This document shows positions 1 to 64,000 of a DNA stretch of 64,000 nucleotides, in pieces; within the stretch, counting starts at the first letter, position 1, and the number at the start of each line of letters is the position of its first letter. The translations under genes were made by a program, and so were the position numbers. The stretch comes from Hyalangium ruber (GTDB lineage Bacteria > Myxococcota > Myxococcia > Myxococcales > Myxococcaceae), in the NCBI RefSeq assembly GCF_034259325.1, contig NZ_JAXIVS010000004.1:744001-808000 (forward strand), in the 5' to 3' direction. The notes beneath the pieces are model-generated. The model was not told the origin of the DNA. It ran no database searches and saw only the letters and a list, made by a program, of their open reading frames with translations.

Positions 1-311
1 CGAGAGAGCATCACACAGGCCTGTAGCAGCGGCAGGCTCCTGGGGCTCGCGGCGACGAGCTGGAGGCCCTCGAAGGCCTCCAACAGGCGCAGGAGACAGC
101 CCCCGGAGAGCTCGGCGCCACGGGTGGTGAGGGTGACCGCGGGCAGGTCGAGCCGCCACCGGGCGGGGACGCCCTCGGACAGGGCCGGCTCCTCCTGGCG
201 CATGGCCTCCTTCAGCAGGAGCGAGAGCAGTTGCTCACGCTCGGAAGCATCTGACGCGGCCCGTTTCTGGCGAGAGCGGCCCTGCCGGCCGCGCTGTGCG
301 GGCATCCTCAT
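1..311 (-). CDS. hypothetical protein, N-terminal part only (runs off window start)
   Basis: An ATG at 311 preceded by GGAGAGGGG opens a reverse-strand frame that stays open to base 1, giving about 103 residues with no stop. The first 40 residues are basic and glutamine-rich (MRMPAQRGRQGRSRQKR), followed by a mixed stretch with LLSLLLKEAMRQEEP and a leucine-rich segment around LLRLLEAFEGLQLVAAS. There is no signal peptide or membrane segment. A clear ribosome site, an uninterrupted frame and high G/C at third positions support a real gene. I do not recognise the family and the rest of the gene lies outside the window. Confidence 0.6.
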   Translation of the reverse strand, partial: MRMPAQRGRQGRSRQKRAASDASEREQLLSLLLKEAMRQEEPALSEGVPARWRLDLPAVTLTTRGAELSGGCLLRLLEAFEGLQLVAASPRSLPLLQACVMLS

Positions 312-424
312 CCCCTCTCCATGGGCGGTGGCGACTCCCTCCTCATGGGGAGCGGACCTCCCACCTTACCTCTCGATCACCGCTTCGGCAGAATTTCCGA
401 CCAGCCCGGGAGAAATGCCCTCCC

Positions 425-1405
425 TCATTGCGTCGGGTGTCCCAGGACATCCGTAAGATGGGTGGCTTTCAGGGCTTGGTCAAACCACCGGTCCAAGGTC
501 GCCATATCCGTGCATGCCAGGATGTGTTGGCGCGCCTCTTCGTCAATCTGCACCCCACGCGCCGCGAGAATCCGAAGCACGTCCTCGGCCCGTCCCTGCT
601 GACGCCCTTTCTCGATGAGCTTCTCACCCCAGGTCATCATCAGTTCCTCCGTTCGCTGTGTACCAATGACCTCTTTTAACATGCTCACCGCAGCGCCCTG
701 TGCAGCCTCATTCCCCACCAGCAGCAGGTAGCGGAAGACAACACTCAACTCCTCGGCGCCATTGGGCATGGCCTGCACCTGCGTGAAGAGCGCCGCCCAG
801 TCCGGTAGCGCTTCCGCCAGTTTCTCGGTGCGTCCGTAGACCAACGCCAGCAGTGCCAACCGAACCAGGGGCGGCCCTGGACGCTTCATCAGCGCCTCCG
901 CGCGCTCGGCCGTCAGGTCGTCCACCAGGTACTCGAAGCGTGGCACGAGCGCCCTCCACCGCTCGGGCTCCTCGTCCGCCCCTGGCAAGTCGAAGAGCTC
1001 TTCAACCCGGCGAGGAGCGCTCCAGGCCCCATCCGGCCCGTGGTACAGGACCAGGGGAATGATGACCGGCAGGAACCCGCTGCCCGGGTGCTCCTTGCGC
1101 CAGTGCTCCAGCTGGCGCACCACGTAGCGCAGCATGCGCAGGGCCATCCACCGATCCACCGACGACTGGTGTTCCAGCAGGATGTAGAACAGCAGAGGCC
1201 GTCCGCTGGAGAGGCGCGCCGAAAAGAGCAGATCGCTCTGGGTTTCCCGGAGCTCCGGGTCCACCACGGAACCGGGCTCACGCCGCAGACTCTCCCAGTT
1301 CACCTGCGACACCAGATGGGGCGGCAAGGCGGCTCGCAGCTCGGCCGCGGCCCGCTCGGGGTTGCCGAAGGTGAAGCGGACGAAGAGGTCATGAGGCCCA
1401 GGCAT
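425..1405 (-). CDS. Rpn family PD-(D/E)XK nuclease / putative transposase-like protein
   Basis: The 326-residue product matches the Rpn (recombination-promoting nuclease, Transposase_31-like) family. It opens with a PHDLFVRFTFGNPERAAAEL-type helix. The nuclease core has an acidic residue in SDLLFSAR (D58) and the E-x-Q motif LLEHQSS (E78, Q80), followed by the VIIPLVLYHG strand usual for the family. The C-terminus carries the family's variable tail with a GRQQGRAEDVL helix. E. coli Rpn proteins are DNA endonucleases that stimulate RecA-independent recombination; some relatives have been discussed as phage defence factors. Here it stands alone, with no transposon ends or partner gene visible. 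Family confidence is high; cellular role unknown. Confidence 0.85.
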   Translation of the reverse strand: MPGPHDLFVRFTFGNPERAAAELRAALPPHLVSQVNWESLRREPGSVVDPELRETQSDLLFSARLSSGRPLLFYILLEHQSSVDRWMALRMLRYVVRQLEHWRKEHPGSGFLPVIIPLVLYHGPDGAWSAPRRVEELFDLPGADEEPERWRALVPRFEYLVDDLTAERAEALMKRPGPPLVRLALLALVYGRTEKLAEALPDWAALFTQVQAMPNGAEELSVVFRYLLLVGNEAAQGAAVSMLKEVIGTQRTEELMMTWGEKLIEKGRQQGRAEDVLRILAARGVQIDEEARQHILACTDMATLDRWFDQALKATHLTDVLGHPTQ

Positions 1406-1580
1406 GCCCCGCAGCGCCGAAGCACAATGCGGGCCAACCTCGCCTCACTCGGAAGCCCCGGGGCACACCCATCCACCGCCAGCGACTCCCGTCCCGCACG
1501 GGAGACAGCCGTCAGCGGCCGCCAAGGGCCAGCGCGAAAGGGGCTACCATCGCCCGCGCTGTCGAACCTGGGAGGAAGTC

Positions 1581-1991
1581 ATGAGTCCGAGCACCCCCAC
1601 CGAAGGACAGGAGCAGAAGATGATCGTCTACACACCGGGCCCCATCCGGGACATCTCGGGGTTCGTCCCGCTGGGCTCCGCCGAGGCCCTGGGAGGCAAG
1701 GTGCTGGAAGGCAAGGTCGAGCTCTTCGGACGCATCGACTTCAGCGCCCGGGGCATGACGGCGGGCCTGTTCATGTCGACCCGGGGCAAGGTGCAGATCC
1801 TCTTCCCCTTCACCGAGCACGCCACCATCCTGGAGGGCGAGGTGACGCTCACCGATGAGTCCGGCCAGAACCACACCTATCGCCCCGGGGACAGCTACTT
1901 CATCAAGCAGGGACAGGTCATCCTCTGGGACGTGAAGAGCGAGCGCGTCATCAAGTCGTTCTTCAACATCGTCGAGAACGGGCCGAAGTAG
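1581..1991 (+). CDS. small cupin-domain protein
   Basis: The 136-residue protein starts at an ATG preceded by GGGAGGAAGTC. The frame is open further upstream but without another good ribosome site. The C-terminal 80 residues form a single cupin barrel of the Cupin_3 / ureidoglycine-aminohydrolase-like type: ILEGEVTLTDESGQNHTYRPGDSY is broken here into EGEVTLTDE, then YRPGDSYFI, then VILWDV. The two metal-binding histidines of classical cupins are largely absent, so it may bind a small ligand rather than act as an enzyme. It faces the M56 peptidase gene tail to tail, with a strong hairpin between. The specific substrate is unknown. Confidence 0.8.
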   Translation: MSPSTPTEGQEQKMIVYTPGPIRDISGFVPLGSAEALGGKVLEGKVELFGRIDFSARGMTAGLFMSTRGKVQILFPFTEHATILEGEVTLTDESGQNHTYRPGDSYFIKQGQVILWDVKSERVIKSFFNIVENGPK

Positions 1992-2008
1992 CCCCCTGCC
2001 CCGAGCAC

Positions 2009-2048
2009 CGCCCATGCCCCCGGACACCTCCCGGCGACGGCATGGGCG
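2009..2048. terminator. hairpin between convergent genes
   Basis: CGCCCATGCC at 2009-2018 is repeated exactly in reverse complement at 2039-2048, giving a perfect 10-bp stem. It sits in the 72-bp gap between two converging genes, where a bidirectional terminator is expected. The loop holds a smaller CCGG/CCGG pair. There is no clear T-run, as is common in GC-rich genomes. Confidence 0.6.
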
Positions 2049-2063
2049 AGGGGTTCACGTACT

Positions 2064-4007
2064 TCAGTCCTTCACCGGCTCGGCGAGGCCCTTGCGGACC
2101 GCCTCGTCGACGAGCGCATCCACGCGCTTGCGCGACTCGCGGGCGCTGGCCGCCATCTGCCTCCCCAGCTTCTCCTGCTCGCGGCCCAGCGCCTCCTGCT
2201 GCTCGCCCAGCTTCTCCTGCTCGCGGCCCAGCGCTTCCTGCTGGTCACCCAGCGCGTCCATCTCCTTGTCCACCGCCTCCTGGTTCTTCTCCAGCTCCTG
2301 CTCGTGGCGATCCTGCTCGGCCTTGTCTCCCCGCATCGCGGCGCGCGCGGCCGCCACGCCATGCTCGGCCTGCTTCATGCCCAGCTCGGCCTGCTTCATG
2401 CCCAGCGATGCCTGCTTCTGGCCGAACTCGGCCTGCTTCACGCCCAGCGCCGCCTGCTTGCGTCCAAGCTCCGCCTGCTGCTCGCCCAGCTTCGTCTCCG
2501 GCTCGAAGGCCGCGCGCACCTGCTCGAGCGTCTTGGCGTCACGGATGACGTAGGCCTTGTCGTCGCGCCGCACGAAGAGCACGTCCTTGCCCTCATTGCG
2601 CAGCGTCTTGGCCATGCGCAAGTCATCCATGGAGCCCGCCATCATCACCTGGTTCCCCGACACCAGGACGAAGCGGTCCAGCTCGTCATCGTCGTCATCG
2701 TCATCCCCGGCCATGGCCAGCACCGGCCCGGGAGGCAGCGGAGCGAGAGCCGGGGCCGGAGGCGGGGGCGGCACGGGAGCCTGCACCGGCGCGGGAGCCT
2801 TGGGGGCCGCCGCCACCTTCGGCGCCGCCACGGGGGAAGCGGCGGGGCTGGCGGCAACCTTCGGAGCCGCCGGAACCGCCAGGCCCTGCGCGGCGGGCGC
2901 GGCCGGGGCGGGAGTCGCAGCAGCCGCTTTCGGGCTCTCGGGCGGCTGCGGAGCCTTCGCCGGCTCGCGCGCCACCACCTGGAAGGGCACCAGGGCCACG
3001 AAGCCGAGGGCGCAGAGGGCTACCCGCAGCGGGAAGCGGCGGTGGGACGACGAGACATCGACGTGCTCCAACATGGTCAACCTCCTGTGCAACGCGTGAA
3101 CGTGGGCGGAAGCGCCGAGCGCCGCGGCGGTGCCGTGGGCGCGGGTGACGCCAAAGGCCAGGAGCAGCTGCCCGTAGTCCCCGGGCTCGGCTCCCGTGAG
3201 GCGCAGGGCCTCGGCATCACAGGCCTCCTCGCGCGCCAGGGCGTACTCACGGGCCGCCTTGCGCGCGAGGGGATGGAAGAAGAGGACGCTCTCGGCGATC
3301 GCCGGCACCCAGCCGAGCCACAAGTCCCGGCGTTGGAAGTGGGCCAGCTCGTGCGCCAGGGCCATGCGCAGGGCCTCCAGATCCAGGCGCCGGAGCGCCT
3401 TGGCCGGCAGCACCACCACCGGAGAGAGCAGCCCCGTGGCGAGCGGGCTCGTCACCTCCGTGGACACCAGGAGCCGGGGCACGCGCCGCAGGCCCGCGGC
3501 GGAGGCCAGTTCGCGAAGGGTCCGCTCGATGTCCGGGTGGGGCAGCGGCAACGCGCGCTGGCGCAGGCGGCGCACGGCGCTCCAGGCCCGCACATGCCCG
3601 CGCACCTGCCACACGATTCCAAGCACCCACGCCCCGAGCAGCGCCGCGACCCATACCTGCCGCCAGGGCACCGCCGCCTCCACGGGAGCCGTGACACGCG
3701 GGGCGGCCACCGTCACCACCGCCAAGGAAGCCCCTTCTGACAGCGCCACCCCCGACTCAGGCACAGGCACGGGCGCGGGCGCGGGCAGCAGCGGCAGCGC
3801 GATGGGCGCCATGCCCGCCAGGGACAGCACGAACTTGAGGCACACGAGCCACCACAGCGCCGCGCGCAGGGCGGAGGGCAGCCGCGGCAGCGCGCGCGTC
3901 ACGGCCCAGACGAGCCCGGCCCACAGCGCCCCCTGCCACGAGGCCCGCCACAGGCTCTCCAGCGCGGGGGACACCCACTCCAGCTTCATCAGCCACTCGG
4001 TGCGCAT
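2064..4007 (-). CDS. BlaR1-like M56 metallopeptidase with coiled-coil tail
   Basis: The 647-residue protein starts at an ATG preceded by AAGGAG, four bases after the BlaI-type gene stops, so the two form an operon. Residues 1-340 are the M56 membrane peptidase: transmembrane segments near 22-40, 47-72 and 115-133, the zinc motif HELAH (219-223), and another hydrophobic segment near 330-345. A long Pro/Ala linker and a run of seven aspartates follow. Next is a compact segment (FVLVSGNQVMM to VIRDAKTLEQV), then a tail of repeated LGxKQAELG-type units predicted to be coiled coil. In BlaR1/MecR1 the peptidase inactivates the BlaI repressor after sensing. Here a coiled coil replaces the penicillin-binding sensor, so the signal is probably not a beta-lactam. 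Confidence 0.85.
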   Translation of the reverse strand: MRTEWLMKLEWVSPALESLWRASWQGALWAGLVWAVTRALPRLPSALRAALWWLVCLKFVLSLAGMAPIALPLLPAPAPVPVPESGVALSEGASLAVVTVAAPRVTAPVEAAVPWRQVWVAALLGAWVLGIVWQVRGHVRAWSAVRRLRQRALPLPHPDIERTLRELASAAGLRRVPRLLVSTEVTSPLATGLLSPVVVLPAKALRRLDLEALRMALAHELAHFQRRDLWLGWVPAIAESVLFFHPLARKAAREYALAREEACDAEALRLTGAEPGDYGQLLLAFGVTRAHGTAAALGASAHVHALHRRLTMLEHVDVSSSHRRFPLRVALCALGFVALVPFQVVAREPAKAPQPPESPKAAAATPAPAAPAAQGLAVPAAPKVAASPAASPVAAPKVAAAPKAPAPVQAPVPPPPPAPALAPLPPGPVLAMAGDDDDDDDELDRFVLVSGNQVMMAGSMDDLRMAKTLRNEGKDVLFVRRDDKAYVIRDAKTLEQVRAAFEPETKLGEQQAELGRKQAALGVKQAEFGQKQASLGMKQAELGMKQAEHGVAAARAAMRGDKAEQDRHEQELEKNQEAVDKEMDALGDQQEALGREQEKLGEQQEALGREQEKLGRQMAASARESRKRVDALVDEAVRKGLAEPVKD

Positions 4008-4011
4008 GCGC

Positions 4012-4398
4012 CTACTCCTTCCGCTGCTTCCGCGACTGGAGCCGCGCCACGACGTCCTGGAGCTGCTGCAGCTCCTCCTCGGAGACGTCGTCGGCCTCGG
4101 CCAGGTAGGTGACGAAGGGAGACAAGGAGCCGGAGAGCGTGCGCTGGACGAACTCGCCCACCACGCCGCGCAGCAGCTCCGAGGCCGGCACGGGCGAGCT
4201 GTACTGGAAGACGCCCTCCACCTTGTGCCGCGTGAGGTGGCCCTTCAGCCGCAGCCGCTCCATCACCGTGAGGATGGTGGAGCGCGCCAGCCCCTGGGGC
4301 TCGCCAAAGCGCTCGGCCACCTCGCCCACGGTGGCGGGCCCGTGCTCGGCCACGTACCGCAGCACCGCCAGCTCCTGCTCTCCCACGGCTTTCTTCAT
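4012..4398 (-). CDS. BlaI/MecI family transcriptional repressor
   Basis: The 128-residue winged-helix protein begins at MKKAVGEQELAVLRYVAEHG; the ATG at 4398 follows GGGAAGGG. The family's recognition helix region reads LARSTILTVMERLRLKGHL, and the C-terminal half (LLRGVVGEFVQRTLSGS) is the dimerisation part. BlaI proteins bind TACAnnTGTA dyads and repress their own operon and the adjacent M56 gene until the peptidase removes them. Two such dyads lie directly upstream, supporting autoregulation. An open frame continues upstream of 4398 but would run through the operator, so the shorter start is preferred. Confidence 0.93.
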   Translation of the reverse strand: MKKAVGEQELAVLRYVAEHGPATVGEVAERFGEPQGLARSTILTVMERLRLKGHLTRHKVEGVFQYSSPVPASELLRGVVGEFVQRTLSGSLSPFVTYLAEADDVSEEELQQLQDVVARLQSRKQRKE

Positions 4399-4410
4399 GC
4401 ACCCTTCCCA

Positions 4411-4430
4411 GTGACTACAACTGTAGTCAC
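4411..4430. promoter_or_regulatory. BlaI-type operator 1
   Basis: GTGACTACA-AC-TGTAGTCAC is a 9-bp inverted repeat around a two-base centre and contains the family consensus TACAnnTGTA. It begins 13 bases upstream of the repressor start codon, a position where bound repressor would block transcription or initiation. Its centre is 34 bp from that of the second operator, about three helical turns. Confidence 0.85.
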
Positions 4431-4445
4431 GAAGGAAGGTACGCC

Positions 4446-4463
4446 TGACTACAGCTGTAGTCA
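4446..4463. promoter_or_regulatory. BlaI-type operator 2
   Basis: TGACTACAGCTGTAGTCA is a perfect 18-bp palindrome containing TACAGCTGTA. It shares the TGACTACA arms with operator 1, so both are probably bound by the BlaI-type protein encoded at 4012-4398. It lies in the 87-bp gap before the end of the next reverse-strand gene, so it should serve the BlaI/M56 operon. Confidence 0.85.
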
Positions 4464-4485
4464 AGCCATCGTCGCGCGCGGCGCC

Positions 4486-5799
4486 TCAGCGCGAGAAGTC
4501 CACCCCCACGCCGGCGCCGGCGGAGAAGCCGCGCGAGAGCGAGCCGTCGGCCTGCGGGAAGTGGACGGTGCTGGCGGCGCCCCACGCGTAGAGCCAGTCG
4601 AGCACCCGCTGGCGCAGCTCCGCCTGGACGGAGTAGCGCGGCTGGGCGCCGATGCCGACGATGATGAGGCGCGCGGAGGCGATGGTCCGGTTCACCGAGA
4701 AGGCCAGCGTCAGGTCCGTGTCGGTGCGCCCGAAGGCGAAATACTCCGCGGAGGCGCTGGCGGAGATGTCCAGGGAGCCCGGCTCATCGCCTCCCATGCC
4801 CAGCTTCAGCTCGGCGAAGCCGGACATGTGCCGCTCCAGGCGCTCCTCGGCGAGCGGCGGCTCGGACAGGCCGGTGGCCGAGTAGCGCGCCAGCTCGTAC
4901 GAGGGCCCGAACATGCCGAAGCGGAAGCTGCCGCCCTGGTAGCGCCCCTCCAGCCGGCCGCTGATGTCGGCGCTCTCGGTGATGCCACGAAGGGAGAAGC
5001 CGAAGAAGCCGCCAATGTCCGGCGAGCCCTCATCCACCCGCGAGCCGGCGCCGCCGATGGCGAACAGCTGGAAGCTCGCTCCTTTATAGAGGGCGGCGTT
5101 GCCTCCCACGAGCGCGGCGGTGACGGGCTCCAGGCGCTCCTCGTCCACCCGACCGAAGTCCTGCGCGATGGCGGCGATGGCGTGGTAGCGGTCGAACTTC
5201 GCCTCGTCCTTGGAGGCCAGGCGGCCAATGTCCAACCGCAGCTCTCCGGCGAAGAGGCGCGCGCTGAGCACGTCGCTGGCGGCGAGCTGCACGCGCGCCG
5301 GGCCCACGTGGGTGGTGAGGATGGCGCCCGCGGGGTGGTAGTCGGGCGAGAGCTGGTTGTCGTAGCGGTCCACCAGGTGCCCCTCGCCCAGGGTGAAGGC
5401 GAGGAGCGGGCCTGCGTAGAGGGAGAACGCCTCGCCATCGTGGCCGATGCTCAGCTCGCGCAGCACCTGTCCGAAGTCGCTCAGTGTGTCCCAGTCCTGG
5501 CGCCGCAGGTGCGCGCCAAAGTCGTCGGCGGCCTGCGCGGGCTCCTCGTCCAGCAGCCGCAAGCGCAGCGGAGCGCCCAGCTCCAGGGAGAAGTCATCGT
5601 TGTACAGCCGCGCCATGGGCAGGAACTGGGCGAAGAGATCCTGGCCTCCACCTCGAGGGCCGGAAGGAAAGCTCAGCGGCCCCGCCTCGAGCGCGAGGCG
5701 GAAGTGCATGCTGGAGCCCTCCTCGGAGCCAGAGGCCTGGGAGGCGGGGTCGGACTGCTGGAGCACAGCGAGCAGGACCAGGAAGGGGGCGGCATTCAT
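4486..5799 (-). CDS. putative outer-membrane beta-barrel protein
   Basis: The protein of about 437 residues starts with a short signal-like segment (MNAAPFLVLLAVLQQSDPASQA); a GTG nine bases upstream is an alternative start. The remainder is rich in alternating hydrophobic and polar stretches ending in G/S/aromatic residues (SLYAGPLLAFTLGEGH, GGFFGFSLRGITESADISG, SGFAELKLGMGG) and finishes with GVGVDFSR. This is the look of antiparallel outer-membrane strands. I do not recognise a named family. It is not in an obvious operon, since the neighbours on both sides are separated by operators or an intergenic gap. Confidence 0.65.
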   Translation of the reverse strand: MNAAPFLVLLAVLQQSDPASQASGSEEGSSMHFRLALEAGPLSFPSGPRGGGQDLFAQFLPMARLYNDDFSLELGAPLRLRLLDEEPAQAADDFGAHLRRQDWDTLSDFGQVLRELSIGHDGEAFSLYAGPLLAFTLGEGHLVDRYDNQLSPDYHPAGAILTTHVGPARVQLAASDVLSARLFAGELRLDIGRLASKDEAKFDRYHAIAAIAQDFGRVDEERLEPVTAALVGGNAALYKGASFQLFAIGGAGSRVDEGSPDIGGFFGFSLRGITESADISGRLEGRYQGGSFRFGMFGPSYELARYSATGLSEPPLAEERLERHMSGFAELKLGMGGDEPGSLDISASASAEYFAFGRTDTDLTLAFSVNRTIASARLIIVGIGAQPRYSVQAELRQRVLDWLYAWGAASTVHFPQADGSLSRGFSAGAGVGVDFSR

Positions 5800-5905
5800 C
5801 CCGGGCACTCTACCCGTCCCCCGGCGACTGGCCGAGAAACGCCCACGTGAAAGCCGCGGGTGCCGCTCGCTCCTTCAAGAGGCGAACAGGCAGCGCTCCG
5901 GGAAG

Positions 5906-7492
5906 CTACTCGGCCGGAGGCGCCTCCGCCGGCAGGCTCGCGGGGTGACACCGCTCGGGTCGTCCCAGAATCCAGCGCGAGAGGAGCCGCACGCTGGAGG
6001 CCACCAGTCCCTGTTGCTGCTTCAGCGACTCGAAGAGGCTCTCATCCAGCACCGAGTCCTCGGGATCGATGATGAACTCCTCGGGCTCCAGCGGCTTGAA
6101 GAGCGGGTTCTGGTCGAAGACCGTCTCCAGCGGGTGCAGCCGCAGGCGGTGCTGCCGGCCCGACGCCACCTCATCCAAGAAGGGGACCAGCCGGTCCGCG
6201 CGGACCAGCTCGCGCACCTCCGACAGGCGCGCCAACCCCGCGTGCTCCGCCAGCAGGCTCACCCTCAGCCGCCGGATGGCGTGGCACATCTCCCGGCCTC
6301 CCTCGCCCTCCGAGCACTGCCAGACCAGGTTCAGCTCCGAGTCCAGCCCGAGGCTGCGGTTGGTGGTATTGGCCGAGCCCAGCGTCAGGAGCTGATCATC
6401 CACCACCATCACCTTCGAGTGGATGTAGGTGAATACGTCCTCGCCGTCCTCGCCGGGCGAGGCCGTGCAGTAAACCCCCAGGTGGTGCCCCGTCTCACGC
6501 GCGATGAGCTGCAGCGTGCGCAGCATCCGCACCTGGGCCACCCCCACGGCGATCTGCTCTCGCAGCGCCTCGGGCATGCGCGGCAGCACGAAGATGATGT
6601 TCAAGGGGCTCCGGCCCGGAGCGCGCATGCGGCGCACCAGCGCATCGAAGATGGCGCGCGAGGAGAAGTACTGGTTCTCCAGATAGATGAGGTGCTCGGC
6701 GGCGTCGATGGCCTCCACATAGAGGGCGCGCACCTCCTGCACCGGCTCCTGGAAGGGCACCAACGTCTTGCCGAAGGTGCGGCTGAGCGCCACCGGCCCC
6801 GAGGGCAGCGGCAGCGTGGCCGTCACCTCCACGTCGTCTCGCGACACGGGCGTGGACAGCCGCAGCAATCCGCCTCCGGAGTTGAACCACCGCGCCTCGT
6901 ACAGCTCCGCGAGCCGCTGCACCACGGGCCCCGTGAGCACCGCCTGCACGTCGTGGTAGGGCCCGTGCGGGTCTCTGCCCGAGTCACAGCGCAGCGTCGA
7001 GCGCGCCGGGTGGTCGCGGTCATCCCAGCGGCAATCGCAGATGTCCATCCCGCCCGTGAAGGCCACCTGCCCATCGATGAGCACCAGCTTCTGGTGGTGC
7101 GCGCCATACAGCGGCGCCGAGGCATCGAAGCGGAAGGAGATCCGCTCGCTGTGCCAGTTGAAGAGCAGCTCCTGCATCCACTCGCGCTCCAGCGCGAACA
7201 GCAGGCTGAAGTCCCACGCGAGGATATAGATGTGGAGTTCCGGGTTGCGCTGGCACAGCTCGCGCAACAGCGGAAGCATCCGCACTTCTCCCCGCGCCTG
7301 CTCCGCGTCCGGCCCTCGCAGCAGCGCCACGTTGCTGTCGAACTGCCAGCCGGTGATGGCGATGTAGCTCTTGGCCCGAAGCGCGGCCTGATAGAACGCG
7401 CGGTAATAGTCCCGCGCGTCGATGATCAACCCGGCGTCAGTCGCCTCGTCCTTCAGCCAGCAAGTATGTCCGGGTACCAGGATGTGTCTCAC
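5906..7492 (-). CDS. phospholipase D-like protein with two HKD motifs
   Basis: The 528-residue protein starts at a GTG preceded by GGGAGTCACACC. It has both catalytic HxKx4D motifs of the PLD superfamily: H133-x-K135-x4-D140 (HHQKLVLID), followed by GQVAFTGG, and H358-x-K360-x4-D365 (HSKVMVVDD), followed by LGSANTTNRS. Both are complete, so the enzyme should be active on phosphodiester bonds, either as a phospholipase D or as a cardiolipin-synthase-like transferase. No signal peptide or membrane span is obvious. Residues 270-276 (LENQYFS) match the ENQYF signature of bacterial PLDs. It reads away from a separate small gene upstream. Confidence 0.88.
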   Translation of the reverse strand: MRHILVPGHTCWLKDEATDAGLIIDARDYYRAFYQAALRAKSYIAITGWQFDSNVALLRGPDAEQARGEVRMLPLLRELCQRNPELHIYILAWDFSLLFALEREWMQELLFNWHSERISFRFDASAPLYGAHHQKLVLIDGQVAFTGGMDICDCRWDDRDHPARSTLRCDSGRDPHGPYHDVQAVLTGPVVQRLAELYEARWFNSGGGLLRLSTPVSRDDVEVTATLPLPSGPVALSRTFGKTLVPFQEPVQEVRALYVEAIDAAEHLIYLENQYFSSRAIFDALVRRMRAPGRSPLNIIFVLPRMPEALREQIAVGVAQVRMLRTLQLIARETGHHLGVYCTASPGEDGEDVFTYIHSKVMVVDDQLLTLGSANTTNRSLGLDSELNLVWQCSEGEGGREMCHAIRRLRVSLLAEHAGLARLSEVRELVRADRLVPFLDEVASGRQHRLRLHPLETVFDQNPLFKPLEPEEFIIDPEDSVLDESLFESLKQQQGLVASSVRLLSRWILGRPERCHPASLPAEAPPAE

Positions 7493-7546
7493 GGTGTGAC
7501 TCCCGGCTGTCTGCTCTCCGAGGCGCCTTGCCCGCCTGGAGGAGGA

Positions 7547-7777
7547 TCAACCGACGAAGACGACGCGCTTGCCCGTGGCCTGCGTCATCGTCGGAGACGA
7601 AATGACACGGGCCACCTTCTTCACCTCGCCACCCACGGTGTCGAAGGCCGCCGCGATCAGATCGCCCAAGGTCACCTGAACCTGGCGCGCCGAACGACCC
7701 ACCTTCGCCTTCGCCCGCGCCACCTTCGTCTGCCGCGTCTGCCGCTTGACCTGATCACGCCGCTGAGCCTTCGCCAT
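7547..7777 (-). CDS. small basic hypothetical protein
   Basis: The 76-residue product starts at an ATG with a good GGGGAG site. The first 35 residues are strongly basic and repetitive (KAQRRDQVKRQTRQTKVARA); the second half, TLGDLIAAAFDTVGGEVKKVARVISSPTM, resembles a small amphipathic domain. The charge suggests nucleic-acid binding, but no family is recognised. It is separated by 54 bases from the downstream PLD-like gene and could share its transcript. Confidence 0.6.
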   Translation of the reverse strand: MAKAQRRDQVKRQTRQTKVARAKAKVGRSARQVQVTLGDLIAAAFDTVGGEVKKVARVISSPTMTQATGKRVVFVG

Positions 7778-8155
7778 GGTCTTGTCTCCCCTCGATGCTG
7801 GTTGCTTGTGCCGTACTCGACCACCCGCCCGCCGCCGCCCGCCGCTTTCTCAGAGAGCAACCGCCATGCCGCGTGACAACCCCCTGTTTTCACGGGATAT
7901 GCTCTCCCCAAGGGGGGCAACCTCCCGGAAACGACTGTCATTTTTTCAGGACGGGGAGGATGATCGGAATGAATGATCGACGGCCCTGCTCCCTGCCCCT
8001 AGGAACGCCACAGCTTTCATGTATTGTTACAAGACATGTGTCGCCGCACCGCGTCACCTTCCAGCAGGGATGCCACCTTACATCACGGATAGTTTGCAAA
8101 CGGAGGCATCACCCTATTCAATGGAACTCCGGGAGACCGTCGAGGGGCCTGAACA
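7778..8155. other. divergent intergenic region, AT-richer than surroundings
   Basis: This 378-bp gap separates a reverse-strand and a forward-strand gene. It is visibly richer in A/T than the rest of the window and holds a 21-bp near-perfect palindrome (8018-8038) and a 10-bp perfect palindrome GTTTGCAAAC (8092-8101). I find no convincing gene in it. It is best read as a regulatory region for the gene starting at 8156 and possibly for the small basic gene. Confidence 0.6.
8018..8038. promoter_or_regulatory. 21-bp palindrome, putative operator
   Basis: CATGTATTGTTACAAGACAT plus a final G pairs at nine of ten positions around a central T. It lies 118 bases upstream of the V4R-like gene, in the AT-richer divergent gap. 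Its length and symmetry suit a dimeric regulator. No regulator gene is adjacent, so the cognate protein is unknown. Confidence 0.5.
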
Positions 8156-8725
8156 ATGGAACGGAAGCCGCCATCCCAGGGTGAGCCCGCGATGAGCGAT
8201 CCCTATCCGAACTGCCAGGTCAACGGTCAGGCCGTCCTGTCAATCGTCGGAGGCATGGAGGTGGTGCAGGCCCGGGCACTGCGCATCCTGGCGGAGAATG
8301 GCATCTCTCCCCTCAAGCCCGAAGGGTGGTACCCGCTCACCCACGTGCTGAACTCCTTCAAGCTCATCTTCGAGAAGATCGGCCCCAGCACGGTGCGCGC
8401 CATCGGGCGCAAGACGCCGGACACAGCGCGCTTTCCTCCCGACATCGACTCCTTGGAGAAGGGGCTGCGCGCCATTGACGTGGCGTACCATATGGCCCAC
8501 CGTGGCAGTGAACAGATCGGTGGCTACCACTTCGAGCCGCGGGACCGTCGCAGTGCGAAGATGATGTGTGACAATCCCTACCCCTGTGATTTCGACCTGG
8601 GGATGGTGGAGGCGATCTGCGACCGCTTTCGCCCCAAGGATGCGTTGTGGGTTCGGATCGAGCACGACCCGAAGAGTTGCCGCCGTCGAGGTGACACTTC
8701 GTGCACCTATCTCATCACGTGGTAG
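8156..8725 (+). CDS. V4R/XylR_N-like ligand-binding domain protein (tentative)
   Basis: The 189-residue protein may start at 8156 (after GAGGGG) or at the ATG at 8192 (MSDPYPNCQVNG). It is a single soluble domain whose C-terminus, VRIEHDPKSCRRRGDTSCTY then LITW, resembles the Cys-x3-Gly-x3-Cys end of V4R (4-vinyl reductase) and XylR_N sensory domains, which bind small ligands or metals. Additional cysteines occur in MMCDNPYPCDFD. Third codon positions are less G/C-biased than in neighbours. The next gene, a heme-oxygenase-like protein, follows after 99 bases on the same strand, so the two may work together. The family assignment rests on the C-terminal pattern only. Confidence 0.55.
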   Translation: MERKPPSQGEPAMSDPYPNCQVNGQAVLSIVGGMEVVQARALRILAENGISPLKPEGWYPLTHVLNSFKLIFEKIGPSTVRAIGRKTPDTARFPPDIDSLEKGLRAIDVAYHMAHRGSEQIGGYHFEPRDRRSAKMMCDNPYPCDFDLGMVEAICDRFRPKDALWVRIEHDPKSCRRRGDTSCTYLITW

Positions 8726-8824
8726 GCGACACCGACCGGTTAAGGTTTAATTATTCCAGCGTGTTGTCGACATAACCTCCGTTGCGTCTCGCGGAGCTCA
8801 ACTGGACAAGGTCGGGAGGAAGCC

Positions 8825-9616
8825 ATGAAGGTCGTCCTGGAGCACATTGCGGCCAAGCAGGCGACGTTCGCCAAGCACCCGTTTTTCGCTGAGCTTCGCC
8901 TCGATCGGCCGATTGAGCAGATCGCAGCTTTCGCTCCGCGGATGGCATTCTGGGTGATGACGTTCCAGGACATCCTGCGCCTCAATGAGCAGATGGTGCA
9001 GGATCCGAACCTCAAGCGAATCGCGCGCCACCATCGAGACGAGGATACCGGACATGAGCGCTGGTTCCTCGAGGACATCGCCAAGCTGACGGGCGGGCCC
9101 CTGACGGTGAGCGCGCTGTATGGACGGGCGAGCGCCTCCACGCGCGATGCGGCCTACCAGCTCATCTCGGAGGTATATCGCGCCACGGATGATCGGCTGC
9201 GCATCGTCCTGGTGCTGGTGCTGGAGTCCACCGGCCACGTCTTCTTCGGGCGCACGGCGGTGCTGACCAACGCCGTGCAGAACGCGGCCAAGCTCAAGTA
9301 CTTCTCCGAGTACCACCTGCACATCGAAGAGGCGCACGAGATGTTCGAGACGAAGATGGAGGAGCAGCTGCTCTCCATCGGTATGTCTCCCGAGCTGGAG
9401 GCCCAGGCCATCGCGCTGGTGGATCGCGCCTACGTCTCCTTCGACTCCATGTTCCACGGGCTGAGGGACGAGCTGTATCAGCGCCGCGACAAGGAGGCCG
9501 CGCAGCGCCAGGCCGAGCAGGCCGCGGCACCGGCGGCTTCGACCCCCACCGTGGTGAAACCCTCCGACTCGAAGGAGAAGTCCTCCGAGGGTTGGAGTGA
9601 AGCGATCGCCCTCTGA
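8825..9616 (+). CDS. heme-oxygenase-like (TenA/HDO fold) putative diiron protein
   Basis: The 263-residue protein starts at an ATG after GGGAGGAAGCC. It is almost entirely helical and carries the spaced acidic/histidine clusters of heme-oxygenase-like diiron oxidases: HHRDEDTGHE (69-78), ESTGH (134-138) and HLHIEEAHE (164-172). Proteins of this fold oxidise or cleave small substrates using two irons. The last 50 residues (QRRDKEAAQRQAEQAAAP onward) are a charged, disordered tail. It ends nine bases before a converging gene. Substrate unknown; pairing with the V4R-like protein upstream suggests a sensed small molecule or redox signal. Confidence 0.7.
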   Translation: MKVVLEHIAAKQATFAKHPFFAELRLDRPIEQIAAFAPRMAFWVMTFQDILRLNEQMVQDPNLKRIARHHRDEDTGHERWFLEDIAKLTGGPLTVSALYGRASASTRDAAYQLISEVYRATDDRLRIVLVLVLESTGHVFFGRTAVLTNAVQNAAKLKYFSEYHLHIEEAHEMFETKMEEQLLSIGMSPELEAQAIALVDRAYVSFDSMFHGLRDELYQRRDKEAAQRQAEQAAAPAASTPTVVKPSDSKEKSSEGWSEAIAL

Positions 9617-9625
9617 GGGGGCGGG

Positions 9626-10078
9626 TTACTTCGCTGGTGGCGAGAGCACGAGGATGAGCTCGCCGCCCACGTGCTTACCGGCCTTCTGGTAGACGGAGCC
9701 GTGGCGCCCCAGCTCCACGTCCACCGCGGACTGGCGGGGAATGTCCACGTGTACCGTGGCGATGCCTTCCTTGAGCCCCAGGAGCTTCAGCGAGGCGTTG
9801 ACGCCATTGGGCAGTCGCACCTCGGTGGTCTTCTGCGCGTCCAGCTCGAGCGTCTCGAGGGAGAGCCGCTTGAAGGAGGTGAAGTTGAAGTTCTGCTTCT
9901 GGAACGTCTCCTTCATCTTGTTCAGCTCGGCCGGCTCCACCGCGTCGCCCTTGTTGGAGGCGAGCACCACCTCCACCTGGATCTTCAGCTTCTGCTCCTC
10001 CTGGGCGTAGGAGCGCTGGGGCACCAGCACCAGGCCCAGCATGAGCAGCGACAGCAACGCGGTGACGTGCATCCTCAC
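9626..10078 (-). CDS. secreted hypothetical protein of the ECF sigma operon
   Basis: The 150-residue protein starts with MRMHVTALLSLLMLGLVLVP and a cleavage-like SYAQ, a Sec signal peptide. The mature part is beta-rich (LKIQVEVVLASNKGD, ATVHVDIPRQSAVDVELG) with no known domain. The GTG start at 10078 has GGAGG at good distance and overlaps the anti-sigma stop codon (GTGA), so the two are translationally coupled. Third in an operon of sigma factor, anti-sigma factor and exported protein, it is a candidate for a periplasmic modulator or output of the stress response. That role is inferred only from position. Confidence 0.75.
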   Translation of the reverse strand: MRMHVTALLSLLMLGLVLVPQRSYAQEEQKLKIQVEVVLASNKGDAVEPAELNKMKETFQKQNFNFTSFKRLSLETLELDAQKTTEVRLPNGVNASLKLLGLKEGIATVHVDIPRQSAVDVELGRHGSVYQKAGKHVGGELILVLSPPAK

Positions 10079-10707
10079 AGAGCACCTCCCTTTTGAGCCG
10101 GTGGCTCTTGCAGGCCCGGATTCTGCGGGCGAACGGGGTTCTTCAGCGCCGGCGAGTCCATCTCCAGCTCGTCGCTCTGGGCCTCATCCCTGGCAGCCTC
10201 GTTCTGATCCACCAGCCAGATGATGGCGCCGCCGTTCTCCGTCTCCATCACCACGGGGGCCACCTTGGCGGGCTCGTAGCTGCGCACCGACTTCACCGTC
10301 ATGCGCTCGGCGCCGTAGCCCACCGGGGCGTTGTCGCGCAGCAGCAGGGGCACGGCCACCAGCATCAGCACCGCGGCGGTGGCCAGCGAGGAGAGCATCG
10401 CCGTGCGCTGGTAGAGGAACATCTCCGAGAGGCTCAGCTTCAAGCGCTCCAGCAGGGGCGGCCGCTCCGGGGTGACGCGCGCCATCACCTTCTGGGCGAA
10501 GTCCTTGAAGTCCACCTCATCCACGGCCATCTCGAGGCCGACCCGCATCAGCCCGGACTCGGCCCGGAGGTCCGCCGTGCGGCCCGTACACGCCTTGCAG
10601 GCGGTCAGGTGACGCTCGACGTTGACCCGTTCGGTCGGGGTCAGCTCCCCGTCGATGTAGGGGGAGAGGAGCGGAACGAACCGCTCGCACGCAGGATTTC
10701 CGGCCAT
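10075..10707 (-). CDS. zinc-finger anti-sigma factor, membrane-anchored
   Basis: The 210-residue protein has an N-terminal ZAS/zf-HC2 domain with C7 and H33-x3-C37-x2-C40 (HLTACKAC), which binds zinc and holds the sigma factor. One transmembrane segment follows near residues 105-122 (MLSSLATAAVLMLVAVPLLL). The periplasmic part contains ENGGAIIWLVDQNE and ends in a Pro/Gln-rich tail. It lies directly downstream of an ECF sigma gene and should sequester that factor at the inner membrane until a signal triggers release. The ATG is preceded by AGGGTGA. Confidence 0.9.
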   Translation of the reverse strand: MAGNPACERFVPLLSPYIDGELTPTERVNVERHLTACKACTGRTADLRAESGLMRVGLEMAVDEVDFKDFAQKVMARVTPERPPLLERLKLSLSEMFLYQRTAMLSSLATAAVLMLVAVPLLLRDNAPVGYGAERMTVKSVRSYEPAKVAPVVMETENGGAIIWLVDQNEAARDEAQSDELEMDSPALKNPVRPQNPGLQEPPAQKGGAL

Positions 10708-10775
10708 GTCTTCACCCTGGGAGGTTGCGACTGCCCCTGTGTGACGGGAGCGGGCATTCGATATTCCAAGCCCAC

Positions 10776-11393
10776 CTACTCATTGCCCACCCCGCTCTTG
10801 GCCTCGTCCAACTCCAGGTATTGGCTCAGGATTTTCTGAACCTTGGCCCGGGCGTGGAACAGCCGGCTCATCACCGTGCCCTTGGGAATGTCCAGGGTAC
10901 GAGACAGGTCCTCGTAGGACATTCCCTCGATCTCGCGGAGCAGGAGGATGGCGCGGTGCTTCTCGGGCACGGCGGCCAGCGCCTCCTGAATCTTCTCGGC
11001 CAGCTCGCGCCTCAGCGCGCTCTTCTGGGGGTTGGTGCCCAGGCGGCTGCCCAGCGCGCCAATGTTGGCCTCGGACACATCCATGGGCATCGTCTCGTCG
11101 AACTCGACCGCCTCGCCGCCGGCGCCCTGGCGCTTGCGGATGATGTCGATGCAGATGTTGACGGTGATGCGGTAGAGCCACGTGTAGAACGAGGCGTCAC
11201 CCTTGAAGTGGTCCAAGTACTTGTAGACCTTGACGAACGCCTCCTGGGAGACGTCCATCGCCTCCTCCTTGTCCTTGAGCATTCCGAGCGCAACGGCATA
11301 CACCTTGCGCTGGTAGCGCTCGACGAGGAGCTTGAAGGCGCGCTGGTCTCCGTCGCGGACGCGCTTGACGAGTGTGAGATCGTCGGTGGCCAA
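10776..11393 (-). CDS. ECF RNA polymerase sigma factor
   Basis: The 205-residue protein contains sigma region 2 (DGDQRAFKLLVERYQRKVYA, then EAMDVSQEAFVKVYKYL and FYTWLYRITVNICID) and region 4 (LREIEGMSYEDLSRTL, then IPKGTVMSRLFHARAKVQ). An acidic linker joins them. It is the RpoE-like ECF type. An in-frame stop shortly upstream and lack of an earlier ATG leave TTG at 11393 as the start, which would limit its translation. It is followed at once by its anti-sigma partner. Members of this group control envelope stress or light responses; no specific signal is visible here. Confidence 0.93.
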   Translation of the reverse strand: MATDDLTLVKRVRDGDQRAFKLLVERYQRKVYAVALGMLKDKEEAMDVSQEAFVKVYKYLDHFKGDASFYTWLYRITVNICIDIIRKRQGAGGEAVEFDETMPMDVSEANIGALGSRLGTNPQKSALRRELAEKIQEALAAVPEKHRAILLLREIEGMSYEDLSRTLDIPKGTVMSRLFHARAKVQKILSQYLELDEAKSGVGNE

Positions 11394-11445
11394 GAGGCCC
11401 GGACCCTAACACAAGCCCGCGAAATCCCAAGAAGTCCCGCCGGCC

Positions 11446-13089
11446 CTAGAGCGCCACCAGCATGATGCCCACCAACATCAGCCCCACGAAGGCCAACATG
11501 GCCGCGAAGGCGATCTGGTTCCACTTCTCCTTTTCAATGGCGCTGTCCTCGGGGGACTCGCCACGGAAGCGGTGGAGGACGTTCCAGATCATGTTGCCGC
11601 CCAGCCTCTTGGCGTCGCCCGACAGGCGCTGAGGCGTGGGGTCCTCCTCGGCGCGCCGCTGCTCTCCGTTGAGGGGCACCATCACCGGCCGCGGACTGTC
11701 GGCCGTCTGGGGGGAGACGCGGAGGAACTCCGAGTGCCCCTCCACCCGCTCCAGCGGCGCTCGCTCGGCTGCCTGGGCGAAGGCGCTCTCCTTGGCCTCC
11801 TGGCCCTGCGGGCGGGGCTTCTGCTCCTCGGGCTTGCGGGTGGGGGCTTCCTGCGGCTGCGCCGACTCCGAGAGGAGGACTTCCGGGGGCGGCTCCAGCT
11901 CCACCTGCTCGGCGCGCTGCTGGGCCTCCTCGGGGTGCGCGGACTCGAGCACCCACCTGGCGGCCTTCAGCCCGTCGCTGCCGGTGTGCGCGTCGCGCAG
12001 CTCGGCGAAGCCCTGCTCCTTGAGGGCCCTGTCGAAGGCCTCCTGCGCCTCGCTCGTGGGCGGGTGGGCGGCGGCGGCCTCCGCGTAGGCGGCAAAGAAG
12101 GTCCACAGGCGCATGGCCCGCTCGGTGGAGGGCAGATCCGAGGGCCGCACCTGCTGGTGCAGCAGGGCCGCGTCCGAGGCGAAGCGCTGGGCCACGCCCT
12201 CCTGGTCCGGCAGCTTCTCCAGCCCCCGAGGCACCAGCTCCTTCACCGGAATCACTGGCCCCTTCACGGGGCCCTGGCCCAACGCGGGCCGGGTGCCCGT
12301 CGTCGGAGGCTGCTGGCCGAAGCCATCCTTCTCCGGAGGCTTGGCCGGGCCCCGGGGCTCGCCCGGACGGCCCGGGCGCAGCTCCTTGCCACCCTTGCCT
12401 CCTCCTACTTCCCGGCCGGGGAGTGTCTCTCCGGCCTCGTCGGCGGGTCCCTTGCCTCCGGGACCTTCGGGCATCCGGGTCAGGCGGGTGCCACCACCTC
12501 GACCGATGGGCGTATCCATGGGTGTCACCGTACGGCCCTCTCCGGGCTCGATGGAAGTGGGGGGGGTGGGCACCTCTCGGGTGGCCCTGCCGCCCCGCGT
12601 CATCTTCGGGGGCTCCGGCACCTCCACCCTCGGCATGACCAGCGTCGCCGTGGCGGTGGAGGCCCGGGTGCCGCGCTCCTGGGTCAGGGCGTCGGCGAAG
12701 GTGGCGGGCTTGCGGGGCGGCTCGGCCGGCAGCGAGGGCCGGCTGCCCGTCGTCCGTGAGGGCCGCTCCGGCTCGGCGGGGAGGCCTGGCCGACTGCCCG
12801 TACTCGGCGTCGGGGTGGAGGGCCGCTCGTCGGAGAGCGCGGGGCGGGTGCCCGTCCGGGTGCGCCCTCCCAGCGCCGGGCGCTCTCCCGTCCGGCCACG
12901 GCTGGGGAGCTCCTCGCCCGGCTCGGACGTCTCCGGAGAGCTTCCCCAGTCGACGGGCTCGGAGTCGCCGCCCTCGCGAGGCGCTCGGCCGACACGGGGG
13001 TGCTCGCCCGTCGGAGCGGGACCCACGCGAGTCCCCTCCCCCGACCAGTCGCGCCTTCTCCGGCCGCCGATGTCGCCTACATGCCCCAT
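11446..13089 (-). CDS. low-complexity protein with C-terminal membrane anchor
   Basis: The 547-residue protein has a long disordered region (about 1-290) rich in Arg, Pro, Gly, Thr and Glu with recurring SRPxLPAEP and TGxRPAL-like units. A helical segment around 300-390 follows (STERAMRLWTFFAAYAEAAA). A charged stretch leads to one terminal transmembrane helix (IAFAAMLAFVGLMLVGIMLV). There is no signal peptide, so it is probably tail-anchored with its bulk in the cytoplasm. It lies upstream of the sigma operon on the same strand, 52 bases away. Opposite-strand frames here are long because of base composition. Function unknown. Confidence 0.6.
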   Translation of the reverse strand: MGHVGDIGGRRRRDWSGEGTRVGPAPTGEHPRVGRAPREGGDSEPVDWGSSPETSEPGEELPSRGRTGERPALGGRTRTGTRPALSDERPSTPTPSTGSRPGLPAEPERPSRTTGSRPSLPAEPPRKPATFADALTQERGTRASTATATLVMPRVEVPEPPKMTRGGRATREVPTPPTSIEPGEGRTVTPMDTPIGRGGGTRLTRMPEGPGGKGPADEAGETLPGREVGGGKGGKELRPGRPGEPRGPAKPPEKDGFGQQPPTTGTRPALGQGPVKGPVIPVKELVPRGLEKLPDQEGVAQRFASDAALLHQQVRPSDLPSTERAMRLWTFFAAYAEAAAAHPPTSEAQEAFDRALKEQGFAELRDAHTGSDGLKAARWVLESAHPEEAQQRAEQVELEPPPEVLLSESAQPQEAPTRKPEEQKPRPQGQEAKESAFAQAAERAPLERVEGHSEFLRVSPQTADSPRPVMVPLNGEQRRAEEDPTPQRLSGDAKRLGGNMIWNVLHRFRGESPEDSAIEKEKWNQIAFAAMLAFVGLMLVGIMLVAL

Positions 13090-13138
13090 CTTCTCGAATT
13101 CTCGCCCGGGGGCCGGGCGAGTTGCGAGGGGGGCACCC

Positions 13139-13765
13139 TTATTCGTCCTCCCGCTCCACCTGGATCGGAGAGGTCATGCCATTGGCGTCCAGCGTCACGC
13201 TGTAGACGGAATTCTGCCCATCCCCGTCGCGGTCCCCACGCGCGTAGCAGATCACCTCGGGCTCCCCCACCGGATCCTCCCGCACCTCCACCTGGTACTG
13301 GAGGCGCACCGCCGTGCCCGGCGCGAAGCCCAGCTTCTCGAAGGCCTCGTCATGCGGAAAGGGCACCGCCTGGCCTCCCCGGGGCACTTCACGGGGCGTG
13401 GGGCCCGCGACGAGGAAGACGCCGTTCTCGGCGCGGTACATCTGCACCGCGTCGCACAGGGCGATGACGTTGACGCGCGCCTCGTCCCCGAGCGCCACGT
13501 TCTGGGCGGCATCCACACGAAAGGCGCTGTCCGAGGCCGGGGGAACCTGCCGCACCCGCCACCAGAAGACGAGCGCGCCACCGGCCATCACGAGCAGGGG
13601 CAGCCCCACCAGCACCGCGAGGACGAGGGCCACCACCTTCCCCGTGCTCAAGCGCGGTGCCGGCGTCACCAGTTCCTGGCCGCACGAGCAGGGGAAGCGC
13701 TCGCCCCGCTTGCGGCCCGTGAGTTCGTGCGTGGCACCGCAGCGTGGGCAGATCAGCGAGCGCAT
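13139..13765 (-). CDS. zinc-ribbon membrane protein with pilin-like domain
   Basis: The 208-residue protein begins with a zinc ribbon: CPRC at residues 6-9, then CSCG around 26-29. One membrane helix follows (VVALVLAVLVGLPLLVMAGG). The extracytoplasmic part (NVIALCDAVQMYRAENGVFL, then YARGDRDGDGQNSVYSVTLD) resembles type IV pilin/pseudopilin globular domains. The combination suggests an inner-membrane protein with a cytoplasmic zinc ribbon rather than a processed pilin. It starts seven bases after hemF stops, so it probably belongs to that transcript. Function unknown. Confidence 0.7.
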   Translation of the reverse strand: MRSLICPRCGATHELTGRKRGERFPCSCGQELVTPAPRLSTGKVVALVLAVLVGLPLLVMAGGALVFWWRVRQVPPASDSAFRVDAAQNVALGDEARVNVIALCDAVQMYRAENGVFLVAGPTPREVPRGGQAVPFPHDEAFEKLGFAPGTAVRLQYQVEVREDPVGEPEVICYARGDRDGDGQNSVYSVTLDANGMTSPIQVEREDE

Positions 13766-13772
13766 AGGACCC

Positions 13773-14693
13773 CTACCCTCCCTGCCCGCCTTCGGCCCAG
13801 TCGCGCGGCTGGCGCAGCACCTCCACCAACCGTGCTTCCCAGGAGCCCGGCTCCGGGTGGTGGTCGTAGCGCCAGCGCGCCTGGGGCGGCAGCGACATGA
13901 GGATCGACTCGGTGCGCCCGCGCGTCTCCAGCCCGAACGTGGTGCCCCGGTCGTACACGAGGTTGAACTCCACGTAGCGCCCGCGGCGAACCTCCTGCCA
14001 GAAGCGCTGCTCGGGCGTGTACGGCGTGTCCTTGCGCCGCTCCAGGATGGGCAGGTACGCGGGCAGGAACGCGCGCCCCGCGTCCATCACGAACGCCAGC
14101 TCGCGCTCCAGCTCCCCGCCCACATCCTCGAAGAAGATGCCGCCCACGCCCCGCGTCTCCTCGCGGTGGCGCAGGTAGAAGTACTTGTCACACGTGGCCT
14201 TGAAGCGCGGGTAGTACGCCGGGTCGTGCTTGTCGCACGCGGCCTTCAGCGTGCGGTGGAAGTGCGCCGCGTCCTCCTCATAGAGGTAATACGGCGTCAG
14301 GTCCGCCCCGCCGCCAAACCACGCCTTGCCACCCTGGTGGATGAAGCGGAAGTTGGCATGCACCGTGGGCGCGTGGGGGTTTCGCGGGTGGAGCACCAGC
14401 GACAGCCCGCCGGCCCAGAAGTTGCGCCCCTGGCCCTGGAGCCGCTTGGCGAAGGCCTCCTCCAGCTCGCCGAACACCACCGAGGTGCTCACCCCGGCCT
14501 TCTCCAGCACCGCGCCCTCTTCCAGCACCCGCGTGCGCCCGCCGCCACCGCCCGGCCGCTGCCACGGGTCCTCCCGGAAGCGCGCCTGGCCGTCCAGCTT
14601 CTCCAGCGCGCCGCAAATCTCATCCTGGAGCTGCTGGATGAAGTCCGCCATCCGCCGTTTCAGTCCCTCCACCTGCTCCAGATCCACCGTCAT
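13773..14693 (-). CDS. hemF: oxygen-dependent coproporphyrinogen III oxidase
   Basis: The 306-residue protein is a full-length HemF, which decarboxylates coproporphyrinogen III to protoporphyrinogen IX in heme synthesis using O2. Signature stretches are visible: VLHPRNPHAPTVHANFRF, WFGGGADLTPYYLYEEDA, HFHRTLKAACDKHD, RGVGGIFFED and GRYVEFNLVYDRGTTFGL followed by ETRGRTESILMSLPP. The ATG at 14693 has an AGGAG site inside the end of the preceding gene and overlaps its stop (ATGA), so translation is coupled. A longer frame upstream exists but matches nothing in the family. Confidence 0.97.
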   Translation of the reverse strand: MTVDLEQVEGLKRRMADFIQQLQDEICGALEKLDGQARFREDPWQRPGGGGGRTRVLEEGAVLEKAGVSTSVVFGELEEAFAKRLQGQGRNFWAGGLSLVLHPRNPHAPTVHANFRFIHQGGKAWFGGGADLTPYYLYEEDAAHFHRTLKAACDKHDPAYYPRFKATCDKYFYLRHREETRGVGGIFFEDVGGELERELAFVMDAGRAFLPAYLPILERRKDTPYTPEQRFWQEVRRGRYVEFNLVYDRGTTFGLETRGRTESILMSLPPQARWRYDHHPEPGSWEARLVEVLRQPRDWAEGGQGG

Positions 14694-15442
14694 TCTCCTG
14701 CATAGGGCGCCGCGGGCGCCTCGAAGTCCAGGGGAGGCACCGCCGGGGCCAGGTTCCCCGCCGCGTCGAAGACCTCCACGCGCGCCCGGTAGCTCTTGCC
14801 GTCCTCGAAGGCGAAGGCCCCGCTGCACGGCTCGTGGCCCAGCAGGGCCGAGCCATTCACCACCGGCAGCACATAGTGCTGCGCCGGCGCCCCCGAACGC
14901 TTCCGCGCCAGCGTCACCACCATGTACATGGGGCTCTCCTCCCGCGCGGCCAGGGTCAACCTCACGTAACGGGTAATGCCCTCGGGCGTCTTCCGGAAGA
15001 GGCCCTCGGAGACAGAGGGACGCTTGCTCCAGGACGGCGCCGTCTTGTCGGCTCCCTTGCCCGAGCGCCACTCAGGCAGCGCCGCGCCCACCCCGTTGAG
15101 CAGCACCACCCCCGGCAGCGCGTCATCCAAGCGCAGCGTGTAGAGCTTGTCGGGCAGCAGCGGCTCGTCGAGCTTGAGGACGACGGTGACGCGTCCCAGC
15201 TCGCTCGTCCACCCACGCTGGGCCTTGGCGCGTACTTCGTGGCCATTGGTCTGCAGGCGCATCACCTTGCCCGGCAGATCCGCCACCGCCCCGCGCGCCG
15301 TGCCGATGCCTTCCAGCAGCAGGCGGGTGTTGGTGGGGACGGTGGCACCGGGACGGGGAAACACCTGCACTCCGTCCCCCAGGCAGCGCGCCGAGGCGGC
15401 CCGGGCCAGAAACAGCACGCAGAGGAGCAGGAATCGGTACAC
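14690..15442 (-). CDS. secreted hypothetical protein upstream of hemF
   Basis: The preferred start is a GTG at 15442, which yields MYRFLLLCVLFLARAASARC, a good Sec signal peptide; an upstream ATG in frame adds a basic stretch that would spoil it. The mature protein has Ig-like features: FPRPGATVPTNTRLLLEG, a central LTLAAREESPMYMVVTLARK, and FEDGKSYRARVEVFDAAGNL. This suggests one or two beta-sandwich domains like those in extracytoplasmic proteins of this group. The stop overlaps the hemF start by four bases. Family not recognised. Confidence 0.7.
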   Translation of the reverse strand: MYRFLLLCVLFLARAASARCLGDGVQVFPRPGATVPTNTRLLLEGIGTARGAVADLPGKVMRLQTNGHEVRAKAQRGWTSELGRVTVVLKLDEPLLPDKLYTLRLDDALPGVVLLNGVGAALPEWRSGKGADKTAPSWSKRPSVSEGLFRKTPEGITRYVRLTLAAREESPMYMVVTLARKRSGAPAQHYVLPVVNGSALLGHEPCSGAFAFEDGKSYRARVEVFDAAGNLAPAVPPLDFEAPAAPYAGE

Positions 15443-15544
15443 GGGACCCCCAAGTCTGCGCCGGGCCGCGCCCCGAGGCCAGCCCCATGACGTCAAGAAG
15501 ACGTGAAATGGACGGGCGGCGAACCAACGCCCACTTATGGCGCT

Positions 15545-16666
15545 TCACTCCAATAACAGGGGCCACGCCGCTTGCAGGCGCGGCTCCACGTGCTGGCGCA
15601 GGCCCCGCAGCCACCGGTGGCAGTTGTTCCGAGGACCCCGCAGGAGCTCCGGGGTTAGCGAGGGCAGGGGCCATGGCGCGCCGGTCAGCATCTCCAGCGC
15701 CCAGGCCAGGCTGATCAACGCCGGAGGCGGCAGCGCGCCGGAGAGCCGCAGGGTGGCGTTGCGCTCGAAGTCCGGATCCACCAGCAGCGCGGCCACCACG
15801 AGCTGGGGATGAACCTGGCTGTTTCCGTCGATGCGCCTCCAGAGCGCCGGCAGGGTGTGCTCGTTCGCCCCGCCCAGCACCAGGGCCGTGGCCGCCACGA
15901 GGTGGCACTGCCAGTAACCCTCCCGCAGCAGCGCGATGAGTTCCCGGGCCGGCTCGGGGCTCGCCTCCAGCCCCGCCTCCACGTGCAGCAGCGCCCAGTT
16001 CCTCCGCTCCAACGTGCGCAGCTCGTGCAGCGGCAGCTCCAGGGCATCGCGGAACGTCGGGAACCCCTGCCGCTCGCCGAGCTCGGCCAGCCCGGAGACA
16101 TAGGTGCGCGGCCGGCCTCGGCGGACGCAGGCCACGCACGCGTCCTCCAGGTCGCAGAAGCGCAGGTCCGCCTCCTCGAGGTTCGCCAGGCGCAGGTCCG
16201 CGCGCTTCAAAGTCGCCGCGTTCAGGTGCGCACCCCGCAGCCACGCCCGGCGAAAGGAGCCCCCGGTCAGGTTCGCGGCCGTGAGCACCGCGCCCTCTAG
16301 CGAGGCATCGTCCCACCGGGTCTCCAGCGCGACGCAGGCCCGCAGGCTCGCGCCATCCAGGGCCGTCCAGCGGAGCGAGGCCCCCGAGAGCGTCGCCAGC
16401 TCCAGGCTCGCGCCCGACAGGTCCGCTTCATCCAGGGTGGCGCCCTCGAGCCGCGCCTGGACCAACTCCGCTCCCGGGAGCTGATACCCGCTCAGGTCGA
16501 TGCCCCGAAGGTCCCCCAGGTTGTCTCCCAGCTCGGCGCTGCCCGGGAAGCCCCGGAGCACCTCGCGCCATGCCCCCTTCAGTCCCAAGGTCAGGAGCCG
16601 CTCGCGCCGCCGCTGGCCGTCCGGTGTCATCCAGCGAGAGACGCGCTCGCCGGGAGCCAGGCTCAC
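15545..16666 (-). CDS. pentapeptide-repeat protein
   Basis: The protein of about 373 residues most likely starts at the GTG at 16666, which overlaps the stop of the gene before it (GTGA). ATG at 16630 (MTPDGQRRRERLL) is the alternative. Residues about 50-160 are a pentapeptide-repeat solenoid with A(D/N)LxX units: LPGAELVQARLEGATLDEAD, LSGASLELATLSGASL, LNAATLKRADLRLANLEEAD. The C-terminal 200 residues are helical (HEAT-like: ELIALLREGYWQCHLVAATA) and run in a manner typical of myxobacterial TIGR02270-type repeat proteins. It probably mediates protein contacts; no enzymatic motif is present. Confidence 0.8.
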   Translation of the reverse strand: MSLAPGERVSRWMTPDGQRRRERLLTLGLKGAWREVLRGFPGSAELGDNLGDLRGIDLSGYQLPGAELVQARLEGATLDEADLSGASLELATLSGASLRWTALDGASLRACVALETRWDDASLEGAVLTAANLTGGSFRRAWLRGAHLNAATLKRADLRLANLEEADLRFCDLEDACVACVRRGRPRTYVSGLAELGERQGFPTFRDALELPLHELRTLERRNWALLHVEAGLEASPEPARELIALLREGYWQCHLVAATALVLGGANEHTLPALWRRIDGNSQVHPQLVVAALLVDPDFERNATLRLSGALPPPALISLAWALEMLTGAPWPLPSLTPELLRGPRNNCHRWLRGLRQHVEPRLQAAWPLLLE

Positions 16667-17205
16667 CAGCGCATCTCCAGATCGAACCCCTGGGGCTCGC
16701 GCAGCGTCACCGCCACCGTGGGCGACACGCCCGTCTTGCGCAGGCCCTCCTCGAACAGGCCCGCCATGAAGTCCGGCTTGGCGTCCGGATCGTTCCGGTA
16801 GGACACCCGGTAGCCCTTGTCCCCGAGCTTCTCCACCCGCACCTCGTACTCGAAGGTGTCCAGCTTGCTCAGGCTGGGGATGCGCATCACGAATCGGTCC
16901 GGCCCCAAGAGCGGCAGGCTCACGTCCACCACCTTGCCCACCAACGTCCGGGAGAACCCGAACGCCAGCTGCCGCCCCATCTGCCGGTACGCGTCCTCCC
17001 GCCCCAGGTGGGGGAAGCGCTGCTTCCATGCCACCTCGAGCGCCTCGTTCCACACTTCAATGGGGTAGCTGGGCTGGAGGCGCCGCACGTCCACACCCAC
17101 GGTGCGCAGCGCGTCGGCGAATCCACCCTCGGCGCCCAACGCCCGCACGAAGAGTCCCTCGAAGAACGAGCCCTGCGTGACGCGGCCGGACAAAGGTGCG
17201 GTCAT
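16663..17205 (-). CDS. TIGR02265 (DUF2378) family protein
   Basis: The 180-residue protein from MTAPLSGRVTQGSFFEGLFV matches the TIGR02265 family, known essentially only from myxobacteria. Visible landmarks are the SFFEGLFVRALG opening, GVDVRRLQPSYPIEVWNEAL, and LGREDAYRQMGRQLAFGFSR. An ATG at 17232 is an alternative start lying inside the end of the preceding gene. It overlaps the pentapeptide-repeat gene downstream and follows the DUF3467 gene closely, so the three form one operon. No function has been established for the family to my knowledge. Confidence 0.85.
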   Translation of the reverse strand: MTAPLSGRVTQGSFFEGLFVRALGAEGGFADALRTVGVDVRRLQPSYPIEVWNEALEVAWKQRFPHLGREDAYRQMGRQLAFGFSRTLVGKVVDVSLPLLGPDRFVMRIPSLSKLDTFEYEVRVEKLGDKGYRVSYRNDPDAKPDFMAGLFEEGLRKTGVSPTVAVTLREPQGFDLEMRW

Positions 17206-17215
17206 GGGCGGGGCC

Positions 17216-17503
17216 TCAGTGCCTGCGGTCATCCTCTCGCAGGAGAATGGTGCCATGCTTCGCCTCGTAGCGGGCGAGGTTCTCCTGCATGGCCAGCAGC
17301 AGCTTCTTCATGTGCTGCGGGCTGGTGATGATGCGCGAATGCACCTTGGCCCGGTTCTGCTGGGGGAAGACGTAGAGGAAGTCCAGGGTGAACTCGGTGT
17401 CGGTGTGGTCCACCATCGCCATGTTCGCGTACTGGCCCAGGGCCACCTCTTCGTCGAGTTGTATCTGAAAGGGGGGACTCGGCGGCTTGGGAGTGTCCGA
17501 CAT
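17216..17503 (-). CDS. DUF3467 domain protein
   Basis: The 95-residue protein (MSDTPKPPSPPFQIQLDEEV) shows the DUF3467 pattern: GQYANMAMVDHTDTEFTLDF, then FVFPQQNRAKVHSRIITSP-like order (here YVFPQQNRAKVHSRIITSPQ) and HMKKLLLAMQENLARYE. These small beta-rich proteins are common in bacteria and archaea and have no settled function. It is the first gene of the operon reading toward the pentapeptide-repeat gene. A divergent esterase starts 48 bases away, so both promoters share a short gap. Confidence 0.88.
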   Translation of the reverse strand: MSDTPKPPSPPFQIQLDEEVALGQYANMAMVDHTDTEFTLDFLYVFPQQNRAKVHSRIITSPQHMKKLLLAMQENLARYEAKHGTILLREDDRRH

Positions 17504-17551
17504 AATGCAGTGGGAATATCGCTCTGGCGTTATCGTGACTAGCGTTCCTTG

Positions 17552-18370
17552 GTGAGCACGCACGCGGCGGCCTGGATGGATCCCTGGAAGACAGCCCCTT
17601 TCGAGCTGGGACACGGCGATGATGCCTGTTTGCTGCTGCACGGTTTCACCGGCAGCCCGTGGGACATCCGCCCCCTGGGGGAGGCCCTGGCCGCGCGCGG
17701 GCTGCATGTGAAGGCTCCCCGGCTGCCGGGCCATGGCACCACCCCCGAGGCGCTGCTGGAGGTGAGCCACCGCCATTGGCAGGAGTCCGCGCAGGAGGCG
17801 CTGTACTCGCTGCGGGGCTACCGGAACGTGTTCGTCGCGGGCCTGTCCATGGGCGCGCTGCTGGGCCTGCACCTCGCGGCACGGCAGCCCGAGTTGGTGC
17901 GCGGGTTGGTGCTCATCGCCCCGGCGGCGCGCTTCAAGGGGCCGACGATGGCGCTGCTCAAGCGCCTGCGGCACACCGGGCTCCTGGAGCGGGTGAAGCC
18001 CTGGGTCCACAAGACGGGCACGGACCTGAGCGATCCGGTGGCGCTGGCCGAGGCCCCCATCCTCTCCGCCTTCCCCAGCGCGCGCCTCAATGACTTGTGG
18101 ACGCTGCAGGCACAGGCGGTCGAGAACGCGCCCCTGGTGCGCTGCCCCACCCTCGTAGTGGTCGCCGAGCAGGACCATGTGGTGGATCCGGAGGGGGGGC
18201 GCTGGCTGGCCTCCCAGCTCACGCAGTCCCCGGACGTCCGGGTGCTGTCGCTCCACGAGGGCTACCACATCATCCCCCGGGACAAGGGCGGGCCGCGCAT
18301 GGCCGCCGAGGTGGGGGACTTCCTGGAGCCCTTGCGCGAGTGGGGCATCGAGGCGCGGGCCGTCCACTGA
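17552..18370 (+). CDS. alpha/beta hydrolase (carboxylesterase / monoglyceride lipase type)
   Basis: About 272 residues in the alpha/beta-hydrolase fold. The oxyanion-hole strand is CLLLHGFTGSPWDIRPLG, the nucleophile is S99 in VAGLSMGAL, the acid is in VVVAEQDHVVD and the base is the histidine in EGYHIIPRD. This matches Est30/YvaK-type carboxylesterases acting on short acyl esters. Start choice is uncertain: TTG 17549, GTG 17552 and ATG 17576 are all possible and none has a strong ribosome site. It lies 60 bases upstream of the ABC exporter genes on the same strand. Confidence 0.88.
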   Translation: MSTHAAAWMDPWKTAPFELGHGDDACLLLHGFTGSPWDIRPLGEALAARGLHVKAPRLPGHGTTPEALLEVSHRHWQESAQEALYSLRGYRNVFVAGLSMGALLGLHLAARQPELVRGLVLIAPAARFKGPTMALLKRLRHTGLLERVKPWVHKTGTDLSDPVALAEAPILSAFPSARLNDLWTLQAQAVENAPLVRCPTLVVVAEQDHVVDPEGGRWLASQLTQSPDVRVLSLHEGYHIIPRDKGGPRMAAEVGDFLEPLREWGIEARAVH

Positions 18371-18430
18371 CGCCAGACGCAACAAGGAGCCTCGTCGGTC
18401 ATCCGTGGATGTGCCAGCGTCTGGCGCCTC

Positions 18431-19135
18431 ATGTCCTCCTCTCCGTCGCCGCCCCTCGTCGAACTGCACGACGTCACCAAGGCCTACACCGAGGGAGATG
18501 CCGTGCGCGAGGTGCTCACCGGCGCCACCCTCACCCTGCGCCGGGGCGAGTTCGTGGTGCTGCTGGGCCGCAGTGGCTCCGGCAAGTCCACCCTTCTCAA
18601 CCTCATCAGCGGGATTGATCTGCCCACGCGCGGCTCGGTGCGGGTGGAGGGCCGCGAGCTCGACAAGCTGAGCGAGCGCGAGCGCACGCTGCTGCGCCGT
18701 GAGCGCGTGGGCTTCGTCTTCCAGGCCTTCAACCTGCTGCCCACGCTGACGGTGGAGGAGAACGTGCGGCTGCCCCTGGAGCTCACGGGGAAGAGCGGCG
18801 CGGCGGCGGACGCACGGGTGCGGGAGCTGCTCGGCAAGGTGGGGCTGGGCAGCCGCGAGCAGAGCTTCCCGGACCGCCTCTCCGGGGGCGAGCAGCAGCG
18901 TGTGGCGGTGGCTCGGGCCCTGGCGCACGCGCCGCCCCTGCTGCTGGCGGACGAGCCGACGGGCAACCTCGATGAACAGACAGGACGGCAGGTGCTGGAG
19001 CTGCTGGAGGGGCTCATCCGCCGCGACAACGCCTGTGCCTTCGTGGTGTCGCATGATCCGGGGCTCGCGGCGCGCGCGGACCGGGCCTTCGTGCTGGAGG
19101 CGGGCCGGCTCATCGAGCGGCAGGTGCGGACATGA
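18431..19135 (+). CDS. ABC transporter ATP-binding protein (LolD/MacB/AttE-like)
   Basis: The 234-residue ATPase has Walker A GRSGSGKST, a Q-loop in VFQAFNLLP, signature LSGGEQQRVAVARAL, Walker B LLLADEPTGNLD and a switch histidine in FVVSHDPGL. The EPTGNLDEQTG stretch is typical of the type VII exporter ATPases (LolD, MacB, FtsE). Its stop overlaps the permease start by four bases. With the permease and lipocalin-like gene that follow it forms an AttEFGH-like set, thought to handle lipids or lipoproteins at the envelope. Confidence 0.95.
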   Translation: MSSSPSPPLVELHDVTKAYTEGDAVREVLTGATLTLRRGEFVVLLGRSGSGKSTLLNLISGIDLPTRGSVRVEGRELDKLSERERTLLRRERVGFVFQAFNLLPTLTVEENVRLPLELTGKSGAAADARVRELLGKVGLGSREQSFPDRLSGGEQQRVAVARALAHAPPLLLADEPTGNLDEQTGRQVLELLEGLIRRDNACAFVVSHDPGLAARADRAFVLEAGRLIERQVRT

Positions 19136-21669
19136 GCCGCCGCCTGCTGGTGCGCGCCAGCCTGCGCCACCTGGGCGGCCACCCGTGGCTCACCGCGCTG
19201 TCGCTGCTGGGCATCGCCCTGGGCGTGGCGGTGGTGGTGTCCATCGACCTGGCGAGCGGCAGCGCCCTTCGGGCCTTCGAGCGGTCCACCGAGACGGTGA
19301 CGGGCCGGGCCACGCACCAGCTCGTGGGGGGGCCCCAGGGCCTGCCCGACTCCTTATATAGGGACTTGCGGCTGCGCCCCGGCGCGCCGGTGTCCGCCCC
19401 CGTGGTGGAAGGCCACGTGCGCGCCACTCGGGGAGACCGCAGGCCCCTCACCGTGCTCGGCGTGGATCCGTTCGCCGAGGCTCCCTTCCGCCCCTATGCG
19501 CAGGGCGGGGCCTCGGGACAGGCGTCAGCGCTGCTCACCGAGCCCGGCACGGTCATTCTTCCCTCCGCCACGGCGCGCCTGCTCGGCGTCAAGGTCGGGG
19601 ACTTCTTCGAGGTGCGGGTCGGAGGCCTGACGCGGCGGCTCCGGGTGGTGTCCCTCATCACGCCTCCGGACGAGCGCACCGCCCGGGCGATGGAGGGGCT
19701 GCTGCTCACGGACATCTCCACCGCCCAGGAGGTGCTGGGCCGGCCCGGACGGCTGTCGCGCATCGACCTGAAGCTTGATGACGAGGCGGCGCTGGCCCGG
19801 CTCCAGGAGGGGCTCCCGGTGGGTGTGCAGGTGGTGCGCTCCGCCACCCGGGGTGGAACTGTGGATCAGATGACGCGGGCCTTCCGCACCAACCTCACCG
19901 CGCTGTCGATGCTGGCGCTCGTGGTGGGGATGTTCCTCATCTACAACACGATGACCTTCTCGGTGGTGCAGCGGCGCGGGCTGCTGGGACGGCTGCGCGC
20001 GCTCGGTGTCACCCGGGGCGAGCTGTTCGCGCTGGTGCTGGGCGAGGCCGCGCTGCTGGGAGCGGTGGGCACGGCCGCGGGCCTGCTGCTCGGCGTGCTG
20101 CTGGGGCGCGGGCTCGTCGGGCTCGTCACGCAGACGCTCAATGACCTGTACTTCGTCGTCAGCGTGCGGCGCCTGTCCCTGGAGCCGCTAACCCTCGCCA
20201 AGGGCGTGCTGCTCGGCCTGGGGGCCACGCTGAGCGCCGCGCTCGTGCCCGCGTGGGAGGCCGCGCGCTCGGCCCCCGTCACCACCATGCGCCGCTCCAC
20301 GCTGGAGGATGTGTCCCGGAGCCGGGCGCCGAAGCTCGCGCTCTTGGGATTGCTCGTGCTGGGGCTCGGCGTGGGGTTGCTGCTACTGCCCACGCGCGCG
20401 CTGCCGCCGGCTTATGGCGGACTCTTTGGCGTGCTGCTCGGCACCGCGCTGCTGGTGCCCTGGACGACGGAGCGGCTGTCGCTGCTGGCGGCAAAGCCGT
20501 TGGGCGCGGCGTTCGGGCTGCTCGGGCGCATGGCCGCGCGCGGGGTGCGAGCCAGCCTCAGCCGCACGGCCGTGGCCCTCGCGGCGCTGATGGTCGCCGT
20601 GGCCACCACCGTGGGCGTGGGCCTCATGGTCGCCAGCTTCCGCGGCACCGTGGCGACGTGGCTGGAGTCCTCGCTGTTGGCGGATGTCTTCGTCTCTCCG
20701 CCCTCGCTCCTCGCCCGGCGGGGGGACTCCACCTTCGTCCCGGGCCTCGTCGAGCGCCTCAGCGCCACCCCGGGCGTGGCCTCCTTCTCCACCGTCCACG
20801 TGGTGAAGGTGAGCGTGGACGAGGTCCCCACGGACCTGATCGCCGTGGCCTTCCCTCCGAATGGCCCGCGCCCATACCGCTTCAAGGAGGGAACGCCCGA
20901 CACCGTATGGCGGGAGATGGAGGCGCCCGACGCCCTCCTCGTCTCCGAGCCCTTCAGCTTCCACCGGAACGTCCGCCGGGGAGACACGGTGCGCCTGGCC
21001 ACGGACCACGGCCCGCGCGACTTCCGCGTGGTGGGGGTGTACTTCGACTATGGCTCGGACGTCGGCACGGTGCTCCTGCCTCGGGAGACGTACAACCAGC
21101 ACTTCGAGGACCGGGCCGTGAGCGGACTGGCCCTCTATGCCGCGCCCGGGCAGGACGTGGATGCGCTGGTGGCCCGGGTGCTCGAGCGCGCGGGAGATAC
21201 CCAGACCCTGAACGTCCGCCCCAACCGCGCGCTGCGCGAGGGCTCGCTGGAGGTGTTCGACCGCACCTTCACCATCACCCAGGTGCTGCGGCTGCTCGCC
21301 ATCGGCGTGGCCTTCATCGGGGTGCTCAGCGCGCTGATGGCCTTGCAGTTGGAGCGCGCGCGGGAGTTCGCCGTGCTGCGCGCCACGGGGCTGACGCCCG
21401 GCCAGCTCTGGGGCCTCGTCTCGCTCCAGACAGGACTGCTGGGGCTGCTGGCGGGCCTCTTCGCCGTGCCCCTGGGCGTGGGGCTCGCCGCCATCCTCGT
21501 CTACGTCATCAACCAGCGCTCCTTCGGGTGGACGATGCAGCTCGCGCTCACGCCTGGAATCCTGGTGCAGGCGCTGGCGCTGTCCCTGGTCGCCGCCGCG
21601 CTCGCGGGCCTGTACCCGGCGTGGCGCATGGCGCGCGCGAACCCCGCCAACGCGCTGCGGGAGGAGTGA
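19132..21669 (+). CDS. FtsX-family ABC transporter permease, duplicated
   Basis: The 845-residue protein has one N-terminal helix (ALSLLGIALGVAVVVSIDLA), a periplasmic MacB-PCD-like domain, and an FtsX domain with three helices (LSMLALVVGMFLIYNTMTFS onward). A middle set of helices follows, then a second periplasmic region and a second FtsX domain (LRLLAIGVAFIGVLSALMAL to AGLYPAWRMARANPANALRE). Thus it is a fused two-unit permease like AttFG or YbbP rather than a four-helix LolC/E. It uses the ATPase encoded immediately upstream (ATGA overlap). Confidence 0.93.
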   Translation: MSRRLLVRASLRHLGGHPWLTALSLLGIALGVAVVVSIDLASGSALRAFERSTETVTGRATHQLVGGPQGLPDSLYRDLRLRPGAPVSAPVVEGHVRATRGDRRPLTVLGVDPFAEAPFRPYAQGGASGQASALLTEPGTVILPSATARLLGVKVGDFFEVRVGGLTRRLRVVSLITPPDERTARAMEGLLLTDISTAQEVLGRPGRLSRIDLKLDDEAALARLQEGLPVGVQVVRSATRGGTVDQMTRAFRTNLTALSMLALVVGMFLIYNTMTFSVVQRRGLLGRLRALGVTRGELFALVLGEAALLGAVGTAAGLLLGVLLGRGLVGLVTQTLNDLYFVVSVRRLSLEPLTLAKGVLLGLGATLSAALVPAWEAARSAPVTTMRRSTLEDVSRSRAPKLALLGLLVLGLGVGLLLLPTRALPPAYGGLFGVLLGTALLVPWTTERLSLLAAKPLGAAFGLLGRMAARGVRASLSRTAVALAALMVAVATTVGVGLMVASFRGTVATWLESSLLADVFVSPPSLLARRGDSTFVPGLVERLSATPGVASFSTVHVVKVSVDEVPTDLIAVAFPPNGPRPYRFKEGTPDTVWREMEAPDALLVSEPFSFHRNVRRGDTVRLATDHGPRDFRVVGVYFDYGSDVGTVLLPRETYNQHFEDRAVSGLALYAAPGQDVDALVARVLERAGDTQTLNVRPNRALREGSLEVFDRTFTITQVLRLLAIGVAFIGVLSALMALQLERAREFAVLRATGLTPGQLWGLVSLQTGLLGLLAGLFAVPLGVGLAAILVYVINQRSFGWTMQLALTPGILVQALALSLVAAALAGLYPAWRMARANPANALREE

Positions 21670-21672
21670 CGG

Positions 21673-22851
21673 ATGCGGAGCGGCAAGGGGCTCGTGCTCG
21701 GAGTGGCGCTGGTGGTGGCGGGGCTCGCCGTGGGCGCCTTCCTCGTCACGCGCGAGGTGGCACCTCCTCCGGAGGCGACGCTCTCGGTGTCGGCGGCGAT
21801 GCGAGATTCGGAGGCAAACAGCCAGGGCTTCGCGCGGGCCCTGGAGCCTCGCGAGTTCCGCTTCCCCGAGGACCATGGGCCGCACCCGGAGTTCCGCACC
21901 GAGTGGTGGTACTGGACGGGCAACCTGGAGACGGCGGACGGGCACGCCTTCGGCTACCAGTTCACGGTGTTCCGCAGCGCGCTGGCGCCCCGTGCGGCCC
22001 AGCGGGATTCCGAGTGGGGCTCGAACCAGCTCTACATGGTCCACTTCGCGCTGTCGGACATCGGCGGTGGGCGCTTCCACGCCTTCGAGCGCTTCAGCCG
22101 GGAGGCGCTGGGGCTCGCGGGAGCGCAGGCACAGCCCTTCCGGGTCTGGCTGGAGCGCTGGGAGGCCTCCGCCGTGGGCGAGGGCCTGTTCCCCATGCGG
22201 CTCACCGCCGAGGCGGAGGGCGTCACGCTGTCGCTCACCCTGGAGGAGGGCAAGCCGCTCGTACACCAGGGGAACCGAGGCCTGAGCCAGAAGGGCCCCC
22301 AGCCGGGAGACGCCTCCTATTACTACTCGTTCACGCGGATGCCCTCGCGCGGGACGGTGACGGTGGAGGGGCGCACGCACGAGGTGACGGGCCTGAGCTG
22401 GATGGACCGCGAGTGGAGCACCAGCGCGCTGGGCGAGGGCCAGGTGGGCTGGGACTGGTTCGCGTTCCAGCTCTCGGATGGGAGCGAGCTCATGTACGGC
22501 CAGCTGCGCCGCACGGATGGCTCCGTGGATCCGTTCAGCGTGGGGACGTTCGTCCCGCCTCAGGGTGCGCCGGTGCGCGTGCCACGGGACGAGGTGCGCC
22601 TGGAGGTGCTGGACACGTGGCACAGCCCGCGCGGAGGCACCGAGTATCCGGCGCGCTGGCGGCTCTCCGTGCCCGCGCGGCAGCTCTCCCTGGACATCAC
22701 CCCGGCCCAGGCGGACCAGGAGCTGCCGTTGAGCATCCGGTACTGGGAGGGCGCCGTGCGTCTTCAGGGCACGAGCGCCGGTCAGCCCGTGACCGGGCGT
22801 GGCTACGTGGAGCTCACCGGCTACGGGGACACCCCCGGGCAGGTTCGCTGA
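21673..22851 (+). CDS. lipocalin-like AttH/CrtC family protein
   Basis: The 392-residue protein starts after a GGAGGAG site three bases beyond the permease stop. A hydrophobic leader (GLVLGVALVVAGLAVGAFLV) anchors or exports it. The body has the paired lipocalin-like domains of the AttH/carotenoid-1,2-hydratase family: FPEDHGPHPEFRTEWWYWTG, ATDGHAFGYQFTVFR-like text (here ADGHAFGYQFTVFR), YYSFTRMPSRGTV and SWMDREWSTSAL-GEGQVGWDWF. Gene order ATPase, double permease and AttH-like protein matches att operons, where the lipocalin-like partner is thought to accept a hydrophobic substrate. Confidence 0.9.
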   Translation: MRSGKGLVLGVALVVAGLAVGAFLVTREVAPPPEATLSVSAAMRDSEANSQGFARALEPREFRFPEDHGPHPEFRTEWWYWTGNLETADGHAFGYQFTVFRSALAPRAAQRDSEWGSNQLYMVHFALSDIGGGRFHAFERFSREALGLAGAQAQPFRVWLERWEASAVGEGLFPMRLTAEAEGVTLSLTLEEGKPLVHQGNRGLSQKGPQPGDASYYYSFTRMPSRGTVTVEGRTHEVTGLSWMDREWSTSALGEGQVGWDWFAFQLSDGSELMYGQLRRTDGSVDPFSVGTFVPPQGAPVRVPRDEVRLEVLDTWHSPRGGTEYPARWRLSVPARQLSLDITPAQADQELPLSIRYWEGAVRLQGTSAGQPVTGRGYVELTGYGDTPGQVR

Positions 22852-22855
22852 AGGC

Positions 22856-23206
22856 TCACCGGACCGAGACGAGCTGGGCGCCACACCACTGGCACACCTC
22901 GTTGGTGACGCCCTCCTTGTCATCGACGACCGAGGAGCACTGGGTGCAGCGCAGCTTGCCGATGACGCGTCCGGAGCCCGCCTGCTCGGGCTGGAGGTGC
23001 AGCAGCTCGCGCACCTCCTTCTCCTGGAGCAGCGCCTTGCCCGCGTCCCCGGTGTCGCCGACGAACTGCACCAGCTTCTCGATGACCTTGCGCTGCAGGC
23101 GCACCTGCCCAGAGAGCTCCGCGAGGTCGCGCTGCGCGTCGCGGAGGGCGCTCTGGAGGCCCTCCACGTTCATCCGGGTGCGAGCATCACGGTCGTCATT
23201 GAACAT
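22856..23206 (-). CDS. coiled-coil protein with C-terminal zinc ribbon
   Basis: The 116-residue protein has a helical N-terminal two-thirds with heptad spacing (LQSALRDAQRDLAELSGQV, LQRKVIEKLVQFVG) and a C-terminal CxxC pair: CTQC near 89-92 and CQWC near 106-109, forming a rubredoxin-like zinc ribbon. It converges on the lipocalin-like gene with four bases between stops. It is probably cytoplasmic and oligomeric. Function unknown. Confidence 0.7.
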   Translation of the reverse strand: MFNDDRDARTRMNVEGLQSALRDAQRDLAELSGQVRLQRKVIEKLVQFVGDTGDAGKALLQEKEVRELLHLQPEQAGSGRVIGKLRCTQCSSVVDDKEGVTNEVCQWCGAQLVSVR

Positions 23207-23415
23207 TCACGCCTCACGGAGCCGGGGGTAGTCCCCATCATCCTACAAGAAGAGCCACCGGTACCCCGCCTGCTCCCTGAACGAACAGGCACTCGGGGAG
23301 GCGCAAGGCCCCGGGAAGGGCTGTCCCGCCCCGGTCCGCGCTTCACCTTGAAGGACAGTCCCCCGCGAGACTCCTCGCGGACCCGGGCGCTTTCACCCTT
23401 CACAGGAGCGACATC

Positions 23416-23643
23416 ATGTCCATTCTCGGCAATCTCCTCGGCATGTCTCGGCGTCGCAGCTATGGCGGCAACATGTGGAGTCGCAGCGGCTACGGGAGAG
23501 GCCGCGGCAGCTTCTACGGTGGTGGCTTCAGCCGGAGCCGAGCGCCTGGCATCTTCGGAGGCTCGCTCGGCCGCATGGCGATGGGAGGCGTCGCCGCCAT
23601 GCTCACCCGCAGCTTCCTCAGCCGGCGCCATCGCTACGACTAG
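23416..23643 (+). CDS. small Gly/Arg-rich hypothetical protein
   Basis: The 75-residue product starts at an ATG with a good AGGAG site. It is dominated by Gly, Arg, Ser and Tyr (GYGRGRGSFYGGGFSRSR) and ends with a short hydrophobic stretch (MAMGGVAAMLTRSFLSRR). RG/RGG composition of this sort is seen in RNA-binding tails and in small envelope proteins. A 6-bp hairpin (23363-23368 with 23375-23380) lies in its leader. No family recognised; the ribosome site is the best argument that it is translated. Confidence 0.5.
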   Translation: MSILGNLLGMSRRRSYGGNMWSRSGYGRGRGSFYGGGFSRSRAPGIFGGSLGRMAMGGVAAMLTRSFLSRRHRYD

Positions 23644-23657
23644 CGCCCGGCCTTCCC

Positions 23658-24188
23658 CTACAACGGGTCCTGGATGAGCCGCAGGTGCGCGTGCAACGTC
23701 TCGGTGCGCAGGTAGAGGAACTGCGCATCGCCAAAGGACAGCGCATCTCCGTCGTTGAGCTGCACCTCCTGCTGCGCGCCCAGGAGCACCGCGTTGACAT
23801 AGGTGCCGTTCATCGAGCCCATGTCGCGCACCGAGCAGGCCCCGTCCGGCTCGCTCCAGCGCAGCCTCGCGTGGAGCTTGGACACGGACGGGTCCTTCAC
23901 CACCAGCAGGCAGGTGTCCATCCGCCCCACGGTGAACTCCTCCCCGTTGGTGCGGGGGTGGAGCAGGTGGACCTCCAGGTGCTGGAACCCTTGAAGCATC
24001 GTCAGCAGCCGCTCCACCAGCCGGGAGCGGTGCGCCATCACCACCGTGCGCGCGTGTCCCAGTTGGCGGGCGACCTGCTGGAAGACGGGCTCGGGCGGCT
24101 GTTGGATGAGCGCCACCGGCCCCGAGGCAGCACGGAAGGCTTCGAGGGGGGCATCGGCGAACGGGCGGAGCTGCTGCACTGACGGCAT
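23658..24188 (-). CDS. FHA-domain protein
   Basis: The 176-residue protein from MPSVQQLRPFADAPLEAFRA ends in a complete FHA phosphothreonine-binding domain: FTVGRMDTCLLVVKDPSVSK, then LHARLRW, DMGSMNGTYVN and DGDALSFGDAQFLYLR. The G-R, S-x-x-H and N-G residues that contact phosphopeptides are all present. The first 75 residues are helical and unassigned. Such proteins read the output of Ser/Thr kinases, which are abundant in myxobacteria. No kinase gene is adjacent. Its promoter region overlaps that of glpK, which diverges. Confidence 0.9.
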   Translation of the reverse strand: MPSVQQLRPFADAPLEAFRAASGPVALIQQPPEPVFQQVARQLGHARTVVMAHRSRLVERLLTMLQGFQHLEVHLLHPRTNGEEFTVGRMDTCLLVVKDPSVSKLHARLRWSEPDGACSVRDMGSMNGTYVNAVLLGAQQEVQLNDGDALSFGDAQFLYLRTETLHAHLRLIQDPL

Positions 24189-24280
24189 ACCGAGACCCAG
24201 GTTACCCCGCTTGAAGCCCTCTGCCCACCCCCATGGGTCGGGTAAGGTCTCCCCATCCGGCGACCGCCGGGGAGGGACAT

Positions 24281-25765
24281 ATGGCAAAGGCGAAGCACGT
24301 CCTGGCACTCGACCAGGGCACCACCGGCACGCACGTCACCATCCTCGATGCCAGACTCCAGGTGGCGGGCCGCGCCTACCGCGAGTTCACCCAGCACTTC
24401 CCCAAGCCCTCCTGGGTGGAGCACGACCTGGAGGAGATCTGGGCCTCCAGCGAGTACTGCATCGCCCGGGCGCTCAAGGACGCGGGGCTCAAGGGCACCG
24501 ACATCGCCGCGGTGGGCATCACCAACCAGCGCGAGACGACGGGCCTGTGGATGCGCGGCACGGGCAAGCCCCTGGGCCGCGCCATCGTCTGGCAGGACCG
24601 GCGCACCGCCGACATCTGCCAGCAGCTCAAGGCCAAGGGCCTGGAGAACCGCGTGCGCGAGGTGACGGGGCTGGTGCTGGACCCGTACTTCTCCGGCACC
24701 AAGCTCACGTGGATGTTCGAGCACCTCAAGGGCGCCCGCGCCCGCGCGGAGAAGGGGGATGTGTGCTTCGGCACCATCGACACCTGGCTCGTCTACAAGC
24801 TCACCGGCGGCCAGGCCCACGTCACCGACGTGTCCAACGCCAGCCGCACGCTGCTGATGGACCTGCGCACCCTGCTCTGGGACGACGAGCTGCGCTCGCT
24901 GCTGGGCGTGCCGGCCGCGTGCCTGCCGCAGATTCGCGGCTCGGCGGAGGTGTATGGCACTACGCGGGGGCTCAAGAGCCTGCCGGATGGCATCCCCGTC
25001 TCGGGCATGGCGGGAGACCAGCAGGCCGCCCTCTTCGGGCAGGCGTGCTTCGAGCCTGGCGAGTCCAAGTGTACCTACGGCACCGGCGCCTTCCTGCTGA
25101 TGAACACGGGCGAAAGCCCGGTGCGCTCCACGGCGGGGCTGCTCACCACCGTGGCGTGGCGCCTGGGCGAGAAGACCACCTACGCGCTGGAGGGCAGCTC
25201 CTTCATCGCCGGCGCCGCCGTGCAGTGGCTCCGTGACGGGCTCAAGGTCATCAAGCGTGCCCCGGACATCGAGGCCCTGGCCGAGAGCGTGAAGGACTCC
25301 GGGGACGTCGTCTTCGTCCCCGCGCTGGCGGGCCTGGGCGCGCCGCACTGGCGGCCGGAGGCCCGGGGCCTGTTCGCGGGCATCGACCGCTCCACCACGG
25401 TGGCGCACCTGGCGCGCGCGGTGCTGGAGGGCATCGCCCTTCAAATCCACGACCTGGCGGATGCGATGCGCCACGACAGCGGCCGGCCCATCCCCGCCTT
25501 CAAGGTGGACGGAGGCGCGGCGGCCAACAACCTGCTCATGCAGTACCAGGCCGATGTGCTGAACACCCCCGTGGTGCGCCCGCGCAACCTGGAGACGACG
25601 AGCCTGGGCGCGGCCTTCCTCGGCGGCCTGGGCGCCGGAGTCTGGAGCAGCCCGGAGGCCATCCGCGGCGCGTGGAAGGCCGAGCGCACCTTCAAGCCGA
25701 AGATGAAGCCCCCGGTGCGCGAGCGGCACCTGGCCAAGTGGAAGCGCGCGGTGGAGCGCGCGTGA
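24281..25765 (+). CDS. glpK: glycerol kinase
   Basis: The 494-residue FGGY kinase phosphorylates glycerol to sn-glycerol 3-phosphate. Start ATG follows GGAGGG. Signatures include LALDQGTTGTHVTILD, WVEHDLEEIW, ITNQRETTGLW, IVWQDRRTADIC, TWLVYKLTGG and the FGGY-type G(M)AGDQQAALFGQACFE, with the C-terminal FKVDGGAAANNLLMQYQAD. The usual DQGTTSSR N-terminal motif is DQGTTGTH here, a small variation. No glycerol facilitator or G3P dehydrogenase gene is nearby. Its stop is followed at once by the first lipoprotein gene. Confidence 0.95.
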   Translation: MAKAKHVLALDQGTTGTHVTILDARLQVAGRAYREFTQHFPKPSWVEHDLEEIWASSEYCIARALKDAGLKGTDIAAVGITNQRETTGLWMRGTGKPLGRAIVWQDRRTADICQQLKAKGLENRVREVTGLVLDPYFSGTKLTWMFEHLKGARARAEKGDVCFGTIDTWLVYKLTGGQAHVTDVSNASRTLLMDLRTLLWDDELRSLLGVPAACLPQIRGSAEVYGTTRGLKSLPDGIPVSGMAGDQQAALFGQACFEPGESKCTYGTGAFLLMNTGESPVRSTAGLLTTVAWRLGEKTTYALEGSSFIAGAAVQWLRDGLKVIKRAPDIEALAESVKDSGDVVFVPALAGLGAPHWRPEARGLFAGIDRSTTVAHLARAVLEGIALQIHDLADAMRHDSGRPIPAFKVDGGAAANNLLMQYQADVLNTPVVRPRNLETTSLGAAFLGGLGAGVWSSPEAIRGAWKAERTFKPKMKPPVRERHLAKWKRAVERA

Positions 25766-25766
25766 G

Positions 25767-27083
25767 ATGAGGCCCGCCCGCGCCCTCCTCTTCCTCGTCG
25801 CGCTGCTCGGGCTCCCGGGGTGTTCCGAGGAGTGCCTGGACTGCGACGTGGAGTGTGTCGCTCCGCAGCCCACGGTCCTCTTGAACATGCCGGGGATCCT
25901 GATGGCCGGCCAGCCCGCGACGCTGTCCCTGCCGCCCGCCCACCTCGGTGGGTGTGGGAGCGGGAGCCAGGCCTCCTCGGCCACCTCCGAGGTCTACGGC
26001 CCGGACGGGGCGCTGGTCCCCAGCGAGCTCACGTTCAGCGGGCCGACCGCGAGCACGCGGCTCCGCTTCACCCCGCCGCAGCCCGGCCCCTACCACCTCC
26101 TCATCGCCTTCGCCCCGGTGGGGGGCCTCCAGCAGTTCGATCTCCACGCGGCCGCCGACCGCTCCGCCGAGGCCACCCGCCTCACGCTGCCGTCGACGTG
26201 TACCAGCCTCGAGCGCACCCGCCTCGGCACCTGGGCGTGTGGCAGCACCCTCATCCGGGATGGCATGGTCGTGGCGCAGTTCGAGGGCGCCCGACTGGCC
26301 GTCGCGGACGACGTGGTGTGGGTGGTGACCGAGACACTGGCCCGGCGCTTCCACGAGACGCCCACGGAGTTCTGGCAGAGCCACTCCGTGGGCTACACCT
26401 CTCGCTCCACCGAGTTCCTGCTGGCGACGCCCGACGAGCTGCTGCTCCTGCACGGTTCGGAGCTCATGCAGATCGTCGCCCGGAGCGGGCTGCGCTCTCC
26501 CTCGACCGTGGTGCCCTTACCCGCCGCCACGGTCGGCCCCCGCGCCTCTCGCGGAGTCCTGCTGCGCGACGGAGAGCACGTGGCCCTCGTCAGCCGCGCC
26601 GAAACGGCCACGGGCACGGACCTCCAGGTGTGCCCGATCCTGCTCGCCCCCAGTGGCCCCGCGCGCCTCCCGACGCAGTGCCAGCTGATCTCCGGCCACG
26701 TGGTCGGCTTCGAGCCCTCGGTGTTGTGGACCGCCGATCCGCCCACGCGACTCTCGGGCGGAGGCATCCACCGGTGGACGTGGACGGCGGGCCGGCTCCA
26801 GGAGCAGAGCGCGCTGGCCCTGGGCTCGCAGATCCGCCTCGTCGAGACAACGCTCCTGCGCCCCACGGCCGTCCCCGTGGTCAGCTCCGTGCCCTCTGAC
26901 ACCCCGCCCGCGCCCTTCCCCGCCGTGGTGACCTGGTCCGCCGAGCGCCAGCGCCTCTCGCTGGAGCACCTGGACTCCACGCTCCTCGAGCTCTCCGCCT
27001 CCCCCTCCTTCTATTGGGGCCGGGGAGCGCCGCCTGCCTCGGGTTCCCAGACGCAGCTGCTCCTCCGACCGTCCAGTCCTTGA
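25767..27083 (+). CDS. lipoprotein of a tandem triplicated family, copy 1
   Basis: The 438-residue protein has a lipoprotein signal (RALLFLVALLGLPGC, C19 lipidated). An Ig-like N-terminal part ends in PGPYHLLIAFAPVGGLQQFD, followed by the family motif SLERTRLGTWACGSTLIRDG. The rest looks like a repeated beta-structure, perhaps a propeller (LAVADDVVWVVTE, EFLLATPDELLLLHGSELMQ). It begins one base after the glpK stop. Copies 2 and 3 follow on the same strand with the same layout. Surface or periplasmic location is expected; function unknown. Confidence 0.8.
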   Translation: MRPARALLFLVALLGLPGCSEECLDCDVECVAPQPTVLLNMPGILMAGQPATLSLPPAHLGGCGSGSQASSATSEVYGPDGALVPSELTFSGPTASTRLRFTPPQPGPYHLLIAFAPVGGLQQFDLHAAADRSAEATRLTLPSTCTSLERTRLGTWACGSTLIRDGMVVAQFEGARLAVADDVVWVVTETLARRFHETPTEFWQSHSVGYTSRSTEFLLATPDELLLLHGSELMQIVARSGLRSPSTVVPLPAATVGPRASRGVLLRDGEHVALVSRAETATGTDLQVCPILLAPSGPARLPTQCQLISGHVVGFEPSVLWTADPPTRLSGGGIHRWTWTAGRLQEQSALALGSQIRLVETTLLRPTAVPVVSSVPSDTPPAPFPAVVTWSAERQRLSLEHLDSTLLELSASPSFYWGRGAPPASGSQTQLLLRPSSP

Positions 27084-27143
27084 GCGTTCCGGGCGCTCGG
27101 GGCTTCCCCAGCGGCCCAAGAGGCGCTGAAATCCCGGCACCAA

Positions 27144-27176
27144 CCGCCGCGCCTCACCGGGCCGGATGCGCGGCGG
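27144..27176. other. 9-bp perfect inverted repeat before lipoprotein copy 2
   Basis: CCGCCGCGC at 27144-27152 pairs exactly with GCGCGGCGG at 27168-27176 around a 15-base loop. It lies in the 107-bp gap between lipoprotein copies 1 and 2 and ends 14 bases before the next start codon. It could terminate copy 1 transcripts or affect initiation of copy 2. Confidence 0.45.
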
Positions 27177-27190
27177 CGGAGTTCCCTCAC

Positions 27191-28516
27191 ATGACACCCC
27201 TTCGCTTCTGTCTCCTGCCCGTGGCCCTGCTCGGGCTCTCCGGGTGCCCCAGCAACAACTCCTGCTTCATCGGGCTCCCTCCCACGGTGACGAACCAGCC
27301 GGGACTGGTCCTGGTCGATGAGCCGGCGCACCTGCGCCTGCCTCCGGCCCTCCAGCCCACTTGCGAGGGGGAGCTGGACGATGGACCCACGCGCCTCTCG
27401 GTCGAGGTCTCCGATCCGAACAACCAGCCCGTGGAGAGCCAGGCCTCCCTGGGGCGGCCAGCCACGGGGCTGGCCAGCATCCAGTTCACGCCCCTGGAGC
27501 CCGGCCGCCACCACCTCTTCGTCGCCTTCGAGCCGGTGGGCGGCATCCACCAGTTCGAAGTCTACGCCGTCAGGAATCGCTCCACCGAGGCCCCCGCCCA
27601 CACGCTGTCCAAGCAGTGCAACTCCCTGGAGCGCACCGACCGCGGCGCCTGGGTATGTGACACCGACATCATCCGCGACGGCGTCGTGGAGCAGCGCATG
27701 GCCAACTCCCGGCTGCTCGTCGCCGGAGACGTGGTGTGGCGGGTGGATTTCGCGCAGATCCAGCGCTACGTGGACACGGGCACGGAGCTGCGGCTCACCG
27801 CCAGCCTGCAGCACACCCTGGGCTCGGCCGAGTTCCTCCTGGGCACCGCCAACGAGCTGGTGTTGCTGTACTTCAATGCCTTGCAGCGCGTCACCTTCGA
27901 TGGGACGGCGCTGGTCTCCACGGGCTCCACCTCCTTGACTCCGAGCCCGGGCCCCGTCACCTCCCCGGGCCCCCGGGGCGCGCTGCTGCGCAGGGGGGAC
28001 TGGCTGGGCCTGCTCACCCGGGCCTCCACGGACCCCACCACCGGCGTCCCCCTCAACCTGGTGTGCCCGTACCAGCTCATCGCCGGGCACTTCGTGCGCA
28101 ACGTCGACCCCTGTGAGACGTTCACCACGACCCTGGTGGGCCTCGAAACCGGGGGCGTGTGGACGGCGGATCCGCGGACCTTCTCGGACACCGAGTTCAC
28201 CAACCTGCGCTACCTGGAGTGGACGGAGACGGGGCTCGTGGAGCAGGCCTTTCTCCCGCTGGGCTCCAACCTCGCCCTGAACGCGCCGCCGCTCTCCAAC
28301 CGCCTGTCGGCCGTGCCCAGCCTCCTGTCCAGGAACTCCGCCTTTGGAACCCCCTCCCTCACCGCCGTGCCCGTCTACTCCCCCGAGCGGCACGCCATCT
28401 TCCTGGAGTACCTGGGTGAGGAGTTCGAGGAGCCCTTCGCCAGCCCGCGCCTGATCTGGGAGCTCAACGGCACCGGCACGGTGCTGGACATTCGTATCCG
28501 GCCGACCACTCCGTGA
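27191..28516 (+). CDS. lipoprotein of a tandem triplicated family, copy 2
   Basis: The 441-residue paralogue has signal peptide MTPLRFCLLPVALLGLSGC with C19 as lipid site. It shares with copies 1 and 3 HHLFVAFEPVGGIHQFEVYA, then SLERTDRGAWVCDTDIIRDG, and the regular beta-strands LLVAGDVVWRVDF and EFLLGTANELVLLYFNALQR. Identity between copies is confined to such blocks, so the duplication is old. The frame is open upstream of 27191, but only this ATG gives a signal peptide. Function unknown. Confidence 0.8.
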   Translation: MTPLRFCLLPVALLGLSGCPSNNSCFIGLPPTVTNQPGLVLVDEPAHLRLPPALQPTCEGELDDGPTRLSVEVSDPNNQPVESQASLGRPATGLASIQFTPLEPGRHHLFVAFEPVGGIHQFEVYAVRNRSTEAPAHTLSKQCNSLERTDRGAWVCDTDIIRDGVVEQRMANSRLLVAGDVVWRVDFAQIQRYVDTGTELRLTASLQHTLGSAEFLLGTANELVLLYFNALQRVTFDGTALVSTGSTSLTPSPGPVTSPGPRGALLRRGDWLGLLTRASTDPTTGVPLNLVCPYQLIAGHFVRNVDPCETFTTTLVGLETGGVWTADPRTFSDTEFTNLRYLEWTETGLVEQAFLPLGSNLALNAPPLSNRLSAVPSLLSRNSAFGTPSLTAVPVYSPERHAIFLEYLGEEFEEPFASPRLIWELNGTGTVLDIRIRPTTP

Positions 28517-28531
28517 GTCGAGGAGCCCTCC

Positions 28532-29842
28532 ATGCGCCAACCCCCCTCTCTCCTCCCAGCGCTCCTGTTCCTGCTCGGACTGTGCGCCTGCTCGGAGGAG
28601 CCGTGTGTCCCCAACGACTCCACCGGCAGGCCCCCCTTCGGGCTGCTGGTGACGGGCGAACGGGTGGACATCTCCCTCTACCCCTTCGACAACGGCGGGT
28701 GCGTTCCCGAGGGTGTCGTCCCCACGCGCTTCACGGCCGAGGTCTCGGGACCGGATGGGCAGCCGGTTCCCAACGAGGCCTTGCTGGGCTCGTCCTCCGG
28801 CGTCCCCGCCACGTTGCGGCTCACCCCGGAGACTCCGGGGCGCCACCACATGCTCGTCGCGTTCGAGCCGGTGGGAGGCCTCCAGCAGTTCGACCTCCAG
28901 GTCGCGAAGGATCGCACCCGCGAGTCCACGCTGGAGCGCGTGCCCGACGCCTGCCGCACGCTGGAGCGCACGGCCCGTGGCGCATGGCTCTGCGACACCC
29001 GGGTCTTCCGAGAGGGAATCACGAAGCAGACGCTGCCCGACGGAAGGCAGGCGGTCTCAGGAGACGTGGTGTGGGTGGTGAACGAACAGGAGACGCGGCG
29101 CTATGTGGACCGCGGCGACCAGCTCGAGCTCACGGCCGTGCAGCCTCACTTCGAGGGCCCGCCCAAGGCCCTGCTGGCCACCGACGAAGAGCTGGTGGTG
29201 CTGCATAACCAGAGACTCCAGCGCCTGCGCTTCGATGGCACGACGCTGGTGCTCACGGCGTCCACGGACTGGGGAGGCGCGGATCCCAGCTCGGGCGCCA
29301 CGGCGTCCCTCGGCCTGCTGCTGCGCACCGGGGACCGGCTGGCCGTGATTGGCTACAGGCCCGCGCTTGGAAATCGCCTGAGCCTGTGCGCCTACCAGTT
29401 GGAGGCCGACCGCATCGCCCTCACGCAGGAGCCCTGCCAGATACTCTCCGGCTCCTTGATGGGGTTCGAGGGCTCCGTCCTGTGGATGGGAGAGCCCTCT
29501 CCGACGACGTCCCTCTTGCTGAGCCTGCACCGCCTGGAGTGGACCGGAAGCCAGTTGGAGCCCCGGGGCTCACTCTTCCTGGACGAGACCCTGCCCCTCA
29601 TTGTCCAGCGGATGGACAGGACCTCGACCGTCCCCGTCCTGGGGATGGGCTTCCCGCTGCGGGGAATCCCCGCCCGTACCGGGGTGCCGGTGTACTCGCC
29701 GGAGCGGGGCGAGGTGTACCTCGAGCACCTGGACGCGGAGAGCATCGAGCCCCAGGCTTCGACGAACCTCTTCTGGAGCAGTGCGCCGAATGGGAGCACG
29801 GAGCCGGGCACCCGCATCCGGCTTCGGCCGTCCACCCCATGA
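28532..29842 (+). CDS. lipoprotein of a tandem triplicated family, copy 3
   Basis: The 436-residue paralogue has MRQPPSLLPALLFLLGLCAC as leader with the lipid cysteine at position 20. Family blocks are HHMLVAFEPVGGLQQFDLQV, TLERTARGAWLCDTRVF and AVSGDVVWVVNEQETRRYV. The C-terminal block GVPVYSPERGEVYLEHLD also occurs in copy 2 as AVPVYSPERHAIFLEYL. It starts 15 bases after copy 2 stops, consistent with a shared transcript from glpK or copy 1 onward. Function unknown. Confidence 0.8.
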   Translation: MRQPPSLLPALLFLLGLCACSEEPCVPNDSTGRPPFGLLVTGERVDISLYPFDNGGCVPEGVVPTRFTAEVSGPDGQPVPNEALLGSSSGVPATLRLTPETPGRHHMLVAFEPVGGLQQFDLQVAKDRTRESTLERVPDACRTLERTARGAWLCDTRVFREGITKQTLPDGRQAVSGDVVWVVNEQETRRYVDRGDQLELTAVQPHFEGPPKALLATDEELVVLHNQRLQRLRFDGTTLVLTASTDWGGADPSSGATASLGLLLRTGDRLAVIGYRPALGNRLSLCAYQLEADRIALTQEPCQILSGSLMGFEGSVLWMGEPSPTTSLLLSLHRLEWTGSQLEPRGSLFLDETLPLIVQRMDRTSTVPVLGMGFPLRGIPARTGVPVYSPERGEVYLEHLDAESIEPQASTNLFWSSAPNGSTEPGTRIRLRPSTP

Positions 29843-29897
29843 CGGGTTCGCGCGTTGGGGGCCCCTTCCCGCCCGTCCAGAGGTAAGAAGGGCCCCT

Positions 29898-30206
29898 ATG
29901 GCCTACGACCGCACGCTGCTCACCACCGAGGCGCTCCAGACGTTCCTCTCCGAGCACTCCGAATGGAAGCACGAGGGAGGGATGCTCCGCCGCACCTACG
30001 AGTTCCCCGCCTTCCTGGAGGGCATCGCCTTCGTGGAGCGCGTGGCGCGAGCGGCGGAGGCGGCCGACCACCACCCGGACATCGACATCCGCTGGCGCAA
30101 GGTGACGCTGGCGCTCGTCACGCATGACGCCGGAGGGCTGACGTGGCGGGACACGAAGCTGGCGGCCGAGGCGGACGGGCTCTTCGGCTCGGGAGCGGGC
30201 AAGTAA
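29898..30206 (+). CDS. phhB: pterin-4a-carbinolamine dehydratase
   Basis: The 102-residue protein is a complete PCD/DCoH. The active-site stretch EAADHHPDIDIRWRKVTLAL with its HHPD and the following THDAGGLTWRD are diagnostic. The enzyme dehydrates 4a-hydroxytetrahydrobiopterin to recycle the cofactor of aromatic amino-acid hydroxylases. No hydroxylase gene is nearby. The ATG lies after AAGAAGGG, 55 bases beyond lipoprotein copy 3. Confidence 0.95.
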   Translation: MAYDRTLLTTEALQTFLSEHSEWKHEGGMLRRTYEFPAFLEGIAFVERVARAAEAADHHPDIDIRWRKVTLALVTHDAGGLTWRDTKLAAEADGLFGSGAGK

Positions 30207-30230
30207 CGGGCGCCAGAGGACGTCTCCCCT

Positions 30231-31466
30231 ATGAGAACCCTGGTCCTGCTGACCTTCGCCGCCACGCTCGCCGTGGCCCCGCGCGTCCGAGCGCAAGAGG
30301 AGCCCGCGCCGGAACCCCGGCAGGAGCGGCTCTACGTGAGCTCGGGCGTGCTGCAAGGCTCCACGCGAATGGTGGCCATGGGCGGCTCCTTCACGGGCAT
30401 CGCCGAGGGCACGGCGGGCTTCGCCAGCAACCTGTCGGCGCTGGCGCACCGGGCGCCGGACCTGGACCGGGACTGGGACGTGGGCGTCACCTTCTCCTGG
30501 TTGGACCTGCCGCTCTCCAGCCGGCGGGGGCAGGACCTGGACAATGACGGCCTGCCGGACGAGGCGCCGGGCAGCTCGCAGGTGCTCTTCGGGTTGCTGC
30601 TCCAGTACAAGCACTATGGCCTGGGGACGTTCCTGCGCAGCCGCACGGTGAGCTACTGCGCCACGGAGGCGTGCCGCGAGGAGGACCACATCTCGGTGGG
30701 CGTCACCCAGTCGGCGCTGGCGGGGGCGATGGCCTTCGGGCAGGACGAGTTCATCGTCTCGCTGGGCATCTACTCGGCGCAGGCGACGCTGAAGTACCAG
30801 GGGGAGGAGTGGCGCTACGGCGGCACGGGCCTGTCGTTGGACCTGCTGTTCCGGCCGCAGATGCGGCCCTACCGCGTCGGCATCGCGGTGCGGCCGCAGG
30901 TGGTGGGCGGCTGGCAGCGCAAGGACGGCCAGGAGCCCGTGCTGGCGGGGCGGCCCATCTACTCGGGCGTGGTGTCACCCGCGCTGCTGTCGATGGGGGT
31001 GAGCTACCGCTTCGGAGAGGGCGCCGAGCGCTACAACCGCCTCTCTCCGGCGGCGCGCCGGCAACTGCTGGCCGACGGGGCGCCGAACGTGCCGGCGGAG
31101 GGGACTCCGGACGCGCCGGTGGGGACGTTCCTCGTCTCGGGACAGGTGGACTTCATCTCCAGCGTGGAGAACGCGGTGGCGCTGCGCTCGGCGACGACGT
31201 TCAACGAACCGGAGGCGGTGGGACGCACGGTGCTCATCCAGCCGCACCTGGGCGCCGAGCACGACACATGGCCGGGCCGCATCCGGACGCGGCTGGGCGT
31301 CTTCGTGGAGCCCTCATCCTTCGAGGGGCAGGTGCCCCGGCCGCACCTGACGGGCGGCTTCGAGGTGTTCCTCTTCCGCTACTGGGAGGACTGGGCCATC
31401 AGCACCTCGTTCGATGTGGCGCGGCGCTACGCCAACGTGGGCGTGTCGATCGGCTTCTGGAGGTAG
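30231..31466 (+). CDS. outer-membrane beta-barrel protein, PorV/FadL-like
   Basis: The 411-residue protein has a Sec signal (MRTLVLLTFAATLAVAPRVR, then AQEE). Next comes GSTRMVAMGGSFTGIAEGTA and FASNLSALAHR, which resembles the 'MGGAF..IADD....NPA' start of PorV and FadL-type barrels. Alternating strands follow (FGLLLQYKHYGLGTFLRSRT, EFIVSLGIYSAQATLKYQG) and it ends in RRYANVGVSIGFWR with an aromatic near the C-terminus. A role in hydrophobic uptake or protein secretion is possible; the exact family is unsure. Confidence 0.7.
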   Translation: MRTLVLLTFAATLAVAPRVRAQEEPAPEPRQERLYVSSGVLQGSTRMVAMGGSFTGIAEGTAGFASNLSALAHRAPDLDRDWDVGVTFSWLDLPLSSRRGQDLDNDGLPDEAPGSSQVLFGLLLQYKHYGLGTFLRSRTVSYCATEACREEDHISVGVTQSALAGAMAFGQDEFIVSLGIYSAQATLKYQGEEWRYGGTGLSLDLLFRPQMRPYRVGIAVRPQVVGGWQRKDGQEPVLAGRPIYSGVVSPALLSMGVSYRFGEGAERYNRLSPAARRQLLADGAPNVPAEGTPDAPVGTFLVSGQVDFISSVENAVALRSATTFNEPEAVGRTVLIQPHLGAEHDTWPGRIRTRLGVFVEPSSFEGQVPRPHLTGGFEVFLFRYWEDWAISTSFDVARRYANVGVSIGFWR

Positions 31467-31473
31467 CGCCGGG

Positions 31474-32346
31474 ATGCGGACGGCCCTGCTGACAGTGCTG
31501 GCGCTGGGAGGGTTCGCGGCCAACTCGCTGCTGTGCCGTGCGGCGCTGGCGGGAGGCGGGCGGCTCATCGACGCGGCGAGCTTCACCTCGGTGCGGCTGC
31601 TGTCGGGGGCGCTAGTGCTGGGCGTGCTGCTGCGCCTGCGCGCGGGGCGCTACCAGGGCGGCTCCTGGGGCTCGGCGCTGGCGCTGTTCACGTACGCGGC
31701 GGGCTTCTCACTGGCGTACGTGCGCATCCCGGCGGGGGTGGGCGCGCTGCTGCTCTTCGGGTGCGTGCAGACGACGATGCTGGGCACGGGGCTGGTGCGA
31801 GGCGAGCGACCCAAGCCCCTGGAGTGGGCGGGGCTGCTGCTGGCGCTCGGAGGGCTGATGGGGCTGACGGCGCCCGGGGCCACGGCGCCGGACTTCACGG
31901 GCGCGGCGCTGATGGCGGGGGCGGGGGTGGCGTGGGGCGTCTACTCGCTGCGCGGGCGCGGGAGCACCCATCCGCTGGCGGCCACGGCGCACAACTTCCT
32001 GCTCAGCGTGCCGATGGCGTTGGTGCTGTCGGGGGTGAGCGCGGGGATGCAGGGAACCCCGCATATAATGATGCGGGGCGCAGTCCTGGCGGTGGCCTCG
32101 GGGGCGCTGGCCTCGGGAGTGGGCTACAGCCTGTGGTACGCGGCGCTGCCGCACCTGACGGCGACGCGCGCGGCCATCGTACAGCTCTCGGTGCCAGTGC
32201 TCGCGGCGACGGGCGGAGTGCTGCTGCTCGGAGAGCAGCTCACACCGCGACTGCTGGGCGCGGGCACGGCGCTGCTGTGCGGAGTACTGCTGGCCCTGGC
32301 CTCGCGCTGGCGCAAGCCCCCAGCGGCATCCAGGGAGCCAAGATGA
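31474..32346 (+). CDS. EamA/DMT family transporter
   Basis: The 290-residue protein has about ten hydrophobic segments arranged as two EamA halves, for example LLTVLALGGFAANSLLCRAA, WAGLLLALGGLMGLTAPGA and VLAVASGALASGVGYSLWYA. The second half contains the typical LTATRAAIVQLSVPVLAATG followed by GGVLLLGEQLTPRLLG. Drug/metabolite transporters of this type usually export amino acids or small metabolites. Its stop overlaps the start of the lipoprotein toxin gene region by four bases, but codon use changes there. Confidence 0.9.
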   Translation: MRTALLTVLALGGFAANSLLCRAALAGGGRLIDAASFTSVRLLSGALVLGVLLRLRAGRYQGGSWGSALALFTYAAGFSLAYVRIPAGVGALLLFGCVQTTMLGTGLVRGERPKPLEWAGLLLALGGLMGLTAPGATAPDFTGAALMAGAGVAWGVYSLRGRGSTHPLAATAHNFLLSVPMALVLSGVSAGMQGTPHIMMRGAVLAVASGALASGVGYSLWYAALPHLTATRAAIVQLSVPVLAATGGVLLLGEQLTPRLLGAGTALLCGVLLALASRWRKPPAASREPR

Positions 32347-33176
32347 CGTACGGGATGGGGGCGCGAATCCCACGGTGGGTGGTGCTCCTTACCAGCGGAT
32401 GGCTCGTAGCCTGTAGCGCGGGAGCCGAGAGCCGTAGAGCCCCGCGCCACTATGCACAAAGCCTGGACTCGGTAACGACCTCCTGCCGCCAGAATCCAGC
32501 GCTCTGCACCGCGACGGCGGGCGAAGACGCGGCGGTCCCGATGCCTGCAGCCGCGAGGCTCGCAGCCACTCTTGGGACAAGGGCAGCCGGCGCCCGACAC
32601 GTTGTCGATGCAGCGCTCAAGGGCCGCCTCGAAGCAGCCTTGAAAGAGTGCGCCGACGACGCCCGCGCGAGTGTGCTCGTCGAGCACATGAACGGCAGGA
32701 GCCCGACGTACGAGGAATGCACCGAGACCTTGATGACCCGGCCAGACGGTCAGCCGGTCACACGGGCCATGTGGCTGGGTGAGCAGATGCATCGAGTCGC
32801 GCTGCGATGTGTGGAGGAGAAGCTGAACGCATTCATGAGCGGCCGCTTCAGCCTCGAGCCTCGCTACTGGCACAACCCGAAGACACGACAGTTGGAGTGG
32901 CTCAGCCCCGAGGAAGTGAAGGCCTTGCTACAGCAGGGACGGGGTGCGGAGTTGAGAGGCTCCATCCAGCCAGATCTTGTCATCCACCTGGGTGATCCGC
33001 TCCACGCCCAAGGCATCTATGACTTCAAGTTCGCCTGCATGCACAATGGCAAGGCGGACTGGAGGGAATACCCAGAGGGGCACCCCTATGAATTCTCCTC
33101 ACAGAAAGAAGTGTACGAGGAGCTCCTGCGGGCCAGGGCGTTCCGCGTCATGCCTCATTGGGGAATCCTTCCATGA
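32343..33176 (+). CDS. lipoprotein with C-terminal PD-(D/E)XK-like nuclease toxin domain (SitA-like)
   Basis: The 277-residue protein has a lipoprotein leader: RWVVLLTSGWLVAC with C24 as lipid site. The C-terminal third contains PDLVIH (D211) and IYDFKFAC (D227-x-K229), the spacing expected for a PD-(D/E)XK nuclease core. Next comes EFSSQKEVYEELLRARAFRV, which resembles restriction-endonuclease-fold toxins. The stop codon overlaps the start of a DUF3396 immunity-type gene (ATGA). Third positions are visibly less G/C-rich than in neighbours, suggesting transfer. Lipoprotein toxins paired with immunity proteins in myxobacteria (Sit system) are passed by outer-membrane exchange; membership is inferred from architecture. 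Confidence 0.7.
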   Translation: MTYGMGARIPRWVVLLTSGWLVACSAGAESRRAPRHYAQSLDSVTTSCRQNPALCTATAGEDAAVPMPAAARLAATLGTRAAGARHVVDAALKGRLEAALKECADDARASVLVEHMNGRSPTYEECTETLMTRPDGQPVTRAMWLGEQMHRVALRCVEEKLNAFMSGRFSLEPRYWHNPKTRQLEWLSPEEVKALLQQGRGAELRGSIQPDLVIHLGDPLHAQGIYDFKFACMHNGKADWREYPEGHPYEFSSQKEVYEELLRARAFRVMPHWGILP

Positions 33177-34084
33177 ATGAGCATGGCCCGAGAGTTCGGG
33201 TTTATGCACGGAACGGTGGCCTCCTGGTGCGTGAAGGCCTGAGCTTCAACTTCTACATGCGACGCCCCCATGTGGAGCTGGCGCAAGGCGTCCTCCGCTC
33301 ACTGGAGTCCTACCTGGATTCAGTAGGTCCCCAAGCCCTGGGCTGGTACGCAACGGATGAAGGGGAGTATCGGCCCCTCGATGCGGCTGGCTGGCAGCTC
33401 ACTCGGGACAAAGTGCTCCGACGCCGGGGAGCCCTCATCCGTCTGCGGGATGCTTCTCTCACCGACTGCGGATATCGCTTCCTGTACCACGGCAGGCCGC
33501 TCGTCGATCTCTCCGGGGAACCGAGCCCAGACGTGGTCTGCGTCGCACGCTTCTGGCTCCCCACGGAGTTCCTGGAGGAGCATGGGGCGGCACGGGTACG
33601 TGCTCTGGCGCTGGCATTGGCCGCCCCCCTGCCCTTCTGCTCGGGTCACGCAGGCCTGTCCTTCAACGGCGACCTCGATCTTCCCGGTGTAAAGCGTGAG
33701 GTACACCAGCAGAGCCTCCGCTATCCGGGCATGGACCTGCCGGAGGAGGGCTCCATCGGGCTGAGGTTGGGGACCCGGCTCTGGGGGGTGCATTGGCTGA
33801 CGTTCCTGGGCCAACCCGTGCTGGGGGCATTGGGCGGCGCGGCAGGGTTGAGAGCACGTCTCCATGAGCCTGGTACCACGGTCCAAGAACTGAGCGAGGA
33901 TCGTGCAGTCGTCACCCTGGGCCCCGGACCAGAGGCTGGGGACACGGAGCAGGGACAGACGCTCCCCGCCTTCCGAGAGCTGGCACGGGTCCTAGAACCC
34001 TGGCTCTACCACGAGGAGAAGATCTTCGACCCCGACCTTCTCCCAGACGAGAAGCTTCGCTGGGAACGCCGCTTCCTCGACTGA
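33173..34084 (+). CDS. DUF3396 (type VI immunity family) protein
   Basis: The 303-residue protein matches the DUF3396 / type VI immunity pattern: VREGLSFNFYMRRPHVELAQ, then WYATDEGEYRPLD, RLRDASLTDCGYRFLYHGR, VARFWLPTEFLEEHG, and SGHAGLSFNGDL. It has no signal peptide, as expected for an immunity protein guarding the cytoplasm. It overlaps the lipoprotein toxin gene by four bases, the usual toxin-immunity coupling. The C-terminal half includes RLGTRLWGVHWLTFLGQPVL, which is conserved in the family. It probably binds and blocks the neighbouring nuclease domain. Confidence 0.85.
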   Translation: MNEHGPRVRVYARNGGLLVREGLSFNFYMRRPHVELAQGVLRSLESYLDSVGPQALGWYATDEGEYRPLDAAGWQLTRDKVLRRRGALIRLRDASLTDCGYRFLYHGRPLVDLSGEPSPDVVCVARFWLPTEFLEEHGAARVRALALALAAPLPFCSGHAGLSFNGDLDLPGVKREVHQQSLRYPGMDLPEEGSIGLRLGTRLWGVHWLTFLGQPVLGALGGAAGLRARLHEPGTTVQELSEDRAVVTLGPGPEAGDTEQGQTLPAFRELARVLEPWLYHEEKIFDPDLLPDEKLRWERRFLD

Positions 34085-34093
34085 ACTCCCGCC

Positions 34094-35179
34094 CTACTCC
34101 GCGCCGCCCAGGAACGTCGCGAGCTTCTCGTACGCCACCGCCAGCGCGGGGATGGGAGCGCTCTCGTTGGCCTGGTGGGCCTGGGCTGTCTCTCCGGGCC
34201 CGTAGTTCACCGCGTCCACGCCCCACTCACCCAAGCGCGCCACGTCCGTCCACGCCTGCTTCGAGGCGGCCGGCAGCCCCGTCACCGCCAGCAGCCGCCG
34301 GTACAGCGCATTGTCCGCGCACACCCGCCCGCTCGGCGACAGGTCCGTGAAGGACACCTCCGCCCGTCCCGCCACCAGCGTCCGCACGTCCGCCTGTGCC
34401 TGCTCCACCGACTTGCCCGGCGCGAAGCGGTAGTTGAGGTTGAGCTCCAGCGTGTCCGGCACCACGTTGCGCGCCCGGCCGCCGTGAGCCAGCGTCGCGC
34501 TCATCACCTCGAAGAAGGGGAAGCCCGCGTGTATTACCTCCACGCGCTGGCGCTCCATGAGCTGCGTCAGCAGCGGCCCCGCCTTGTGGATGGCGTTCTC
34601 CCCTTGCCACGGCCGCGCCGAGTGCGCGCTGCGCCCGGAGAACTTCAGCGTCGCATGCAGCGTGCCCACGCACCCCACCTGCACCACCCCGTCCGTCGGC
34701 TCCATGGCGATGCCAAAGCGGATGTTCCGCAGCTCGGGACACTTCTCGAACAGCGGCCCCAGCCCGCTCTCCAAGTAGGGGCCCTCCTCCTTCTCATAGA
34801 GGATGAGCGCCAGATTCACCGGCAAGGTGTCGAGCGGCAGGTCCTCGGCCAGCGCCATCATCACCGCCAGCCCGCCCTTCATGTCCGAGGCGCCGAGCCC
34901 GAAGACACGCTCGCCGTCGATGCGCGCCGGGCCGTCAAGCGGGTGCGCGGGCACGGTGTCCAGGTGTCCCACCAGCGCCACCGTGGGCCGCGAGTCCTCC
35001 AGCTTCCCCACCACCAGCGAGTGCCCGACCCGGCACACCTCTTCCCGCCGGAAGCGCTCCCGGGCCCAGCGCTCCACATGATCCGCGAGGGGGCCTTCGT
35101 ACCCGATGGGGCTGGAGATCTGACACAGCGAGAGGGTGGATTGGGCGAGCCGCGCGGCGAGGGAGGACATGGGAGGCAC
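34094..35179 (-). CDS. dapE: succinyl-diaminopimelate desuccinylase / M20 peptidase
   Basis: The 361-residue M20 enzyme carries the two-zinc ligands: GHLDTVP, the bridging Asp in GASDMKGG, catalytic Glu in YEKEEGPYLES, EPTDG, and His in the C-terminal AHQANES. The dimerisation insert FSGRSAHSARPWQGENAIHK is present. The DapE subgroup (N-succinyl-LL-diaminopimelate hydrolysis in lysine and peptidoglycan synthesis) fits best. The dapD gene 10 kb away supports the succinylase route. A GTG at 35179 follows AGAGGG; ATG at 35170 is the alternative start. Confidence 0.9.
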   Translation of the reverse strand: MPPMSSLAARLAQSTLSLCQISSPIGYEGPLADHVERWARERFRREEVCRVGHSLVVGKLEDSRPTVALVGHLDTVPAHPLDGPARIDGERVFGLGASDMKGGLAVMMALAEDLPLDTLPVNLALILYEKEEGPYLESGLGPLFEKCPELRNIRFGIAMEPTDGVVQVGCVGTLHATLKFSGRSAHSARPWQGENAIHKAGPLLTQLMERQRVEVIHAGFPFFEVMSATLAHGGRARNVVPDTLELNLNYRFAPGKSVEQAQADVRTLVAGRAEVSFTDLSPSGRVCADNALYRRLLAVTGLPAASKQAWTDVARLGEWGVDAVNYGPGETAQAHQANESAPIPALAVAYEKLATFLGGAE

Positions 35180-35251
35180 TCACCATAAACCCTCTGCGTG
35201 CCCTCTCCCAGCGGTAGCATGTCTCGTCATTCCCCACCGAGAACCCACTGA

Positions 35252-36448
35252 ATGAGCACCCGCCCCAACCTGCTTTCACCCGAGATCAAAACCAATCCCT
35301 ACCCAGCATATGCGCGGATGCGTCGCGAGAGCCCTATCTGCCAGGTAGACCCGGGAGGCATGTGGGCCGTCACGCGCTACGACGATGTGATGTATGTGCT
35401 GAAGAACCCTCAGCTCTTCTCCTCGCAGGGTTTCCGGATGGCCACCAACCCGCCGTGGCTCGGCGGCAATCCGTTCTCCGAGTCCATGCTCACCATGGAC
35501 CCGCCCCAGCACGGCCGCCTGCGTACGCTGGTCGCTCGGGCCTTCGGAGCCTCCGCCATGGCCCGGCTGGAGCCCCGCGTGCGGGCCTTCGCCCGGCAGG
35601 CCGTGGCCGAGCTGCCCCTGGGGCAGTCGGTGGACCTCATGCCGAGCTACGCCCTGCGCATCCCCGCCTACGTCATCGGCGACCTGATGGGCATCGACCC
35701 CTCGATGCACTCGCGGCTCAAGCGGTGGGCGGACCTCATCACTGGCGGCGTCACCACCGTCAAGCCGGACGAGGAGGACCGCAAGCAACTGGCGCGCGAT
35801 GCCGTGAAGGAGCTGCGGCAATCCTTCGGAGAGTTGGTGGAGCGTCGCCGAAGCGAGCCCGGCGAGGACCTGGTGAGCGACCTGGTGCGCGCCCGCGTGG
35901 AGGGCGAGGCCCTGTCGACGGACGAGATCATCGCCTTCATGAGCCTGCTGCTGGTGGGCGGCATCGAGACGGTGGTGAACTTGTTGGCCTTCTCCCTGCT
36001 GGTGCTGGTGGAGCACCCGGAGCTTCTCCCTCGGCTGCGCGCGGATCGCTCGCTCATCCCCAGCTTCCTCGAGGAGGTGTTGCGCTTCGAGCCGCCCGCC
36101 CAGTCGGGCCCGCGGGTGACCACCCAGGATGTGGAGCTCGGAGGCGTCCGCCTGCCCAAGGGCACGCCCCTGCTGGTGATGATCGGCTCGGCCTGCCATG
36201 ACGACGCGTACTTCCCGGACGGAGACCGCTTCGACATGGGGCGGCCGACTCCGCAGAACCTCCCCTTTGGCCATGGCGTCCACTTCTGCCTGGGCGCGCA
36301 GCTGGCGCGCATGGAAGGGCGCCTCGCGCTGGAGGCGATGCTGGACCGGGTCGGCCGGATGGAGCGGGGCTCCGAGCCGATCATCTGGCACCGCACGCTC
36401 GTGGTGCGGGGCATGGCCACGCTGCCGCTCGTGCTGCATCCGGCATGA
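35252..36448 (+). CDS. cytochrome P450
   Basis: The 398-residue soluble bacterial P450 contains the I-helix LVGGIETVVNLLAF, the K-helix ExxR in FLEEVLRFEPPAQSGPR, and the heme-binding loop FGHGVHFCLGAQLARMEGR with ligand C346. The usual I-helix acidic-threonine pair is GIET here, as in many CYP107-like enzymes. It diverges from dapE and runs convergently with a D-aminoacylase gene. No ferredoxin or reductase gene is nearby. It probably hydroxylates a secondary metabolite; substrate unknown. Confidence 0.95.
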   Translation: MSTRPNLLSPEIKTNPYPAYARMRRESPICQVDPGGMWAVTRYDDVMYVLKNPQLFSSQGFRMATNPPWLGGNPFSESMLTMDPPQHGRLRTLVARAFGASAMARLEPRVRAFARQAVAELPLGQSVDLMPSYALRIPAYVIGDLMGIDPSMHSRLKRWADLITGGVTTVKPDEEDRKQLARDAVKELRQSFGELVERRRSEPGEDLVSDLVRARVEGEALSTDEIIAFMSLLLVGGIETVVNLLAFSLLVLVEHPELLPRLRADRSLIPSFLEEVLRFEPPAQSGPRVTTQDVELGGVRLPKGTPLLVMIGSACHDDAYFPDGDRFDMGRPTPQNLPFGHGVHFCLGAQLARMEGRLALEAMLDRVGRMERGSEPIIWHRTLVVRGMATLPLVLHPA

Positions 36449-36463
36449 GCGACAGGCGCGCCC

Positions 36464-38201
<1,738 letters not shown>

Positions 38202-38221
<20 letters not shown>

Positions 38222-39077
38222 CTTTCCTCCTCCACAGGTACGCCAGACTCAAGCCGGACACGATGTGCCAGATCCCCCACAGGCTGGCGATGATCACCAT
38301 GCCCAGGTCCGCATGGAACTGCACCGCGATGATGCCCAGCGCCAGCCCCGAGTTCTGCATTCCGCCTTCGAGCATCACCGCGCGACGGTCGCGCTCGGGC
38401 ACGCGCATGGCCAGCGCCGTGAGCGCACCGAGCGCGAGGCCCCCCGCGTTGTGCAGCACCACCAGCACGAGCTGCGGAAGGATCCCCGCGCCCAGCAGGT
38501 GGCGTTCGCGGATCAACCCGAGCACGATGAAGGCCAGCAGGGCCAGCAGGCTGAGGTTCGCCAGCGGCTTCTGGAGCCTCGCCGTGAGGCCCGGCAGCCT
38601 GTGATTGAAGAGCAGGCCCAGCGTCATCGGCGCGGCGAGGATGAGCAGCAGGCTGAGCCAGATGCCGGAGGGATCGATCTCCAGCGCGCGCAGCCACGAG
38701 GCGGTGGCCGGGTTGTTGGCGATCATCCAGCTGAAGTGGAAGGGGGTGAGCACCAGGGCGAGCAGGCTGGCCACGGCCGAGATGCTGACCGAGAGCGCGG
38801 TGTTCCCACCCCCGTGGTGGGTGATGATGTTGCTGAGGCTCCCGCCCGGGCAGGCCGCGACGAGGATCATCGCCGCCTCGGTGCTGGGGGGCAGCTCGAG
38901 CAGCAGCGTGGCGCCCCAGGTACACACCGGCAGCAGCACGAACTGCGGAATCAACCCGCAGAGCACGCCGCGAGGCATGCGCGCGACGCGCTGGAAGTCC
39001 TCGACGCGCAGCTCCAGCGCCACCGAGAACACCATGACCGCGAGCACGAGGCTGAGCACGAGCTGCTGCGCGGTCAT
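38202..39077 (-). CDS. SBF-family (bile acid:Na+ symporter-like) transporter
   Basis: The 291-residue protein has nine or ten hydrophobic segments and the SBF signatures FVLLPVCTWGATLLLELPPS-like text, VAACPGGSLSNIITHHGGGN, and LALSVSISAVASLLALVLTP. Mid-membrane prolines and the VMLEGGMQNSGLALGI motif match the ACR3/ASBT fold. Substrates of such proteins include organic anions. The gene overlaps the D-aminoacylase gene, which suggests that it imports or exports the acylated compound handled there. The ATG is preceded by GAGGAG. Confidence 0.88.
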
Positions 39078-39155
39078 GAAGGGCTCCTCGAGGTGGTGCT
39101 CTAGCGGCTCACGGCCGACACCCTAGCGTGAACCCTCGCACCACCCCAGTGCCCA

Positions 39156-40019
39156 TTACCGCCTTGGTGGGGGGCCGTAGAGGCCGGAGCGATACTCGCC
39201 CATGACCCTCAGGATGTCGGCCTCGGTGTCTCCGATGAACGGGCCATAGCTGACCAGCGGCTCTCCCTGCGGCTGCCCGGCGTACAGCAGCGCCCGAGCC
39301 CGGGTGGTCCCGGTGATGCGGATGGAGCTGTCCCCACCGCCCTCGGGACGATCCAACCAGCCCACCTCTCCGGGCCTCAGCGCCCGGGCGTCCGGGCCCA
39401 CCGCGATCTCTCCCTCCAGCACGTAGAAGAAGCCGTTGTACGAGCGGGGCAAGTCCTGCTCGATGCTCGCGCCCGGCTCGAACTGGAACTCGGCCAGGGT
39501 GACCGGCACATAGTTCTTCGTCTCCGAGCGCACCGATCCCGAGCTGCCGCTGTACAGCCGGACCTCCACCCCCGGCTCGCGCCGAACCGGAAGCTGCTCG
39601 TAGGGGATGTCCTGGAAGCCAGAGGGGACCCAGCGCTGCGCCTTGGGCAGCGTCAGCCAGAGCTGGAGGATCCGCGCCTGGCCCGCCTTCTCCAATCCCT
39701 CGCCATGGATGACCCCGCTGCCGGCCGTCATCCACTGCACGTCCCGCTCGCCCAGCCGCCCATTGTCGTGGACCATCCCGCCCTTCACCACCAGGGTCAC
39801 CGTCTCGAAGCCGGCATGCGGATGTGGCCCGCCAATCGGCTGGCCGTCGATCCGGTCGTCCATCAACAGGATGAACGGATCGGACAAGGCGTAGTCCGCA
39901 TGCGAGATGACGGGAATCACCGTATGCGCGGGCCCGAACTGCCCCGGCATCGGTTCCGGAAGGACGATGACTCGCTCCAGGCGACGCTCCACCCCTTGCT
40001 GTTGACGCGCGATAGCCAT
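39156..40019 (-). CDS. pirin family protein
   Basis: The 287-residue bicupin matches pirin. The N-terminal cupin has PFILLMDDRIDGQPIGGPHP, then HAGFETVTLVVKGGMVHDN and GDVQWMTAGSGVIHGEGLE-like text (here RDVQWMTAGSGVIHGE), which supply the three His and one Glu that bind iron. The C-terminal cupin has GFFYVLEGEIAVG and GEVGWLD. Pirins are Fe-binding; bacterial ones can act as quercetinases or redox co-regulators. It starts after GGAGAG, and the MHS transporter diverges from it across 134 bp. Confidence 0.92.
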   Translation of the reverse strand: MAIARQQQGVERRLERVIVLPEPMPGQFGPAHTVIPVISHADYALSDPFILLMDDRIDGQPIGGPHPHAGFETVTLVVKGGMVHDNGRLGERDVQWMTAGSGVIHGEGLEKAGQARILQLWLTLPKAQRWVPSGFQDIPYEQLPVRREPGVEVRLYSGSSGSVRSETKNYVPVTLAEFQFEPGASIEQDLPRSYNGFFYVLEGEIAVGPDARALRPGEVGWLDRPEGGGDSSIRITGTTRARALLYAGQPQGEPLVSYGPFIGDTEADILRVMGEYRSGLYGPPPRR

Positions 40020-40153
40020 GATGCACTCTCCATAACGCCCTCTGATTTCGACCGCGACGGCGTCCCTTCAGCGAAGAGGTACGATGGCCGGCGTGTGCGT
40101 GCCATGATGGCAAGTCCAAAAGAATTGGCAGGCCGTCCACGGAGGTCCCCCCC

Positions 40154-41479
40154 ATGCAGAGCCCTCCAAGCCCCGAGCCCACGCAGCACCCCTCGCAGCG
40201 CCCGCTCAACCGGCAGGACATCAAGACGCTGTCCCTGGCGGCGCTGGGCGGCGCGCTCGAGTTCTACGACTTCATCATCTTCGTGTTCTTCACGACGGTG
40301 ATCGGCCAGCTCTTCTTTCCGCCCGACACCCAGGACTGGCTGCGCCAGCTCCAGGCCTTTGGCTTGTTCGCGGCCGGCTACCTCGCCCGTCCCCTGGGTG
40401 GCATCGTGATGGCGCACTTCGGTGACCGCACGGGCCGCAAGCGGATGTTCACGCTGAGCGTCTTCATGATGTCCGTGCCGACGCTGTTGATCGGCTTGCT
40501 GCCCACCTATGCCACGGCCGGCTATGCGGCACCCCTGGCCCTGCTCGTGCTGCGAATGCTGCAGGGCGCGGCGGTGGGCGGCGAGGTGCCGGGTGCCTGG
40601 GTCTTCGTCTCCGAGCACGTCCCCGAGCGCCGCGTGGGCTTCGCCTGCGGCACGCTCACCTCCGGGCTGACGTTCGGCATCCTGCTGGGCTCGCTGGTGG
40701 CGACGGCGATCAACAAGCTCTACACCCCGGAGCAGGTGCTGGCCTTCGGCTGGCGCATCCCCTTCCTGGTGGGGGGCGTGTTCGGCTTCCTGGCCGTGTT
40801 CCTGCGCCGCTGGCTGGCGGAGACGCCCATCTTCGAGGAGATGCGCCAGCGCCGCGCGCTGGTCCAGGAGCTGCCGCTCAAGGCCGCGCTGCGGGGCCAT
40901 GGCCTGGCGGTGCTGGTGTCCATGCTGCTCACCTGGGTGCTCACCGCCGGCATCGTGGTGGTCATCCTCATGACGCCGACACTGGTGCAGAAGCTCCACG
41001 GCATCGCCCCCGCCCAGGCGCTGGAGGCCAACACCCTGGCCACGCTCAGCCTCACCGCGGGCTGCATCGCCTTTGGCATGCTCGCCGATCGCCTGGGCAC
41101 CGCTCGGGCGCTGGGCATTGGCTGCGCCGTGCTGCTGGTGACGACCTACGTGTTCTACCGGGGCGTGGCCGCCAGGCCGGAGCACCTCGCGCCCCTGTAC
41201 GCGCTGGTGGGGTTCTGCGTCGGCGTGGTGGGCGTGGTGCCCACGGTGATGGTGCGCGCCTTCCCCGCGGCGGTGCGCTTCTCGGGGCTCTCGTTCTCGT
41301 ACAACGTGGCCTACGCCATCTTCGGCGGCCTGACGCCCCTGGTCGTCACCCTGATGATGAAGTCGAGCCCCCTGGCGCCCGCCCACTATGTGGCGACGGT
41401 GTGCGGGGTGGGCCTCCTCGTGGCGCTCTACCTCCGCAGCGCGAGCGCCGCGCGCTACGCCGTGGTGCCCCCCGCCTAG
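40154..41479 (+). CDS. MHS-family MFS transporter (ProP/ShiA type)
   Basis: The 441-residue protein has twelve hydrophobic segments and the metabolite:H+ symporter landmarks: LEFYDFIIFVFFTTVIGQLF, GYLARPLGGIVMAHFGDRTG followed by RKRMFTLSVFMM, and LQGAAVGGEVPGAWVFVSEH. It typically imports osmolytes or organic acids (proline, betaine, citrate, alpha-ketoglutarate). The ATG is preceded by GGAGG. It converges with the sensor kinase gene, 39 bases apart. Confidence 0.92.
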   Translation: MQSPPSPEPTQHPSQRPLNRQDIKTLSLAALGGALEFYDFIIFVFFTTVIGQLFFPPDTQDWLRQLQAFGLFAAGYLARPLGGIVMAHFGDRTGRKRMFTLSVFMMSVPTLLIGLLPTYATAGYAAPLALLVLRMLQGAAVGGEVPGAWVFVSEHVPERRVGFACGTLTSGLTFGILLGSLVATAINKLYTPEQVLAFGWRIPFLVGGVFGFLAVFLRRWLAETPIFEEMRQRRALVQELPLKAALRGHGLAVLVSMLLTWVLTAGIVVVILMTPTLVQKLHGIAPAQALEANTLATLSLTAGCIAFGMLADRLGTARALGIGCAVLLVTTYVFYRGVAARPEHLAPLYALVGFCVGVVGVVPTVMVRAFPAAVRFSGLSFSYNVAYAIFGGLTPLVVTLMMKSSPLAPAHYVATVCGVGLLVALYLRSASAARYAVVPPA

Positions 41480-41518
41480 CCGCCACGCCCACGCGGGTCA
41501 GGCCCAGGCACACCCCGC

Positions 41519-43483
41519 TCAGTGCAGGGCCCCGGGCTTCGGGGGCTCCTCCTGCGCGCGCTCGCTGGGGGCGAGCGGCAACCGGATCGTGAAGCAGGCG
41601 CCTCCTCCCGGCCGGTTGTGCGCGGTCACCATCCCGTCGTGGGCCTTGACGATCTCCCGGACGACGTAGAGGCCAAGCCCCAGTCCACCGTAGTGGCGCA
41701 CCTCGGCGGCCCGCTCGAACCGCTCGAAGATGCGCGACAGGTCCGCCTCGGGAATCCCAGGTCCTCGGTCACTGACCTCCAGGACGGCGGTGTCCTCCTC
41801 CTGGACGAGCGACACCTCGATGGGCGCATTGGCCGCGTACTTGATGGCATTCGACAGCAGGTTGGTCAGCACCTGCTCGACGCGGAGGCGGTCCCACTTG
41901 CCCGAGAGCGACTCCGGGACCTTCACCAAGAGCTCGCAGCCCGCCTGGGTGGCGGCCTCGCGCAGGCGCTCGCCGGCCTCGCGCACGGCCTCCGAGAGAT
42001 CGAAGCGCTGCGGGTTCAGCTCGAAGCGCCCGGTGGCGATCCGCGAGACGTCCAGCAGCGCCTCGATGAGCGCGCTCAGGCGCTCGCTGCTCCGGGCCGC
42101 GCGGTCCACCTTGCTCACCACCCGCGCGTCCAGCGCCTCGACGCGGTCGCGCAGGCTGTGCAGCTGGAGCTGGAGCGCGGTGAGCGGCGTCTTGAGCTCG
42201 TGGGAGGCGATGGACAGGAACTCGTCCCGCAGGCGGAGCGCCTCCTGGGCCTGAGCCACCCGCACGCGCTCTTCCTCCAGCTTGCGGCGTTCGGTCAGGT
42301 CGCGCGTCACCTTCGCGAAGCCACTGTGCCGACCCGCCGAGTCATGGATCGCCGTAATCACGACGCTCGCCCAGAACCGCGTCCCGTCCTTGCGCAGGCG
42401 CCAGCCCTCTTCCTCGAAGCGGCCCTCGCGCAGCGCCACCTCGAGCTCGCGGTCGCACTTGCCGGCCAGGATTTCCTCCTCCGGGTAGAAGCGGGTGAAG
42501 CGCTGACCGATGATCTCCTCGGCCCGGTAGCCATTGATGCGCTCGGCGCCCTCGTTCCAGGTCACCACGTACCCGCGCGGGTCCAACATGAAGATGGCGT
42601 AGTCCTTCACGCCCGAGATGAGGAGGCGGAAGCGCTCCTCGCTCACGCGGAGCTGCTCCTGGGCCCGCCGGCGCTCCGTGAGGTCCCGGGTGACCTTCGA
42701 GAAGCCTCGCAGCGTCCCGGAGGCATCTCGCACCGCCGAGATGATGACGTCCGCCCAGAACCGCGTCCCGTCCTTGCGCAGGCGCCAGCCCTCGTCCTCG
42801 ACCCGGCCCTGCTCCACGGCCTGACGCAGCAGCCGCTGGGGTCTGCCCGCGAGGCGATCCTCGGGCGTGTAGAAGCGCGAGAAGTGCTGCCCGATGATCT
42901 CCTCGGCGCGATAGCCCTTGGTGTGCTCGGCCACGGCGTTCCAGGTGCTGACCCGGCCCTCGGTGTCGAGCATGAAGATGACGTAGTCGCGGATGCTCCC
43001 CAGCAGCAGCCGGAAGCGCTGCTCACTCTCGCGAAGCTGCTCCTCCGCCTTGCGCCGCTCCGTCAGGTCTCGCGCCACCGTCGAGAAGCCCACCAGCTGG
43101 CCCGAGTGCTCACGGATGGGAGTGATGATGACGTTGGCCCAGTACAGGACCCCGTCCTTGCGGACGCGCCAGCCCTCCTCCTCGAAGCGGCCCTCGGCCA
43201 GGGCCAGCTCCAGCGCTCGCTCACACCTGCCCGACACCACCTCCTCGGGTGGGCAGAACAGGGAGAAGTGCTTCCCGAGCACCTCCTCGGCCCGGTAGCC
43301 ATTGATGCGCTCCGCACCCAGGTTCCAGCTGGCGATCCTCCCCTGGGGGTCGAGCATGAAGATGGCGTAGTCGCGGACGCTCTCCACGAGCAGCCGCGAT
43401 GGATCCACTGAGCAAGGATTATTCTGCGTGTGTACTTCCGGCGCGTTCCCGGAAGGGGCCAGCGCCCGCTTCTCATCAGTCAT
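41519..43483 (-). CDS. hybrid-free sensor histidine kinase with three PAS domains
   Basis: The 654-residue soluble kinase starts at ATG 43483 (MTDEKRALAPSG) after GGAGCCGAG. It has three similar PAS domains in tandem at about 22-135, 143-260 and 267-385, each with the pattern RDYAIFMLDPQGRIASWNLG, RINGYRAEEVLGKHFS and VARDLTERR. Next are HisKA with the phospho-acceptor in LSIASHELKTPLTAL, and HATPase-c with N-box EQVLTNLLSNAIKYA, G1 VSDRGPGIPEAD and G2 GGLGLGLYVVREIV. It has no membrane segment, so the signal is intracellular. No response regulator is adjacent, as usual in myxobacteria. Confidence 0.95.
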   Translation of the reverse strand: MTDEKRALAPSGNAPEVHTQNNPCSVDPSRLLVESVRDYAIFMLDPQGRIASWNLGAERINGYRAEEVLGKHFSLFCPPEEVVSGRCERALELALAEGRFEEEGWRVRKDGVLYWANVIITPIREHSGQLVGFSTVARDLTERRKAEEQLRESEQRFRLLLGSIRDYVIFMLDTEGRVSTWNAVAEHTKGYRAEEIIGQHFSRFYTPEDRLAGRPQRLLRQAVEQGRVEDEGWRLRKDGTRFWADVIISAVRDASGTLRGFSKVTRDLTERRRAQEQLRVSEERFRLLISGVKDYAIFMLDPRGYVVTWNEGAERINGYRAEEIIGQRFTRFYPEEEILAGKCDRELEVALREGRFEEEGWRLRKDGTRFWASVVITAIHDSAGRHSGFAKVTRDLTERRKLEEERVRVAQAQEALRLRDEFLSIASHELKTPLTALQLQLHSLRDRVEALDARVVSKVDRAARSSERLSALIEALLDVSRIATGRFELNPQRFDLSEAVREAGERLREAATQAGCELLVKVPESLSGKWDRLRVEQVLTNLLSNAIKYAANAPIEVSLVQEEDTAVLEVSDRGPGIPEADLSRIFERFERAAEVRHYGGLGLGLYVVREIVKAHDGMVTAHNRPGGGACFTIRLPLAPSERAQEEPPKPGALH

Positions 43484-43644
43484 CTCGGCTCCGAGATGGG
43501 GGGGCAGCAAAGCTTCTCAATCTGGGGTCTGCGTCCATTGATGACAAGTCCTCAAAGTGCTCCGCGAGCCTGGAGGCGAACCCTCCCTCGCCTGGCCGGG
43601 TACTCAACCTCTGTGCGGAAGGAAAAAAGCAGGGTAGATGCACT

Positions 43645-43689
43645 CCGGGTGGGAGTCCTCTCTTCAGGATGCTCCAGATTCCCACCCGG
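43645..43689. promoter_or_regulatory. 10-bp inverted repeat in the leader of the dus gene
   Basis: CCGGGTGGGA (43645-43654) pairs exactly with TCCCACCCGG (43680-43689), enclosing 25 bases that contain a smaller TCCT/AGGA pair. The repeat ends eight bases before the ATG of the dihydrouridine synthase gene, where a ribosome site would be expected but is not obvious. It may act as an RNA leader structure or protein-binding dyad. Confidence 0.5.
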
Positions 43690-43697
43690 GTTCTCTC

Positions 43698-44696
43698 ATG
43701 ATGCTGGCCTACCCCATGCCTTTGTGTGTGGCACCGATGATGGATTGGACAGACCGGCACTGCCGGTTCTTCCACCGTCAGATCAGCCGGCACACGCTGC
43801 TCTACACGGAGATGCTCACCACGGGCGCCGTCATTCACGGCGACCGGGAGCGGCTGCTGGGCTTCACGCCCGCCGAGCACCCCGTGGCGCTCCAGCTCGG
43901 AGGCTCGGAGCCCGCGCAGCTCGCCGAGGCGGCGCGCATCGGCGAGGAGTGGGGCTATGACGAGATCAACCTCAACGTCGGCTGCCCCAGCGACCGCGTG
44001 CAGTCGGGCCGCTTCGGCGCGTGCCTGATGGCCGAGCCCGAGCTCGTCGCCCGGCTGGTGGCCGCCATGCGCGAGGCGGTGCGCATCCCCGTCACCGTGA
44101 AGTCGCGCATCGCCATCGACGAGCTGGAGGAGTGGCCGACGCTCGAGAACTTCGTCCGCCTGGTGTCCGCCGCGGGCTGCTCGCGCTTCATCGTGCATGC
44201 GCGCAAGGCGTGGCTGAAGGGCCTGAGCCCCAAGGAGAACCGGGACGTGCCCCCGCTGCGCTACGAGCTGGTCCACCGGCTCAAGGCGGAGTTCCCCCAC
44301 CTGGACATCAGCATCAACGGCGGGGTGAAGAGCCTGGACGCCGCCGCCGAGCACCTGCGCCACGTGGACGGGGTGATGATCGGCCGGGCCGTCTACGAGA
44401 ACCCGTACCTGCTGGCCGAGGCGGACCGGCGCTTCTTCGGCGCCACGGAGGCCCCGAGAGAGCGTCACGCCGTGGTGGAGGCGATGCTGCCCTATATCGA
44501 GGAGCGCCGTCGGGACGGAGCGCCGCTGGGCTCCATCACCCGGCACATGCTGGGGCTCTTCCAGGGGCTGGCGGGGGCGCGGGCCTGGCGCCGGCACCTG
44601 AGCGAGAACGCGCACAAGGCGGGCGCGGGCCCCGAGGTCGTCACCGCCGCGATGGCGCACGTCCCCCGGGGCGCCTCGGGCCAGGTGGCGGCCTAG
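43698..44696 (+). CDS. dusA: tRNA-dihydrouridine synthase, DusA type
   Basis: The 332-residue flavoenzyme reduces uridines in tRNA, DusA acting at D20/20a in the D-loop. Landmarks: APMMDWTDRHCRFFHRQ, TEMLTTGAVIHGDRERLL, NVGCPSDRVQSGRFGACLM with catalytic C96, VKSRIAIDE, FIVHARKAWLKGLSPKENR (a DusA hallmark), INGGVKSL and MIGRAVYENPYLL. The two ATGs at 43698 and 43701 are the plausible starts. It overlaps the end of the converging ChrR-like gene by four bases. Confidence 0.95.
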   Translation: MMLAYPMPLCVAPMMDWTDRHCRFFHRQISRHTLLYTEMLTTGAVIHGDRERLLGFTPAEHPVALQLGGSEPAQLAEAARIGEEWGYDEINLNVGCPSDRVQSGRFGACLMAEPELVARLVAAMREAVRIPVTVKSRIAIDELEEWPTLENFVRLVSAAGCSRFIVHARKAWLKGLSPKENRDVPPLRYELVHRLKAEFPHLDISINGGVKSLDAAAEHLRHVDGVMIGRAVYENPYLLAEADRRFFGATEAPRERHAVVEAMLPYIEERRRDGAPLGSITRHMLGLFQGLAGARAWRRHLSENAHKAGAGPEVVTAAMAHVPRGASGQVAA

Positions 44697-45319
44697 GCCT
44701 CCAACTCCTCGAAGCTCGTAATCCCGTCGATGACGGCGGCGGCGATGCACGCGGGCCCCTCCAGGGCCGTGAAGTCGTGCGCGCTGCCCTCGTCCTTCTC
44801 CAGCAGCTCACCGGGCCACACCTCGTGCCCGGAGTCCTCGCGGAAGCCTCCCTCCAGCACCAGGTTCCACTCCCGCCCATGGTGGGTGTGCCGGGGGAAG
44901 CGCACCCCCGGAGGGACACGCACGAAGGCCGCCAGCATCCCCGCCTTCGCCGGGCCCGTCTCCACCGGCAGCAGTTGAATGGCCTCCGTCGGGCCGGGCA
45001 ACCACGCGGCCGCGTCGCTCAGGGACTCCAGCACCGCCAGCGCCCGCTCCCGGGTGATGTCCAGCAGCGCGGCCACCTTCTCCGCGAAGCGCGCGAAGCG
45101 CCCCGGCGACTCCATGGCCGCCACCACCCGCTCCAGCACCTGAGGCGGCGGCAGCGCGGGTACCGCCAGTGTCGTCAGCGCCTCCACCGCGGGTGAAAGC
45201 CGGGCCACCTCCGCCCGGCACGCCTCGCAGGTGGCCAGGTGACGCTCGGCTGCCTGCCGGGCGTTTGGCTCCAGCGTGCCCAGCAGCAGGTCCGGCAGGA
45301 TGTCATCCAGGTGGGTCAT
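44693..45319 (-). CDS. ChrR-like anti-sigma factor with cupin domain
   Basis: The 208-residue protein has an N-terminal ZAS zinc-binding anti-sigma domain (H27-x3-C31-x2-C34, RHLATCEAC) and a C-terminal cupin (FVRVPPGVRFPRHTHHGREW, then NLVLEGGF). ChrR proteins hold an ECF sigma factor and release it on singlet oxygen or peroxide through the cupin. No sigma gene flanks it: dusA lies downstream and dapD upstream on the complement. Its partner must be encoded elsewhere, or the protein works alone. The start has only a weak ribosome site. Confidence 0.88.
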   Translation of the reverse strand: MTHLDDILPDLLLGTLEPNARQAAERHLATCEACRAEVARLSPAVEALTTLAVPALPPPQVLERVVAAMESPGRFARFAEKVAALLDITRERALAVLESLSDAAAWLPGPTEAIQLLPVETGPAKAGMLAAFVRVPPGVRFPRHTHHGREWNLVLEGGFREDSGHEVWPGELLEKDEGSAHDFTALEGPACIAAAVIDGITSFEELEA

Positions 45320-45384
45320 CTCGTGTCACATTTCCCCAGGTCTTCCTCTGTCTACGGACACGGCTACCCGGTGGATTTCCTCTC

Positions 45385-46209
45385 CTACACCGCCACGCCG
45401 AAGTCCCGTAGCGCGCTGTTGAGGCTCGTCTTCTGGTCGGTGCTCTTCGTCCGCTGGCCGATGATCAACGCGCAGGGAACCCCGTACTTCCCGGAGGGGT
45501 ACTCTTTCTCGCGCATTCCCGGAATCACCACGCTCCGCGCCGGCACCCGTCCTTTATAGACGCGCTCTTGAGGGCCGGTGACGTCGATGATCTGCGTGGA
45601 TGAGGTGAGCACCACGTTGGCGCCCAGCACCGCCTCCTCCTCCACCACCACGCCCTCGACGACGATGCAGCGGCTGCCGATGAAGGCCCCATCCTCGATG
45701 ATGACGGGCGAGGCAGAGGGCGGCTCGAGCACCCCGCCCAGCCCCACGCCGCCGGACAGGTGGACGTTGCGGCCCACCTGCGCGCAGCTGCCCACCGTGG
45801 CCCAGGTGTCCACCATGGTGCCGGCGCCCACGCGCGCGCCGATGTTCACATAGCCCGGCATCACCACCGCGCCCTTCTCCACGAAGGCGCCGTAGCGCAC
45901 CACGCCCGGAGGCACCACGCGCACGCCCGCCTTGTCCAGGCCCTTCTTGAGCGGCACCTTGTCGTGGAACTCGAAGGGGCCTACCTCCATCACCTGCATC
46001 TCCGACACGGAGAAGAACAGGAGGATGGCCTCCTTCACCCAGGCGTTGACGCGCCAGCCCTCGGGGCCCTTCTCGGCCACGCGCAGCTCGCCCGCATCCA
46101 GCCGCGCCAGCGTCTCGCGCACCGCGGCCACGGAGTCGGCTTCCTTCAGCTTCGTCCGATCGGCGAACGCCTCGGACACCTTCTGGGACAGGGCTTCAAT
46201 GGAGGACAT
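45385..46209 (-). CDS. dapD: tetrahydrodipicolinate N-succinyltransferase
   Basis: The 274-residue protein has the exact length of DapD, which succinylates tetrahydrodipicolinate in diaminopimelate and lysine synthesis. The left-handed beta-helix shows hexapeptide repeats and the DapD signature GTMVDTWATVGSCAQVGRN, then VHLSGGVGLGGVLEP. The end EYPSGKYGVPCALIIGQRTK and the N-terminus with EALSQKVSEAFADR fit. The ATG at 46209 is chosen by length and homology; a longer open frame upstream has no family match. dapE lies 10 kb away at 34094-35179. Confidence 0.96.
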   Translation of the reverse strand: MSSIEALSQKVSEAFADRTKLKEADSVAAVRETLARLDAGELRVAEKGPEGWRVNAWVKEAILLFFSVSEMQVMEVGPFEFHDKVPLKKGLDKAGVRVVPPGVVRYGAFVEKGAVVMPGYVNIGARVGAGTMVDTWATVGSCAQVGRNVHLSGGVGLGGVLEPPSASPVIIEDGAFIGSRCIVVEGVVVEEEAVLGANVVLTSSTQIIDVTGPQERVYKGRVPARSVVIPGMREKEYPSGKYGVPCALIIGQRTKSTDQKTSLNSALRDFGVAV

Positions 46210-46261
46210 GGCCCCGTGTTGAACCACAAATCCGTCCCGCCCGCCGCATTCTGAGCTGTCT

Positions 46262-46576
46262 TCAGGAGCCCGCGTGTCCGGTGCTGGCGGCCTCGGCCAG
46301 CGGATGGACCTGCGTGGGGATGTCACGCTGCAGCCGGTCCCCCAGGGGCTCGCAGACCTCGGAGGGAGTCCCCCTCACGTACACGCTGCCCCCCGTCACC
46401 CGCGCCACCCGCGCCAGCGGCACCGCGAACTCCCGCCGCGAGAAGCGCCACGGCCGCACGTAGAGCACCTCGCGGCCAATGAGTCGCACCCTGCCCAGCC
46501 GCTCGCCCTGCTGCGTCTGCACCCGCATGCCCGCTTGGATGGAGCGCCGCTCCAGCGGTGAATCCCACCATGCCAT
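46262..46576 (-). CDS. PRC-barrel-like small protein
   Basis: The 104-residue protein contains a short beta-barrel with the pattern IQAGMRVQTQQGERLGRVRL, then YVRPWRFSRREFAVPLARVA. This resembles PRC-barrel or DUF2171 domains, which hold small ligands or pack against larger partners. The protein at 61882-62121 has the same GMxVxxxxGxxLGxV opening. It lies upstream of dapD on the same strand, 52 bases away, but probably is an independent gene. Function unknown. Confidence 0.6.
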   Translation of the reverse strand: MAWWDSPLERRSIQAGMRVQTQQGERLGRVRLIGREVLYVRPWRFSRREFAVPLARVARVTGGSVYVRGTPSEVCEPLGDRLQRDIPTQVHPLAEAASTGHAGS

Positions 46577-46647
46577 GTGTCACCTCCATCACCCGCCACG
46601 TTCAAAGGTGCGGCGGAGAACGGATGGGGGCGACCGCAGGGCAGGCT

Positions 46648-46713
46648 CCAAAGCGCCCGATTGCTCGAACGCTGCAATCTTTCGATCGCTTCGCTTTGGC
46701 TACACGAGCAATC
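46648..46713. promoter_or_regulatory. interleaved inverted repeats in divergent leader
   Basis: Arms CCAAAGCG (46648-46655) and CGCTTTGG (46692-46699) are exact complements, as are GATTGCTCG (46659-46667) and CGAGCAATC (46705-46713). Their order is A, B, A', B', which in RNA would form an H-type pseudoknot. GATTGC also pairs with GCAATC at 46674-46679, giving an alternative short hairpin. The block lies 82 bases upstream of the cytochrome lipoprotein start in the divergent gap, as leader RNA or as a multi-site operator. Confidence 0.45.
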
Positions 46714-46794
46714 ACAGGGACTTAACGTTCTCCTGGTTTCTCTTGGACCAGCCATGCACCCTGCCTCACGGACTTCACGGACGGGGGTTGCTGC

Positions 46795-49185
46795 ATGGAA
46801 GCATCCTCTCAAGCCCGTCGGTACGTGCTCCTGGTGACGGCCATCGCCGCCGCTGGAGCCTCCGGCTGCTACGGGCAGGCGACGTTGGAAGTACCTGGCT
46901 ACGAGGTGCCGACACGCGATGGCGTGCCGGTGTACGACGGAGACAACCCACCGCTACCCGTGCTGGAGCAGGACGGCTCGATCGTCTGCGCGAGCGCGAG
47001 CGCTCCCGACACGGTGACGCTGGCGAGCATCGCCGCGGACTTCGAGCGCCAGGTGCAGCCGGCCATGCTGAACGAGAGCTCGGGCTGCATCTCCTGCCAC
47101 GCCACCACCAGCGGCCGGCTCTTCAAGGTGAGCCCGAACGGGGTGGAGACGTTCTACGCGGCGCGCGCCGCGGGCTACCTGCGCACCTCGGCGGGCTCGC
47201 TGCTCTCGCGATTGATCACCACCGACGAGAGCGCGCGCATGCCGCGCGGCCAGCCCTCGTGGAACGCTCGGGAGCTCGCCGCGCTGGCCAGCCTCACCTG
47301 CCAGCTGGCAGCGGTGGAGGCCCGCTCGCCGCAGACGCCGCCGGACGAGGAGTTCCCCCCGGCGCTGCTCCAGCCGTACTCCGGCCCGCCCGTGGCCTCG
47401 TATGACAACCCCTTCCTCAACTTCGTGCAGCTCAAGGGGAAGGTGAAGCTGGTCTTCAACGACAGCTGGGTGCGCAACAACGTGGACAAGTTCGCCCAGC
47501 GCGTGGGGCTCTTCGGCGGCGTGGACTATGAGCAGTACTTCGTCGAGGCGCGCGTGGCCACGCCCGACTTCCTGCTGGGCCTGGACGAGCTGGCCCTGGA
47601 CGTGTGCGGCGCGGCGGCCACCAACCGCACCGGCCCCTTCGCCGGCGTGGACACCAGCGCGGGGCTCGTGGACACGCCCGCCGCCACCACCCGCACCTTC
47701 CAGGCGGAGAACTCCCAGGACCTGACGCCCAGCACGGGCCAGACGGCGGGCACCGGGTGGAACCTCTACACCACCGGCACGCTCACCACGACGCAGGCGC
47801 ACGTCATCGGCTACGGCGGCACGTACCGCTTCACCGTGCGCGCGCGGGGAGACCTGTGCGGCTCCGAGCCGCCGATGATGGAGCTGCGCATGGACGGCGC
47901 GCAGGTGCAGGCCTGGGGCGTGAACACAACGGCCTATACGGACTTCGTGCAGACGGTGACGGTGCCCGCGGGCAGCCACGTGCTCTCGGTGGGCTTCACC
48001 AACGACTACAACCAGGAAGGCGTCTGCGACCGCAACCTCTACGTGGACTTCCTCCAGGTGACGGGGCCCACGGAGCCGCCCTCCGGTACCGCGCGGGCGG
48101 ACGCCGCCAAGGTACACGTGAACACCCTCTATAAGAGGATGCTCTACCGCACGGCCACCGCGCAGGAGCAGGCCAACGGCTACGCGCTGCTCCAGGACCT
48201 CTTCACCATGGAGGCCAGCGTGCCCAAGGCGTGGAGCGGGCTGTGCGAGGGGTTGATGCGCTCGCCGGACTTCCTCTTCACCCTGCCGCCTTCGCACGAG
48301 ACACGCTCGGGCCTGGAGCGCCAGCGGCTGCTGCTGGTGAAGCTGGCGCAAGACCTCGTGGGCCGCCCGCCCAACGCGGCGGAGCTCTCGGCCTTCGAGA
48401 GCGGCAGCCAGAGCTGGGAGCAGATGGTGGAGACGTACCTGGGCTCGGCGGAGTTCCGCGCCTACTACTTCCACAAGATGCGCATCCGCACCGAGAGCGA
48501 GGGCACGGCGGACACGGACGAGCCGGCGCGCCTGTGGACGTACCTGGCCACCACCGGAGCGCCGATGCAGGAGCTGCTCACGGGCGACTACTCGGTGGCG
48601 CTCGACTTCAGCAAGGTGCCGCGCGCGACCGAGCACGGAAACACGGGCGTGCTCACCATGAAGGGCTTCATCCAGAACAAGCCGGGCCTGCCGCGCTACA
48701 ACTACGCGGCGCGGGTGATGACCGACTTCATGGGCACGCTCTTCGAGGTGCCCTCCGAGGTGTTCGACATGCGCGGGGCGGCCACGGCGGCCTCCACGGT
48801 GGACCCGACGAGCATCTGCTTCTCGTGTCACCAGACGCTCACCCCGCTGTCGTACCAGCGCATGCGGTGGGACGACGCGGGCAACTACCGCACCACGGAC
48901 GACCAGGGCCGCCCCATCGACGACAGCGACCGCGGGCTCGTGGGCGTCTACGCCTACAAGGGCCAGGGCATGGAGGCCTTCGCCCAGCAGGCGGTGAAGA
49001 AAGAGCCCTTCCTGCGCCGCACGATCAACGCGCAGTACATGCTCTTCTTCGGCCGGGAGATGCGGTACAGCCTGGACGAGCGCGGCATGTACAAGCGCTT
49101 GTGGGACGTGGCGCACGCGTCGGAGGGCAACCTCAAGGCCGTGCTGAAAGCGATTGCCCTCTCTCCCGAGTACACCCACCTCTGA
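46795..49185 (+). CDS. c-type-heme lipoprotein with DUF1592/DUF1588-like domains and inserted CBM-like domain
   Basis: The 796-residue protein has a lipoprotein leader (C25 in GASGCYG). A CISCH heme-binding motif at 98-102 is followed by a planctomycete-type region. Residues about 300-430 (FQAENSQDLTPSTGQTAG, then VIGYGGTYRFTVRARGDLCG and LYVDFLQVTGP) resemble a carbohydrate-binding module of the CBM35/60 type. The C-terminal 350 residues carry the DUF1592/1588-like pattern YKRMLYRTATAQEQANGYAL, TGVLTMKGFIQNK-like text and ICFSCHQTLTPLSYQRM with a second CxxCH. It is exported, so heme is attached in the periplasm. Substrate unknown; it pairs with the next gene. Confidence 0.8.
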   Translation: MEASSQARRYVLLVTAIAAAGASGCYGQATLEVPGYEVPTRDGVPVYDGDNPPLPVLEQDGSIVCASASAPDTVTLASIAADFERQVQPAMLNESSGCISCHATTSGRLFKVSPNGVETFYAARAAGYLRTSAGSLLSRLITTDESARMPRGQPSWNARELAALASLTCQLAAVEARSPQTPPDEEFPPALLQPYSGPPVASYDNPFLNFVQLKGKVKLVFNDSWVRNNVDKFAQRVGLFGGVDYEQYFVEARVATPDFLLGLDELALDVCGAAATNRTGPFAGVDTSAGLVDTPAATTRTFQAENSQDLTPSTGQTAGTGWNLYTTGTLTTTQAHVIGYGGTYRFTVRARGDLCGSEPPMMELRMDGAQVQAWGVNTTAYTDFVQTVTVPAGSHVLSVGFTNDYNQEGVCDRNLYVDFLQVTGPTEPPSGTARADAAKVHVNTLYKRMLYRTATAQEQANGYALLQDLFTMEASVPKAWSGLCEGLMRSPDFLFTLPPSHETRSGLERQRLLLVKLAQDLVGRPPNAAELSAFESGSQSWEQMVETYLGSAEFRAYYFHKMRIRTESEGTADTDEPARLWTYLATTGAPMQELLTGDYSVALDFSKVPRATEHGNTGVLTMKGFIQNKPGLPRYNYAARVMTDFMGTLFEVPSEVFDMRGAATAASTVDPTSICFSCHQTLTPLSYQRMRWDDAGNYRTTDDQGRPIDDSDRGLVGVYAYKGQGMEAFAQQAVKKEPFLRRTINAQYMLFFGREMRYSLDERGMYKRLWDVAHASEGNLKAVLKAIALSPEYTHL

Positions 49186-49207
49186 AGCACCTCCAGGGAG
49201 CCGCACC

Positions 49208-50884
49208 ATGAACCGCCGCCGATTCCTCGCTGGCGCGCTCGCCGGCACCGCCATCAGCACGCTGGACTGGCTCCGCTTCTTCCGGAGCTTCGGCGTGCCG
49301 GGCACGAAGAAGGAGCTGGGCATCGCCGAGGCCGCCGCCGCGGAGCTCAACGCCACGCCCCACTTCCTCATCTACTGGTTCCAGGAAGGGGGCTGGGACG
49401 GGTACTCGATGTTCAACCCGGTCCACACGCCCAACGACGCCGCGCGCATCATCCCCGCCGGCACGCTGCTGCCCGTGCCGGGCTGGAGCCAGCACCGCTA
49501 CCGGCCGAAGAACTACGGCACCAGCCCGCTCAACCCGCCGCGCACCTCGGGCAACATCACCTACGGCTACCTGGCCGAGGACGGGCTGCCGCTCTTCCCG
49601 GACATGGCGGTGGTGTCCAGCCACAACGGCAACACGTTCCACTCGGGCGGCCGCTGGGAGTACCACTACGGCCGCTACAGCTCATCCCTGTCCGGCTATC
49701 GCCACCCGGACGAGCGCACGGTGATGCAGGCCTTCTGCGAGGCGTACGGCACCGGCTACCTGCTGCCGCACGTGAGCTGGCACCGCTGGCTCTCGGATGG
49801 CGAGCTGTCCATCCCCTCCTACCCCGAGGGTACGGGCTACTACGAGAAGCTCGGGCCGGTGCATGCGCACACGCTCTACGGCAAGACGCCGGCGGACATG
49901 CGCAACCGCCTCATGTCCCTGGGCAGCATCGCGCAGGGCCAGCGCGGGGCGCGCATCCGCCAGTTCACCGACAACCTGCAGGCCAACTTCCTCAACGAGA
50001 AGAACGGCGAGTCGGTGCGCGCCTTCTCCTCCGCGCTCACCATCCACCGCGCCCTCACCGGCGGCAGCGCCCCGGACATCAACCCGCAGACGATGTTCAA
50101 CGACACCACGCTGCGCTCCGAGTTCGGCGTGGCGGCCACGGATGAGACGACCGAGTCCTCCTCCATCAACGGCAACCCCGCCCGCTCCAAGGAGACGCCC
50201 AACACCAACGTCCAGGCGCTGATGACCTACGAGCTGATGACGAAGGGGCTCTCCATCGGCTTCTTCATCGAGAACCGCGGCCTGCGCATGTACGACACGC
50301 ACAATGACCGCCGCACCATCATGAACAACAAGGGGCAGCAGGATCAGCTCAACATGGCGCGCAAGCACCTGTGGTCGCCGCTGAAGACCCTGGTGGCGAA
50401 GCTGAAGGCCACTCCCTACGGCGACACGGGCAAGAGCTACTACGACTTCACCACCATCGTGCTGGCCTCGGAGATGGGGCGCACCATCACCGGCGACGTG
50501 CAGGGCATCCTCACCAACGCGGGCCTGAGCGACGTGCAGAAGTACGACGAAATCATGGGCCAGGACTGCTGCCAGCACTGGCGCGTGAGCAGCGCGGCGT
50601 TCCTGGGCGGCACGGTGCGCGGCAACACCCAGTGGGGCCGCGTGGGCAGCGCCTCGCTGGAGGGCATTCCCCTCATGCCCAACGGCACGCTGGATCCGGC
50701 CTATGACCCGGACACCGGCCTGCTCATCCCCGGCCGGTTGAAGAGCACCCAGAGCTTCGTCTCCGACGCGGGCCACGTGTATTCCACGGCCCTGTACCTG
50801 TCGGGGCTGGACCCCGTGGCCCTGCGCCAGGCGGGCAAGGGGCGCAATGACCGCGCCCCGATGACCTTCATCAAGAAGCCTTGA
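49208..50884 (+). CDS. Tat-exported DUF1501-like protein
   Basis: The 558-residue protein begins MNRRRFLAGALAGTAIST, a twin-arginine signal. It contains FLIYWFQEGGWDGYSMFNPV, then VVSSHNGNTFHSGGRWEYHY, and FTTIVLASEMGRTITGDVQG, matching the DUF1501 group of the alkaline-phosphatase/sulfatase superfamily. The start at 49208 follows AGGGAG, 22 bases after the heme lipoprotein gene. The two are the usual partners of 'DUF1592 plus DUF1501/1552' pairs in planctomycetes and myxobacteria, thought to act on polymers outside the cytoplasm. No activity is established. Confidence 0.8.
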   Translation: MNRRRFLAGALAGTAISTLDWLRFFRSFGVPGTKKELGIAEAAAAELNATPHFLIYWFQEGGWDGYSMFNPVHTPNDAARIIPAGTLLPVPGWSQHRYRPKNYGTSPLNPPRTSGNITYGYLAEDGLPLFPDMAVVSSHNGNTFHSGGRWEYHYGRYSSSLSGYRHPDERTVMQAFCEAYGTGYLLPHVSWHRWLSDGELSIPSYPEGTGYYEKLGPVHAHTLYGKTPADMRNRLMSLGSIAQGQRGARIRQFTDNLQANFLNEKNGESVRAFSSALTIHRALTGGSAPDINPQTMFNDTTLRSEFGVAATDETTESSSINGNPARSKETPNTNVQALMTYELMTKGLSIGFFIENRGLRMYDTHNDRRTIMNNKGQQDQLNMARKHLWSPLKTLVAKLKATPYGDTGKSYYDFTTIVLASEMGRTITGDVQGILTNAGLSDVQKYDEIMGQDCCQHWRVSSAAFLGGTVRGNTQWGRVGSASLEGIPLMPNGTLDPAYDPDTGLLIPGRLKSTQSFVSDAGHVYSTALYLSGLDPVALRQAGKGRNDRAPMTFIKKP

Positions 50885-50893
50885 GTCGGCCCC

Positions 50894-51130
50894 TCAGCTT
50901 CCGAGCTCCCGGGCCACGGCGTTCACAATCTCTTGCTCGGTGGGGAATGCGAGCGACTGCTTCTTCACCACCGTCTTGCCGTTCACGGAGACCTCGAAGC
51001 TCCCGGATGGGCCGTGCTTCAGCTCCGAGTCCAGCTCGAACTCGTCCTTCAGGGTAGCCGCCACACGGGCAGCTCGAGGCCTGTAGCCTCAGGCATTGCA
51101 ATAGGTGATGGTGATCTTCGCGGCGGACAT
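50894..51130 (-). CDS. SelW/Rdx-family selenoprotein, UGA read as selenocysteine
   Basis: From ATG 51130, after GGGGAGA, the frame reads MSAAKITITYCNAUGYRPRA with TGA as codon 14 (51089-51091), then continues ARVAATLKDEFELDSELKHG, SGSFEVSVNGKTVVKKQSLA and FPTEQEIVNAVARELGS to a TGA stop at 50894. The 78-residue product is a complete Rdx/SelW thioredoxin-like protein: CxxU redox motif at 11-14, central strand with GSFEVSVNGK and family-like end. A 7-bp hairpin 14 bases after the UGA suits a bacterial SECIS element. SelW-type proteins are glutathione or thiol-dependent redox proteins. Standard gene callers would stop at codon 14 and miss this gene. Confidence 0.88.
51056..51074 (-). promoter_or_regulatory. 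putative bacterial SECIS hairpin
   Basis: On the reverse strand AGCTGCC-CGTGT-GGCGGCT forms a 7-bp stem (one T-G wobble) with a five-base loop containing G and T. It begins 14 bases downstream of the in-frame TGA of the SelW-like gene, near the 11-16 base spacing seen for bacterial SECIS elements bound by SelB. A second hairpin, GAGGC/GCCTC, begins at the TGA itself. Confidence 0.6.
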
Positions 51131-51192
51131 GGCGTGTCTCCCCTCGCCTCAAGAGATAATTCCGCGTCCCCGGTTTCGCCAACCTCGGTACC

Positions 51193-51966
51193 TCAGTCGC
51201 CCTCGAGGTCGGGCTCCAGCTCCACCGCGGGCACCGTCGGCGGCTCCATCGGCTTGCGGACTCGCAGGGCGTCGATCATGTGCCGGAGCATGCGGATGCG
51301 CGGCTCCGAGTCCTTGACGAGCAGGTCCTCGCCAATGACGGAGGCGATGCCGCGCGAGCTCGCGGACTGCTCGCACCAGGCCCCGGCCACCTGCTCCGCC
51401 GGGAGCCCTCCCACCGGGACGAGCTGGGTGACGAGCGGCGCGGGCTCGACGAGCAGCAGCCGCTGCAGCAACTCCTCCCGCTCCTCGAGCGAGAGCACCC
51501 CCTGGGTGAAGGTGCTGCCCACGCCATAGTGCGCGCGCAGCAGCCCGAGCAGCCGGGAGACATCCGTGTCCGGCAGTGCCAAGGACACGCGCAGCTCCAC
51601 CAGCGGTGCGGCCACCACCACGCTCAGTCCCAGCTCGCTGGCCAGCCCCGCGCCGAGCGAGCCCAGCGGGATTGCCTCCGCCACCAGGAGGAACCGGGCC
51701 GTCGGCAGCCGCGCGCCCGCGGAAGGTTCGGAGGTAACCACGGGCTCCGCCTCTCCGCTCGAAGGGGCCACGCCCGGCTCGCTCTCGGAGGGCAGCCGCC
51801 TCAGCTCCAGCCGGCCCACGGGCGCGTCGGCCTGGGTGATGGAGGTGCGCGGCGGTGGCGGGCGGCCCCGGCAGGTGAACGCCTCTTTCGGTTCATCGCG
51901 GACCTCCGGCTTCGCCGCGCACCCGGCCAGCGCGACGAGCCCCACCCCGAGGATGAAGTGTTTCAT
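51193..51966 (-). CDS. lipoprotein with STN/secretin-like domain
   Basis: The 257-residue protein has a lipoprotein leader MKHFILGVGLVALAGC with C16 as lipid site. After a Pro/Ser-rich region the second half reads LSVVVAAPLVELRVSLALPD, TDVSRLLGLLRAHYGVGSTF, which resembles the STN domain found at the start of secretins and TonB receptors. The end RIRMLRHMIDALRVRKPMEP resembles the next secretin-type (N-domain) fold. No secretin channel follows. It is probably an outer-membrane periplasmic lipoprotein; function unknown. The SelW-like gene follows on the same strand 62 bases downstream. Confidence 0.7.
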   Translation of the reverse strand: MKHFILGVGLVALAGCAAKPEVRDEPKEAFTCRGRPPPPRTSITQADAPVGRLELRRLPSESEPGVAPSSGEAEPVVTSEPSAGARLPTARFLLVAEAIPLGSLGAGLASELGLSVVVAAPLVELRVSLALPDTDVSRLLGLLRAHYGVGSTFTQGVLSLEEREELLQRLLLVEPAPLVTQLVPVGGLPAEQVAGAWCEQSASSRGIASVIGEDLLVKDSEPRIRMLRHMIDALRVRKPMEPPTVPAVELEPDLEGD

Positions 51967-52050
51967 GCGCCATCAGTATGGCGCGAAGTGGGCCCGCCAC
52001 CCATGCCCCCCCATTTCCCGGCGCGCCCCCCCGGTCTACGGTGCGCCGCC

Positions 52051-53517
52051 ATGCAGAACTTCCGAGACCGCGCCGCCGCCGCCTACGACGCCGAGCGCTT
52101 CCGCCAGCAGGGGCACCAGCTCGTGGACCAGCTCGCCGACTACCTCGCGAGCGCCACCAGCGGGAAGGCTCTTCCCGTGCTCCCGTGGGTGACTCCGGAC
52201 GAGAGCCTCGCGCGCTTCCCCGCGAGCTTCCCCGAGGAGCCGGGCGGAGAGCTCTCCCCCTTCATCGCCCGCGTGCTGGGCGGCTCCAACCACCTGCACC
52301 ACCCGCGCTACGTGGGGCACCAGGTGTCGGCCCCGCTGCCCCTGGCGGCGCTGTGTGACTTCGTCTCCTCCCTGCTCAACAACGGCATGGCCGTGTACGA
52401 GATGGGGCCCGCCGTCTCCGCCATGGAGCACAACCTGCTCCGGTGGATGGCCGGACAGCTCGGCCTGCCCGAGAGCGCCGGCGGTGTGTTCACCTCGGGA
52501 GGCTCCGTGGGCAACCTCACCGCCCTGCTCGCCGCGCGCCAAGCCAAGGCCGGCTACGACGCGTGGAACGGAGGCTCGCCCGCGGGCCCGCCGCTCACGG
52601 TGCTCGTCGCGGAGACGGCCCACTACAGCCTCGCCCGCGCCACGAAGGTCATGGGCTGGGGCGCGGAGGGCCTCACCCCCGTCCCCGTGGATGCGAACTT
52701 CCGCCTCCGCCCGGAGTCCCTGGAGGCCACCCTGGCCGCCGCCACCCGCGCCGGCCGCCGCCCCATCGCCGTGGTGGCCAGCGCCGGCTCCACCTCCACC
52801 GGAGCGTTCGACCCGCTGGAGCCCGTAGCCGACTTCTGCGAGCGCCACGGCCTCTGGTTCCACGTGGACGGGGCCCACGGCGCTTCCGCCGCGCTCAGCC
52901 CCCGCTACCGCCACCAGGTGAAGGGCATCGAGCGCGCCGACTCGGTGGTCTGGGACGCGCACAAGATGATGATGATGCCGGCGCTCATCACCGCCGTGCT
53001 CTTTCGCGACAGCACCCGCTCCTACGAGTCCTTCGCCCAGCAGGCCAGCTACCTCTTCGGCCCGGGCTCCCGGCCCTGGAGCGACATCGGGCTGCGCACG
53101 CTGGAATGCACCAAGGAGATGATGGCGCTCAAGCTCTACACCTGCCTGAGCCTGCTGGGCACCCGCTTCTTCTCCGACTATGTGACGGCCACCTTCGACC
53201 TGACGCGCCGCTTCGCCGAGCGGCTGAAGGCCTCGGGCGACTTCGAGGTGCCGGTGGCGCCCGACTGCAACATCCTCTGCTTCCGCTACACCCCCGCCGG
53301 CGTACCCGCCTCGGAGCTGGACACGCTCCAGGCCCGCCTGCGCCAGCTCCTCATCCAGCGAGGGGACTTCTACCTGGTGCAGACCACCCTGCCCTCGGGG
53401 GTGTACCTGCGCACCACCCTCATCAACCCCCTCACCTCGGACGCGGAGCTGGAGGCGCTCCTGGAGGCGCTGCGCCAGGCGCCGAGAAATGTCGCTCCAG
53501 GCAGCGAAATCAGGTAA
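52051..53517 (+). CDS. PLP-dependent group II decarboxylase
   Basis: The 488-residue protein is a pyridoxal-phosphate decarboxylase of the aromatic-L-amino-acid / diaminobutyrate type: [54 protein letters not shown], and [20 protein letters not shown] with the Lys that binds PLP. The ATG at 52051 is supported by start homology. It overlaps the glycosyltransferase gene by one base (TAATG). Possible substrates are tyrosine, DOPA, tryptophan, glutamate or diaminobutyrate; the sequence alone does not decide. Confidence 0.9.
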
Positions 53518-54251
53518 TGCCGCACCCCGTCATGCTCGTCTCGCTCGTCATCCCCGTCTACAACGAGGTCCCCACCCTGGCGGAGCTGCTCCGGCGCTGC
53601 ATCGCCGTGGACTTCCCCAAGGAGCTGGTGCTCGTGGACGACTGCTCCAAGGATGGCAGCCGCGAGTTCCTCGAGCAGCTCTCCGAGAAGGGGCTGGCGC
53701 TGCTGGGCGGCAACCCGACGAACCGCAACGACCTCAAGGTGCTCTTCCAGCCCCAGAACCAGGGCAAGGGCGCGGCGCTGCGGCGGGGCTTCGCCGAGGC
53801 CTCCGGCGACATCATCATCGTCCAGGACGCGGACCTGGAGTACGACCCGCGCGACATCCAGCGCGTCATCCAGCCCATCCTCGATGGCGAGGCAGACGTC
53901 GTCTTCGGCAGCCGCTTCACCGGCACGCCCCGGCGGGTGCTCTACTTCTGGCACACCGTCATGAACAACGCGCTGACCATGCTCTCCAACATGACCAGCG
54001 GGCTGAACCTCACGGACATGGAGACCTGCTACAAGGCCTTCCGCGCCGAGGTGCTGCGCTCCATCACCGTGGAGGAGGAGCGCTTCGGCTTCGAGCCCGA
54101 GGTGACGGCCAAGATTGCCCGGGGCAACTGGCGCGTCTACGAGGTGCCCATCAGCTACCACGGGCGCACCTACGAGGAGGGCAAGAAGATCGGCTGGAAG
54201 GACGGAGTACGCGCCCTCTACGTCATCGCCAAGTACGCCCTGAAGCGCTAG
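53517..54251 (+). CDS. GT2 glycosyltransferase, dolichol-phosphate-mannose-synthase-like
   Basis: The 244-residue GT2 enzyme contains [58 protein letters not shown], the metal-binding QDADLEYDP (D-x-D), and [20 protein letters not shown]. It lacks a membrane domain, as in DPM1-type soluble forms. It transfers a sugar from a nucleotide sugar to polyprenyl phosphate or a similar acceptor. The start overlaps the decarboxylase stop by one base, so the two are co-translated, an unusual pairing. Confidence 0.92.
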
Positions 54252-54321
54252 GGCCTGTTCATTGCCCGACAGCGTTTCCCGAGCCTGTCGCCCCTCGGAC
54301 ACCGTAACGGGGCGGAGGCGG

Positions 54322-54342
54322 TCCCCAATCGCGCGCTGGGGA
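54322..54342. terminator. hairpin after the GT2 gene
   Basis: TCCCCA (54322-54327) and TGGGGA (54337-54342) pair exactly around a nine-base GC-rich loop. The hairpin lies in the 155-bp gap downstream of the glycosyltransferase gene and upstream of the next forward gene. It has no T-run, so it is only a plausible terminator. Confidence 0.35.
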
Positions 54343-54406
54343 ACACCCCCTCATTGGACCGGAGGGTAGGCCTGACCGTTGGGGGGGGGATTCTTACCTT
54401 CTGAGG

Positions 54407-55009
54407 GTGATCGCCAGATTCCTTCTCTACGGGTGTGCGGGCTGGGTGCTCGAGGTGTGCTTCACCGGCGCGCATGCCGCCCTCCTCCACAAGGACAGCC
54501 ATGGTACGGCGAAGACGTACCTGTGGATGCACCCCATCTATGGCGCCACGGCGCTGAGCATGGAGTTCCTCCATGACCGGCTGCGCTTCCTGCCCCGCCC
54601 GATACGGGCCCTTGCCTACACCGCCGTCATCTTCGGGGCCGAGTACGCCACCGGCTGGCTGCTGCGCCGGGCACTCGGCCGCTGCCCCTGGGACTACGAA
54701 AAGCGAGGCTGGAGCGTGAAGGGGCTCGTGCGCCTGGACTACTTCCCCTTCTGGTACGCCGCCGGACTGGCCTTCGAGCCGGTACGCGAAGCCCTGCTGC
54801 GCGTCACCAGCGAGGCCCTGCGGCAGACGCCCGAGTTCCGCCACGCCGTGGAGAACGGGGAGGTGTTACCGCCCCCCCACGCCGGCTCCACCGAGGTGGA
54901 GGCGGGTGCTACGGCTGCAACCTTCCAGGGAGCCCTGACGGCCGAGCGGGCGGAGCCCCGGGAGGATGTACCCCTGGGGGCGGACGCCCTGCCCTCTCCG
55001 GTGGGCTGA
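54407..55009 (+). CDS. putative membrane protein of the CmpB/'ABC transporter permease' family (PF06541-like)
   Basis: The 200-residue product starts at a GTG with GAGG immediately before it. Three or four membrane helices are followed by a charged tail. Landmarks are FLLYGCAGWVLEVCFTGAH, MHPIYGATALSMEFLHDRL, and AVIFGAEYATGWLLRRALG with CPWDYEKRGWSVKGLVRLDY further on. These match the ABC_trans_CmpB family, which carries the 'putative ABC transporter' label without demonstrated transport. The gene lies upstream of mreB and could be envelope-related; function unknown. Confidence 0.75.
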   Translation: MIARFLLYGCAGWVLEVCFTGAHAALLHKDSHGTAKTYLWMHPIYGATALSMEFLHDRLRFLPRPIRALAYTAVIFGAEYATGWLLRRALGRCPWDYEKRGWSVKGLVRLDYFPFWYAAGLAFEPVREALLRVTSEALRQTPEFRHAVENGEVLPPPHAGSTEVEAGATAATFQGALTAERAEPREDVPLGADALPSPVG

Positions 55010-58356
<3,347 letters not shown>

Positions 58357-58381
58357 GGCCCGCATTGAACACGGAAGCGGA

Positions 58382-58407
58382 GGGAGGGGCGCAAGGGGGC
58401 CCCTCCC
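58382..58407. terminator. 9-bp hairpin downstream of the SoxA-like gene
   Basis: GGGAGGGGC (58382-58390) pairs exactly with GCCCCTCCC (58399-58407) around an eight-base loop. It lies just after the last gene of the reverse-strand cytochrome operon, which stops at 58431, and before the next gene's start. This is the best terminator candidate in the window, though it lacks a long T-run. Confidence 0.6.
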
Positions 58408-58430
58408 CTTTCACGTCCGAGACCCGGCCG

Positions 58431-59267
58431 TCAGTGCTTGCCGAAGTCCAGCGCCACGCCCTTGCGCTTGGCGTAGATGTAGGCCTCCATGGCCTTCATC
58501 TTCGGGTCGTCATCGGCCAAGGGCTTGCCGCGCACCGGGTTCTGGATGCACCAGTTGATCATGTCGCGCAGCATCGCCACGCGGCCCAGCTGCACCTGGT
58601 ACTTCGGATACGTCTCCGGGTGCGTGTTGGCCGCGTCCGGGTGGCACATGTCGCACGACACCGCGATGGTGCCGCCTACCGCCTCCGCGTCGTGGAAGAC
58701 CCGGTTGCCCTCCTCCACGAACGCCTGCGTGGAGGCGGCCCACACCTGCTCGTCGCGGTTGCTGAAGGCGCCGTAGGTGTGGCCCGTCTGGAGGTTGGAG
58801 TCCTTGGCGGCCTGAGAGGCCCCCGAAGCCGCGTTCTGCCCGGCCGTCCCCACCGCGCCGCCCGCACCGGGCTTCTGCGGCGTGGTCGGCAGCGCTGGAG
58901 GGCTGCGCGGCGCCTTCGGGTCCGGCGAAGGCGGCGGCTTGGGCGCCTGCGCCAGGACCTGCGGCGGAGGCGCCACGTCGTCCCAGTTCGCGCGGGGGTT
59001 CTTGCGACGCCACTCGGTCATCAGCGCGCCGGTCACCGCCAGCGCCTGATCGCGTGACATCTTCCCGCCTTCCTTCACCCCCTTCACCTCCATGGAGGTC
59101 TCGCCATCGCACAGGCCGACGACGAGGTTGCCATCCTTCGAGGTGGGCACCTGATGCTGCGGCAGCGGCTCGGCCTTGCGCGCGGCGGGTTCCGTCGCGA
59201 GCGCGGCGCCTCCGGCGGCGGAGGTGAGCACGACAACACCCGTGAGGAGCTTCTTGCGGAGAGTCAT
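58431..59267 (-). CDS. SoxA-like c-type cytochrome
   Basis: The 278-residue protein has a Sec leader (KKLLTGVVVLTSAAGGAALA), a Pro/Ala-rich linker at about 97-155, and one heme motif CDMCH (205-209). The stretch YPKYQVQLGRVAMLRDMINW, then CIQNPVRGKPLADDDPKMKA and MEAYIYAKRKG matches the SoxA C-terminus, including C240 in the position of the heme-ligating cysteine. SoxA receives thiosulfate-derived electrons in the Sox pathway. It is last in the operon, 16 bases after the metallophosphoesterase gene. A role in sulfur oxidation is only inferred from this likeness. Confidence 0.75.
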   Translation of the reverse strand: MTLRKKLLTGVVVLTSAAGGAALATEPAARKAEPLPQHQVPTSKDGNLVVGLCDGETSMEVKGVKEGGKMSRDQALAVTGALMTEWRRKNPRANWDDVAPPPQVLAQAPKPPPSPDPKAPRSPPALPTTPQKPGAGGAVGTAGQNAASGASQAAKDSNLQTGHTYGAFSNRDEQVWAASTQAFVEEGNRVFHDAEAVGGTIAVSCDMCHPDAANTHPETYPKYQVQLGRVAMLRDMINWCIQNPVRGKPLADDDPKMKAMEAYIYAKRKGVALDFGKH

Positions 59268-59283
59268 AGTGGTGGCGTCCTCG

Positions 59284-60408
<1,125 letters not shown>

Positions 60409-60422
60409 GGTCTGAAGGCTCC

Positions 60423-61724
<1,302 letters not shown>

Positions 61725-61881
61725 GAACAACCTCCCGAGGCCGAGGCAATCCACGGGGAAAGCCCGTGGGGCCCCTGCCCATTGCCTCTTGCAGGCAAGC
61801 ATCTCGCCCTACCCACCCGCCACGTCTGCGTGCCCACAGGGCGATTGCAATGTTTACAGAGAGTCACATGAGGAGGAAGCA

Positions 61882-62121
61882 ATGATTGACCCGGAGAGGA
61901 TTCGGGAGGGCATGACGGTGCGGGACCTGCAGGGCCGCAAGCTCGGGACGGTGGCGAATCTGGGTGCCACGCAATTCGAGCTGGAGCAGGGCATGCCCGC
62001 GAGGAGGGATTACGTCGTCACCCATCACGCGGTGGCGCGCATCGAAGGGGAGGACATCATCCTGAGCCCCGGCCACGGCGCGCACGTGCCGCCGGAAGAA
62101 GAGGGCTTTCCCCGGCGCTAG
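61882..62121 (+). CDS. PRC-barrel-like small protein
   Basis: The 79-residue protein begins MIDPERIREGMTVRDLQGRK after AGGAGGAAGC. The pattern GMTVRDLQGRKLGTVANLG with strands FELEQGM and HHAVARIEGEDIILSP is that of PRC-barrel / DUF2171 proteins. It resembles the first half of the protein at 46262-46576. It diverges from the peroxidase operon and its stop overlaps the end of the converging MprF-like gene by four bases. Function unknown. Confidence 0.7.
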   Translation: MIDPERIREGMTVRDLQGRKLGTVANLGATQFELEQGMPARRDYVVTHHAVARIEGEDIILSPGHGAHVPPEEEGFPRR

Positions 62122-63485
62122 TGCGTGAAGGGCGGGTGGCGGGAGGCCCACCCCAGCAAGCCGGCCGCCGTGGAGGGCGCCAGGATGGCGGCTCCGATGA
62201 CGAGCCAGTCGAGCGCGCCCTGGGCCCGAGGCACGTTGTAGGCCACGGCCTGCCAGGTCGTCAGGCAGGCATCCAGGGCGATGATGGCCGCGAGCAGCCC
62301 CGCCAGGCGGGAGCGCCAGCGGTGGACCAGCGCGAAGAGGGCGCCGGTGAGCCCCACGTCGAAGAGCACCCACGCCCACTGGATGGCGGGGGACGGGAAG
62401 CGGGGCGTGTTGACGGGCAGGGCCAGGAGCAGCGTCCAGGGAATGAGCAGCACGGCCAGCACGCGCACGAGCAGGTCCGCGCGGCGCAGCGCCGTGGTGA
62501 AGCCGAAGCGCACGAAGCTGCCCCGGGCGAAGGCTCGCAGCGCGTCGTACATGGGCCAGAGCCTGCCGCCCCGCTCGGGCCAGGCCAGGTAGAGCGGGTC
62601 CCACGTGTGGGGCCGCAGCTTCGCCTTGAAGGCGCGCAGCCCCTCGAAGTCATACAGCGCCCGGCCCCAGAGCCTCGCCAGGCGCAGCCAGAGCGACACG
62701 TCTCCCGAGAGGGGCGCCAATCCCAGCGTCACATAGCGCCGCCCCTCTTCCGCCGAGGCGCGCATCACCGCGTCCACCATCAACTCCACGGAGCCATTGG
62801 GCGCGCGCGCATCCCGCACCAGGTGCTGGAGCAGCCAGCCCTCCCGCGCGAAGACGGGGGCAGCGGACAGGAAGCAGACCACCTCGCCTTGAAGCTCGCC
62901 CACGAAGGCCTGGCGCTCCTCGGTGAAGGCATAGGGGGAGACCTGGACGAGGAACCCCATGGGAGCCATGCGCCGCGCGGCCAGCCACCGCGCCAGCAGC
63001 CGATCCACCGCCCGCCGCGTGGGGTGCTCCGGGTCCCGGAGCTCGTCCGCGGCCACCCTGCGCACGGTGACGCCGCGAGCCCGTGCCCGCCGGAGCTGCT
63101 CCCGCAGGCTGCGGCTGGAGCGCAGCGTCTCCTCCCAGCGACGTGGATCCCACACCGGCTGCTCGCCGATGGGCACCGCCTCGACGGGGGCGGCCTCGAG
63201 GAAGCGTCGCTCCGCGGCGAAGAAGCAGACTCGCCGGTTCTCGGCGCGTGCCGCCGCCTCGAAGCCGGCGACCACCTCGGCGAGGTGCTCGACCTGGGCG
63301 ATGGGAGCGCCAGCCACCACCCAGGCGCCGCCCGTGTCCACGTACGCGACACAGGCCTCCAGCCGCTCGTCGAACCAGTAGCGAAAGCCCGGCTCGAGCA
63401 CCTGGAAGGAGGTGGCGTTCCACCCGTGCCGCTTCAACAGCTGGAGCACCCGGTCGCGTTGCACCTGCGCGGAGGAGTCGGCCAT
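62118..63485 (-). CDS. DUF2156 lysyltransferase-like protein with C-terminal membrane helices
   Basis: The protein of about 455 residues from MADSSAQVQRDRVLQLLKRH has a catalytic-type domain first. Landmarks: TSFQVLEPGFRYWFDE, ACVAYVDTGGAWVVAGAPIA, LLARWLAARRMAPMGFLVQV and VELMVDAVMRASAEEGRRYV. This is the tandem GNAT fold of MprF/LpiA that moves lysine or alanine from tRNA to phosphatidylglycerol. Four membrane segments follow (LLVRVLAVLLIPWTLLLALP to GALDWLVIGAAILAPSTAAG). MprF has its membrane part in front, so the order is reversed here. Next gene upstream ends ten bases away, so the two are co-transcribed. Confidence 0.75.
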   Translation of the reverse strand: MADSSAQVQRDRVLQLLKRHGWNATSFQVLEPGFRYWFDERLEACVAYVDTGGAWVVAGAPIAQVEHLAEVVAGFEAAARAENRRVCFFAAERRFLEAAPVEAVPIGEQPVWDPRRWEETLRSSRSLREQLRRARARGVTVRRVAADELRDPEHPTRRAVDRLLARWLAARRMAPMGFLVQVSPYAFTEERQAFVGELQGEVVCFLSAAPVFAREGWLLQHLVRDARAPNGSVELMVDAVMRASAEEGRRYVTLGLAPLSGDVSLWLRLARLWGRALYDFEGLRAFKAKLRPHTWDPLYLAWPERGGRLWPMYDALRAFARGSFVRFGFTTALRRADLLVRVLAVLLIPWTLLLALPVNTPRFPSPAIQWAWVLFDVGLTGALFALVHRWRSRLAGLLAAIIALDACLTTWQAVAYNVPRAQGALDWLVIGAAILAPSTAAGLLGWASRHPPFTH

Positions 63486-63495
63486 GACGCGAAGC

Positions 63496-64000
63496 TCACG
63501 CGGGGTGCGGAACCCGGGGCTCTGGGGGCCGCTTCGCGCCTCCAATGCCCTGCTCCCGGCGGTGGGCCGCGTCCAGCCGGCGCTGGTGCGCCGCGAGCAG
63601 GTCGCTGCGCGTGAGGATGCCCACCACCCGCTCGGGTGCGTCGCGGCGCACCACGGGCAGCCGCCCCACGCCCTCGCGCACCATGTGGTCCGCCGCCTCG
63701 CGCAACGTGCTGTCCTCGAAGGCGACGGCCGGAGGACGGCGAATCAGCTCGCGCACCCGCCGCCCGCCCGGTTCCGCGCCGTCGAGCAAGTCCCTCCGGG
63801 TGACGACGCCCACGAGCCCACCGTTCGCGTCCAGCACCGGAAAGCCCTGGTGGCTGGTGCCGGGTACGCCCGAGGCGAGCCATGCGCGCACCGTCTCCAG
63901 GGACTCTTCCCCCAAGAGCGTCACCACGGACCGCAGCCCATGGTCCCGCACGAGGGCATGGGACAGGGCATCCACGGCGTACTCGGTGGGGACGCGCCCG
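63496..64000 (-). CDS. CBS-domain protein, C-terminal part (runs off window end)
   Basis: The frame is open to the window edge; the visible 167 residues are the C-terminal end. They contain a CBS pair: VRAWLASGVPGTSHQGFPVL, then DANGGLVGVVTRRDLLD; and VREGVGRLPVVRRDAPERVV followed by GILTRSDLLAAH. CBS pairs bind adenine nucleotides and gate channels or enzymes. The leading GRVPTEYAVDALSHALVRDH would suit a ClC-type chloride channel with a CBS tail, but no channel part is in view, so this is a guess. A GTG at 63975 is inside the protein rather than its start. Confidence 0.75.
   Translation of the reverse strand, partial: GRVPTEYAVDALSHALVRDHGLRSVVTLLGEESLETVRAWLASGVPGTSHQGFPVLDANGGLVGVVTRRDLLDGAEPGGRRVRELIRRPPAVAFEDSTLREAADHMVREGVGRLPVVRRDAPERVVGILTRSDLLAAHQRRLDAAHRREQGIGGAKRPPEPRVPHPA

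Follow-up and report, generated by a model that had tools for sequence, protein, structure and literature searches.

A reading frame on the minus strand of the Hyalangium ruber genome is broken by an in-frame TGA, which raises the question of whether this codon ends translation or is instead decoded as selenocysteine (Sec) in a small protein of the SelW type. The frame, which we refer to as selW, occupies positions 50894 to 51130 of the window (that is, the whole stretch of 64,000 nucleotides that was analyzed). Based on its frame, its profile matches and its relatives, we conclude that selW is almost certainly a SelW-like (Rdx family) selenoprotein gene specifying 78 residues, in which UGA codon 14 would be translated as Sec through SelB and a downstream hairpin, and in which Cys11 and Sec14 would form a CxxU redox site.

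An interrupted frame of the Rdx family

The selW frame runs for 78 codons from an ATG (51130-51128) to a terminal TGA (50896-50894), and its single inner TGA, the predicted Sec codon, is codon 14 (51091-51089). In keeping with the preliminary description, which had proposed an ATG with a ribosome site and a frame broken solely at codon 14, a purine-rich Shine-Dalgarno-like stretch, GAGGGGAG (51138-51145, minus strand), can be read directly 7 nt before the ATG. When codon 14 is read as Sec, the redox-site motif of the product is C11-N-A-U14.

The read-through product matched both the Pfam Rdx profile (PF10262; 54.9 bits against a cut-off of 22.6, E=1e-14) and TIGR02174 (CXXU_selWTH; 53.3 bits against a cut-off of 34.2), and the earlier assignment of the frame to an Rdx/SelW protein with a CxxU motif therefore stands. 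The best NCBIfam E-value (1.7e-20) was obtained with NF041051 (SelTWH_Campy), the equivalog of Campylobacter jejuni SelW; the score of 73 bits did not reach the curated cut-off of 88, and the Hyalangium product thus lies outside that equivalog. Among eight PDB sequence matches with E<=1 were 2ljk (C17orf37/MIEN1), 3dex (SAV_2001) and mouse SelW (2npb).

An AlphaFold2 model of the product, for which the input consisted of 20 rows (the window copy together with 19 of 26 loci from a scan of named genomes that is described below), predicts a thioredoxin-like fold with a mean pLDDT of 85.9, a pTM of 0.74 and the order E-H-E-E-E-H. The modeled strands span residues 6-10, 35-39, 45-49 and 52-56 and the helices span residues 17-31 and 65-77, such that Cys11 and Sec14 are placed in the loop that connects strand 6-10 to helix 17-31. 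The best Foldseek matches of the model in the PDB were 3dex, 2obk and 2fa8 (TMq 0.81-0.87), with mouse SelW (2npb) at 0.71. In particular, the first 21 Foldseek rows were chains of six bacterial entries (3dex, 2obk, 2fa8, 2oka, 2ojl and 2p0g), three of which carry a SelW- or SelT-related label, and these were followed by MIEN1, mouse SelW and thioredoxins. The predicted fold is therefore like that of the solved Rdx structures and of mouse SelW (TM-scores of 0.71-0.87 by query length), whereas sequence identity to them is 24-33%. Taken as a member of the Rdx family, the product combines a profile match over the cut-off with a CxxU motif directly after the first strand and, in the model, a thioredoxin-like fold.

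The surroundings of selW gave no functional hint and no pointer to a substrate when we compared synteny across 77 loci (most with flanks of 1-1.5 kb; the set includes the window's own locus as well as L095-L097, whose selW DNA is the same as that of L022, L024 and L025). The neighboring 257-aa gene, for which Pfam returned no match, lay near selW in 4 of the 77 loci, a DUF1501-like gene in 17 and rsfS/rlmH in 3. In the window itself, two overlapping reading frames are present on the plus strand at 46795-49185 and 49154-50884; the first specifies a protein of 796 aa that contains a CBM60 module, and the second, which is DUF1501-like (24.8 bits, below the cut-off of 27), is convergent with selW, with 9 bases between its end and the selW stop.

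Conservation of the UGA and of the hairpin downstream

We searched 96 genomes of the family, taken to be the Myxococcaceae from the named relatives described below and with that of H. ruber included, at a match threshold of E<=0.001. Relatives of selW were found in 74 of these genomes, and in every one of the 74 the best match carried exactly one TGA, at an identical position in the alignment of the extracted copies (51089-51091 in the window). All 74 copies have Cys at position -3 from the UGA and Gly-Tyr directly after it, and no further stop occurs in any of them over the 59 codons that follow the UGA. Relative to the window copy, 1168, 732 and 1839 differences fell at codon positions 1, 2 and 3, respectively, and the eight pairs for which dN/dS was computed past the UGA gave values of 0.18-0.51. 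The preliminary description had claimed conservation past the TGA, and had named degenerate sequence after the TGA in sister genomes as grounds for abandoning its reading; the protein is conserved past the TGA in the 74 relatives. (Note that we did not count the 64 open codons that follow the UGA as evidence, because high GC makes open frames common: at 69.6% GC, an open frame of this length is expected from base composition with a chance of approximately 28%. It is the homology, the occurrence of the TGA at one codon in all relatives and the dN/dS values that take selW beyond chance.)

The scan of named genomes yielded 26 loci, from Hyalangium versicolor (78%), an Archangium MAG (76%), a Myxococcaceae MAG (74%) and, for the remainder, an uncultured bacterium, Acidobacteriota, Chloroflexota, Bacillaceae and others. 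The three nearest of these loci, L095-L097, are the ones that duplicate selW DNA of the family search. TGA occupies the site in 25 of the 26 loci and Cys in one (L105, from a gammaproteobacterial MAG). The residue after the UGA differs with distance: it is Gly in the family, but U-G occurs in none of the 22 UGA loci beyond the three nearest, where U is followed by N, H, Q, S or R.

A wider sample of 195 genomes of the phylum (the 96 family genomes included), in which the best 29 or fewer candidates per genome were scored, contained a relative in at least 99 genomes, and in 97 of those 99 the relative was a UGA form (74 in the family and 23 outside it). We read the 25 copies found beyond the family: the UGA was at the CxxU site in all 23 UGA forms, and the two stop-free copies, from G110 (CYRC) and G151 (CAPC), had Cys there. 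Among the candidates scored, these two genomes have the Cys form only, and neither has a selA match. Cys takes the place of Sec in all four stop-free relatives that were read, namely those of L105, G110 and G151 and a paralogue in G045. Conservation thus extends to both sides of the UGA and some homologues carry Cys at the site, which is the pattern of a selenoprotein. The G045 paralogue belongs to a tandem pair (L086, G045:C44:126670-129265) in which a UGA-containing selW (CNSU) lies beside a Cys-containing selW (CVTC), a natural Sec/Cys pair located downstream of genes that we take, from their sequence, to be rsfS- and rlmH-like.

The preliminary description had also placed a 7-bp hairpin 14 bases past the UGA. 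We read this hairpin, a predicted bacterial SECIS element, at 51074-51056 on the minus strand as AGCUGCC-CGUGU-GGCGGCU, that is, a 7-bp stem with a 5-nt loop, CGUGU, starting 14 nt after the UGA and with the apical loop from 21 nt after it. The constraints set out for bSECIS elements in PMC13188914 comprise a loop length of 3-9 nt, a stem length of 4-16 bp, a G within the first two nucleotides of the loop, a UGA-to-loop distance of 16-37 nt and an MFE of -7.5 or lower. Scored with a custom script on 57-nt pieces, the window hairpin falls inside every one of these published limits (loop 5, stem 7, G in second position, spacing 21, MFE -20.8), and the suggested check for a bacterial SECIS element was thereby passed. 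The script was passed by 65 of the 74 family copies and failed by the other 9, and was passed by 1510 of 3700 synonymous-codon controls. All seven pairs are kept in 61 of the 74 copies versus 8.7% of the synonymous-codon controls, with six pairs kept in 10 copies and five in 3; an A-C mismatch in the stem is seen in 10 of the 74, and two lower pairs are lost in 3.

Over the 69 distinct rows of the alignment, 96.7% of cells were paired, compared to 25-71% for slid versions of the stem, and cells changed on both sides numbered 15 versus 2.9 in shuffles. Two of five covariation measures were no higher than in shuffles (2 versus 1.6 double-change pairs and 6 versus 5.5 further pair types, values that were each reached by 289 of 500 shuffles). 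RNAalifold recovered the same helix with six pairs. The loop sequence was CGTGC in 60 of the 74 copies, CGGGC in 9, CGTGT in 4 and CGGGT in 1. Arg is encoded in the loop by CGT in 64 of the 74 copies; CGT makes up 5.3% of the 262 Arg codons in seven open reading frames of the window. Moreover, third-position entropy averaged 0.42 bits in stem codons versus 1.07 elsewhere (P 0.0006). Because the rows are related, we treat these hairpin statistics as descriptive.

The mean folding energy of the 74 real 57-nt pieces was no lower than that of synonymous controls (-23.09 versus -23.04), and a 62-nt piece folded alone was not unusual (z -1.17). A 40-nt piece taken from the UGA had a z of -2.41, with 5 of 200 shuffles equally good; the corresponding 40-nt pieces of six relatives each formed a hairpin in the expected region, with z below -2 in L098 alone (-2.47) and from -0.19 to -1.49 in the others. 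Rfam returned nothing for the hairpin, whether the entire window was searched at the gathering score or positions 50990-51130 were searched with E-values of up to 10 allowed. As judged from the aligned copies, the hairpin is conserved beyond synonymous-codon controls, though its overall folding energy is no lower than theirs.

Selenocysteine machinery and the reading of codon 14

The absence of selA, selB, selC and selD had been named beforehand as a finding that would count against selW; all four are present in the H. ruber assembly (10.77 Mb in 43 contigs), in which the machinery searches were performed. A tRNA-Sec scored 72.4 bits, over the cut-off, and was called by ARAGORN as tRNA-SeC with anticodon TCA (a second tRNA-Sec match over the cut-off, at 49.2 bits, was called by ARAGORN as a tRNA-Ser). 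SelB gave one match over the cut-off, at 306.9 bits, SelA scored 566.8 bits and SelD 385.9 bits. The SelD gene (L018, G000:C7:62733-63659) has a single in-frame TGA of its own, flanked as CAG-U-AAK, which is presumably the active-site Cys/Sec position of SelD. Because SelD is also interrupted by UGA, the genome looks, from its sequence, to hold at least two UGA-containing selenoprotein-like genes, selW and selD. Formate dehydrogenase gave five matches in this genome, all of them stop-free and short of the cut-off.

Across the family, selA was over the cut-off in 72 of the 74 genomes with a UGA-containing selW, and the other two genomes are 80% and 87% complete; in the 22 of 96 genomes that lack selW, selA was present in 16 (Fisher P 0.0016 for co-occurrence over the 96 genomes, kinship ignored). 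Across the phylum sample, selA was over the cut-off in 94 of the 97 genomes with a UGA form, and the UGA form was found in 94 of 150 genomes with selA versus 3 of 45 without it (Fisher P 6e-12 over the 195 genomes, again ignoring kinship). The three UGA-form genomes without a selA match are G009 (80% complete), G083 (87%) and G106 (92%), and an assembly gap likely lies behind the missing gene in each. The copy in G106 (L128, G106:C157:43946-44155) carries the motif CAVU, and the missing selA match in this genome may reflect either a gap in the assembly or an alternative source of Sec-tRNA. A separate observation concerns G036, a 100% complete genome in which the selA match is just 23 bits, selW is absent and SelD is stop-free. 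Its genus is represented by six further genomes, three with both selA and selW and three with selA alone, and the Sec trait looks, from these sequences, to have been lost in G036 within its genus.

With these components in place, SelA and SelD would supply Sec-tRNA, and SelB would bring Sec-tRNA(Sec) to UGA codon 14 by recognizing the hairpin that starts 14 nt downstream. The product would be a small thioredoxin-fold oxidoreductase with the Cys11-x-x-Sec14 pair as its redox site. By analogy with its relatives it would be redox-active, and thiol redox protection is its most likely role.

Three other readings of codon 14 have to be weighed against Sec insertion. The frame does hold a TGA, and a single base change turns TGC or TGT into TGA, such that selW could be a pseudogene, a former CxxC Rdx gene truncated by a chance TGA or by a sequencing error. 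We reject this reading on the strength of family-wide conservation: all 74 family relatives carry this TGA and stay open over the 59 codons that follow it, differences at third positions exceed those at first or second positions, and the probability left to a pseudogene is next to nil. Because DNA alone does not reveal the inserted residue, the UGA could in principle also be decoded as some other residue (Trp, say, as in code 4) or passed by non-specific read-through. However, the genome encodes tRNA-Sec, SelA, SelB and SelD, selW itself ends in TGA, the four stop-free relatives that were read have Cys at the site and the hairpin is conserved in matching register, all of which make this reading highly improbable.

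Sec insertion in bacteria competes with termination, and the UGA might thus act as a regulatory stop, at which translation mostly ends after 13 residues and Sec read-through takes place only when selenium is plentiful. Selection on the codons past the UGA shows that the full-length product is used, and we regard a mainly regulatory stop as unlikely. Decoding of codon 14 as Sec in a full-length SelW-like protein is the reading that we favor.

SelW among the predicted selenoproteins of the Myxococcaceae

SelW-like bacterial selenoproteins, reported in the Sargasso Sea set, have been in print since 2005 (PMC1088965). An account from 2006 described 10 SelW-like genes, with Desulfotalea and Geobacter sulfurreducens among the hosts, gave Anaeromyxobacter dehalogenans 11 selenoproteins with no SelW-like one in its tally, and drew the generalization that FdhA or SelD occurs in every selenoproteome (PMC1794560). 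A 2016 survey of >5200 organisms counted 35 'Selenoprotein W like' (PMC5029168), and a 2022 review tabulated the family as Rdx (pfam10262) with CxxU and placed it, with SelD, as most abundant in ocean samples (PMC9312934). Full-length translation of C. jejuni SelW is backed by Ribo-seq and proteomics (PMC11955535); that protein likewise has approximately 80 aa with a UGA-encoded Sec, and its gene was missed by annotation (PMC11955535; NF041051). H. ruber selW shares with the published SelW-like family (PMC1088965; PMC1794560; PMC5029168; PMC9312934) the Rdx domain, the CxxU motif, the in-frame UGA, the downstream hairpin and the genomic Sec machinery, but Myxococcaceae are not named as hosts in the portions of these accounts that deal with the family. 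The main text of the 2025 deep-Sep paper contains none of the terms SelW, selenoprotein W, Rdx or Myxococc (PMC12013277; term search), and in the literature on selenoproteins or SelW in myxobacteria, Deltaproteobacteria and Myxococcota we found no title on SelW in Myxococcaceae, though supplements may list one (e.g. Table S2 of PMC5029168). It seems, then, that the kind of gene is known and its mechanism ordinary, and that what is new is this member and its spread in the Myxococcaceae. The known mechanism of Sec insertion is left unchanged, and many myxobacterial genomes gain a well-supported selenoprotein whose kind tends to escape gene prediction.

In the 96 family genomes, we compared selW with SelD and FdhA. 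SelD was over the cut-off in 91 genomes, with a UGA-interrupted form listed in 29 of the 91 and a stop-free best match in the other 62. The FdhA survey scored the best 10 or fewer candidates per genome, and among the matches listed a UGA-interrupted formate dehydrogenase was found in at least 7 of the 96 genomes, with all seven below the family cut-off. UGA-containing selW, in 74 of the 96, is therefore found in more genomes than the UGA form of selD (29) or of fdhA (at least 7, among the matches listed). Moreover, neither UGA-SelD nor UGA-FdhA was among the matches listed in 43 of the 74 genomes with UGA-selW, and selA was present in 42 of those 43. Other selenoproteins are to be expected in the family, because 13 selA-positive genomes had no UGA form of selW, selD or fdhA among the matches listed.

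The 74 UGA-containing relatives in the family, the tandem Sec/Cys pair and the complete genome without selA and selW together provide a test set for why Sec is kept. One tentative, and at present rather doubtful, possibility is that the Sec system of the Myxococcaceae is carried mainly by the small SelW protein rather than by SelD or formate dehydrogenase. If true, this would counter the FdhA-or-SelD generalization as worded in the 2006 account (PMC1794560), and SelW-dependent redox chemistry would be a main reason that these bacteria keep selenocysteine.
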